33,579 bases of DNA, taken from a virus. Under the pieces are notes generated by a model, which saw nothing but the letters and a program-made list of their open reading frames with translations, made no database searches and was not told the DNA's origin. Below, piece by piece: positions 1 to 33,579 of this stretch (the stretch's first letter is position 1; each line of letters starts with the position of its first letter). Both the position numbers and the translations under genes were made by a program. Location: IMG/VR virus record IMGVR_UViG_3300035698_014505, positions 1 to 33,579 of that record. One strand, 5' to 3'.

Positions 1-2
1 AC

Positions 3-267
3 ACAGCAGAAATCGAAAAGTTGAAACGAGTAAGGCGTAAGGCATATGCTGAGAGGGACAAGGCTAGAGCTGAGTGGAGCAAGGCAGATGCTGAGTTGGC
101 CAAGGCTAGAGCTGAGTGGAGCAAGTCATATGCTGAGTTGGCCAAGGCAGATGCTGAGTGGGACAAGGCAGATGCTGAGTTGGACAAGGCAGATGCTGAG
201 TTGGCCAAGGCATATGCTGAGAGGGACAAGGCAGGTACAGAACGGAGTAGAACAGGAGTAAGTGATA

Positions 268-278
<11 letters not shown>
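3..278 (+). CDS. Heptad-repeat coiled-coil protein, 5' end outside window
   Basis: The reading frame is open from the first bases of the window, so the gene probably starts upstream; a TTG at 21 is the only in-window alternative. The product is almost entirely seven-residue units of the form A-D-A-E-L-x-K with charged variants, which predicts a long uninterrupted alpha-helical coiled coil. The repeat is also clear in the DNA as 21-bp units, so it grew by tandem duplication. The tail is short and polar. No known family is recognised; a spacer, scaffold or fibre-like role is possible but not shown. The stop overlaps the next gene. Confidence 0.6.
46..235 (+). repeat. 21-bp tandem repeats encoding coiled-coil heptads
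   Basis: About nine imperfect 21-bp units built on GCTGAGTTGGCCAAGGC. Each unit encodes one heptad, so unit gain or loss keeps the reading frame. Confidence 0.75.
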
Positions 279-592
<314 letters not shown>

Positions 593-600
<8 letters not shown>

Positions 601-739
601 CTATTCGTACATGCACACTGTTGACGGGAAGTTCCATTTCATCTGCGAGGATGTGTGGCTTGACGAGATCCTGGAGCATGTGCGTGAGTACGATATAACA
701 GTCGGATCAATCCACATACAGGGGGAGAGAACGCAGTGA
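593..739 (+). CDS. Hypothetical 48-residue protein
   Basis: A short open frame starting at ATG 593, overlapping the stop of the preceding gene and ending in a GTGA overlap with the next start at 736. The product is acidic, with aromatic residues in its first half (MTDYSYMHTV). Tight overlap on both sides is the main support. No family recognised. Confidence 0.5.
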
Positions 740-1263
740 GTACAGCTGAAGAGTTAAAGAGTATTGAAGGGCTAAAACTTGTGGTGGCAGGTTGGGAATT
801 AGAGCCATGCCCTTCTTGCGGATGTGCTGCTGAGTGGACATTTCAACCATTTAGTAGTTCACACGGCGATGGTATTATGGTGCATCTTGGCTGTAAGATG
901 TTTAAGTGCATGAGTGTAATGCCCAGGCAATTTGGTATGAACTTTCAGCTAGAAGAAATGAGAGACATATGGAATAGGAGGACATTATGTGGTGGAAGAA
1001 GAAGGAGGCGGAGAGCGATGTTCCAGACAATGGCTAGTGATATGCGAGGCTTGCAACGCCTGGCTGAGACCAATGTAGACCTGGACGTACGGCAGCAGAT
1101 TAACGCCTTTGTGGACACCTGGCTCGAAGATATCGAAAAGCTCGATATTGCATCGGACGAGGCGCTGGACAACGTCAAGACGTTGCAACATGAGGTCACA
1201 ATACGTGATGCCAAGATTAAGTTATTAGAAGAGGACCTGTGGATGCACACCAACCAGGGGTAG
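736..1263 (+). CDS. Lar-like zinc-ribbon domain joined to a helical tail
   Basis: Starts at GTG 736, overlapping the previous stop, with GGGGGAGAG about 7 nt upstream. Residues 23-82 hold a CPSCG pair, a later C-x4-C pair (CKMFKC) and a closing WNRR motif. This is the layout of the Lar (restriction alleviation)/zinc-ribbon family common in phages (CPFCG...WNRR). An Arg-rich linker follows, then about 80 residues of charged helix. ATG 1018 has a GGAGG site 11 nt upstream and could start the helical part as a separate product, so this may be two proteins. Restriction alleviation is a family-level inference; many members are untested. Confidence 0.55.
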   Translation: MSTAEELKSIEGLKLVVAGWELEPCPSCGCAAEWTFQPFSSSHGDGIMVHLGCKMFKCMSVMPRQFGMNFQLEEMRDIWNRRTLCGGRRRRRRAMFQTMASDMRGLQRLAETNVDLDVRQQINAFVDTWLEDIEKLDIASDEALDNVKTLQHEVTIRDAKIKLLEEDLWMHTNQG

Positions 1264-1314
1264 ATTGCGGATAAAAGCCGTATACGAAAGCTGTGAAATG
1301 TTGACCGAAGGAGT

Positions 1315-1932
1315 ATGACGAAGATGGTATGCAAAAACGACAATCTAGAACTGAAGATGACACCGCAGACGGCAGGTGCGGCAGCGGGGATGCCGTCGGA
1401 CATGTTGGATAGCGCGGCCGGCGACACCAGTGAGTACAAGAAGCTGCTGGATAAGGGCTTCGGTGAACAGTTGACTGTTGGCGAGTTGGCGTGTTCGCTG
1501 TACGAGGGCACACCGCATCTACAGAACCTGGCAGAAACACTGGCCCGACAGCATGGTGACGCTGAGGCCTTAACGTTCTTTGCATTGATGGGCCCCGAGG
1601 TCCAGAAGTTCTGGAAGGGTATTGCCCAGGAGCTTATCGACCACGGGAAGGAATGGGCGGCTAACGAAGGCAGCGGCTGTGTGCTCAGCGATCGAGAACG
1701 CAACAGGCTACATGCCATGATAGATCCCAGCGTCAAGGTGAAGGCCAAAGAGGTGAAGACGATTACGGTTACTGATCCCGACACCAAACTACCTGTAGAA
1801 GTCATGATCTACAAGGAAGAGGGTGGCGGCATGGGTGGCGTAGACGCGTCGTATGTTGAACAGGAGATAGGTCCAGTGGTAAGCTCGCACGGTAACGGGG
1901 ACCTGGACTTCGGTGATGAGCCTACTACCTGA
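1315..1932 (+). CDS. Hypothetical acidic protein, 205 aa
   Basis: ATG 1315 follows AAGGAG at good spacing. The product is mostly helical by composition. The middle holds an ExxxxxxLArQHGDAEALTFF segment and the C-terminal 20 residues are acidic and Gly-rich. No catalytic motif, membrane segment or known family is recognised. The stop overlaps the next gene's first codons. Confidence 0.55.
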   Translation: MTKMVCKNDNLELKMTPQTAGAAAGMPSDMLDSAAGDTSEYKKLLDKGFGEQLTVGELACSLYEGTPHLQNLAETLARQHGDAEALTFFALMGPEVQKFWKGIAQELIDHGKEWAANEGSGCVLSDRERNRLHAMIDPSVKVKAKEVKTITVTDPDTKLPVEVMIYKEEGGGMGGVDASYVEQEIGPVVSSHGNGDLDFGDEPTT

Positions 1933-2164
1933 CCCAGGATGTAACGCAATAGACGAGGTGTCCGGGCAGCCCATGCATACGTTGCGTGAGTTGTTCGAGG
2001 CGCTTAACGCGAACAAGGACCTGTTGGATGAGTGGGAAACAGAGCGCTTGGCAGAGCAGTGGACGTTCTTTAACATGCGTCCGTATCTAAGTGAGAAACA
2101 ATTCAACCTGGTGCTGACACTGTACAATCGTATGGTAACACGTAGCTGGGGACGGAGAAGATAA
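1916..2164 (+). CDS. Hypothetical protein, 82 aa
   Basis: Starts at ATG 1916 inside the tail of the preceding gene (a GTG at 1913 is also possible) and ends in a TAATG overlap with the next gene. The product is helical, with paired Trp/Phe residues in the middle and a basic end (RSWGRRR). No family recognised; support is the open frame and tight coupling. Confidence 0.45.
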   Translation: MSLLPDPGCNAIDEVSGQPMHTLRELFEALNANKDLLDEWETERLAEQWTFFNMRPYLSEKQFNLVLTLYNRMVTRSWGRRR

Positions 2165-2421
2165 TGTCAAAGAGATTTCCGGATACGCCGGCGCTATACG
2201 ATCATCCGCTCGCCTTAGCGGCGCAGTTCAGTGGCGGAGTATTGATTGGTGCACAGATCAAGCCGCTGCCCGTCGGTCAGAACGGGGGCTGTGGATCACC
2301 GACACATGTAATAGGTACCAACGGTGGTACGATGCCCTGCGGGGCGCTACTAACGCAGTTTGGGGTTACAGCCCCACATTACTGTCCACATTGTGAAAAG
2401 GAGCTAGCAGCACATGAGTGA
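2164..2421 (+). CDS. Small protein with C-terminal CxxC
   Basis: ATG 2164 overlaps the previous stop as TAATG. The product is Gly/Pro-rich with four cysteines; the last two form a CPHC knuckle near the end and could pair with the earlier CGSP and MPCGA cysteines to bind zinc. Function unknown. Confidence 0.45.
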   Translation: MSKRFPDTPALYDHPLALAAQFSGGVLIGAQIKPLPVGQNGGCGSPTHVIGTNGGTMPCGALLTQFGVTAPHYCPHCEKELAAHE

Positions 2422-3022
2422 TAAAGTTATACGTGTAAAGTTATCAGATTGTCAACACCATCCAGACGACCCGATAACCCTGGAAGATGTCCAGATTGCT
2501 GACATACCAGTATCAAAACAGGCTATCTGCGACGCAGATCAGATCGAAGTTTTGGACGACATCAGCGACGAGCCTGCGCATGGTGTGCTTAATATCAGAG
2601 TGTTGAAGAGCAGGGACGGTGTCTGTGAGGCTGAAGCCGAACAACAGCAACCGCCGTTGAAGATGTACATCCTGATCAAGGACAGTGTAGACCTGGGGCA
2701 TGCAATCCTAGGCGCGGCACATGCATCGCTGGGTGGTTACCTAACATTTACATCTGATGCGTTCGTGCAGGAATACCGGGGTAACGCTGACTGGTCACAT
2801 GTACGCAGTGATACTGAAGAGTGGGCAGAAGATTCATTTCGCAAAGTAGTGTGCGGGGTAACGGATGAACTATTTGATTCAGCAAAAGTAGTAGCCGAGA
2901 AGTATGGTCTGGCCTATAGGGCGATGCAGGAATGTGCGTTAGGTGACGGTGACATATCCCTGGTGTTTGCACCGCGGCGTGAGTGGCCGAAGTTCTTCAA
3001 GTTCCTGGGGTTGTACAAATGA
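2414..3022 (+). CDS. Peptidyl-tRNA hydrolase 2-like protein
   Basis: Residues 1-80 are a variable acidic region. From about residue 82 the protein follows the Pth2 fold: a first strand KMYILIKDSVDLGHA, the helix GAAHASLGGYL (compare AAQCAHAALG in Pth2), the strand FRKVVCGV, a helix with AEKYGLAY, and a final beta hairpin ending SLVFAP. Pth2 cleaves the ester of peptidyl-tRNA released from stalled ribosomes; some family members act on other aminoacyl-tRNAs. The Lys of the first strand and the His of the helix are kept. The acidic N-terminal extension is not part of the family. ATG 2414 lies inside the previous gene; the stop overlaps the next start (ATGATGA). Placement near tRNAs and a tmRNA-like gene suits a role in peptidyl-tRNA recycling. 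Confidence 0.6.
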   Translation: MSDKVIRVKLSDCQHHPDDPITLEDVQIADIPVSKQAICDADQIEVLDDISDEPAHGVLNIRVLKSRDGVCEAEAEQQQPPLKMYILIKDSVDLGHAILGAAHASLGGYLTFTSDAFVQEYRGNADWSHVRSDTEEWAEDSFRKVVCGVTDELFDSAKVVAEKYGLAYRAMQECALGDGDISLVFAPRREWPKFFKFLGLYK

Positions 3023-3255
3023 TGAGCGATATAGCGATCTTTACTTACAAATGTCGCCATTGCGGCCAGGTCTACAGGAGCAATACCGAGTGCTCTGACG
3101 ATAGCGCTGCAAATCATTTGACGGCCGCAATGCACGGCATGGGTTATCCCACAGCCAACCAACCTCCGGTAGCACTGTTGGATATGCATAAGTGCGATGG
3201 CTCTGAGCAGGTTGGTATTGCAGATCTGGCGGGGTACGTCGTTGTTCCGGGATAA
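3019..3255 (+). CDS. Small zinc-ribbon protein
   Basis: Starts at ATG 3019 (or 3022), overlapping the previous stop. The N-terminus YKCRHCGQVYRS is a zinc knuckle; a later Cys and His (AANHL, HKCDG) could complete the site. The C-terminal part is hydrophobic and neutral. Function unknown. Confidence 0.5.
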   Translation: MMSDIAIFTYKCRHCGQVYRSNTECSDDSAANHLTAAMHGMGYPTANQPPVALLDMHKCDGSEQVGIADLAGYVVVPG

Positions 3256-3279
3256 CCCGGAATATAGGAGGTTAACGTT

Positions 3280-3528
3280 ATGGGACATGATAATTGGAAG
3301 AGCCCGATGCTTGTTGAGAGCATGGAGGCGTTTGATAAGAACTATCCGTACGCTGTTGACTACATCGGCGATTCGGATTACCCGGAGAGTTATCCGTGTG
3401 TTATGGTTATCGATCATGAGGACGGTGGCTTAGGTGGTGATCACTACGCAGTTTACCTTCACTATCCGCCAGCACAGTATGATTTAACCAGTTGGGTAGC
3501 TGGATTTGTAGCGGGGAAATACGCATGA
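3280..3528 (+). CDS. Hypothetical acidic protein, 82 aa
   Basis: A strong AGGAGG site lies upstream of ATG 3280. The product is rich in Asp, Tyr and Gly and has no membrane segment or cysteines. It ends in an ATGA overlap with the next gene. No family recognised. Confidence 0.55.
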   Translation: MGHDNWKSPMLVESMEAFDKNYPYAVDYIGDSDYPESYPCVMVIDHEDGGLGGDHYAVYLHYPPAQYDLTSWVAGFVAGKYA

Positions 3529-3713
3529 AACAGTTTTTGATATCATGTTACCATGAGGTATACTGCCAGGGCATGGATAGGGTGCACGGTACGTTCCTAG
3601 TACAGGCAATCACGTTTCACGCTGCGTGTGAAGTGCTAAAGGCTGAGCTGGATAACGCGCACCAATTCGATAATAGAACGTATCCCCAGGCCGGTATACC
3701 AATTGACGACTGA
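3525..3713 (+). CDS. Hypothetical protein, 62 aa
   Basis: ATG 3525 overlaps the previous stop (ATGA), which sets the start against a longer upstream frame from 3492. The sequence looks like one small alpha/beta domain: a strand (FLISCYHEVY), then a helix (AACEVLKAELDNA). Phage proteins of this size with a similar layout are common, but no function is known to me. Confidence 0.5.
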   Translation: MKQFLISCYHEVYCQGMDRVHGTFLVQAITFHAACEVLKAELDNAHQFDNRTYPQAGIPIDD

Positions 3714-3723
3714 AACTTTACCG

Positions 3724-3753
3724 TTGACACTGAAGCGCACAGCACGGTATGTT
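3724..3753 (+). promoter_or_regulatory. Sigma70-like promoter, TTGACA-N18-TATGTT
   Basis: TTGACA at 3724-3729 and TATGTT at 3748-3753. The -10 box and the following AA match those of the promoter at 17028. It precedes a structured RNA, the tRNA-Ala and the methyltransferase/glycosyltransferase pair. Confidence 0.55.
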
Positions 3754-3766
3754 AAAGTCTTTGTTG

Positions 3767-3861
3767 CTGATGTGACTGGAGGCGCCGGCCTTTGCGAGTG
3801 TGCCGGGAACGCCTTCAGGTCCCGTGGTGAAACGTCTCGCCGTCCAACACGGGCACATCAG
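3767..3861 (+). ncRNA. Candidate three-way-junction RNA with kissing loops
   Basis: An 8-bp closing stem (CTGATGTG 3767-3774 with CACATCAG 3854-3861) encloses two hairpins. The first pairs GGAGGCG plus CCGGC (3778-3789) with GCCGG plus CGCCTTC (3802-3816) around a GAA bulge. The second pairs CCCGTG (3821-3826) with CACGGG (3848-3853) and directly abuts the closing stem. The loops contain GCGAG (3794-3798) and CTCGC (3836-3840), which can form a 5-bp kissing contact. It sits between a promoter and a tRNA gene, so it is probably transcribed. No known RNA family is recognised. It could be a leader or a free small RNA. Confidence 0.5.
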
Positions 3862-3871
3862 TATTGTTTAT

Positions 3872-3949
3872 GGGGTCATAGCTCAGTCCGGTTAGAGCTC
3901 TTGGTTTGCAACCAAGTTGTCGTGGGTTCGAATCCCTCTGGCTCCACCA
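3872..3949 (+). tRNA. tRNA-Ala (anticodon TGC)
   Basis: A full cloverleaf: acceptor GGGGTCA with TGGCTCC (two wobbles), D arm GCTC/GAGC, anticodon arm CTTGG-TTTGCAA-CCAAG with anticodon TGC, T arm with TTCGAAT and one T-T mismatch, and an encoded CCA end. Reads GCA (and by wobble other Ala) codons. Confidence 0.93.
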
Positions 3950-3969
3950 TAAAACGAAAGGCAGTAACC

Positions 3970-4569
3970 ATGTCTAGCTTTCCAGATTTCGAGGGCTGGC
4001 GTAAGATTATCAGTGAGCGCGATCCCCTTAGAAAGATGTGCACAGTTGATAGTTATTATCAGTACTATGTTATCAAGTACCAGTTGTGTAAGTGTATACC
4101 AGACGTATATAGCATCTGCGAGATAGGCGTACGTTTCGGCTATTCAGCATTTAGTTTCCTGTGCACACATCCGGAAGCTACCTATACGGGGTTTGACTAC
4201 TGTGAGCGCGATATGTATGGCGGGTGCGGTCTTGATACGTTTCCAGATGTAGTTAATCTCCTGGGTGAGCATTATCCTAAAGTCGTTGTTGAATTGAATC
4301 TACAGGATACACGGGAGCTTGATGAACTACCCGGGCACTATGATTTCATTCACGTGGACGGTGGACACGATTACGATACGTGCTACCAGGATACGTTAAT
4401 GGCGATCAAATCGGTTAATGCCGACGGCGTAGTACTGGTAGATGATTACACTCACATCAGAGATGTGGCGTTTGCTGTTGATGACTTCCTGGTTGACCAC
4501 GCTGATCTTATTTCACATAATGAATACCACGAAAGTTTGCGTGGTGAAATGCTCATATTTCCAAAATGA
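3970..4569 (+). CDS. Class I SAM-dependent methyltransferase
   Basis: The longer frame from 3703 would run through the tRNA, so the start is ATG 3970, behind AAAGG. The 199-residue product has the Rossmann methyltransferase layout: motif I EIGVRFGYS (about residue 51), the acidic strand end YTGFDY, a core strand FIHVDGGHDYD like that of the Methyltransf_24 group, and VLVDDY. It should transfer a methyl group from S-adenosylmethionine; the substrate is not visible, but a sugar or other small molecule fits the glycosyltransferase overlapping by ATGA immediately downstream. The pair may modify a virion or host surface glycan, or phage DNA. Confidence 0.8.
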   Translation: MSSFPDFEGWRKIISERDPLRKMCTVDSYYQYYVIKYQLCKCIPDVYSICEIGVRFGYSAFSFLCTHPEATYTGFDYCERDMYGGCGLDTFPDVVNLLGEHYPKVVVELNLQDTRELDELPGHYDFIHVDGGHDYDTCYQDTLMAIKSVNADGVVLVDDYTHIRDVAFAVDDFLVDHADLISHNEYHESLRGEMLIFPK

Positions 4570-5375
4570 TCTACGTAGCTACAGTGCATTACAAGACAGA
4601 GCGTTGGATAGGTATCCAGCTTAAGTATCTACGTAGACACATGCCTGAACCATTCACGGTGTACTCCTGTTGCAACGGCATAGATGGCAGCGAAATGGAG
4701 TCGGCTGGCCCCGTATTCCATACCGATTTCGGTAAAGAGGGATCCGAGAACCATGCACTCAACTTGAACTATTTGACTGAACAGATTTGTAAAGCGGCTG
4801 ACCCTACGGATACATTGATCTTCCTAGATGGGGATGCGTTTCCAATTGCTGATATGGCGCGGACGCTGCCGTTGGATGATTACCCGGGGTTGGCCGCTGT
4901 TCGCCGGGCTGAGGGCCCGAGTCCGCTTATCCCGCACCCGTCATTCTGTGCTACTACAGTGGGCTATTGGCAGAAGCTACCGGGTAGCTGGATGGATGCC
5001 AATTGGATGATGCCAAACAGGACTATTGTGAACGACACAGGTAGCATGTTGTATAAGCGTTTGCACGGCAAGCAGATGCGATGGTTCCCGTTGCTGCGTA
5101 GTAATGCGTACAACCTACATCCACTGTTCTATGGGGTTTACGGCAGTCTGATATACCACCACGGAGCTGGGTTCCGAGCCTATCAACTACCTGGGTGGGG
5201 TAACAAAAGCAGTATTCACACTGTGGAGAATGCTGCTATATCAGCAGCCGTGTACCAGCTGGCTGTGGAGTACGACGATTTCTATACGATGTTCACTGAA
5301 GGCGCCTATGTACATGAGCTAAAAAAGCTCTTGTCAGGGCACAAGGTTGGTGTTAGCTTAAGACAACAGAGATGA
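4566..5375 (+). CDS. Glycosyltransferase, GT-A-like
   Basis: Overlaps the methyltransferase stop (ATGA), so the two are translated together. The N-terminal strand MIYVATVHY and the segment TDTLIFLDGDAFPI at about residues 78-91 give a DxD-type metal/nucleotide-sugar site typical of GT-A enzymes. The C-terminal part holds NDTGSMLYKRL and a HPLFYGVYG..IYHHGAG segment like acceptor-side loops of inverting GT-A enzymes. There is no membrane anchor. Substrate unknown; partnership with the methyltransferase suggests synthesis of a methylated sugar decoration. Confidence 0.7.
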   Translation: MIYVATVHYKTERWIGIQLKYLRRHMPEPFTVYSCCNGIDGSEMESAGPVFHTDFGKEGSENHALNLNYLTEQICKAADPTDTLIFLDGDAFPIADMARTLPLDDYPGLAAVRRAEGPSPLIPHPSFCATTVGYWQKLPGSWMDANWMMPNRTIVNDTGSMLYKRLHGKQMRWFPLLRSNAYNLHPLFYGVYGSLIYHHGAGFRAYQLPGWGNKSSIHTVENAAISAAVYQLAVEYDDFYTMFTEGAYVHELKKLLSGHKVGVSLRQQR

Positions 5376-5419
5376 GACAGCCGGCAACGTCGGCAACGTC
5401 CTAAGTAAGGAGGATAGGT

Positions 5420-5437
5420 ATGTATTCGCCTCTGTAA
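5420..5437 (+). CDS. Possible five-codon leader peptide (MYSPL)
   Basis: AAGGAGG precedes ATG 5420 at ideal spacing, but the frame stops after five codons. The stop region lies in a small hairpin, GCCTC/GAGGC, that also hides a GGAGG. This could be a translated leader for the gene at 5498 or a decayed start. Low confidence. Confidence 0.2.
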   Translation: MYSPL

Positions 5438-5450
5438 TGGAGGCAGTAGT

Positions 5451-5470
5451 AGTATCAGTATCAGTATTAC
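5451..5470 (+). repeat. TATCAG hexamer repeats, copy 1
   Basis: Tandem TATCAG units upstream of the 5498 gene; a second, longer copy lies downstream at 6394-6416, so this gene is bracketed by direct repeats. Confidence 0.6.
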
Positions 5471-5497
5471 GAACCACGAACGAACAAGGAGATAGAC

Positions 5498-6256
5498 ATG
5501 GCATCACAGTTACACGAACTCATAGCAGTCGAGCGAGAACTCCAGGGCATATTCAACAGTATGCTGGAAGAGACCACCAAGGTCTTTTCAGACCGCCCGG
5601 ATCTGTTCACCGGATCTGAGAAAGTCTACTCGGCTTTGGTCGAGGATGCGGAACAAGCTCAGGTACTCAAGCCTACCGAGTACCATGAAATGACAACCAC
5701 GGTACCGGAGAAGCTGAATCATATGGCTAAGGCTGTTATCCGGTACTTCGACCTGCTTCTGCAGAAGGAAACAGCAAGTCAGAACGCGTTGGCCGACGTC
5801 GTTGTCGACGGTAAAGTGCTATTCGCCGCTGTGCCAGTAGGTTACCTACTGGGCATGGAGAAGCGCTTAAGCCTGGTGCGTTTGGCGCTGGCACGCATAC
5901 CCACGTTGCAGATGGGCGTGAAGTGGGAGCCAGACGAGAGCTTGGGTAAGGATGTGTATCGTCGGGTGAACCCCGAAGAGACCATCCATACAAAGACGGA
6001 GCCAACGTGGGTGACGGTTGCCGAGGCTACTGACCACCACCCGGCTGACGTACGTGAAAAGTCGACCACGTTACCGGATCACCGGTCCAGCAAATCCACA
6101 TGGTGCGGAATGTTGACACCGGCCAGGAAGTCTGAGATACTTAACAACATCGACAAGATTGCCCGCGCCATGAAGAAGGCACGGCAGCGTGGTAATTGCG
6201 TTGAGGTGAGAGACGTGCACATCGGCGAGAAGCTGATGAACGCGATCCTCGGATAG
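5498..6256 (+). CDS. Conserved phage protein of unknown function, 252 aa
   Basis: ATG 5498 follows AAGGAG. The protein resembles a family I have seen in many phages, with an N-terminal helical region (LIAVERELQGIFNSMLEET), a middle TTVPEKLNHMAKAVIRYFD segment, a GVKWEPDE motif, and a C-terminal WCGMLTPARKSEIL...ARQRGN segment. From memory this may be DUF7873, but I cannot confirm the number. The helical pattern and many Arg/Lys residues in the last 60 residues would suit nucleic acid or ribosome contact, which is speculation. It sits just before the tmRNA-like gene. Confidence 0.65.
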   Translation: MASQLHELIAVERELQGIFNSMLEETTKVFSDRPDLFTGSEKVYSALVEDAEQAQVLKPTEYHEMTTTVPEKLNHMAKAVIRYFDLLLQKETASQNALADVVVDGKVLFAAVPVGYLLGMEKRLSLVRLALARIPTLQMGVKWEPDESLGKDVYRRVNPEETIHTKTEPTWVTVAEATDHHPADVREKSTTLPDHRSSKSTWCGMLTPARKSEILNNIDKIARAMKKARQRGNCVEVRDVHIGEKLMNAILG

Positions 6257-6384
6257 AGAACATAATGTGCTTAGCCCCTTAGAGCGTTTAGTCCGGGTAA
6301 AAGCGGGCGGGGCCAAAACCGACGAAAGCGTGTTACAACATGCTTATATCGGACCGGGGTGAGATCCCGGCAAGCAGATCAATT

Positions 6385-6528
6385 TATCGGTCTAGTATCA
6401 GTATCAGTATCAGTACAAGCCCCTAAGGGGCGTTCGAGAGAAATGCCAGCATTGGGCTTATATTGGCCTGGCTGGTCAAGACCGGACGCAGCTCGGGGCA
6501 CTGTTAGTATAAGTTTGTTGACCGATAG
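6385..6528 (+). ncRNA. Structured untranslated segment
   Basis: The gene-free stretch 6257-6829 is full of hairpins. Here TATCGGTC (6385-6392) can pair with GACCGATA (6520-6527), enclosing GCCCC-TAA-GGGGC, GCCAG...CTGGC and GGTC-AA-GACC hairpins and the second TATCAG repeat. Upstream, 6257-6384 holds CCGGG...CCCGG and a GCGTGT...ACATGC hairpin. It may be the 5' part of the tmRNA-like precursor or a separate RNA. Confidence 0.3.
6394..6416 (+). repeat. TATCAG hexamer repeats, copy 2
   Basis: Three to four tandem TATCAG units matching the copy at 5451-5470. Confidence 0.6.
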
Positions 6529-6529
6529 T

Positions 6530-6612
6530 TTCTAGGCAGATAGCGATTAAGTAGATGGCATAGAGTCCAAATATAATTTGAGGCGCGGGTTCGATCCCCG
6601 CCCCCGGGTCCA
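6530..6612 (+). ncRNA. Acceptor piece of a circularly permuted tmRNA-like RNA
   Basis: This is the 3' half of a tRNA-like fold, placed before its 5' half. It has ATTTG (6576-6580), a 4-nt AGGC spacer, a perfect T arm (GCGGG-TTCGATC-CCCGC, 6585-6601), acceptor strand CCCCGGG (6602-6608), T, and an encoded CCA (6610-6612). No matching 5' half lies upstream; the partner is at 6623. The stretch before it (GATTAAGTAGATGG...TTTGAGGC) recalls the conserved 3' domain of bacterial tmRNA. Its 5' end is not defined by the sequence. It would carry alanine if it is tmRNA. Confidence 0.5.
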
Positions 6613-6622
6613 TAAAACTTAT

Positions 6623-6767
6623 CTCGGGGTGGTCGAGTGGTACGACGCAAATCTTGTCAGTATGAGACCTATGTTGCAGCGAAAGATCGAGGGAGCCACA
6701 TTTGAATGCGATTCAACTATCTGGCTTAACGGCCATATGTTGCATGAAACAAGATAATGAAACAACT
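6623..6767 (+). ncRNA. Coding piece of the permuted tmRNA-like RNA
   Basis: After a 10-nt linker comes the missing 5' half: acceptor strand CTCGGGG (6623-6629) pairs over all 7 bp with CCCCGGG of the upstream piece. The D region is GTCG-AGTGGTA-CGAC, and CAAAT (6648-6652) pairs perfectly with ATTTG. Beyond the tRNA body, GAC-C-TATGTTG (6666-6676) can pair with TGGCATA-GA-GTC (6557-6567), as the long P2 helix of tmRNA does. A short frame ATG-CGA-TTC-AAC-TAT-CTG-GCT-TAA (6706-6729) begins 84 nt from the 5' end, close to where the tag begins in E. coli tmRNA, and would end in NYLA. A terminator follows. Alternative: a circularly permuted ordinary tRNA. The Ala determinant G-U pair is not at its usual place, which is a weakness. 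Confidence 0.45.
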
Positions 6768-6808
6768 GGGGGCGCAGGTGAGGATACATCTTGCGTCCCC
6801 TCTTTTCC
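6768..6808 (+). terminator. Intrinsic terminator
   Basis: A 9-bp stem GGGGGCGCA / TGCGTCCCC (6768-6776, 6792-6800) followed by TCTTTTCCTT. It ends the RNA gene region. Confidence 0.7.
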
Positions 6809-6829
6809 TTAATTCAACAGGGAGGCCAT

Positions 6830-7327
6830 ATGTACAATAACATCGCTCTACTGATAGGGCACATGATTGGTGATTACGTCCTCCAGAATGACTGGATGGC
6901 GCTTAACAAGCAACGACGTGACCCATTGGGGTTCATGGCGTGTATGGTACACTGTATGCTGTACGCAGCAGCTATAGCTACATGCATAGTGGTCGGGGGC
7001 TGGAGATGGAGTGTACGACCTGAAGACTGGGTGCATGCCTGGGGCGTGGCGTGTCTGATCGCGTTTGTTACACATTTCCCTATAGACAGATATGGACTGG
7101 CCGGTAAGTGGATCAAGTTCTTCGGCCAGACTACACCAGACCAACTGGAGAAGGTCAATGTGGCACGTTTCGTACATGGGCACCCTGACACTGGTCTGGC
7201 GCTTAAAGACGCTGTCGAAGTGTATACTACCCAGCGCCAGTACTTCTGGGCACCTGTGTACATCGCTATTGACAACACCTGGCATCTACTGTTGATGTGG
7301 CTGTTGTTCTCGTGGACGGGTAGCTGA
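6830..7327 (+). CDS. DUF3307-like integral membrane protein
   Basis: ATG 6830 follows GGGAGG; an in-frame TTG at 6791 lies in the terminator. The protein opens with LLIGHMIGDYVLQNDWMALNK, close to the DUF3307 signature (LxxHxxGDFxLQTxxMAxxK). A hydrophobic helix with HCMLYAAAIATCIVV follows, then a second helix ending THFPIDRYGLAGKW, also typical (HxxIDxxK/R). A last helix lies at the C-terminus. The conserved His and Asp residues inside membrane helices suggest metal or substrate binding, but the function of the family is unknown. The stop overlaps the next start (TGATGA). Confidence 0.75.
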   Translation: MYNNIALLIGHMIGDYVLQNDWMALNKQRRDPLGFMACMVHCMLYAAAIATCIVVGGWRWSVRPEDWVHAWGVACLIAFVTHFPIDRYGLAGKWIKFFGQTTPDQLEKVNVARFVHGHPDTGLALKDAVEVYTTQRQYFWAPVYIAIDNTWHLLLMWLLFSWTGS

Positions 7328-7758
7328 TGACCGAATTCGGGTCATACATCAGCTTCGGTAAGCCACGGAAGCGCAAATGGGAATCAGCTACCGGTACGCT
7401 TACCGTAGGCTTTTGGCGGATAACATTGTGCTTTGCCCGCCTGGACATTGAGCATTTGTTCTCAGATGTACTCGGGGACCTAAAGGCCCAGGACCGTCAG
7501 GAGAATCGGGCCAAGCGTTTAGAAGAGAATATCAAGCACTTACAGGAAGATCTGCGCAAAGAAGTTGAGCTCAACCTTGATTTGAATAACAAGGTCAGCA
7601 AGCTCGACGCTCATACAGAAGAGTTGGACGACGAGGTAACAGACCTAGAAGAAGAACGACGAGAGCTAAAGAAAACAGTGGACAGTGAACGAACTACAGT
7701 GCACAATCTATTGCTGTATTTTAACTTGATCAGTGATGATGATGATAAGGACAAGTGA
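7327..7758 (+). CDS. Coiled-coil protein, 143 aa
   Basis: Translationally coupled to the membrane protein upstream. The first 40 residues look like a small beta-rich head (SYISFGKPRKRKW, TLTVGFWRITL). Residues 50-130 are a strongly charged Glu/Lys/Leu coiled coil. The end is a run of Asp (SDDDDKDK). Function unknown; coupling suggests it works with the DUF3307-like or the cREC protein. Confidence 0.6.
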   Translation: MTEFGSYISFGKPRKRKWESATGTLTVGFWRITLCFARLDIEHLFSDVLGDLKAQDRQENRAKRLEENIKHLQEDLRKEVELNLDLNNKVSKLDAHTEELDDEVTDLEEERRELKKTVDSERTTVHNLLLYFNLISDDDDKDK

Positions 7759-7763
7759 CGATA

Positions 7764-8318
7764 ATGATGCGAGTATTGATTCTGGAAGATGATCCAGCGC
7801 GCAAAGCACAGTTCGAAGAGCTGTTTAAGGATCACCACGTACGTATAACAAGCATAGCCTCTACAGCTATCGACTTGCTGATGACGGAACGTTGGGATCT
7901 GTTGAGTTTGGATCACGACCTTGGAGACAAGGTCATGGTTGAATCAGGCCCGGGCACGGGATACGAAGTAGCAGTGTACCTAGAGGAGTTTCCGGAGCGG
8001 AAACCAGCATGTATAATGATCCACAGTTTGAATACTGTGGGCGCCGGGCGTATGCGCCAGGCCCTGCCGGAAGCAGCAATGTTCCCCGGGGTATGGTTTT
8101 GCGCATCGGTTGAACAAATGGTAAATTCAATTGGAGATGAGAAGTGGGATGGCTTGATAGACTGTTCGGAGGTAGAACAGAGGGGACTACAGCCACCATC
8201 GTTATTGCACACGAACGCCAAGACGGGAATCGGGATAATCGATATCGCCGGGGGCGCAGTAGAACAAGACCGCAACGTCGTGGGGACCGAGCGAAACGAA
8301 GAACATATTGATACATAG
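7764..8318 (+). CDS. Receiver-like protein of the cyclic-phosphate-processing (cREC) group
   Basis: Residues 2-115 match a response-regulator receiver fold: MRVLILEDDPARKAQFEELF gives the first strand and acidic pair, WDLLSLDHDLGD the central Asp strand, and CIMIHSLNTVGAGRM the next strand. The D-H-D-L-G-D and H-S-x-N-x-x-G motifs are those of the REC-derived family linked by comparative genomics to cyclic nucleotide or RNA end processing, which differs from ordinary receivers. The last 70 residues are unrelated and polar. ATG 7764 (or 7767) is preferred because the fold starts there; GTG 7755 overlaps the upstream stop and is possible. A role in trimming or healing RNA ends in a phage with its own tRNAs is attractive but inferred. 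Confidence 0.6.
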   Translation: MMRVLILEDDPARKAQFEELFKDHHVRITSIASTAIDLLMTERWDLLSLDHDLGDKVMVESGPGTGYEVAVYLEEFPERKPACIMIHSLNTVGAGRMRQALPEAAMFPGVWFCASVEQMVNSIGDEKWDGLIDCSEVEQRGLQPPSLLHTNAKTGIGIIDIAGGAVEQDRNVVGTERNEEHIDT

Positions 8319-8331
8319 TTGTAATTTAATA

Positions 8332-8360
8332 TTGACATAGTATCGAACTTCTAGAATAAT
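8332..8360 (+). promoter_or_regulatory. Promoter of the HNH gene, TTGACA-N17-AATAAT
   Basis: TTGACA at 8332-8337 and AATAAT at 8355-8360 with ideal 17-bp spacing; local sequence is AT-rich compared with neighbours. The HNH gene starts about 30 bp downstream. Confidence 0.65.
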
Positions 8361-8389
8361 CGGTTAATCTGATAACTAGAGGTTCGATA
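8341..8389 (+). promoter_or_regulatory. Inverted repeat around the -10 box and start codon
   Basis: TATCGAACTTCTAG (8341-8354) and CTAGAGGTTCGATA (8376-8389) are inverted copies with 13 of 14 positions matching. The left arm fills the promoter spacer. The right arm covers the ribosome binding site and ends on the A of the start codon. This is the layout of an operator for a self-limiting repressor or a homing-endonuclease control site. Confidence 0.55.
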
Positions 8390-9024
8390 TGACAAAGAGT
8401 GAAGCCGGAAAGTTAGGCGCTATCAAGACAAATGCTTACGCTAAATTACAGGCCGAGGAACGCCGTACAGTATACTACAAAGATCCAGTAATTTGTATTA
8501 AGGAAGATTGTACGAATCCGATACCGTATTTGAAACGTAATAAGAACAAATACTGCTCCCATTCATGCGCCGCGTCAATCGCTAACCTCGGAGTACGGCG
8601 GCATGGGCGTGCTCGTACTAATGAGTTCTGTATTCAATGTGAGGTAAAACTTGAGAAGAGCCAGCAGAAGTTTTGTACTGGGTCTTGTCGAAGTGCTTGG
8701 AAATGGGATCAACGCAAAAATAGGATAGTTGAAGAGCAAAAGGTTGAGTTAGGTAGCGAACAAGTCAACAGAGTAACTGCAAAGCGCTATCTTTTAGAGG
8801 TAATGGGTAACGTATGCGATATTTGCAACACCAGCGAATGGATGTGTCAACCAATGCCCCTGATACTGGATCATACAGACGGTAACTCATCCAACAATGC
8901 GCTAGCCAACTTGCGGCTTGTATGCGGCAACTGCGACATGCAATTGCCGACCTATAAGGGTAGGAATTTTGGGAACGGACGAGCGCTGAGACGAAAGCGA
9001 TACGCGGAAGGAAAATCATACTAG
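8389..9024 (+). CDS. HNH endonuclease with three zinc modules
   Basis: ATG 8389 follows AGAGG. The N-terminal half has two zinc knuckle pairs (CIKEDC...CSHSC and FCIQC...FCTGSC), probably for DNA binding. The C-terminal domain is an HNH/McrA-type nuclease: VCDIC, then LILDHTDGNSSNN, LRLVCGNCD. The central DH is the first catalytic His, and the closing CxxC completes the structural zinc site. Such proteins nick or cut DNA and often act as free-standing homing endonucleases in phages. It has its own promoter and operator-like repeat, and a tRNA starts directly after the stop codon; insertion beside a tRNA is a common place for selfish genes. Confidence 0.85.
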   Translation: MTKSEAGKLGAIKTNAYAKLQAEERRTVYYKDPVICIKEDCTNPIPYLKRNKNKYCSHSCAASIANLGVRRHGRARTNEFCIQCEVKLEKSQQKFCTGSCRSAWKWDQRKNRIVEEQKVELGSEQVNRVTAKRYLLEVMGNVCDICNTSEWMCQPMPLILDHTDGNSSNNALANLRLVCGNCDMQLPTYKGRNFGNGRALRRKRYAEGKSY

Positions 9025-9109
9025 GCTGGGGTGTACCGAATGGCAAGGTACCAGATTTGTAATCTGGCGGCGTAAGCTATTGGGGGTTCGATTCCCTCTC
9101 CCAGCTCCA
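9025..9109 (+). tRNA. tRNA with anticodon TGT (Thr), class II-shaped
   Basis: Acceptor GCTGGGG pairs with TCCCAGC (one wobble); D arm TACC/GGTA with GG in the loop; anticodon arm CCAGA-TTTGTAA-TCTGG; T arm GGGGG-TTCGATT-CCCTC; encoded CCA. Anticodon TGT gives Thr (ACA). The variable region is 14 nt with a small GGC-GTAA-GCT hairpin, and the discriminator base is T. Length is 85 nt, as in Tyr/Leu/Ser tRNAs. True aminoacylation identity is therefore uncertain. Confidence 0.88.
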
Positions 9110-9114
9110 GCAGT

Positions 9115-9150
9115 ACTCAATCATTGAGTAACAGTACTCAATGATTGAGT
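9115..9150 (+). promoter_or_regulatory. Tandem palindromic operator-like sites
   Basis: ACTCAATCATTGAGT (9115-9129) and ACTCAATGATTGAGT (9136-9150) are two 15-bp palindromes with start-to-start spacing of 21 bp, two turns of the helix. They also form a larger dyad together. They stand between the tRNA and the 9172 gene. Confidence 0.6.
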
Positions 9151-9171
9151 AGTTCAACACGAGGATAGTAA

Positions 9172-9390
9172 ATGCCAGATGCAACCAGAGAGCGGAGAGC
9201 ATTACCAAGCACGGATAAGTTCGATGTAGAACCGCATTGTGCTAAGTGCCTGAGCAAGGCTGATATCTCACAGAAGTATAGTGAGAAGGATAGCACCCAG
9301 GGCAAGTTCATCGATGAGTGGATAGAACACAAGTGTGGTAACTGCGGTTGGCAGTGGAACACTGCACCAGCAGGCTACGACCATGGCTAA
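9172..9390 (+). CDS. Small zinc-ribbon protein, 72 aa
   Basis: ATG 9172 follows GAGGA. Two knuckles, HCAKC and KCGNCGWQW, are 30 residues apart and make a likely zinc ribbon; the rest is charged. Zinc ribbons of this size occur in phage transcription and host-takeover factors, but nothing specific can be assigned. The tandem palindromes lie about 20 bp upstream. The stop overlaps the next gene. Confidence 0.55.
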   Translation: MPDATRERRALPSTDKFDVEPHCAKCLSKADISQKYSEKDSTQGKFIDEWIEHKCGNCGWQWNTAPAGYDHG

Positions 9391-9577
9391 ACACGGATCT
9401 GCGCCTACATTATACTTTGAGGGCCAGGGGCGCCCTGAAAGTAAGAAATCAGGAGCACACGTGGGAAGATGCCCTGAATGTGATCTGCACCTTGCCGAGT
9501 TTGACAAGGACACAAAACTACGTAAATACGTGTGTCCACGTTGCTACGAACAATTTACCAAATCGCAGCTAAAGTGA
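9383..9577 (+). CDS. Small zinc-ribbon protein, 64 aa
   Basis: ATG 9383 overlaps the end of the preceding gene and replaces a longer shadow start at 9335. The sequence has RCPECDLHL and VCPRCYEQF, a compact four-Cys zinc ribbon, with a polar tail. Together with the gene before it this makes a pair of coupled zinc-ribbon proteins. Confidence 0.5.
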   Translation: MAKHGSAPTLYFEGQGRPESKKSGAHVGRCPECDLHLAEFDKDTKLRKYVCPRCYEQFTKSQLK

Positions 9578-9623
9578 GGGCTAAAAAGAGTTATAAATAG
9601 TGCAGAGTAGTATATCTGTTGTC

Positions 9624-9654
9624 TTGACGTGTCGTCGGGTGGTAGTGATACCCG
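9624..9654 (+). promoter_or_regulatory. Weak promoter candidate with a dyad
   Basis: TTGACG (9624-9629) is 17 bp before GATACC, a poor -10. CGGGT (9636-9640) and ACCCG (9650-9654) form a dyad over that site. It could drive the Gly/Arg-rich gene. Confidence 0.25.
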
Positions 9655-9696
9655 TCGGCGGCACGTTCTTTAATCATTAAATAGAGGAGACATACA

Positions 9697-9903
9697 ATGG
9701 CATTGAGACCAGGAATAGGCCGTGGACCAGGACGTGGACCAGGGCGTGGAGCAGGAGCAGGTGCAGGTCGTGGCGTTGGCCAGGGTGGCGCAGGTCGTGG
9801 AGCACAAGGACAGTGTGGCGGAGTACGCCGCGGTGATGGCAGTGGTAATGCCGCTGGTAACATTAACACACCACGTCAGCCTGTCACACCCAAGAAGACC
9901 TAA
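9697..9903 (+). CDS. Gly/Arg-rich RGG-like low-complexity protein
   Basis: ATG 9697 follows GAGGAG. The 68-residue product is built from GRGPGRGPGRG and GAGAGRG runs, with one Cys and a TPKK end. Arg-Gly-rich tails bind RNA and promote condensate formation in other systems. Here the whole protein is such a tail, with no folded partner domain. It is followed by its own terminator, so it is probably expressed as a separate unit. Function inferred only from composition. Confidence 0.5.
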   Translation: MALRPGIGRGPGRGPGRGAGAGAGRGVGQGGAGRGAQGQCGGVRRGDGSGNAAGNINTPRQPVTPKKT

Positions 9904-9927
9904 AGAGTTTACGTATACATTAAACCA

Positions 9928-9962
9928 AACGCGTCGGCCCAAGCGGCTGGCGCGTTCTTTTT
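9928..9962 (+). terminator. Intrinsic terminator
   Basis: AACGCG (9928-9933) pairs with CGCGTT (9951-9956), with GGCC/GGCT inside, followed by CTTTTT. Confidence 0.75.
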
Positions 9963-9979
9963 ATCCAGGAGAGGACGAT

Positions 9980-10243
9980 ATGAGTGGTGGAAAGAAAAAA
10001 CCAGCGTCACAGAAGAAGAGTGGCAAGTACACCTCGCAGCGCGTGCGAACAGAAGCGAATCGGTTGAAGAAGCAGAAGCGCCACGGCGAACGCCATCCGA
10101 ACGACGAGCAGAAGAAGGGCGTAAAGACCGGCCGTCAACTCAGATCTACCATACCAGTGTCTAAGAAGGGCAAAGGTAAATCAGATAAGCCTGAAGCAGT
10201 AGTATCGTCAGAGGCAGCCATAGCAGTCGACGGGGCAGAGTAG
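9980..10243 (+). CDS. Lys/Arg-rich basic protein, 87 aa
   Basis: The frame is open from 9722 but that part overlaps the Gly/Arg-rich gene and the terminator; ATG 9980 after AGGAGAGG is the start. The first 60 residues are strongly basic (GKKKPASQKKSGK, ANRLKKQKRHGERH), and the end is acidic and Ala-rich. A nucleic-acid-binding or histone-like role is plausible, but no family is recognised. Confidence 0.55.
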   Translation: MSGGKKKPASQKKSGKYTSQRVRTEANRLKKQKRHGERHPNDEQKKGVKTGRQLRSTIPVSKKGKGKSDKPEAVVSSEAAIAVDGAE

Positions 10244-10894
10244 TTGAAGAACCACATAAGCGAGTCCATTGAAGAGGTGGCTAAGAAGATCTGTGTGCCG
10301 GTCAGTGAATGGCCCGGTAACTGTTTCAGCATTGCGCACTCTATACTGCACTCTGGGTTAGTGGAGGGCGCATTACGCTACGGACATTACCTGGGTAAGC
10401 TAGAGCCCGGGACAATGTTCTACGGTAAGCCACTCGTTCATCACGGCTGGATCGAGAGTTATATGGATCCTGCGATGGCTGAGGGCTGTCCTTCAGACAT
10501 CATAATTATCGATGCTACACGTTGGGTGTTCGAGGGCGCAGATCCGTACATCTTCCAGTGTCCCGATTTCAATGGCGAGTACGATGTAGGCGGTAATGCC
10601 TACAGGGCGCTTGATATGGCCAATCGTGATGTACCTGCGTTCGACCCTAAGGATAAGCCTATACATCTGCCTGAGGGCTGTATAGGCAGTGTTGTTCGAC
10701 AATTGCTGGATGATCACGCGGGATCAGAGGTCAGTCAACGCCAGTTACACTATCTGGCCAACCTACCGCCATCGTTTTTGGACGGTTTCGGGAAGGAAAT
10801 TTACCAGTGGCTTGATTGGGCGGGCCTACGGGCTTTCATACCGATCGACAACTGGCAACTCATAATGGAGGGGAATGAGGATGTGCAATGTTAA
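10244..10894 (+). CDS. Possible papain-fold (Cys/His/Asp) protein, 216 aa
   Basis: Begins at TTG directly after the preceding TAG; no strong ribosome site is seen, so re-initiation is likely. The order WPGNCFSIAH (about residue 23), then VHHGWIES, then IIIDATRWVF places Cys, His and Asp as in papain-like and transglutaminase-like enzymes. The rest has no clear motif. If right, it could be a cysteine protease, amidase or transglutaminase; it has no signal peptide, so it would act inside the cell. This is motif-level inference and could fail on alignment. Confidence 0.4.
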   Translation: MKNHISESIEEVAKKICVPVSEWPGNCFSIAHSILHSGLVEGALRYGHYLGKLEPGTMFYGKPLVHHGWIESYMDPAMAEGCPSDIIIIDATRWVFEGADPYIFQCPDFNGEYDVGGNAYRALDMANRDVPAFDPKDKPIHLPEGCIGSVVRQLLDDHAGSEVSQRQLHYLANLPPSFLDGFGKEIYQWLDWAGLRAFIPIDNWQLIMEGNEDVQC

Positions 10895-11192
10895 CATATC
10901 AAGAATACCCATTAGATCAGATCTGTCCGAAACGCAATTAGCGTTGAAGGAGGCGATCAGACTAGCGCAGGTTAAGTCTAATGAGGCACACAATGTCCTG
11001 TGGCGTTTGATAGGTACTTGCCAGCATGCTTACCTCAACATGGATGATAGTGCGGTCTGCGCTATATGTGGGGACACAGCAGGGTGGTGGTGTCCGGAGT
11101 CACCGGATGGTCGCTGTGACTATGCGCAGGATGATGGCAGCTATGATCCCGACCAGTGTCGGTATTGTGGGCAGCCCGGTGAACGAACGTAA
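10875..11192 (+). CDS. Phage zinc-finger protein (CPxSPD type)
   Basis: ATG 10875 with GGAGGGG upstream, overlapping the previous gene. The C-terminal half has CAICG, WWCPESPDGRCDY and CRYCGQPGER. I recognise this WCPxSPD...YCGxPxER layout from many phage genomes, where it forms a small zinc domain of unknown function. The N-terminal half is a helix with an ALKEAIRLAQVKS segment and a Cys/His pair (GTCQHAYLN). The structured RNA at 11202 follows within 10 bp. Confidence 0.65.
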   Translation: MRMCNVNISRIPIRSDLSETQLALKEAIRLAQVKSNEAHNVLWRLIGTCQHAYLNMDDSAVCAICGDTAGWWCPESPDGRCDYAQDDGSYDPDQCRYCGQPGERT

Positions 11193-11201
11193 GTAATTTT
11201 T

Positions 11202-11300
11202 GTGGACCTGTCTGACTGCTGCTCAGCCAGTAAGTCGGCGGGACGTTGAGGTTGTGGCCCGCTGGGTATAGCTACCCAGTAGGGAGCAGGTCCACTTTTT
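11202..11300 (+). ncRNA. Candidate four-way-junction RNA ending in a U tract
   Basis: A 9-bp closing stem (GTGGACCTG 11202-11210 with CAGGTCCAC 11287-11295) runs into TTTTT, so it also acts as a terminator. Inside are three hairpins: ACTGCT...AGC-CAGT (11215-11231), GCGGG...CCCGC (11238-11262) and CTGGGTA...TACCCAG (11262-11279). The first and second loops hold CTC and GAG, which could touch. It fills the gap between two genes. No known family is recognised. Confidence 0.5.
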
Positions 11301-11327
11301 AATCATAACAGTATAAGGAGACATGTC

Positions 11328-11978
11328 ATGGGACAGACAGCAGAAACAGCAGTAACAGACGAGGCAGCCGGCGAAGAGGGTAAATCGTTGGATGATATCA
11401 GCAAAGAAGACTTGGCAACAGAGATCATACGGTTACGCCGGGAGAGTAATGAGCACCAGTTGGCTAAGTGCCAGATGGAGCGTCAGCGTAACGATCTCCG
11501 GGATCGTCTTCTTGAGTCGCAGAATGCAGACGGTCGGTGGCAGATGGTTGGTGACCCTGAAGTAGACGCGGCAAAGGTAGTAGACGCGTTCAGTGACTTC
11601 CGAAGAGCGTACTATACGTTCAAGGAAGAACATGGTCTGTCCCATAAGATGGATTTCACGCATGAGGTTATTACGGGTATAGTCGATAAGCTTGGTCGAG
11701 TGGCTCGGGACGTCAAGCATTACCTGCGTGATGAAGAGCGCCCTAATTGGCGTTTGGCGATAGAGAAGAATATGACCGGTGTGCTTGCCTATCTGATTGT
11801 ACTGGGCCACAACCTGGACATTGATTGGACAACAGGTATGCATGAAGAGCTGTTATCTGCACTAAAGCAGCATGCTGCGCCGTTGTCTGTTGGCGAGGGT
11901 GCTACAGCAGCAGAAGCAGCTGAAGCACGCCCGGTAGTTACTGCTGCTACTGAGGAGACCGCTGATGGGCCTAGTTGA
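11328..11978 (+). CDS. Helical protein, weakly MazG-like
   Basis: ATG 11328 follows AAGGAG. Residues 20-70 form a charged coiled coil. Residues 100-185 are an all-helical block, GIVDKLGRVARDVKHY followed by NMTGVLAYLIVLGHNLDID, with the spacing of the two metal-binding helices of MazG-type nucleotide pyrophosphohydrolases, though the usual ExxE/ExxD set is incomplete. The tail is Ala/Glu-rich. If it is a MazG relative it may be inactive. The stop overlaps the next start. Confidence 0.45.
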   Translation: MGQTAETAVTDEAAGEEGKSLDDISKEDLATEIIRLRRESNEHQLAKCQMERQRNDLRDRLLESQNADGRWQMVGDPEVDAAKVVDAFSDFRRAYYTFKEEHGLSHKMDFTHEVITGIVDKLGRVARDVKHYLRDEERPNWRLAIEKNMTGVLAYLIVLGHNLDIDWTTGMHEELLSALKQHAAPLSVGEGATAAEAAEARPVVTAATEETADGPS

Positions 11979-12573
11979 CGCACTTACCAACTTAATCAAG
12001 TTGGGCGTAAACCTGACTGATAAGCATAAAGACTATCTGGAGTGGCGCCAATCCGACGAGGGTAAGGCGCACTTTACGCAGGAGCAGGAGAACGAGTTCT
12101 ATGCGGCGTTGACCGGGGGCAATACGGATGTCATAGACGTTGACATCAAAGAAACCCAGGTCCAGATAGACAAACTGCGGAGGCGAGCTGGCTTATCCAT
12201 ACTGTTGATTGGTTTGTGCTTTACCACTGTAGGATGCTTCCATACGACTATGCCTAAAGAGCCCCTACAGGCGGTATCTGAATCACTGGTGGCTGGTGAA
12301 CGCAGTTACGCGGTGCGGGACATAGACGTGAAGTCCCCTGACGGTGATCGAAAGTTGAAGGGTACATGGTATATCATCAGTTCTGATGCCATGAAAGTTA
12401 ACCGTCGTAATCAGCATGATCTGCTTACGGCTCTCAAGATAATACAGGCAGATGGTAAGAGGCTGACTGTATTACTAGTAGGAAGCTGTATCGGCATTTT
12501 TGTCGGTGGCCTTGGTATGTTCTTTATCGGACGTCGAATAGGACGTATAGGCCATCCGGCCTTTGAGCGATAA
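11965..12573 (+). CDS. Membrane protein with two transmembrane helices
   Basis: ATG 11965 overlaps the previous gene. After a charged helical region, residues about 72-90 form the first membrane helix (LSILLIGLCFTTVGCF). It ends in VGC, close to a lipoprotein box, but it lies 70 residues inside the protein, so normal lipidation is unlikely. An exposed segment with GDRKLKGTWYIIS follows, then a second helix VLLVGSCIGIFVGGLGMFFIG and a basic tail. A lysis or envelope role is possible. No family recognised. Confidence 0.5.
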   Translation: MGLVDALTNLIKLGVNLTDKHKDYLEWRQSDEGKAHFTQEQENEFYAALTGGNTDVIDVDIKETQVQIDKLRRRAGLSILLIGLCFTTVGCFHTTMPKEPLQAVSESLVAGERSYAVRDIDVKSPDGDRKLKGTWYIISSDAMKVNRRNQHDLLTALKIIQADGKRLTVLLVGSCIGIFVGGLGMFFIGRRIGRIGHPAFER

Positions 12574-12642
12574 CGTCTAACAGACGCTGACGGCATAGCA
12601 GCAACAGCAGCTTTACTACTACCGGGAACGGTAGATTCGTAG

Positions 12643-12667
12643 GGGCCCACATTTGTGGGCCCTTGTT
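12643..12667 (+). terminator. Terminator-like hairpin
   Basis: GGGCCCAC (12643-12650) pairs perfectly with GTGGGCCC (12655-12662) around ATTT, then TTGTTG. A smaller CGTCT-AAC-AGACG hairpin lies just after the previous stop codon. Confidence 0.5.
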
Positions 12668-12720
12668 GGATAATTCATAAGTTCGCTATTACACGTGGCA
12701 ATACTACTGGAGGAATAACC

Positions 12721-12804
12721 TTGTTGCACATAAAATATACTAAAACATTCGAGATGCTGGCGACTAGTCTCGTCTTTTACGCGGAGTACCCACGCCACGG
12801 GTAA
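12721..12804 (+). CDS. Possible 27-residue peptide
   Basis: In the gene-free stretch 12574-12963, GGAGGA stands 6 nt before TTG 12721, opening 27 codons (MLHIKYTKTFEMLATSL...). It has no recognisable features; an alternative is a leader. The rest of the gap is hairpins and the next gene's promoter region. Confidence 0.25.
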   Translation: MLHIKYTKTFEMLATSLVFYAEYPRHG

Positions 12805-12829
12805 CAGCTTTAACAGTCTTTCCCCTTCA

Positions 12830-12857
12830 ATGCAGGCAGTTGCCTGCATCTTTTTTA
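12830..12857 (+). terminator. Intrinsic terminator
   Basis: ATGCAGGCA / TGCCTGCAT perfect 9-bp stem with a 2-nt loop, followed by C and six T. Confidence 0.85.
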
Positions 12858-12907
12858 GCCATTACCCAGGGCCTTAATAAGTACCCATTATTGGTTATAA
12901 GAAATAA

Positions 12908-12921
12908 GGGTAATACTACCC
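12908..12921 (+). promoter_or_regulatory. GGGTA-ATAC-TACCC dyad before the 12964 gene
   Basis: A 14-bp inverted repeat 43 bp before the start codon, in AT-rich sequence after the terminator. It is a candidate operator; no clear -35/-10 pair is seen nearby. Confidence 0.3.
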
Positions 12922-12963
12922 TTCACGTAGGAGTGAAATCACACATTACATAGGAGATATATC

Positions 12964-13656
12964 ATGAACACAGTAGACTTCAGGCAGATGTTCATCAACA
13001 TGGTTGAGAACTCATGCAATGTAGGGCTTGTGGCGGCCGGTACCACTACATTCAAGCTGTTCCCCGGGATGTTCGAGCGTCCGGAGAAGGCGCAGTCGTG
13101 GATCGACGAGCCTAGGGAAGACGCATGGTTCATCACGGTTTCGAATTACGTCAGCGTCACGATCGGCGTTGTTACGTTTAGCCCACGTCACAATCCGCAG
13201 GGTGGATACATCTGCACGTGGACGTACGAGGGTGGCGGTAACCACGACCAGAGCGTAGGTGAGATGCGTAGGACTATTCTGTCCGCGCAGGAGCAAGCAA
13301 TGCGCATGGATGGTTTGAATAGCTTCGGCAACTACTATAACCGTATGCGGAAGCAAGAAGAAGCGCTCAAGAATGGCGAAAAATCTCGGTGGGAGTTAAG
13401 GGACGTCCTTGACGCAAAGGAGGACCTGAGAGCCCAGTTAGCGCAATCCGAATTGACCTTCCCCAGCCGCATACATGCGGAAATAGCTGGCCCAGACGTA
13501 ATCGCCTTGGCCGGCTCAGCGTACTCGGAGGCAGGTTGGACCGCGAAGGAGCACGAAGAAGCTAAGCGATGCAACGAGGGCGTAGACGCGCTGGCGGAGT
13601 GCAGAGAGGCGGATCGACGGTGCATGGCGGCGACAGGCGGTACATCATGCGTTTGA
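12964..13656 (+). CDS. Hypothetical protein, 230 aa
   Basis: First gene after a strong terminator; ATG 12964 has AGGAGA upstream. Residues 1-100 look beta-rich (WFITVSNYVSVTIGVVTFSP, GGYICTWTYEGGG). Residues 110-160 are a charged helix with KEDLRAQLAQSEL, and the end has repeated HEEAKRCNEG...CREADRRCM. No family recognised. The stop overlaps the next start. Confidence 0.5.
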   Translation: MNTVDFRQMFINMVENSCNVGLVAAGTTTFKLFPGMFERPEKAQSWIDEPREDAWFITVSNYVSVTIGVVTFSPRHNPQGGYICTWTYEGGGNHDQSVGEMRRTILSAQEQAMRMDGLNSFGNYYNRMRKQEEALKNGEKSRWELRDVLDAKEDLRAQLAQSELTFPSRIHAEIAGPDVIALAGSAYSEAGWTAKEHEEAKRCNEGVDALAECREADRRCMAATGGTSCV

Positions 13657-14024
13657 TCGGCTTGAGTTTGTCGTTCTGCATTTCGGATATACTGCGCGGC
13701 CTGGTCGAGGTTGACCAGGTTGAGCACATCCAGACTAACTGTACGCTTGATAGTGTCTTTGACATTATTAAGCCCGAGACCCACTACATGGAGTCGTACT
13801 GGTACGATTTCACAGAGGATCAGGTACGTGAAGTCCTGACAAAACTTGACGGGAAGTTGCGGTGGCGCAGGTCCCAGATGCATAATATCCACCCGGGGCG
13901 GTGGATGACGGAGTTCAAGTCCTGGGAGCCGTATCATGGCGATGTCATCGCCCACGGTACGTACTGGGACCCCACGACAGGCGGGGAGCTTGTTTATCAT
14001 GGTGACGGATCACGGTTAGGTTGA
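13647..14024 (+). CDS. Hypothetical protein, 125 aa
   Basis: ATG 13647 overlaps the end of the preceding gene; a longer frame from 13569 would overlap too far. The N-terminus MRLIGLSLSFCISDIL is hydrophobic but short. A middle WYDFTEDQVREVLTKLDGK helix and an aromatic, Gly-rich end follow. No family recognised. Confidence 0.45.
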   Translation: MRLIGLSLSFCISDILRGLVEVDQVEHIQTNCTLDSVFDIIKPETHYMESYWYDFTEDQVREVLTKLDGKLRWRRSQMHNIHPGRWMTEFKSWEPYHGDVIAHGTYWDPTTGGELVYHGDGSRLG

Positions 14025-14076
14025 GAGCAAAAGCAAGCTAGGAGTAACCACCACACGTATACCAGGAGGATATGAC

Positions 14077-14337
14077 ATGATAGAACAGCGTATCGCTGAA
14101 CATACAAGCGACGTCGTGGACCAGTCAGTGGACTTGGACACAGAACGCGATGTGGAGGCAGATGCGGATGAAGAGGTATCTGACTCAGCTGAGTCCAGGT
14201 ACGGGTTCGTAGTAGGGCGCGGGGGTGACAACGGCGGCGACACGATAGGAAGTCGCCTACGTTTCTCGCAGCGCCTGAAGGACATGGACGATTCCATGTT
14301 CGAGGTAACACCGGTGGCACATGTAGCCACCGTGTAA
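14077..14337 (+). CDS. Acidic protein, 86 aa
   Basis: AGGAGG precedes ATG 14077. The first 50 residues are Asp/Glu-rich (DLDTERDVEADADEEV). A Gly-rich turn and FSQRLKDMDDSMFE follow. The strong negative charge is like that of DNA-mimic or host-inhibitor proteins, but that is only an analogy. Confidence 0.5.
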   Translation: MIEQRIAEHTSDVVDQSVDLDTERDVEADADEEVSDSAESRYGFVVGRGGDNGGDTIGSRLRFSQRLKDMDDSMFEVTPVAHVATV

Positions 14338-14383
14338 ACTGAGTGATAACAACAACGCAACCCATTGAAAGGGGAAGTACAAC

Positions 14384-14845
14384 ATGAAGACAGATGAAGA
14401 AGGCAAAGTAGGGTTTATGACTAAAGTGAAGACAGCACTGGTCGGCATAGACAGAGCTGTTCGGCGTCTTTCGTTTAACAGGCTGAGCGCCATCATCGTG
14501 ATCATAGCGGTCGTACTGTTCGTACTGTTCGCAGCGCGTCCGGACCAGGTCACCCGGGGTAGCATACGCTACGCTGCAGGCACTAGCGGTTTTTACCGCT
14601 GGGCTGCAGATACAGTGCACACAACACGTCACTGGCGTATACAGAACTACGGTATTATGGCTGTTGCCAAGAGCGGTAATACAATACTCGTAGGTTATGG
14701 AAAGAAGTGGTCGGCAACAGACGCACGCGAAGTTAGCCCCACGTGGCTTATTTGCAGTGTAGTTGACAGGATAATGTTCAGGGAGAATCCCTGGACCTTA
14801 CAGCAGTCGACAAAGAAGAAGGTCGTTGCCGAAAAGGCAGGCTAG
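14384..14845 (+). CDS. Single-pass membrane protein, 153 aa
   Basis: ATG 14384 follows AAAGGGG. A basic cytoplasmic segment (RAVRRLSFNRL) leads into a membrane helix at about residues 35-51 (AIIVIIAVVLFVLFAA). About 100 residues follow outside, by the positive-inside rule, with an aromatic region and a C-terminal KKKVVAEKAG. No known family. Confidence 0.5.
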   Translation: MKTDEEGKVGFMTKVKTALVGIDRAVRRLSFNRLSAIIVIIAVVLFVLFAARPDQVTRGSIRYAAGTSGFYRWAADTVHTTRHWRIQNYGIMAVAKSGNTILVGYGKKWSATDAREVSPTWLICSVVDRIMFRENPWTLQQSTKKKVVAEKAG

Positions 14846-14859
14846 AACATCAACGTCTT

Positions 14860-14895
14860 CCCGGGGGGACGTAAAACCCCGGGCCAATTTTGATT
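14860..14895 (+). terminator. Terminator-like hairpin
   Basis: CCCGGGG (14860-14866) pairs with CCCCGGG (14877-14883), then a T-rich stretch. The rest of the gap to 15134 holds a tRNA-like T loop. Confidence 0.5.
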
Positions 14896-14897
14896 TA

Positions 14898-15041
14898 TTT
14901 CCCGTAGCTTATTGGAGTGGTAATCAGTCCACGTCAGAGCGACATCCTGCATGCGGCTATAGCGCTTACGCAGAGGGATGGAAGAGTGGCCAGTTGATAC
15001 TAGGATCGGCTGGTGTTGCGGTTCGAATCCCACCGGGGAAA
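14898..15041 (+). other. tRNA-like remnant with a TTCGAAT T loop
   Basis: TTCGAAT at 15022-15028 is followed by CCCAC and CGGGGAA, as in a tRNA 3' end. CGGGGAA can pair with TTTCCCG at 14898, 144 nt away in total, and GG...CC flank the loop. The T stem has two mismatches, the D and anticodon arms are not evident, and there is no CCA. It is a decayed tRNA, an unusual split one, or chance. Confidence 0.2.
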
Positions 15042-15134
15042 CTTCTTATAGGGTACGGAGGCGACACTAAGGCATTACTGCCAGTTGCATCTACGTACCC
15101 GCATTTTCATTCACAAGACAACAGGAGGACAGGT

Positions 15135-15665
15135 ATGGCTAAGATTGGTTTGACGGATAGCACGGTAGATGTGCTGTTCAAGATGTTGGAAGGTAACCCA
15201 GGTGCCCTGCAAGTAATAATGGGTATACTGGAGCAGGGTGACAAGATCGATCCGGAGAACGCGTTCGGGGGTCTCGGTACGGTCATGCTTCTGGATACGT
15301 ACGAGATCTACGGACCTCGGATCTACATGCTCTGCTCTGACTGTTGCCGCAAGGATCTGGTTGCAGTGTTCACGATGGTGCGTGCCGTGCAGATGGGTAT
15401 GCACAGCGTGGAAGAGCTGAACGCATCTATCGGTACAGACCTGGGTGGCCGTGGTACGGACATCTACGAGAAGGCACAGGAACTGTGCAAAGAATTGCAG
15501 ACGAAGCTGCCTAAGTTCAATGGCGGTAAACCATTAGGAGAGGAGTCAAGCGACGATGCCACTACTGGGAAAGAAAGTAACACCGCAGACGACGAAGAAG
15601 TGGGACAGGAGTCTGGGGACGAGCAAATGGCAGCAGGGTGTAGTGACAAGGAAGCGTCCGGCTAA
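15135..15665 (+). CDS. Conserved phage protein with GPR(I/V)xML motif, 176 aa
   Basis: The true start is ATG 15135 behind CAGGAGGACAGG; an open frame from 14826 reads through the tRNA-like gap. Residues 15-80 (LFKMLEGNPGALQVIMGILE, LLDTYEIYGPRIYMLCSDC) match a family I know only from phage genomes, with a LDxxxIYGxRIxMLxxDV motif and no known function. The last 45 residues are acidic, Ser/Asp/Glu-rich and probably disordered. Confidence 0.6.
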   Translation: MAKIGLTDSTVDVLFKMLEGNPGALQVIMGILEQGDKIDPENAFGGLGTVMLLDTYEIYGPRIYMLCSDCCRKDLVAVFTMVRAVQMGMHSVEELNASIGTDLGGRGTDIYEKAQELCKELQTKLPKFNGGKPLGEESSDDATTGKESNTADDEEVGQESGDEQMAAGCSDKEASG

Positions 15666-15668
15666 GCG

Positions 15669-15986
15669 ATGATAGTCACCACCGAATTCCTGTCGCACAT
15701 GAATTGGTACGGCATGGAGTTGGCACATGTCAGGATCGGGGATCGGTACTACGTGTATCGGTTCTCGTTTCCTGAGCAGGTGTGGACGACTCAACGCATG
15801 CTCCACTATAGTACGTGGCGCGGCGTGCACTGGGCGAAGAAGAATGCAGCCGACTGCCACCGGGTAAGTGCGACGTGGCCAGTCGATTGTACACCCGCAG
15901 ATATGGAGAAGAGCGAGTGGCCGAGTGCTAGCAGTGACGTAGGAGTACACTGCCCAGCACATCAACAAGAGTTTGAATTGGTGTAG
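15669..15986 (+). CDS. Hypothetical protein, 105 aa
   Basis: Begins 3 bp after the preceding stop with weak ribosome-site sequence, so coupling is likely. Two aromatic beta segments (NWYGMELAHVRIGDRYYVYRFSF) and four Cys/His in the second half (CHRVSATWPVDC, HCPAHQ) could bind zinc. No family recognised. Confidence 0.45.
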   Translation: MIVTTEFLSHMNWYGMELAHVRIGDRYYVYRFSFPEQVWTTQRMLHYSTWRGVHWAKKNAADCHRVSATWPVDCTPADMEKSEWPSASSDVGVHCPAHQQEFELV

Positions 15987-16090
15987 CAGCGCTTCGGCGC
16001 TACTACGTGTGGGGTGTCAGCAGGTGGCACCGGAGGCCCAGTAGCCTCCAACTCCTACAGGCGTAGCGGACGCCTTACCTGTTCCGCTAT
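15983..16090 (+). other. Cluster of three stable hairpins
   Basis: GTAGCAGCGC-TTCG-GCGCTACTAC (15984-16007) has a UUCG tetraloop and one mismatch. GGAGGC...GCCTCC and GCGGA...TCCGC follow. It may end the upstream operon or form the 5' leader of the secreted protein at 16133. Confidence 0.4.
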
Positions 16091-16132
16091 CAATTTTTGA
16101 AAGTTAACCAATAACAATTGGAGGACAGTACA

Positions 16133-16840
16133 ATGAGGACATACATCATATTGATAATAGCTATGCTGACGGTAGTTAGTGTAGTCGTGGCAGAGAACGA
16201 AGAAGAAGAAGAAGAAGTGCTACCGCGGGAATTGACGGCGCTGCGGAAGCAGTATGCGGTTGCCGTGGCCAGGGCATTGAAGCCCATTAACACCAACTAC
16301 GGGCGGGCGCTGAGCAACTTACAGCGCAAGTTGGCGCGCCAGAATCGATTGCAAGATGCTGTGGCAGTTAAAGCTGCGTTAGACATGCATATCGGAGAGA
16401 CGACAGTTAAGCCGCAAGCGAGCAGCACTTCAGCCAGATTACTAGGCAAGACCAAGGATATCACGAAGGAGGCAAAAGCTAGTGCCAGCGATTTCCACCC
16501 GAGGTGCCCGCCGAAGGGAGTACTTAATGGTATAAAATGGCGATCAGATAGGCGGGGCAGCACCGACGTTTGGTTCAAGTTGACCTGGAACAAAGAGCGT
16601 ACTGTGACAGAGATAACTTTGCGCGATAGTGATCATAACACAGAGTGGACTCCAGAGATGTTGCTCGAATTCAGTGATGGTACTAGTAAGAAGATCAAGG
16701 ATATTCCACGTGGCACTGTCGGAACGAAAGTGGTCAAGTTTGCTAAGCCGATAAGGACTAGTTGGCTGAAGATAATGCCAATTCGGTTGGCAAGCGGTGG
16801 CTATTTTGGGTTAACCAAAGTGGAGGTCAAAGGTCGTTAA
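16133..16840 (+). CDS. Secreted protein with galactose-binding-like domain, PVC-like
   Basis: ATG 16133 follows GGAGG; a TTG at 16118 is a shadow. Residues 1-20 (MRTYIILIIAMLTVVSVVVA) are a signal peptide ending in a VVA-E cleavage site. An acidic run comes next, then a helical region LRKQYAVAVARALKPINTNYGRALSNLQRKLARQN...LQDAVAVKAAL (two halves, each under 20 residues in a conserved pair). This sort of LxxxYxxALxxxxxPxxxxYxxxL unit is familiar to me from Planctomycetes and Verrucomicrobia secreted proteins. The last 100 residues look like an F5/8-type C (discoidin) fold: VTEITLRDSD, LLEFSDGT, SWLKIMPI, YFGLTKVEV. It probably binds carbohydrate at or outside the host cell, and may be a host-derived gene carried by the phage. 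Confidence 0.6.
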   Translation: MRTYIILIIAMLTVVSVVVAENEEEEEEVLPRELTALRKQYAVAVARALKPINTNYGRALSNLQRKLARQNRLQDAVAVKAALDMHIGETTVKPQASSTSARLLGKTKDITKEAKASASDFHPRCPPKGVLNGIKWRSDRRGSTDVWFKLTWNKERTVTEITLRDSDHNTEWTPEMLLEFSDGTSKKIKDIPRGTVGTKVVKFAKPIRTSWLKIMPIRLASGGYFGLTKVEVKGR

Positions 16841-16860
16841 TTCTTTAGGTTCCCGGTTAA

Positions 16861-16975
16861 TGTAAGCGAACCGTCTGTGGCCGTGGAAATGGATGTCCAC
16901 CCGCCCAAGAAAGTAACAGGAGTCGATTGTAACGTGTCCAAAGCGTAACAGGAAGCTTGTTCATAACCGCTTACA
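16861..16975 (+). ncRNA. Candidate structured RNA, 8-bp closing stem
   Basis: TGTAAGCG (16861-16868) pairs with CGCTTACA (16968-16975). Inside, GGC-C-GTGGA pairs with TCCAC-CC-GCC, AGC pairs with GCT, and GTAACAGGA occurs twice. It ends just before the terminator at 16984, so it could be a free RNA or the 3' end of the upstream message. Confidence 0.35.
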
Positions 16976-16983
16976 CTACATAT

Positions 16984-17014
16984 CCCGGGGTAACCCGGGT
17001 GTGTTTCTTTTTTT
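16984..17014 (+). terminator. Intrinsic terminator
   Basis: CCCGGG-GTAA-CCCGGG followed by TGTGTTTCTTTTTTT. It separates the accessory region from the virion operon. Confidence 0.8.
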
Positions 17015-17027
17015 AGCCATTAGGGTA

Positions 17028-17056
17028 TTGACAGTGTCCAGGATATGCCGTATGTT
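17028..17056 (+). promoter_or_regulatory. Promoter of the virion operon, TTGACA-N17-TATGTT
   Basis: TTGACA (17028-17033) and TATGTT (17051-17056), followed by AA. The -10 region TATGTTAA is the same as at 3748. It lies just after the terminator and 50 bp before the first gene of the block. Confidence 0.7.
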
Positions 17057-17105
17057 AATATTTGTACGTATAAGATAGAACTGGTAATTCCAATTGGAGA
17101 TAGTC

Positions 17106-17291
17106 ATGAGTCTTGACACCGCACAAGCAACCCCAGAGCAGATTGTTGAATTCAAGCAGGCTGCGGCTGATCGTTATACGGAACTTGGCGTACCGGCCAA
17201 TGTTGCAGAACAGCTGTTTAAGAATCAGCTGGCTAAGGTTGCATCAGAACTCGACATTAAGCTTGATGTTACTGCTGAAGCCCAGAAGTAA
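17106..17291 (+). CDS. Hypothetical protein, 61 aa
   Basis: ATG 17106 follows TTGGAGA. A short helical protein (PEQIVEFKQAAADRYTELG, VAEQLFKNQLAKVASEL) that could form a helix pair; no family recognised. First gene after the virion promoter. A bulged 11-bp hairpin ACTTCAGTACC/GGTAACTGAAGT overlaps its stop at 17291. Confidence 0.6.
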   Translation: MSLDTAQATPEQIVEFKQAAADRYTELGVPANVAEQLFKNQLAKVASELDIKLDVTAEAQK

Positions 17292-17318
17292 CTTCAGTAC
17301 CCCTACGGTAACTGAAGT
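17291..17318 (+). other. Stable intergenic hairpin
   Basis: ACTTCAGTACC pairs with GGTAACTGAAGT with one bulged A; no T run follows, so an RNA processing or mRNA-stability site is more likely than a terminator. Confidence 0.4.
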
Positions 17319-17348
17319 ACCTGGTAACTACGAACACGGGAGCACATT

Positions 17349-17861
17349 ATGCGCATTGTAAATACTATGCCGAATCCGAGGCATGTATCATACGCCAGTA
17401 GCTCCGCTGGGGGCAGAACGTTAAAACCCAGCGAGATTGGTCCTGAGATTGACTTAGAGCATATTCATATGCCTTTGCTACAGAAGGACTTAGACGACGG
17501 TAAGATTCAGATAAGGCTCAGCATTGCTGATAAGGTTTTCATTGAGAAGATGTTGGCTGCTGATGAGCAGCCGCTGAAGAAGGTGAAACAGAAGACCAGG
17601 CAAAAACCCAAGCCTAAGCCTAAACCTAAGCGCGATCCTAAGCCTGATCTGCAGCCACAGGTTAAGCCACCAACATCACCACCACCACAGACGAAGACTA
17701 CGGTTAAAAACATCAAGGATATTAAACCTGAGGATGTTAAGAAGGGCGGTGTAAGTCTTTCTGATCTACAAGCGCAGAACACCCCCGGTATGCCTAATTT
17801 CACTGATACTAAGAAGTCTACGCCCGCAGAGGTCGCTAAACATACGGGAGGGCTCGTGTAA
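17349..17861 (+). CDS. Hypothetical virion-operon protein with Lys-Pro repeats
   Basis: ATG 17349 lies 12 nt after an ACGGGAG site. Residues 1-75 look like a small folded domain (IDLEHIHMPLLQKDLDDGKIQIRLS). A KPKPKPKPKRDPKPD linker and a Pro-rich segment follow, then IKDIKPEDVKKGGVSLSDL. Linkers like this are common in structural proteins. Stop and next start overlap as TAATG. Confidence 0.5.
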   Translation: MRIVNTMPNPRHVSYASSSAGGRTLKPSEIGPEIDLEHIHMPLLQKDLDDGKIQIRLSIADKVFIEKMLAADEQPLKKVKQKTRQKPKPKPKPKRDPKPDLQPQVKPPTSPPPQTKTTVKNIKDIKPEDVKKGGVSLSDLQAQNTPGMPNFTDTKKSTPAEVAKHTGGLV

Positions 17862-18949
17862 TGGCAGCAAGAAAAAAGGCTGTTGGTAAAAATCCACGGC
17901 CATCGAAGAAGCAAAAGAGAGTAACACCAACGACGAAAAAGAAAGTCAGAAAGCCGGCGTTAGCCCCACCCGCCAGGGCAGCGAAGAAGCCGGCCTTAGC
18001 ACCACCAGTAGGTGGCGAGGGCCCTGCAATCAGGTTATCGGCGCCGTCCGGGCAGAAAAAAGTGCGTCAACGACGGTCCGCTGGTTCAGCAGAAGCCCGG
18101 CGTAATATGGGCAGTAAATCTGGGTACGCAGAAACCGATACGGTTAGACTAGATGGTATGGATATGACTCCGCTACCTAGGCGTGATGAAAACGGGTTAC
18201 AGCAAGGCCGTGTGGCTCCAGCAGACAGGGTGCATAAGCCAGGGAGGTATGGATGTGTCTCTGCTGCAGATGCTTCCGCCAATTTGTCAGCTAGGGCTTC
18301 TGGGTCCATGGATCTGATAGAGGGTGGCCTGGACGAAAGCGGTGGTGATGATGGTGATGATGGTGATGACGAAATTGAAGACGAAGCTGTAGAGATGGTA
18401 AAGGAGAGTGTTATGTTGCAGGATGAACCTAAAGATGGTGATTTTGATCCGATAGGTGGTGACCGATCACCAGAACCCGGTGATCCGGACCTGGTAGCAG
18501 AAGAACAGGCGTTGGCAGCTAAGAGGGCTACTATAACAGCAGTACCCGCTGCGCACGCTGCTGTAGTAACACCAGTAACGACGGGTAGTATTGCCATGGC
18601 GGAACCGGCAGCGTTTCAACCGCGCCTAGAGCCCACACCTATGTCAACGCCAAGCCCAGTGCTCTCATATCTACAGCAGAGGTGTCGTATTACCCTGTGT
18701 ATGGATAGCGGTGATATGGTTATGCCGGCAGTTGACGTATTGGCCAGCAGATATGGTTTAACAATATTGTTGCCATTGAGCGATGATGGTGTTACATTTG
18801 TACCAAAACCGGGATCAGAGATCACGGTTGTTAAAGGCGAAAAAGAGTGGCCATGTTTCTTTCCAGGTATTTCTTTTGCATTACCTGAGTTAGGGGTACT
18901 TGGTCTGTCGTTCGTTAGGAAAGAAGAGGGCCAGGCAAATGATGGATGA
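17861..18949 (+). CDS. Hypothetical protein with basic tail, 362 aa
   Basis: Coupled by TAATG. Residues 1-80 are Lys/Arg/Ala/Pro-rich with KPALAPP repeated (RKPALAPP, KKPALAPP), typical of disordered nucleic-acid-contacting tails. The middle is acidic (DDGDDGDDEIEDE). The last 90 residues form a compact domain (YLQQRCRITLCMDSGD, LPELGVLGLSF). Position just ahead of the portal suggests a role in packaging or the virion, but no homologue is recognised. Confidence 0.5.
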   Translation: MAARKKAVGKNPRPSKKQKRVTPTTKKKVRKPALAPPARAAKKPALAPPVGGEGPAIRLSAPSGQKKVRQRRSAGSAEARRNMGSKSGYAETDTVRLDGMDMTPLPRRDENGLQQGRVAPADRVHKPGRYGCVSAADASANLSARASGSMDLIEGGLDESGGDDGDDGDDEIEDEAVEMVKESVMLQDEPKDGDFDPIGGDRSPEPGDPDLVAEEQALAAKRATITAVPAAHAAVVTPVTTGSIAMAEPAAFQPRLEPTPMSTPSPVLSYLQQRCRITLCMDSGDMVMPAVDVLASRYGLTILLPLSDDGVTFVPKPGSEITVVKGEKEWPCFFPGISFALPELGVLGLSFVRKEEGQANDG

Positions 18950-19124
18950 TACGATCAGGGATCTGGCTAAGGTACACGGACACGATGATCTGTCTGACGA
19001 CGAGGTCAAGGGGGTCAAGACTACCTTGGCTGGTGCGTACGTCGACAATATTCTAGATAGTAAAGCTAAACCTGCATCTGAACCCGAAACGGAGACCACC
19101 GCCGATGTCGATGGAAAAGCATAA
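18939..19124 (+). CDS. Hypothetical acidic protein, 61 aa
   Basis: ATG 18939 overlaps the preceding gene; a longer frame from 18900 is a shadow. The first 45 residues are helical and charged (MMDDTIRDLAKVHGHDDLSD), the rest acidic and Thr-rich. The next gene starts inside it. Confidence 0.45.
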   Translation: MMDDTIRDLAKVHGHDDLSDDEVKGVKTTLAGAYVDNILDSKAKPASEPETETTADVDGKA

Positions 19125-19281
19125 CGTAGTAGAGCTGCAGCGTACACCTGCAGACGAGAAGGATCGAGCGGATGGCGACTGGGATAAAGCGGCCGCTGAT
19201 CTGTTCACATCAATCAAAGACGAGGTAGCGGACCTGGATAATATTGCGGTCCCTAACCTGACAGACGTCGAGGGCGAGTAA
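19105..19281 (+). CDS. Hypothetical acidic protein, 58 aa
   Basis: ATG 19105 lies in the end of the previous gene and the stop is 1 bp before the portal start. The product (MSMEKHNVVELQRTPADEKD) is polar and acidic. Support is the gapless arrangement; function unknown. Confidence 0.45.
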   Translation: MSMEKHNVVELQRTPADEKDRADGDWDKAAADLFTSIKDEVADLDNIAVPNLTDVEGE

Positions 19282-19282
19282 C

Positions 19283-21274
19283 ATGACGCAGAGCGGTAGT
19301 AACTACCCATTTGGAGCGGGGGGCGCCGGCGAGGGCAGCGGTATAACGCGGTCTGGAGCTGCTAAATATCCTAACCCGTTTTGTGATATCGCATCGGAGT
19401 ACGTACCCCGGGACCTGAATACGATATTCGAGTGGTGCGAATACTTGTATCTGACAATGGGTACGTATCGTGCAGCTTCTAGGCGTGTAGTTCGTTACTT
19501 CCTAACAGAGCTGGTACTTGAAGGTGAGTCGGACGATGAGCGGGAGACGTACAACGATTTCCTGAATGATACGTTGCACATCATGCGAGTGCTCGCCGAG
19601 ATCGGCGATGACTTTATGACGTACGGTAACGTGTTCATTAGCATCTACTTCCCGTTTGACAGGTTCCTTATTTGTCCAAATTGTGGGGTAGCCTACCACG
19701 TTGATGCCATCGACTACAAATTCGATCCTAAGAAGATGTTGTATATCGGTGAGTGCCCAGGGTGCAAAGCATCAAAGGTAGAGTTTATACGTGAGGACCG
19801 TAGGTCGCCGGATAAAGAGCGTGTGACGATTACACGTTGGAATCCTAAACAGATGCGTCTGCGTATTCATCCGGTAAGTAAAAAGATCGAGTACTTCATG
19901 GAAATCGATTCGGAGTTCGCACGGCGTGTCCGAGAGGGGCGTCCGTTCTACCTGAATCAGACACCGTGGTCAATGGTTAAGACGATCTGTCAGGAGAGCA
20001 AGGAAAAGAATCAGCCAATGTTTAAGTTCCGAGATGATGCGATTTATCATCTTAAGGATAGCACGCTGTCTGGGTTACCTATTCAAGGTTGGTCTATACC
20101 GCCCATCATGCCTAACTTCAAGCTGGCCTATTACATCCAGTTGCTACGCCGGTATGACGAGGCAATAGCCTTGGACTTTATCGTACCGTTCCGCGTGTTG
20201 TTCCCGACTGCGCAGAAAGGGCCCCAGGGTAACGATCCGTTGTCGACGATGTCGATGGCTAACTTCGTAAGTCATATGCAGAACATGGTTGACCGGAAGC
20301 GCAAGAACATTGCTGATATCCAGGTAGCACCTTTCGAGGTTGGCTATGAGATGATCGGTGGTGAAGCGCAGCAGTTGGCACCTAAGGACAGTATAGCACA
20401 GGCATTAGACGAGTTGCTTAACGCTGTAGGATTCCCGGCAGAGCTGTACAAAGGATCATTGAGTATTCAGGCATTCCCGGTAGCCCTACGGTTATTCGAG
20501 AAGACGTGGGGTTCGCTAGTGGACGGCAATAACGACTTCATCGCATGGATGCTTGAGCGTATTTCTCGTCACTTTGTATGGGGTGAGGTTACAGGCAAGC
20601 TGCGTAGTGTGACGCTGGCCGACGACATCGAGCGTAAGGCCCTGGCCTTGCAAGCTGCTTCTGGTATGGATATATCCAAGGGCACAGCCTACAGACCGTT
20701 GGGTGTTGATTACATGGAAGAACAGCGACGTGTGGTGGAAGAGCAGGAGGCTGTCGCCGAACTACAGCAGGAGGCTATGGAGCGTCAACAGGCTGGCCAG
20801 ATGGGCGGAGCCGACGGTTCGGGTGCTCCAGGCGGACCAGCAGGTATGCCCGGCGGTCCAGGCGGCGAGGCCGGTGCTACACCGGGTGACGTTTATGAGC
20901 AGGGTAAACAGATGGCTCAACAGTTGTTGATCCAGACCCCTGAGAATATGCGACGTGGTGAATTGATCAAGATCAAGCACAGTAATCCTACGCTGCATGC
21001 AATCGTCATACAGGAGATGGACAGCATGCGCCAGCAGATGGCGAGTGAGGGCCAGGCTATGATGATGGAGCAGGCTAAGCAGGGTTCAGCTGTCATACCG
21101 AACGAGGCGCATAACATGCCGAGTCCAATGGCTATAGGCCTCATGCTATCAGATCAGATTTGTGAATACAACCGCGGTGATCTGCGCAAGATTGCGATGC
21201 AGATGAAGCGAAAAGAGCATGGCTCTAAGGACGCATTTCATTTTGTATATGGTAAGATACGAGGATGGTTCTAA
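19283..21274 (+). CDS. Phage portal protein
   Basis: The 663-residue product has the size and layout of a portal: an N-terminal clip-like region (PNPFCDIASEYVPRDLNTIF), then the wing and stem with long helices (NFVSHMQNMVDRKRKNI; AQALDELLNAVGFPAELYKG), and LVDGNNDFIAWMLE. The IPPIMPNFKLAYYIQLLRR and SGMDISKGTAYRPLG segments are of a type I know from portals of large phages. Residues 131-134 (CPNC) and 158-161 (CPGC) make a zinc ribbon inserted in the wing region, which is uncommon. A Q/G/A-rich segment (about 500-545) precedes a helical C-terminus. It forms a twelve-subunit ring at the capsid vertex and channels DNA. Terminase and capsid genes are not in the window. Confidence 0.75.
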   Translation: MTQSGSNYPFGAGGAGEGSGITRSGAAKYPNPFCDIASEYVPRDLNTIFEWCEYLYLTMGTYRAASRRVVRYFLTELVLEGESDDERETYNDFLNDTLHIMRVLAEIGDDFMTYGNVFISIYFPFDRFLICPNCGVAYHVDAIDYKFDPKKMLYIGECPGCKASKVEFIREDRRSPDKERVTITRWNPKQMRLRIHPVSKKIEYFMEIDSEFARRVREGRPFYLNQTPWSMVKTICQESKEKNQPMFKFRDDAIYHLKDSTLSGLPIQGWSIPPIMPNFKLAYYIQLLRRYDEAIALDFIVPFRVLFPTAQKGPQGNDPLSTMSMANFVSHMQNMVDRKRKNIADIQVAPFEVGYEMIGGEAQQLAPKDSIAQALDELLNAVGFPAELYKGSLSIQAFPVALRLFEKTWGSLVDGNNDFIAWMLERISRHFVWGEVTGKLRSVTLADDIERKALALQAASGMDISKGTAYRPLGVDYMEEQRRVVEEQEAVAELQQEAMERQQAGQMGGADGSGAPGGPAGMPGGPGGEAGATPGDVYEQGKQMAQQLLIQTPENMRRGELIKIKHSNPTLHAIVIQEMDSMRQQMASEGQAMMMEQAKQGSAVIPNEAHNMPSPMAIGLMLSDQICEYNRGDLRKIAMQMKRKEHGSKDAFHFVYGKIRGWF

Positions 21275-21795
21275 TGTTAGTAATTCAGGGTAGCAATCAA
21301 CTGGGTAATGTGTTACACGTCATAACTGGGCCTGAGACCACGCTGTTTACAGATGTGCACGGTGCGTCTATTATGGATATCACAGCTGTCCTTGGGGCTA
21401 TGACTCAGGATAAACCTGTGTTCTTAAGTTTAACGTGCTGTCAACATGAGCCGGTTACAGAGCAGATGGCTAAGGGTGCTGGTATGCATGTGATAGGTTC
21501 GTTTAATACTGCAAGCTCTATTGTTGAGGCTACGGATAGTAATGTTCCGGTTGGCGCACCCGCTGTTGGTGGTGGTAGTAGTAATAATAGTCAGCAGTCA
21601 CAGCCACCAGTACAACAACCGGGCCAAAAGCATACACTACGAATAGAGCGCTGTAGTTACTGTAAAAAGGAACTAGAGTTGCTTCCAATACCTGGGTTCA
21701 AAATCTGCACGCAATGCGCACAAATAGAAATCGGTCGAACTAAGCATGTAAAAGGTAAGGTACATGACGATGACGATGTCGATCGAAAAAAATAG
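21274..21795 (+). CDS. Virion-operon protein with C-terminal zinc ribbon
   Basis: ATG 21274 overlaps the portal stop; an ATG at 21265 lies in it. Residues 1-80 are a beta-rich domain (MLVIQGSNQLGNVLHVI). A Gly/Ser/Gln-rich linker follows, then ERCSYCKKELELL and KICTQCAQIE, a four-Cys zinc ribbon. The linker-plus-zinc-ribbon arrangement suggests a tethered binding domain. No family recognised. Confidence 0.5.
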   Translation: MLVIQGSNQLGNVLHVITGPETTLFTDVHGASIMDITAVLGAMTQDKPVFLSLTCCQHEPVTEQMAKGAGMHVIGSFNTASSIVEATDSNVPVGAPAVGGGSSNNSQQSQPPVQQPGQKHTLRIERCSYCKKELELLPIPGFKICTQCAQIEIGRTKHVKGKVHDDDDVDRKK

Positions 21796-22747
21796 TAGTT
21801 ATCTGGACAAACCAGTCGATGCTACGCCGCAACAGCCGCAGCCTTCTTCGACAACCATGAACTACATGGGTGGTAATCCGTTAAGCACAGGTGTGCAATT
21901 TGGATTAGCGGGCGCGGCCGGCGGTCTGGGTTACGCAGCGTTACAGCGTGCTGTTCGTTTACACGCCGGTAACGAGTCACAAGTTGATATCCTTAAGCCT
22001 ATGTTGATTGGCACGCTGATCGGTAGTACGTTGGGCTTGGCTGGTTCATTGACTTCGCGTAAGCCATCACCTAAGACTTGGTTCGATCTATCAGAGCAGC
22101 TGAGGGCAGGCGGTTTCCAATATCCTATGTACAAGACTTTTTCTACAGCAGACGAACCCTTAGAGAAGCAAGGCTTTGTCCTGACAACTGGTACTATAAT
22201 CGCTTTGATATTCGCAGCTATGTCTGCGCGTGGCGCCGGGGATCAACTAGGTCAGGCCAGTGTTGCGGCGCAAACTGGCAATAAGCGTAAAGCCCTGTTG
22301 CACGGTTTGGGCGCCGCTGGTGAAGTGGCGATGGCATACCCTGGGGTAGGCATATTGGGGCGTGCAGGTCAAACAGCATTACGTACTGGTAAGGGCGGTA
22401 GGTTGCTTAAGTCCTTGGCAACAGGCGGTAAGGGTTTGTTACGCCCAAGCGGTAACTATTTAAGGATGCAGTATGAAGTACCAGCGATCCTTGCCTCCAA
22501 CGCAGCACCCTGGAGTTATCCGGATGCGGATGGTCGTTCACAGCAGGCTTTAGGCGCACAGCATAGTCGTATGATGCGGGATCTACGCCAGACTCGTACA
22601 GACCAGGAAGCAAGATCAGCGTTGTGGGCAGGGCGTAGGAAGAAGGTAACTAAGCCGTTTACCAACGCATACGCTGGTCTACGTAAGATCGTCGGTGGCC
22701 TGGGGAATGCCCATGAAATGCCGAGTATAGCTGTTCCGGAGTACTAG
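21764..22747 (+). CDS. Gly/Ala-rich hydrophobic virion-type protein
   Basis: ATG 21764 overlaps the previous gene. Residues 35-95 hold two hydrophobic Gly/Ala-rich helices (GVQFGLAGAAGGLGYAALQ, MLIGTLIGSTLGLAG). Another follows at about 135-165 (TIIALIFAAM), after the motif EPLEKQG. The C-terminal half is basic and Gly-rich (TGKGGRLLKSLATGGKG). Such segments are typical of membrane-active or internal virion proteins that enter the host envelope with the DNA. Function is inferred from composition and place. Confidence 0.5.
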   Translation: MTMTMSIEKNSSYLDKPVDATPQQPQPSSTTMNYMGGNPLSTGVQFGLAGAAGGLGYAALQRAVRLHAGNESQVDILKPMLIGTLIGSTLGLAGSLTSRKPSPKTWFDLSEQLRAGGFQYPMYKTFSTADEPLEKQGFVLTTGTIIALIFAAMSARGAGDQLGQASVAAQTGNKRKALLHGLGAAGEVAMAYPGVGILGRAGQTALRTGKGGRLLKSLATGGKGLLRPSGNYLRMQYEVPAILASNAAPWSYPDADGRSQQALGAQHSRMMRDLRQTRTDQEARSALWAGRRKKVTKPFTNAYAGLRKIVGGLGNAHEMPSIAVPEY

Positions 22748-22749
22748 AT

Positions 22750-23103
22750 ATGGATAAGCAGGCACAATATAGTTCAGTGAAGATGGCGCCAATGGTTAGG
22801 GGTAAAACGCTTCAGGACCTGTATATCGCTATACGCGCTGATGCCGGATTACCGACAACGGAGAAAGCACAGGTTATTGGCCAGATCAAAGGCATGACTC
22901 AGTGGGCCAATGAAAGTACTCCACTTTCGGCCTTGCTTCATAAGGGACTCGGTGGTATGATCGGGTGGTTGATTGCAAAATATTTTGGCATGGGACCGCT
23001 CGGTCAACTTGTATCGGCTGTCGCCGGTTATGGTATCGGCAATACAATCCATAAGCAGTTGAATAAGCCAACGGGATCGATGCCGGGTTGGAAGATATAT
23101 TAG
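22750..23103 (+). CDS. Small hydrophobic virion-type protein, 117 aa
   Basis: Starts 2 bp after the previous stop. It opens MDKQAQ, then a helix, then a Gly/hydrophobic C-terminal stretch (GGMIGWLIAKYFGMG, LVSAVAGYGIGN). Similar in composition to its neighbours; no family recognised. Confidence 0.5.
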   Translation: MDKQAQYSSVKMAPMVRGKTLQDLYIAIRADAGLPTTEKAQVIGQIKGMTQWANESTPLSALLHKGLGGMIGWLIAKYFGMGPLGQLVSAVAGYGIGNTIHKQLNKPTGSMPGWKIY

Positions 23104-23113
23104 GAGATACGTT

Positions 23114-23974
23114 ATGTCCTTGACAGGTAAAGGTAATAAGATAATGGACTCTATGAAGAAGCAGTATGGTAAGGACAAAGGTGAGTCTGTTTTCTATGCA
23201 TCTAAGAACAAGGGCACTATCAAGGGTGTCGAGGGGGAAAAAGTGAGTGGTGTAAAGTTAGCTGATATGAGTGATATGGATTTGGCATACCTAGAGGGCA
23301 TCGCTGAGAAGTGCGCTGCACTCGGTGTAGACCCCACACTGATTATGGGTATCGATAAAGACGCTGAGGGTGATTACACAGCGCCATATGACAAGAAGCA
23401 AAAGGCTCAGGAGAAAGACCCTGAGAACAAGGGTGAAGCCGAGTCGGACATTGCTGATACCAACAAACCTAAGGCTGAAAAGAAGGAAAAGAAGTATTTT
23501 AAGAGACCCAAGGGCGCAAAGTACGCAGCCAGTATTATTGACGATGCGCTGAAGACAGTAGGGGAAAAATCAGCTCAACTCGGTGCTGGTGTCAGTAATC
23601 CTAAGGTAGCAACTTTGACTAAGATACTTAGTACATTACTCGGTAGTGCTGGTGGCGTCGGTGGTGGTGTCTGTAACGTGGCTCCATGCCCTGGTTCTAA
23701 GCTTCAATCTGAAGGTGAAGGTCGTGGATTGGGCATTGGCATGGGTAGAGGCCCGGTAGGTGTACCAGCAGGTAAGAAAGAAGAACCAGTGGTGCCAGCA
23801 GCGGATGGGGCGACATGTCCCGGCGCTAAGATTCAATCTAAAGGCAAGGGCCGTGGCCTTGGCAAGGGTATGGCCAAAGGTCCGGTAGGCGTGCCGGTCG
23901 GTGAAAAAGATGATAAGCAGGCGAGTACGCCCGCTGTTGACGATGTACTGAAGCGTGCTAGAATGGGGGATTAA
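23114..23974 (+). CDS. Virion-type protein with GKGNKIMDSM module and Gly repeats
   Basis: AGGAGAT precedes ATG 23114. Residues 4-35 (GKGNKIMDSMKKQYG, GESVFYASKNKG) match a short module I know from many phages (KIMxSMxKxYGxxKxESVFYAxxNKG), function unknown. A helical segment with YLEGIAEKCAALGVDP follows, then charged linkers. The last 110 residues hold two copies of CPGxKxQSxGxGRGLG-type repeats ending GPVGVPxGxK, each with one Cys, like short fibre or binding units. Confidence 0.55.
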   Translation: MSLTGKGNKIMDSMKKQYGKDKGESVFYASKNKGTIKGVEGEKVSGVKLADMSDMDLAYLEGIAEKCAALGVDPTLIMGIDKDAEGDYTAPYDKKQKAQEKDPENKGEAESDIADTNKPKAEKKEKKYFKRPKGAKYAASIIDDALKTVGEKSAQLGAGVSNPKVATLTKILSTLLGSAGGVGGGVCNVAPCPGSKLQSEGEGRGLGIGMGRGPVGVPAGKKEEPVVPAADGATCPGAKIQSKGKGRGLGKGMAKGPVGVPVGEKDDKQASTPAVDDVLKRARMGD

Positions 23975-23975
23975 C

Positions 23976-24344
23976 ATGGAACAACAACGACGACGACGAC
24001 CAGAGTATACGCAGCTCTTAACACCAGCCGAGAGGTTGGAATGCATAAAGCTGGGGGCTGCACTTCACTTTGCTGATCGTGGTATTAGTTTATCTAAGTT
24101 AGCCAGGATGCGTAAATCTGGTTCTGTGGGTGACGTGGTTGGAGGTATCGCTGATCTATCTACCGCTGGCTGGAAGGGCGTGATGGCCTTATCATTACTC
24201 GGTGGTATACCGCTGGGCGTTGCAAGTCATGTAGTAGCAAACAAGTTAACTGAGGAAAAGAATAAGGAGATTGAGCTACGCCAGAAGATTAAGTTCTTCA
24301 GACAAGCGTCGGGAGGTCTTGAGGAAGGACTCGCAGGCGAATAA
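23976..24344 (+). CDS. Small membrane-associated virion-type protein, 122 aa
   Basis: ATG 23976, 1 bp after the previous stop; the open frame from 23955 is a shadow. A charged N-terminus (MEQQRRRRPEYTQLL) and CIKLGAALHF segment are followed by a hydrophobic helix (GVMALSLLGGIPLGVASHVV) and a charged helix. Layout is like the neighbouring genes. Confidence 0.5.
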   Translation: MEQQRRRRPEYTQLLTPAERLECIKLGAALHFADRGISLSKLARMRKSGSVGDVVGGIADLSTAGWKGVMALSLLGGIPLGVASHVVANKLTEEKNKEIELRQKIKFFRQASGGLEEGLAGE

Positions 24345-24374
24345 CGAATAAATTACGAATGAATAGGTGACTAA

Positions 24375-24770
24375 ATGCTAGCAGGCTTAATGAATACGGG
24401 ACCCTCGATGTTCCCTAATCTGACACCGGAATTGGCACCTGACGCAGAAGAAGTCGAAAAAGAGATGGAGCGTGCTCTGTACAATAAGAGCATGAAGTTC
24501 AAAGACTTTAAGATCGAGACATTTGACCTGAGTAAAAAGGCTAGGGCAACCGCGTATGCCAAACTGTTGAAAGAGATCTTTCAAGGTTTACAGGCGCATA
24601 CACATGTAATACTGTTTAACGACAGACAATTTGTAACAGAGGGCGAGCAGCCCAGGTGGATAGCGCATATTGAGTGGGGTGTATTCGAGTTGGAGGTAAA
24701 AGCCAACCCTATAGCAGGTACACCTCAGCCAGCGCCAGCAGCAGCAGCAGCAGCAGCAGCAGACGAGTAA
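24375..24770 (+). CDS. Hypothetical virion-operon protein with poly-Ala end
   Basis: ATG 24375. Residues 20-115 look like one small alpha/beta domain (MKFKDFKIETFDLSKKA, HVILFNDRQFVTEG, IEWGVFELEVKAN). The C-terminus is AAAAAAAAADE, encoded by nine GCA units. The same trinucleotide makes serine in the gene at 268, read in another frame. No family recognised. Confidence 0.5.
   Translation: MLAGLMNTGPSMFPNLTPELAPDAEEVEKEMERALYNKSMKFKDFKIETFDLSKKARATAYAKLLKEIFQGLQAHTHVILFNDRQFVTEGEQPRWIAHIEWGVFELEVKANPIAGTPQPAPAAAAAAAADE
24737..24763 (+). repeat. GCA trinucleotide tract
   Basis: Nine GCA units encoding alanine at the end of the preceding gene. Confidence 0.85.
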
Positions 24771-24780
24771 GGAGATACTG

Positions 24781-26370
24781 ATGGAGAGTAAACAAGCATT
24801 TCTAGGTGCGGATCCACGTGAGGCAGCACAAGCATTTGGTGGTGGAGCACTTGTTGGCGGCGGCGTTGTATCTGCTATTAGCTTGGCGCATATGCTCATA
24901 GCATTACGGCGTCGACAGCAGGAGCGCGAATCAGCTGACGGTGACGAGCAAAATACTATTACCCTTACATTACCACCAAAGGTATCGGCAGCCACGTCCG
25001 TCGGTTGCCCTGTGCAGATAAAGAAAATTGAAAAGCCAAAGACATCCAATGTTACGGGGCCAAAAACACAGTTTCGTCATGCTATTGATGGACAGTTCGG
25101 CAGTAAGACAGCAGCCGATCCTGATTATCGTGGTTGGCAGACTCGCTCCGGTAAATGGCTTGGCGGCATGGCCGGCATGGCAACTGGCGCAACAGTTGTC
25201 GGTAAGCTGTACGCCAAGCTACGCGAACGTAAATTGGAACGTGAACTAGACGAGGCGCAGCAGGAATACATGGACATGCTGACGCAAGGCAAAACGGCGG
25301 CAGTACTAGATGATATGTTCCCGGCGCTACCCGGGGTAGAAAAGGAAGCGGGGAAGCAAGCTGTTAAAAATAATTATGGTATGTTAAGCTTTCCTATGAC
25401 GGCGGCCGCGGTACTTACTGTACTGGGAACAGGTGCTACTGGTTGGTTAACTAAACGTATTTTGGATGAGAAGTTACAGCAAGCTAAAGGCCGCGGTCTA
25501 GAAATACCACAGCTCAAGCGTATTGTATTTAGGACAGCACAGTCAGCACCGGCCATGCCGTCAGCTGCACCAACCGCGGAGCCCGTCGAGGTTGAGGACG
25601 AAGGGTATAAGCAGGCTAGCGCCGAGGAAATAGGTGACGTGCGTGCAGCACTTGGCGTCATGATGGACAAGGTAGGCCATACAACAGTTATACTAGATAC
25701 AGATTACGTTAAAGAGGCGATGGCCACTGCGGGCTCGACGCCGCGTAGTATGTTCAAGTTGGCGCAGGACATTGATGCTTTACTTAGTCATCTAAAGCAG
25801 AATCCTCAGCTTAGCCGTATGATTCAACGGGCTACGATGGAGAAGTATCCAATCATGAAGCATTTTCGCTGGGCGACGAAGGTCCCTGGCCTGAATAAGA
25901 TTACTGATTGGTTGGCTCAGCGTGGGGCGCAGAAATTTTTCCGGCCACAGGTGGCCACAAAGGGCCAGGCAGGTGCTGCAGCCCCTTGGTACTCTAACAT
26001 AGTGTCTAAACTTAAGGCAGGTGTAGGCGGAGCGGTGTCCGGTGTTCGAAAGGGGCTGTCTGCGTTAGGGCCCAACGCCACGGATACAGCAGACCCACAA
26101 CCACGTGCGTGGTATCTACCCGGGGTTGCTAAGCACGCAGGTATAGGGGGTGGTATTCTAAGTAGTTTGGCTGGAAGCGCCGTGGTAGCGAAGACGCTCG
26201 GTGCGCGTAACAACGAACAGCAGTCTGCTATCACACCGCCACCTAACAAATTGGACGTCAGTAAGATCGATATAACAGCTGAGGACCCAGAAGCGCAGAC
26301 ATATTTGGACACTAACAAGCAACGCGTAATTGAAATATTGCAGCAGATGCGATCGGAAGGTAAGATATAA
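24781..26370 (+). CDS. Large Gly/Ala-rich virion-type protein, 529 aa
   Basis: GGAGATACTG leads into ATG 24781. The start MESKQAF and later segments EKEAGKQA, GYKQASA, GVAKHAG carry the Lys-x-Ala motif seen across this block. Hydrophobic Gly/Ala helices lie at about 15-35, 135-150, 210-230 and 440-460. A Lys-rich PWYSNIVSKLKAGVGGA segment is amphipathic. The pattern fits a membrane-interacting ejection protein, perhaps a cell-envelope penetration channel. No direct homologue is recognised. Confidence 0.5.
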   Translation: MESKQAFLGADPREAAQAFGGGALVGGGVVSAISLAHMLIALRRRQQERESADGDEQNTITLTLPPKVSAATSVGCPVQIKKIEKPKTSNVTGPKTQFRHAIDGQFGSKTAADPDYRGWQTRSGKWLGGMAGMATGATVVGKLYAKLRERKLERELDEAQQEYMDMLTQGKTAAVLDDMFPALPGVEKEAGKQAVKNNYGMLSFPMTAAAVLTVLGTGATGWLTKRILDEKLQQAKGRGLEIPQLKRIVFRTAQSAPAMPSAAPTAEPVEVEDEGYKQASAEEIGDVRAALGVMMDKVGHTTVILDTDYVKEAMATAGSTPRSMFKLAQDIDALLSHLKQNPQLSRMIQRATMEKYPIMKHFRWATKVPGLNKITDWLAQRGAQKFFRPQVATKGQAGAAAPWYSNIVSKLKAGVGGAVSGVRKGLSALGPNATDTADPQPRAWYLPGVAKHAGIGGGILSSLAGSAVVAKTLGARNNEQQSAITPPPNKLDVSKIDITAEDPEAQTYLDTNKQRVIEILQQMRSEGKI

Positions 26371-26723
26371 TGAGTACACCGGAACTAGATTCTAAACAGG
26401 CAGCGTACTTTGACGGGTTCATTGATCTGTGCGTAGTGCACGGTGTGGACCCAGATGCGCTGATGAAGTCAGGCCAAGCCTATGGGCAGGCACCTATATA
26501 CGGTGGAACACCAGTACCCCGTACCCCGCCGGCCGCAGGTCCTAGGCTGGGCGCCGGAGTGTTAGAAAAACTACTTGGGAAGTTGACTGACAAGTACTAC
26601 GGTGTACCGAAGGCTACCGAAGCCGCACCTGGGATGGGAGCTATCCCTAGTGCTATTGCAGCTAAGTCGCGTTGGAACAAGGATCCAAGCGTTCAGGTAG
26701 CCGGTGGGCCAGACGTAGAGTAA
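26370..26723 (+). CDS. Small virion-type protein, 117 aa
   Basis: Overlaps the previous stop (TAATG). Residues 1-40 (LDSKQAAYFDGFIDLCVVHG-VDPDALMKS) match the LEGIAEKCAALGVDPTLIM stretch of the protein at 23114, so the two share a helical module. A Pro/Gly linker and a helix follow. It precedes the polymerase by 15 bp. Confidence 0.5.
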   Translation: MSTPELDSKQAAYFDGFIDLCVVHGVDPDALMKSGQAYGQAPIYGGTPVPRTPPAAGPRLGAGVLEKLLGKLTDKYYGVPKATEAAPGMGAIPSAIAAKSRWNKDPSVQVAGGPDVE

Positions 26724-26738
26724 ATAATCGAGGATAGA

Positions 26739-29700
26739 ATGGCAGCGACGACGAAGTTACCAGAGCATCTTCGTGAATTTGACGACACGGACGCAACTCG
26801 GAACCTTATTTACGACAATACGCTTGAATCGATTAAGAAGCGTTTTCCAATAGAGGATGAAGAGTACAGGCTAGAACTATCCAATGTGCGGACCACCGGT
26901 CCTAAGTCATTTACCCTGGAACAACAGAAGCAGGCGTTAATGAAGAATCGCCATCTTCGTACCCCGGTATCCGGTAAGTGGCGTCTGGTGCACAAACCAT
27001 CCAAAGCTGTAATCGAGGAGCGTGATGACGTTGTGATGCATGTACCGTATTACACGGAGCGCGGTACAGTTATTTATAACGGTAATGAGTACAGTATCAT
27101 CAACCAGTCTCGACTGAAGCCCGGGGCCTACGTACGCAAACAGCGGACGGGCGAGATAGAAACACATTTCAACGTACGGCCAGGTACAGGTAAGAGTTTC
27201 CGTGTACACCTGGAGCCGGAAAGCGGTATCTTCAAGCTACAAGTAGGCCAGTCCAATATCCCTATCTATACGTTGCTTAAGACTATGGGCATTACCGATA
27301 AACAGCTCATGAAGTCGTGGGGACCGGAGCTGCTTGAGGCTAATATCAAGAAGCAGGATCCAAGGGCTTTACAGAAGATGTACCAGCGGTTCTCGGGCTA
27401 CGCCTACGACCCGGCGTTGAACAGTGATCAGCAGGCACAGTACATTATTGATTCACTACCACAGTTTGAGGTTGATGCCGATGTCATGTCCCGTACTATG
27501 GGTTTGAACGATGCCAAGGGCGTCACGGCCGATGTACTGCACAGGGCAACGCAAAAGATGTTAAATGTATCCAGGGGCGAGGAGCAGGCCGACGATCGTG
27601 ATGCACCTATGTACAGTAATGTACTGTCCATAGAGGATTTGATTCGAGAGCGTATTGATAAGGATGCTGGTAAATTATCGTGTAGCCTGATCTATAAGGC
27701 ACGTAGGGACAAGGGTCTGAAGTCGGTGCGCAGGGGTGCGCTGAACCCGTATATCGATGACCCACAGCAGGGTCTGTTGTTCGGTTCCAAGTTGGCTATG
27801 CCGTTGGAAGAGACTAATCCGTTACATACGCTGGAGCAGCTGGGCCGTGTTACTAAACTTGGCCAGGGTGGTATTAGCAGCGCTGAATCGATTACTGATG
27901 AGGCCCGGGACGTAAACAATGGCCAATTCGGTTTCATAGACCCTATCATGGGCCCAGAAGGTTGTTTTACCCCAGATATGCAAGTAATGACGCACAGTGG
28001 GTGGGAAAACTGGGATAATGTTGATGTTGATACTGAGTTTGCTTGCCTTGTCGATGACCGTTTGGAATACCATAAACCGTTTGAGTTGCATTTCGAAGAA
28101 TATGGTAGTGCTATTTATGAATGTCAAACTAAACATTTTGGATTTAGTGTAACGCGTTCGCATAGATTGTGGCTCCGCACGCCAGATAAACAGGCTAAAT
28201 ACCGTCCAGAGTTTCCAGGGACTATAACGCAACCGCGTCGTATCAGGGTAGGTGGGCATGCACCTTATTTGGGTATTGATGATCTTTCTGCCTTTTTTAC
28301 ATGGCCTGAAATATTAGATACTGGAAATGCGTATAAGACGTTGCCACCATTAGCTTGGGATGCCTGGGGCGCATTTATGGGATGGTTTGTGCGTGAAGGC
28401 AGTACAACTAGGCGAAAAGATGGCCAAATAATGGTTAGTTTGTCTACGCATAATGAAGAGTACGCAGCTAGATTTATAGAATTATTTACACGAATTGGTT
28501 GTAGACCGCAAATCATGCGGGATAATACTGGCCAGGTGCACGGGGTGTACGCCGTTAGGAAACAACTCGGGGATTACTTGATTCCGTTTGGTAAGTGCGT
28601 GGATAAATATTTACCTAAGGAAATTTTAGATGCCTCAGTATCGGCACGTGTAGCTTGTCTTGATGCATTATGTTTAGGCGATGGTAGGCGTAAAGGTGAT
28701 ACTTATCATTATACGACTACGAGTCGTCAGTTGGCGCTTGACGTAGAACAGTTGGCTTTTGGTTTGGGATATTCCACGCGTTTACGTTGGGAACGTGATG
28801 AACGGGATCAATCTTTATCAGGGGGTTGTTGGATTGTAGCATTACATATTAAGGAAGAGAGAACATTTACACCTGCACATATTCAAAGATTAGAGTATGA
28901 AGGTCCCGTTTATACTGCTACCGTTCCCGGTGGTTTATTATATGTGCGCAAGGGTGAATTTGGGGGACACTGGTCTGGCAATCTCAATATCGGTATTGAC
29001 ACACGTGCCGCCTATAGAACGTTTAAGGGCCGTGATCAGCAGATTTATGGAGAGTTCAAGAATCCTGTAACGGGCAAGTTGGAATACCTGACGCCAGGCG
29101 ATGTAGCGGGTAAGACCCTGGCGTTCCCAGGTGAGATGGCAAAGCCCGGGGCCACGGCAGCGGCCATGGTCGGCGGTAAGATCAAACGCATACCTAAGGA
29201 AGAGGTGGAGCTGGAAGTTCCGAGTACAGCACACATGTTTGCCCCACATACCAATTTGAACCCGATGCCCACTGGCGTACAGCCAGGTCGACAGTTTTAC
29301 GGTGCTAAGTTCTGGAGCCAGTACCTGCCCCAGGTTAAGGGTGAAGTGCCGCTAGTAGACAGTCTAATGGGTGACGGTAAGACTACGTTCACTGAGTTCT
29401 ATGGTCGGCGTATAGGTACTCTTCCGTCTAAGGTGGGTGGTACCGTGAGCATGGTGACTGACAAGGGTATTACTGTAACGGATCCTAACGGTAAGAAGCA
29501 TTTTACGGAGATTGTTAAGAATTTCCCATTTAACAGGCTAACCGGTATCAGTTACTTTCCGGCCGTAAAGCAGGGTGATGTTGTTAACGTAGGGGATATG
29601 CTGGCGCATTCTAACTTCACTGATTCGAAGAGTGGCGCGATCAACATGGGTATCAACCTGAAGACAGCGGTTATCCCGGCACGCGGCATGTCGTACGAAG

Positions 29701-32159
29701 ATGCATACGTGATCTCACAGTCGGCGGCCGAAAAGCTGTCTACTGAGCGTCTGTACGGATACGACCAGGAATCCAGGTACGGTGTGTCACTGGGTAAAAA
29801 CAAGTTCATGTCTGTGTTCCCCAAGCAGTTCAATCGTGAGCAGATGACTACCATCGACGCAGACGGTGTGGTTAAACCGGGCACAGTACTGCAGAAGGGG
29901 GATCCAGTAATCCTCGGTGTAGGCCCTAAGCTATTAACGAGTGCGGACGCCCAGCTGGGTAAATTGCACAAGGTATTGCGTAATGCACATACCGATAAGT
30001 CTGTAACATGGGACCATGTGTTTCCTGGTACTGTTACCGACGTGGCGTTGACACAGCAGGGCGCCAAGGTTAATGTGAAGAGCACGCCACCGGTGCAGGT
30101 TGGCGATAAGCTTTCATCTCGATTTGGGCTTAAGGGTGTTGTAGGTAAGGTCATAGAGAATGATCAGATGCCTAGGGATCCTGCTACCAATGAAGCTTAC
30201 GAGATGTTGCTGAATCCAATGGGTATTCTGTCACGTGTGGCACCCGCGCAGCTCATTGAAATGGCACTCGGGAAGCTGGCAAAGAGCACCGGCAAACAGG
30301 TACGATTGCCCCAGGATCCACCAGCAGAAGGCTGGGAAGCATGGGCGAAAAAGCAATTGCTGGATGCGGGTGTAGTAGAGGATAACCCGTTGTTTGACCC
30401 GAAGTCGGGTAAGACTATAAAGCCTGTAGGCGACGGTTTTATTTACATATCAGCGTTCCATCACCTGGCTGATAAGAAGCTATCGAGTCGTGGCGAACAA
30501 GGTAGTTATACGATTGACGATCAACCGGCAAAGGGTGGTGAGACAGGAGCCAAGCGTTTCAGTTCGATGGACGTAAATGCTGCGCTTGCGCACGGAGCTA
30601 CCGAGGTGATACGGGACGCGATGTTGGTACGTGGTACTCGTAATGAGGACTACTGGAAAGCGTTGAAGATGGGACGTCCGTTACCCGAGCCGAAACAGCC
30701 ATTCATCTATGATAAGTTCTTGAATACCCTGAAGGCCGGCGGCGTTAACATTCAGGAGAAGGGTGATACGCTGTCACTGCTGCCTATGATCGATGACGAT
30801 GTGAAAAAGCTGAGTAAGGGTGCGATTAGCAGCGGCAAGATGATAACCTCTGACTTTGAGCCGATACCTGGTGGTCTGTTTGATGTAGGTAAAACAGGCG
30901 GCATGGCCGGCAACAGGTGGACACATATAGATCTCGTGGAGCCCGTACCAAATCCGGCTATGGAAGAGCCCATCCGTCGTGTACTAGGGTTAAAGGTGCA
31001 GGAGATGCGTGACATAATGGGAGGCACCTCCAAGATTAATGGTATAGCAGGTGGCCGTGGCCTGGCAAAGGCACTTGAGAAAATAGATGTAGACAGTTTG
31101 ATCAAGGAACACAAAGACCGGGTGCAGAAAGTACGTGGTGCTAATCGGGATAACTCTATTAAGATCCTAGGTTATTTGAGTGCGTTGAAGAAGCAGGGAT
31201 TGCACCCAGCTAAGTGGATGATCACCAAGGTGCCGGTGCTCCCTCCGATGTTTCGCCCTATAGCACGTCTGGGAGACCTACCTCTTAAGGCCGATATGAA
31301 TGAGCTGTATGCTACGTTGATCGAGTCTAACAAAATGATTAACGATCTACGTAAGGATTATCCAGAAACTGACTTGGCCGAGCAGAAATTGAATCTGTAT
31401 GACGCTGTTACCGCAGCCTACGGTTTAGGTGACCCCATTGCTACTGAAGGCCAGTCTAAGCGACTTAAAGGGGCCCTGCGGCAGGTTATAGGTACAAGTC
31501 CAAAGTTCGGTATGTTCCAGTCGAAGGTTATATCCAAATCAGTGGGCGGCGTAGGCCGTGGTGTTGTAACCCCGGACCCTAACCTGGATATGGATAGCAT
31601 AGGCATCCCCGAGGATGCAGCGTGGAACGTGTACAAAGACTTTGTCATGCGCCGCTTGGTACGTCGTGGTTTCCCAAGTCTGCGTGCTGCTGAATTGATC
31701 GACGAACGTGCGCCAGCGGCTAAGGAAATGCTGGAAGCAGAGATGGCAGAGCGCCCGGTACTTGTCGACAGGGCACCTACATGGCACAAGTTCAACCTAT
31801 TGGCGTTCTATCCGCATATCAGTGATGGTAAGACCATCAGGGTGTCACCGTTAGTGACCAAGGGTTTCACCATGGACTTCGACGGTGATCAGGCCAACTT
31901 CCATGTACCGGTATCGGATAAGGCTGTAGACCAGGCCAAGGCTAAGATGCTACCATCCCGTAACCTATTTAGCTTGACGGACCTTAAGTCTATACGACAC
32001 GCGCCGAGTATGGAGATGACGATGGGCTTGTATTGGCTTACGCGCCAGGCTAACAAGAAGAGCCCCATTACTTTCAAGACAATGCAGGATGCGAAGGCCG
32101 CATACCGCGATGGTAAGATCGGGGCTAACGACCCTATTGTAGTTCTGGAGGATCAGTGA
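26739..32159 (+). CDS. RNA polymerase beta joined to N-terminal half of beta-prime, with intein
   Basis: GAGGATAGA precedes ATG 26739. The 1806-residue product is 1466 residues without its intein. Beta features: GTVIYNGNEYSIINQ (about 108-122), GPEG/LNIG around the intein, SSRFGLKGVVGK (about 1125), LNPMGILSRVAPAQLIE (about 1158). From about residue 1361 it continues as beta-prime: GGLFDVGK, VPVLPPMFRPI (1498-), RPVLVDRAPTWHK (about 1672), and DFDGD at 1713-1717, the Mg-binding catalytic loop. It then ends after MTMGLYWLTRQ. The beta-prime zinc domain is absent and the bridge helix and trigger loop must be encoded elsewhere. It copies DNA into RNA as part of a multisubunit enzyme. Its place in the virion block suggests a packaged enzyme, but a late-expression polymerase is equally possible. 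Confidence 0.9.
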   Translation: MAATTKLPEHLREFDDTDATRNLIYDNTLESIKKRFPIEDEEYRLELSNVRTTGPKSFTLEQQKQALMKNRHLRTPVSGKWRLVHKPSKAVIEERDDVVMHVPYYTERGTVIYNGNEYSIINQSRLKPGAYVRKQRTGEIETHFNVRPGTGKSFRVHLEPESGIFKLQVGQSNIPIYTLLKTMGITDKQLMKSWGPELLEANIKKQDPRALQKMYQRFSGYAYDPALNSDQQAQYIIDSLPQFEVDADVMSRTMGLNDAKGVTADVLHRATQKMLNVSRGEEQADDRDAPMYSNVLSIEDLIRERIDKDAGKLSCSLIYKARRDKGLKSVRRGALNPYIDDPQQGLLFGSKLAMPLEETNPLHTLEQLGRVTKLGQGGISSAESITDEARDVNNGQFGFIDPIMGPEGCFTPDMQVMTHSGWENWDNVDVDTEFACLVDDRLEYHKPFELHFEEYGSAIYECQTKHFGFSVTRSHRLWLRTPDKQAKYRPEFPGTITQPRRIRVGGHAPYLGIDDLSAFFTWPEILDTGNAYKTLPPLAWDAWGAFMGWFVREGSTTRRKDGQIMVSLSTHNEEYAARFIELFTRIGCRPQIMRDNTGQVHGVYAVRKQLGDYLIPFGKCVDKYLPKEILDASVSARVACLDALCLGDGRRKGDTYHYTTTSRQLALDVEQLAFGLGYSTRLRWERDERDQSLSGGCWIVALHIKEERTFTPAHIQRLEYEGPVYTATVPGGLLYVRKGEFGGHWSGNLNIGIDTRAAYRTFKGRDQQIYGEFKNPVTGKLEYLTPGDVAGKTLAFPGEMAKPGATAAAMVGGKIKRIPKEEVELEVPSTAHMFAPHTNLNPMPTGVQPGRQFYGAKFWSQYLPQVKGEVPLVDSLMGDGKTTFTEFYGRRIGTLPSKVGGTVSMVTDKGITVTDPNGKKHFTEIVKNFPFNRLTGISYFPAVKQGDVVNVGDMLAHSNFTDSKSGAINMGINLKTAVIPARGMSYEDAYVISQSAAEKLSTERLYGYDQESRYGVSLGKNKFMSVFPKQFNREQMTTIDADGVVKPGTVLQKGDPVILGVGPKLLTSADAQLGKLHKVLRNAHTDKSVTWDHVFPGTVTDVALTQQGAKVNVKSTPPVQVGDKLSSRFGLKGVVGKVIENDQMPRDPATNEAYEMLLNPMGILSRVAPAQLIEMALGKLAKSTGKQVRLPQDPPAEGWEAWAKKQLLDAGVVEDNPLFDPKSGKTIKPVGDGFIYISAFHHLADKKLSSRGEQGSYTIDDQPAKGGETGAKRFSSMDVNAALAHGATEVIRDAMLVRGTRNEDYWKALKMGRPLPEPKQPFIYDKFLNTLKAGGVNIQEKGDTLSLLPMIDDDVKKLSKGAISSGKMITSDFEPIPGGLFDVGKTGGMAGNRWTHIDLVEPVPNPAMEEPIRRVLGLKVQEMRDIMGGTSKINGIAGGRGLAKALEKIDVDSLIKEHKDRVQKVRGANRDNSIKILGYLSALKKQGLHPAKWMITKVPVLPPMFRPIARLGDLPLKADMNELYATLIESNKMINDLRKDYPETDLAEQKLNLYDAVTAAYGLGDPIATEGQSKRLKGALRQVIGTSPKFGMFQSKVISKSVGGVGRGVVTPDPNLDMDSIGIPEDAAWNVYKDFVMRRLVRRGFPSLRAAELIDERAPAAKEMLEAEMAERPVLVDRAPTWHKFNLLAFYPHISDGKTIRVSPLVTKGFTMDFDGDQANFHVPVSDKAVDQAKAKMLPSRNLFSLTDLKSIRHAPSMEMTMGLYWLTRQANKKSPITFKTMQDAKAAYRDGKIGANDPIVVLEDQ
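27963..28982 (+). mobile_element. LAGLIDADG-type intein in the beta segment
   Basis: Residues 409-748 of the preceding protein, 340 aa, sit between GPEG and LNIG. Block A starts at Cys409 (CFTPDMQVMTHSGW), block B has T472-R-S-H475, the homing-endonuclease blocks are AFMGWFVREGS and ALCLGDGRR, and the end is VYTATVPGGLLYVRKG...HWSGN748. Third positions are more AT-rich than in the flanking sequence, as for a recent arrival. The penultimate residue is Gly, not His, and the first downstream residue is Leu, not Cys/Ser/Thr, so normal splicing is in doubt. Confidence 0.85.
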
Positions 32160-32527
32160 TGCGATACCCGTTTACAGAAGCATTCATAGCTAAGCATGCG
32201 CAGGCAGCGCCGGTGAGCACTAATGTAGTGAGCCGGGCGCCGCAACAATATGGTGACACAAACAAGTACTTACATATCCCCAGCGAGACATTCAAGAATA
32301 GCGGGCGCGTAGTCGACAGGTCAACGGGAGTTATACACCACTCGTACATAGATCCGGTAGCGAAACAGCAATGGGCAGCATCGTTAGGGTTAGGCGGCGG
32401 GACGTCGACAAACTCTATACCAAAGAAGAACCCCACCACGTATACGCCGAAAAAGAACCCCACCACGTATACGCCGAAAAAGAACCCCACCACGTATACG
32501 CCGAAAAAGAACCGGTCAGCATTTTGA
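32159..32527 (+). CDS. Small protein with KKNPTTYTP repeats
   Basis: ATG 32159 overlaps the polymerase stop (TGATG). Residues 1-85 contain AFIAKHAQAAPVST, the Lys-x-Ala motif, and a folded-looking DRSTGVIHHSYIDP segment. The C-terminus is three nine-residue repeats encoded by 27-bp DNA repeats. A flexible arm or glycosylation-like tail is possible. No family recognised. Confidence 0.5.
   Translation: MRYPFTEAFIAKHAQAAPVSTNVVSRAPQQYGDTNKYLHIPSETFKNSGRVVDRSTGVIHHSYIDPVAKQQWAASLGLGGGTSTNSIPKKNPTTYTPKKNPTTYTPKKNPTTYTPKKNRSAF
32426..32506 (+). repeat. 27-bp tandem repeats, three copies
   Basis: Three identical units AAGAACCCCACCACGTATAC-GCCGAAA, plus a partial fourth, encode KKNPTTYTP. Perfect DNA identity indicates recent duplication. 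Confidence 0.9.
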
Positions 32528-32546
32528 GTTTGTTAGGGGGTAGACA

Positions 32547-33032
32547 ATGAGCTTCGTAGAGACTAAACTCTGCACAGCTCGGCAACACTGTATACAGTGT
32601 CGAACACTCGAAGGTGGACGAAAATGGCGCATGCTCGTGAAGCGGGTGTACGGTGCCGACAACATTGATTTCGAATGCCCTGCGGGGTTGCCGTGGCTTG
32701 GTGCACGACAGCGGCCAGGCGATTTGGAGCCGTTCAATAATATTGTAGCAGGTGTAGACGGTCAACCAGTAAAAACGGTGAGACCGCGTAAGTCACCTGA
32801 TGGATGTGCTATTGGTGAGCAATTGTTGAAGCTACGGCAGATGTTGATACCGTTGGTATCTTTAGGGTGTCCATTAGTAGCAGCGTACGCTACATATGAC
32901 GTGGCAGATAGTATAGAGGGTGGTTGCAAGGGTTGCAGACGTAGACGGGTATTGCGGACGTTAGCAGCTTCAGTAGACCAGTGTGATGCTAAAGATCAGC
33001 ATTGTATAAGGACTGCGTTAGCGAAAGGCTGA
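32547..33032 (+). CDS. Cys-rich protein, 161 aa
   Basis: ATG 32547 follows TTAGGGGG. The N-terminus HCIQCRTLEGGRKWR with FECPAGLPWLG forms a small zinc-type module I have seen in other phages. A helical hydrophobic segment (LIPLVSLGCPLVAAYATYDVA) and a second Cys group (CKGCRRRRVL, DQCDAKDQHC) follow. Function unknown. Confidence 0.5.
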   Translation: MSFVETKLCTARQHCIQCRTLEGGRKWRMLVKRVYGADNIDFECPAGLPWLGARQRPGDLEPFNNIVAGVDGQPVKTVRPRKSPDGCAIGEQLLKLRQMLIPLVSLGCPLVAAYATYDVADSIEGGCKGCRRRRVLRTLAASVDQCDAKDQHCIRTALAKG

Positions 33033-33099
33033 GATTTTGCTTGTGAATTTAGGTCGGATTACATTATAGTGTAAGGAAATATGTTGTAGGGGAGATACT

Positions 33100-33579
33100 A
33101 TGCTTAAGAAATACGTCAAGCTCAACAGTGAGCTGCTAAGTCAAGTTAAAAGAGCTTTCGTCTCTATGCCCGCGGGTAGTGATCCTGCAACGGGTGCTGG
33201 ACCTGTGGCTGGTGGTGGGCTCATGACACAAGCGCAAGCTGCACCTATGGGAGCACCTATGGACCCGGCAGCAGCTGGTGGAGGTGCAATGCCACCTATT
33301 GATCCTACAGCCGGTGGTGGTGGTGCAATGCCACCTATGGACCCGGCAGCAGCGGGTGGTGGTGCAATGCCACCTATGGACCCAGCAGCAGCGGGTGGTG
33401 GTGGTGGAGAACTTCCACCTGAGGCCATGGCTATGTTGATGGGCGGCGGTGAAGGTGGCGGCGGCGGCGATAGTGGCAGCAAGATTACATTAACGGTAGA
33501 CGAGTTGATACGCTTGATCGAAGGTGTAGGCGGTGCAGTCAAGGGTAAGAAACAGGCGCCAGCACCAGACCCAGCAGCA
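33100..33579 (+). CDS. Gly/Ala/Pro repeat protein, 3' end outside window
   Basis: ATG 33100 follows GGGGAGA, with no stop before the window end. The product starts MLKKYVKLNSELLSQVKRAF, then has four repeats of the form AMPPMDPAAAGGG, a Gly run, a short helix ITLTVDELIRLIEGV, and KGKKQAPAPDPAA. The repeats are Pro/Gly-rich and collagen-like in spacing, as in phage fibre or linker proteins. A minus-strand open frame over the same repeats is a composition shadow. Confidence 0.5.
   Translation, partial: MLKKYVKLNSELLSQVKRAFVSMPAGSDPATGAGPVAGGGLMTQAQAAPMGAPMDPAAAGGGAMPPIDPTAGGGGAMPPMDPAAAGGGAMPPMDPAAAGGGGGELPPEAMAMLMGGGEGGGGGDSGSKITLTVDELIRLIEGVGGAVKGKKQAPAPDPAA
33260..33410 (+). repeat. About 39-bp repeats encoding AMPPMDPAAAGGG
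   Basis: Imperfect tandem units with GCAATGCCACCTATGGACCC as core; unit length varies by whole codons. Confidence 0.7.

Follow-up and report, generated by a model that had tools for sequence, protein, structure and literature searches.

An intein lacking a +1 nucleophile in a phage RNA polymerase gene that joins beta to the N-terminal half of beta-prime

Full fusions of the beta and beta-prime subunits of RNA polymerase exist in Helicobacter and Wolbachia, and the gamma subunit of cyanobacteria retains the zinc domain of beta-prime. According to the accessible text of two papers, beta-prime is split in phiKZ-type and in cyanobacterial enzymes (PMC7598289; PMC8287921). In the phiKZ/AR9 type, of which a virion form exists, the split lies after the double-psi barrel, with DFDGD on one chain and the bridge helix and trigger loop on another; beta itself is made of two or more chains, unjoined to beta-prime. 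The cyanobacterial rpoC1/rpoC2 pair divides beta-prime in the same inter-domain region, and gamma is not fused to beta. As regards inteins, the RPB2-a/b/c, RPA2-a and RPC2-a elements of eukaryotes and algal viruses occupy conserved catalytic-cleft motifs, in two cases within the fork domain, and a Cys or Ser at the start of the C-extein is treated as a requirement of the site (PMC1635734). Formation of the standard branched intermediate requires a +1 nucleophile (Mills et al., PMC4031507). Type A BIL domains lack this residue, and for them a Cys1 thioester, Asn cyclisation and attack of the freed downstream amine on the thioester have been proposed; they splice poorly and mostly cleave, and one BIL spliced only once Cys had replaced its +1 Tyr (PMC4031507).

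We analysed a linear virus fragment of 33,579 bases from IMG/VR, referred to below as the window. It contains a single open frame of 1806 codons without interruption (Table 1), in which the Pfam domains RNA_pol_Rpb2_2, Rpb2_3 and Rpb2_6 (E=4.9e-37) are followed in the same frame by Rpb1_1 and Rpb1_2 (3.6e-21). The fusion of beta to the start of beta-prime, as proposed in the preliminary description, is real. That description had nevertheless overlooked that 340 of the 1806 residues belong to an intein. Two features that mark a two-barrel multisubunit RNA polymerase are found in the exteins: the beta-barrel lysines K376 and K384 (numbering from window residue 749) are invariant, and the Mg-binding DxDGD motif reads DFDGD, with its D, D, G and D invariant in 35 sequences. 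Since DFDGD occupies residues 1713-1717, the fused chain extends 89 residues beyond it and ends short of both bridge helix and trigger loop, elements that are carried by a partner gene in relatives; on alignment to solved enzymes the final match falls at about E. coli beta-prime residue 541. Direct alignment further showed a spacing of about a dozen residues between GGLFD and WTHI, where bacterial RpoC has a Cys-rich module. The early end of beta-prime and the absence of its zinc domain after GGLFDVGK, both noticed at the outset, were thus borne out.

Table 1. Positions of the fused polymerase gene, its parts and its neighbours in the window
Feature	Position	Strand	Evidence
Portal protein homologue, about 5.5 kb upstream of the fusion gene	19283..21274	+	hhalign probability 100, E=1.8e-70 to the Arash/Vibrio phage portal
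Beta/beta-prime-N fusion precursor with intein, 1806 aa	26739..32159	+	ORF, translation, Pfam
N-extein, beta residues 1-408, C-terminal GPEG	26739..27962	+	Bacterial beta match, best 8syi_C E=1.4e-15
Intein, 340 aa (CFTPDMQ...GGHWSGN), residues 409-748, HINT splicing domain and LAGLIDADG endonuclease	27963..28982	+	Pfam, junctions, fold
LAGLIDADG endonuclease part of the intein, motifs FMGWFVREGS and LCLGDGRRKG	28350..28877	+	Approximate limits
+1 codon CTC (Leu); Ser in kin inteins	28983..28985	+	Junction reading
C-extein part 1, remaining beta with flap, beta double-psi barrel and conserved lysines, to about residue 1340	28983..30758	+	Right limit approximate
Beta-prime N half without zinc domain, GGLFDVGK to last codon	30870..32156	+	Alignments to solved enzymes and bacterial RpoC
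Catalytic DFDGD loop	31875..31889	+	D965, D967, G968 and D969 invariant in 35 sequences (numbering from window residue 749)
ORF cut by the contig end; in relatives kept between the fusion gene and beta-prime-C	33100..33579	+	Matches L005:11693-12241; L005 beta-prime-C follows at 13098

A profile of the fused region matched 188 relatives in IMG/VR; 80 loci were retained for examination, some of which are near-duplicates, and most contigs are metagenomic. The N-terminal 408 residues, used alone as a scan query, found no relatives. Loci are numbered L001 onwards; L005 is the nearest relative of the window.

The intein interrupts the conserved beta motif GPEG/LNIGID (the slash marks the junction) in the catalytic cleft. 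It has Cys1, a block B TxxH, a block F VPGG and a terminal WSGN, and the block B Thr and His and the C-terminal Asn expected of a Class 1 intein (T69, H72 and N345 of alignment A4) are invariant. It does not resemble Class 3, as Cys1 is present and block F position 4 is Thr, not Cys; nearly all kin have Cys at this position. Pfam LAGLIDADG_3 scores 29.6 bits against a cut-off of 22.5, and two motifs with acidic residues (E150 invariant, D245 nearly so in alignment A4) are those of a LAGLIDADG homing intein. With phmmer the intein matched no PDB sequence, whereas fold comparison of its AlphaFold model (pLDDT 89.2) retrieved the TliVMA, PhoVMA and PI-SceI inteins as best PDB matches. In the intein-free L005 the site reads GPEG-MNIGID and residues 409-748 are absent, which fixes both splice junctions. 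An RNA intron in place of the intein was rejected, no Rfam intron being found within the window. The beta/beta-prime-N gene of Vibrio phage D181 has, elsewhere, a group I intron that carries a homing endonuclease (L003:9500-9780; RF00028, 100.7 bits); Arash and D69 have no intein at the site.

The residue following the intein is Leu in the window and Met in L006, in place of the Cys, Ser or Thr of Class 1 inteins, and canonical ligation is consequently not available to them. In this respect the window intein, which lies in a phage, also differs from the eukaryotic and algal-virus inteins cited above. Automatic alignment and junction reading gave 18 distinct inteins at the homologous site, with the pattern PE/C...GN/S, one codon upstream of the window insertion; the window (PEG/C...GN/L) and L006 (PEG/C...GN/M) share the same codon, one further downstream. 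Of 63 intein-free rows, 58 have Ser directly after PE; Gly occupies this position in L005 and, if the intein is read as spliced out, in the window and L006 too. By the same procedure, inteins proved common at active-site motifs of this polymerase family, and wherever +1 was clearly readable it was Ser or Thr, except in these two. A DNA-pattern scan for the intein end followed by any +1 codon recovered L006 and nine other matches, with no confirmed new member.

The family contains further insertions. At L009:8306-15703, one polymerase chain has three inteins, the third of which splits the catalytic loop (ADFDGN/CLDFD...VVYD/TMNF), where Asn replaces the third catalytic Asp and the intein apparently ends in Asp. 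Beta-prime-C genes carry +1 Ser inteins in the bridge helix (L008:15366-18326, L073:18684-20999, L080:17065-20157) and at the trigger loop (L076:16424-19495). A second recurrent beta site, LNPTG[IV]P/C...GN/[ST]R, is occupied in L104, L105 (LNPSGVP), L107 and L111, in ORFs of 1335-3033 residues. Inserts of about 300-450 residues that are not intein-like occur in the beta lobe near reference residue 218-230 in L011, L012, L062, L063 and L083; that of L062/L063 contains a HAD-like VDLDGT motif.

The window and L006 inteins group together as sisters with a support of 99; the inteins next closest to them carry Ser at +1. The order of the extein tree is (L006,(window,(L005,L007))), and intein presence at the site takes 11 changes over 51 rows. 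Intein-free phages thus separate the window from L006 on the extein tree, as expected of a mobile intein. Third-position GC is 0.33 in the intein versus 0.56 in the exteins, suggesting a later arrival. The two inteins share 52% identity (66% in the C-terminal splicing block), with a pN/pS of 0.42 and saturated synonymous sites, and both keep Cys1, the block B Thr and His and the terminal Asn. Given this saturation, a neutral 1-kb frame would not be expected to remain open for so long; the constraint might be due in part to the endonuclease. The exteins are under strong constraint (pN/pS about 0.3). The 208,908-base record of L006 contains one polymerase copy only, and the supply of function by a second copy was accordingly rejected: in L006 the enzyme is either made from the intein-bearing gene or lacking.

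In view of these features, the intein is most likely still able to splice, through a mechanism independent of a +1 nucleophile. Cys1 would form a thioester at the N junction, cyclisation of Asn340 at the C junction would free the Leu amine, and this amine would attack the thioester and ligate the exteins, in the manner suggested for type A BIL domains. Intein removal would yield a single chain of 1466 residues comprising all of beta and the catalytic N half of beta-prime. The window intein shares with type A BIL domains the HINT fold and the missing +1 nucleophile. In contrast to them, it ends in Gly-Asn and not His-Asn, which counts against the splicing reading, and it is a mobile, endonuclease-bearing element that interrupts a conserved enzyme, RNA polymerase beta, whereas type A BIL domains lie in variable, non-conserved host proteins.

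The main rival, which we regard as unlikely, is that Cys1 and Asn340 cut both junctions and leave the pieces unjoined. The mature enzyme would then be assembled from separate polypeptides, a beta-N of 408 aa, a beta-C/beta-prime-N of 1058 aa and beta-prime-C, like the split beta of phiKZ-type enzymes, which do function in that state; the missing +1 nucleophile and the tendency of BIL domains to cleave point the same way. Such a cut would, however, fall inside a conserved catalytic-cleft motif, all 18 allelic kin have kept their Ser, and the extein flanks join exactly to the intein-free sequence of L005, something not demanded by cleavage alone. Because the needed residues are kept and the flanks join to a natural sequence, we favour BIL-type splicing over cleavage only, with moderate confidence. 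It is less probable still that the intein is dead or decaying, so that the window and L006 copies could not be removed and the polymerase gene would be non-functional or tolerant of the insert. Loss of the +1 nucleophile fits this, as does the Cys to Thr change at block F position 4, which suggests that the window copy could be weakening; against it stand two diverged copies that are open at pN/pS 0.42 with their catalytic residues kept, the strong extein constraint and the single polymerase copy in L006. We consider it very improbable that the true junctions lie elsewhere and provide a normal +1 Ser or Thr: a Thr does follow the Asp on the C side in the window (WSGN/LNIGID/TR), but L006 has Val at that position, and the block A and block G motifs agree with the empty site of L005 on one boundary, by which any other was rejected.

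If nucleophile-free splicing is correct, a mobile, endonuclease-bearing intein lineage may have moved to a site without a +1 nucleophile, within a conserved catalytic motif of what would be a virion RNA polymerase, and may splice there efficiently, a class of true inteins undescribed in the papers that could be searched. We advance this broader proposal tentatively, as somewhat more doubtful than not.

The fusion itself is common to a large phage clade and not confined to the window. Nearly all of the 80 kept loci, on about as many contigs, encode it with the same alignment end position, and a separate beta-prime-C gene, homologous to Arash gp216, accompanies it on the same stretch at 75 of the 85 loci; among these, a Rhizobium phage locus (L004) has both beta-prime halves in one chain. 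The beta-prime-C of L007 aligns across the bacterial bridge helix and trigger loop. In L005 this gene starts 1,956 bases past the fusion gene, while only 1,420 bases remain in the window; its absence is thus expected, the window ending 1.4 kb on and short of the gene. Salmonella phage Arash, a complete genome and the nearest relative in culture, and Vibrio phages D69 and D181 have the same pair, namely a beta/beta-prime-N fusion (gp206 in Arash, 1525 aa) and a separate beta-prime-C (gp216). The complete Arash genome and the 187-kb D69 assembly show the order portal position, small ORF, fused gene and beta-prime-C, with the fusion and its end point shared by gp206 and its D69 homologue. A frameshift or assembly artefact near 32157 was rejected, as nothing was found in its favour and the same end and separate downstream gene recur on some 80 independent contigs and in the identical layouts of Arash and D69. 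The partner gene sought since the preliminary description is therefore found in relatives, and neither refuting outcome named there (a continuous beta-prime frame in another assembly, or homologues in which the two genes are separate) held, since relatives share the end point and carry a separate beta-prime-C gene.

The annotation of Arash, in the part accessible to us, names these proteins simply beta or beta-prime and leaves the fusion unmentioned; its GenBank labels give 'subunit beta' for gp216 (L001:21271-23091), although this is the C half of beta-prime, and beta for gp206, although beta-prime-N is included. A fused beta/beta-prime-N gene is also present in the isolate Desulfovibrio sp. 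An276, on a contig of 64 kb (L130, NZ_NFJC01000017.1), and may hint at the host of part of the clade.

The fused gene had been described as lying among virion genes, and a virion connection is supported by the portal homologue upstream and by the relative Arash. In the accessible virion proteomics of that phage, gp206 was the most-detected protein, at 3516 spectra, 128 unique peptides and 100% coverage, against 1210 spectra for gp216; the authors offer high expression and carry-over as an alternative explanation (PMC10585845). Arash and the window are about 33% identical. This supports, but does not prove, packaging of the fused subunit in the virions of the window phage. The window also encodes a tRNA-Ala (TGC, 3872-3949) and a tRNA-Thr (TGT, 9025-9109).

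How unusual is this arrangement? The split point of beta-prime is already known from the non-virion phiKZ enzyme (nvRNAP) and from cyanobacteria, whose gamma continues about 70 residues beyond the end point seen here, and the layout is widespread in the clade; neither is new to the window. As to the join of beta to beta-prime-N, the window has one ORF where the phiKZ/AR9 type has an unjoined beta of several chains, and keyword look-ups in the open-access text of PMC7598289, PMC8287921, PMC7481178, PMC10585845 and a 2026 jumbo phage review, which are not proof, found no description of beta joined to the N half of beta-prime only. The mReC phages are likewise tailed phages known from metagenomes, whose beta and beta-prime are bacterial-like, and a keyword search of the accessible text returned no mention of a fused subunit or inteins (PMC7481178). 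Their major capsid family PF07068 matched none of ten relatives, though no positive control gave a match either, and their terminase family gave weak matches in three of ten; with PF07068 not found in these relatives, identity with mReC is unproven.

Taken together, the locus can be read as encoding the precursor of a virion-packaged RNA polymerase, made of a fused chain and a beta-prime-C partner, whose intein is spliced without a +1 nucleophile; we hold the evidence for this joint reading to be evenly balanced. The 1466-residue chain would combine with the separately encoded beta-prime-C, which brings the bridge helix and trigger loop, into a core enzyme that, judging from the Arash homologue, may be carried in the capsid and would transcribe early genes.

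The fused two-chain core is another phage rearrangement of the multisubunit RNA polymerase. The well-studied jumbo-phage enzymes have no alpha platform, and joining beta to beta-prime-N could hold the core together. As the layout is apparently widespread and virion-packaged in one relative, an enzyme with probably two main chains could be purified and compared with the five-chain virion enzyme of the phiKZ type. The intein offers a natural comparative test of ligation without a C-extein nucleophile, with the 18 Ser-bearing allelic relatives and the two Leu/Met forms as controls.
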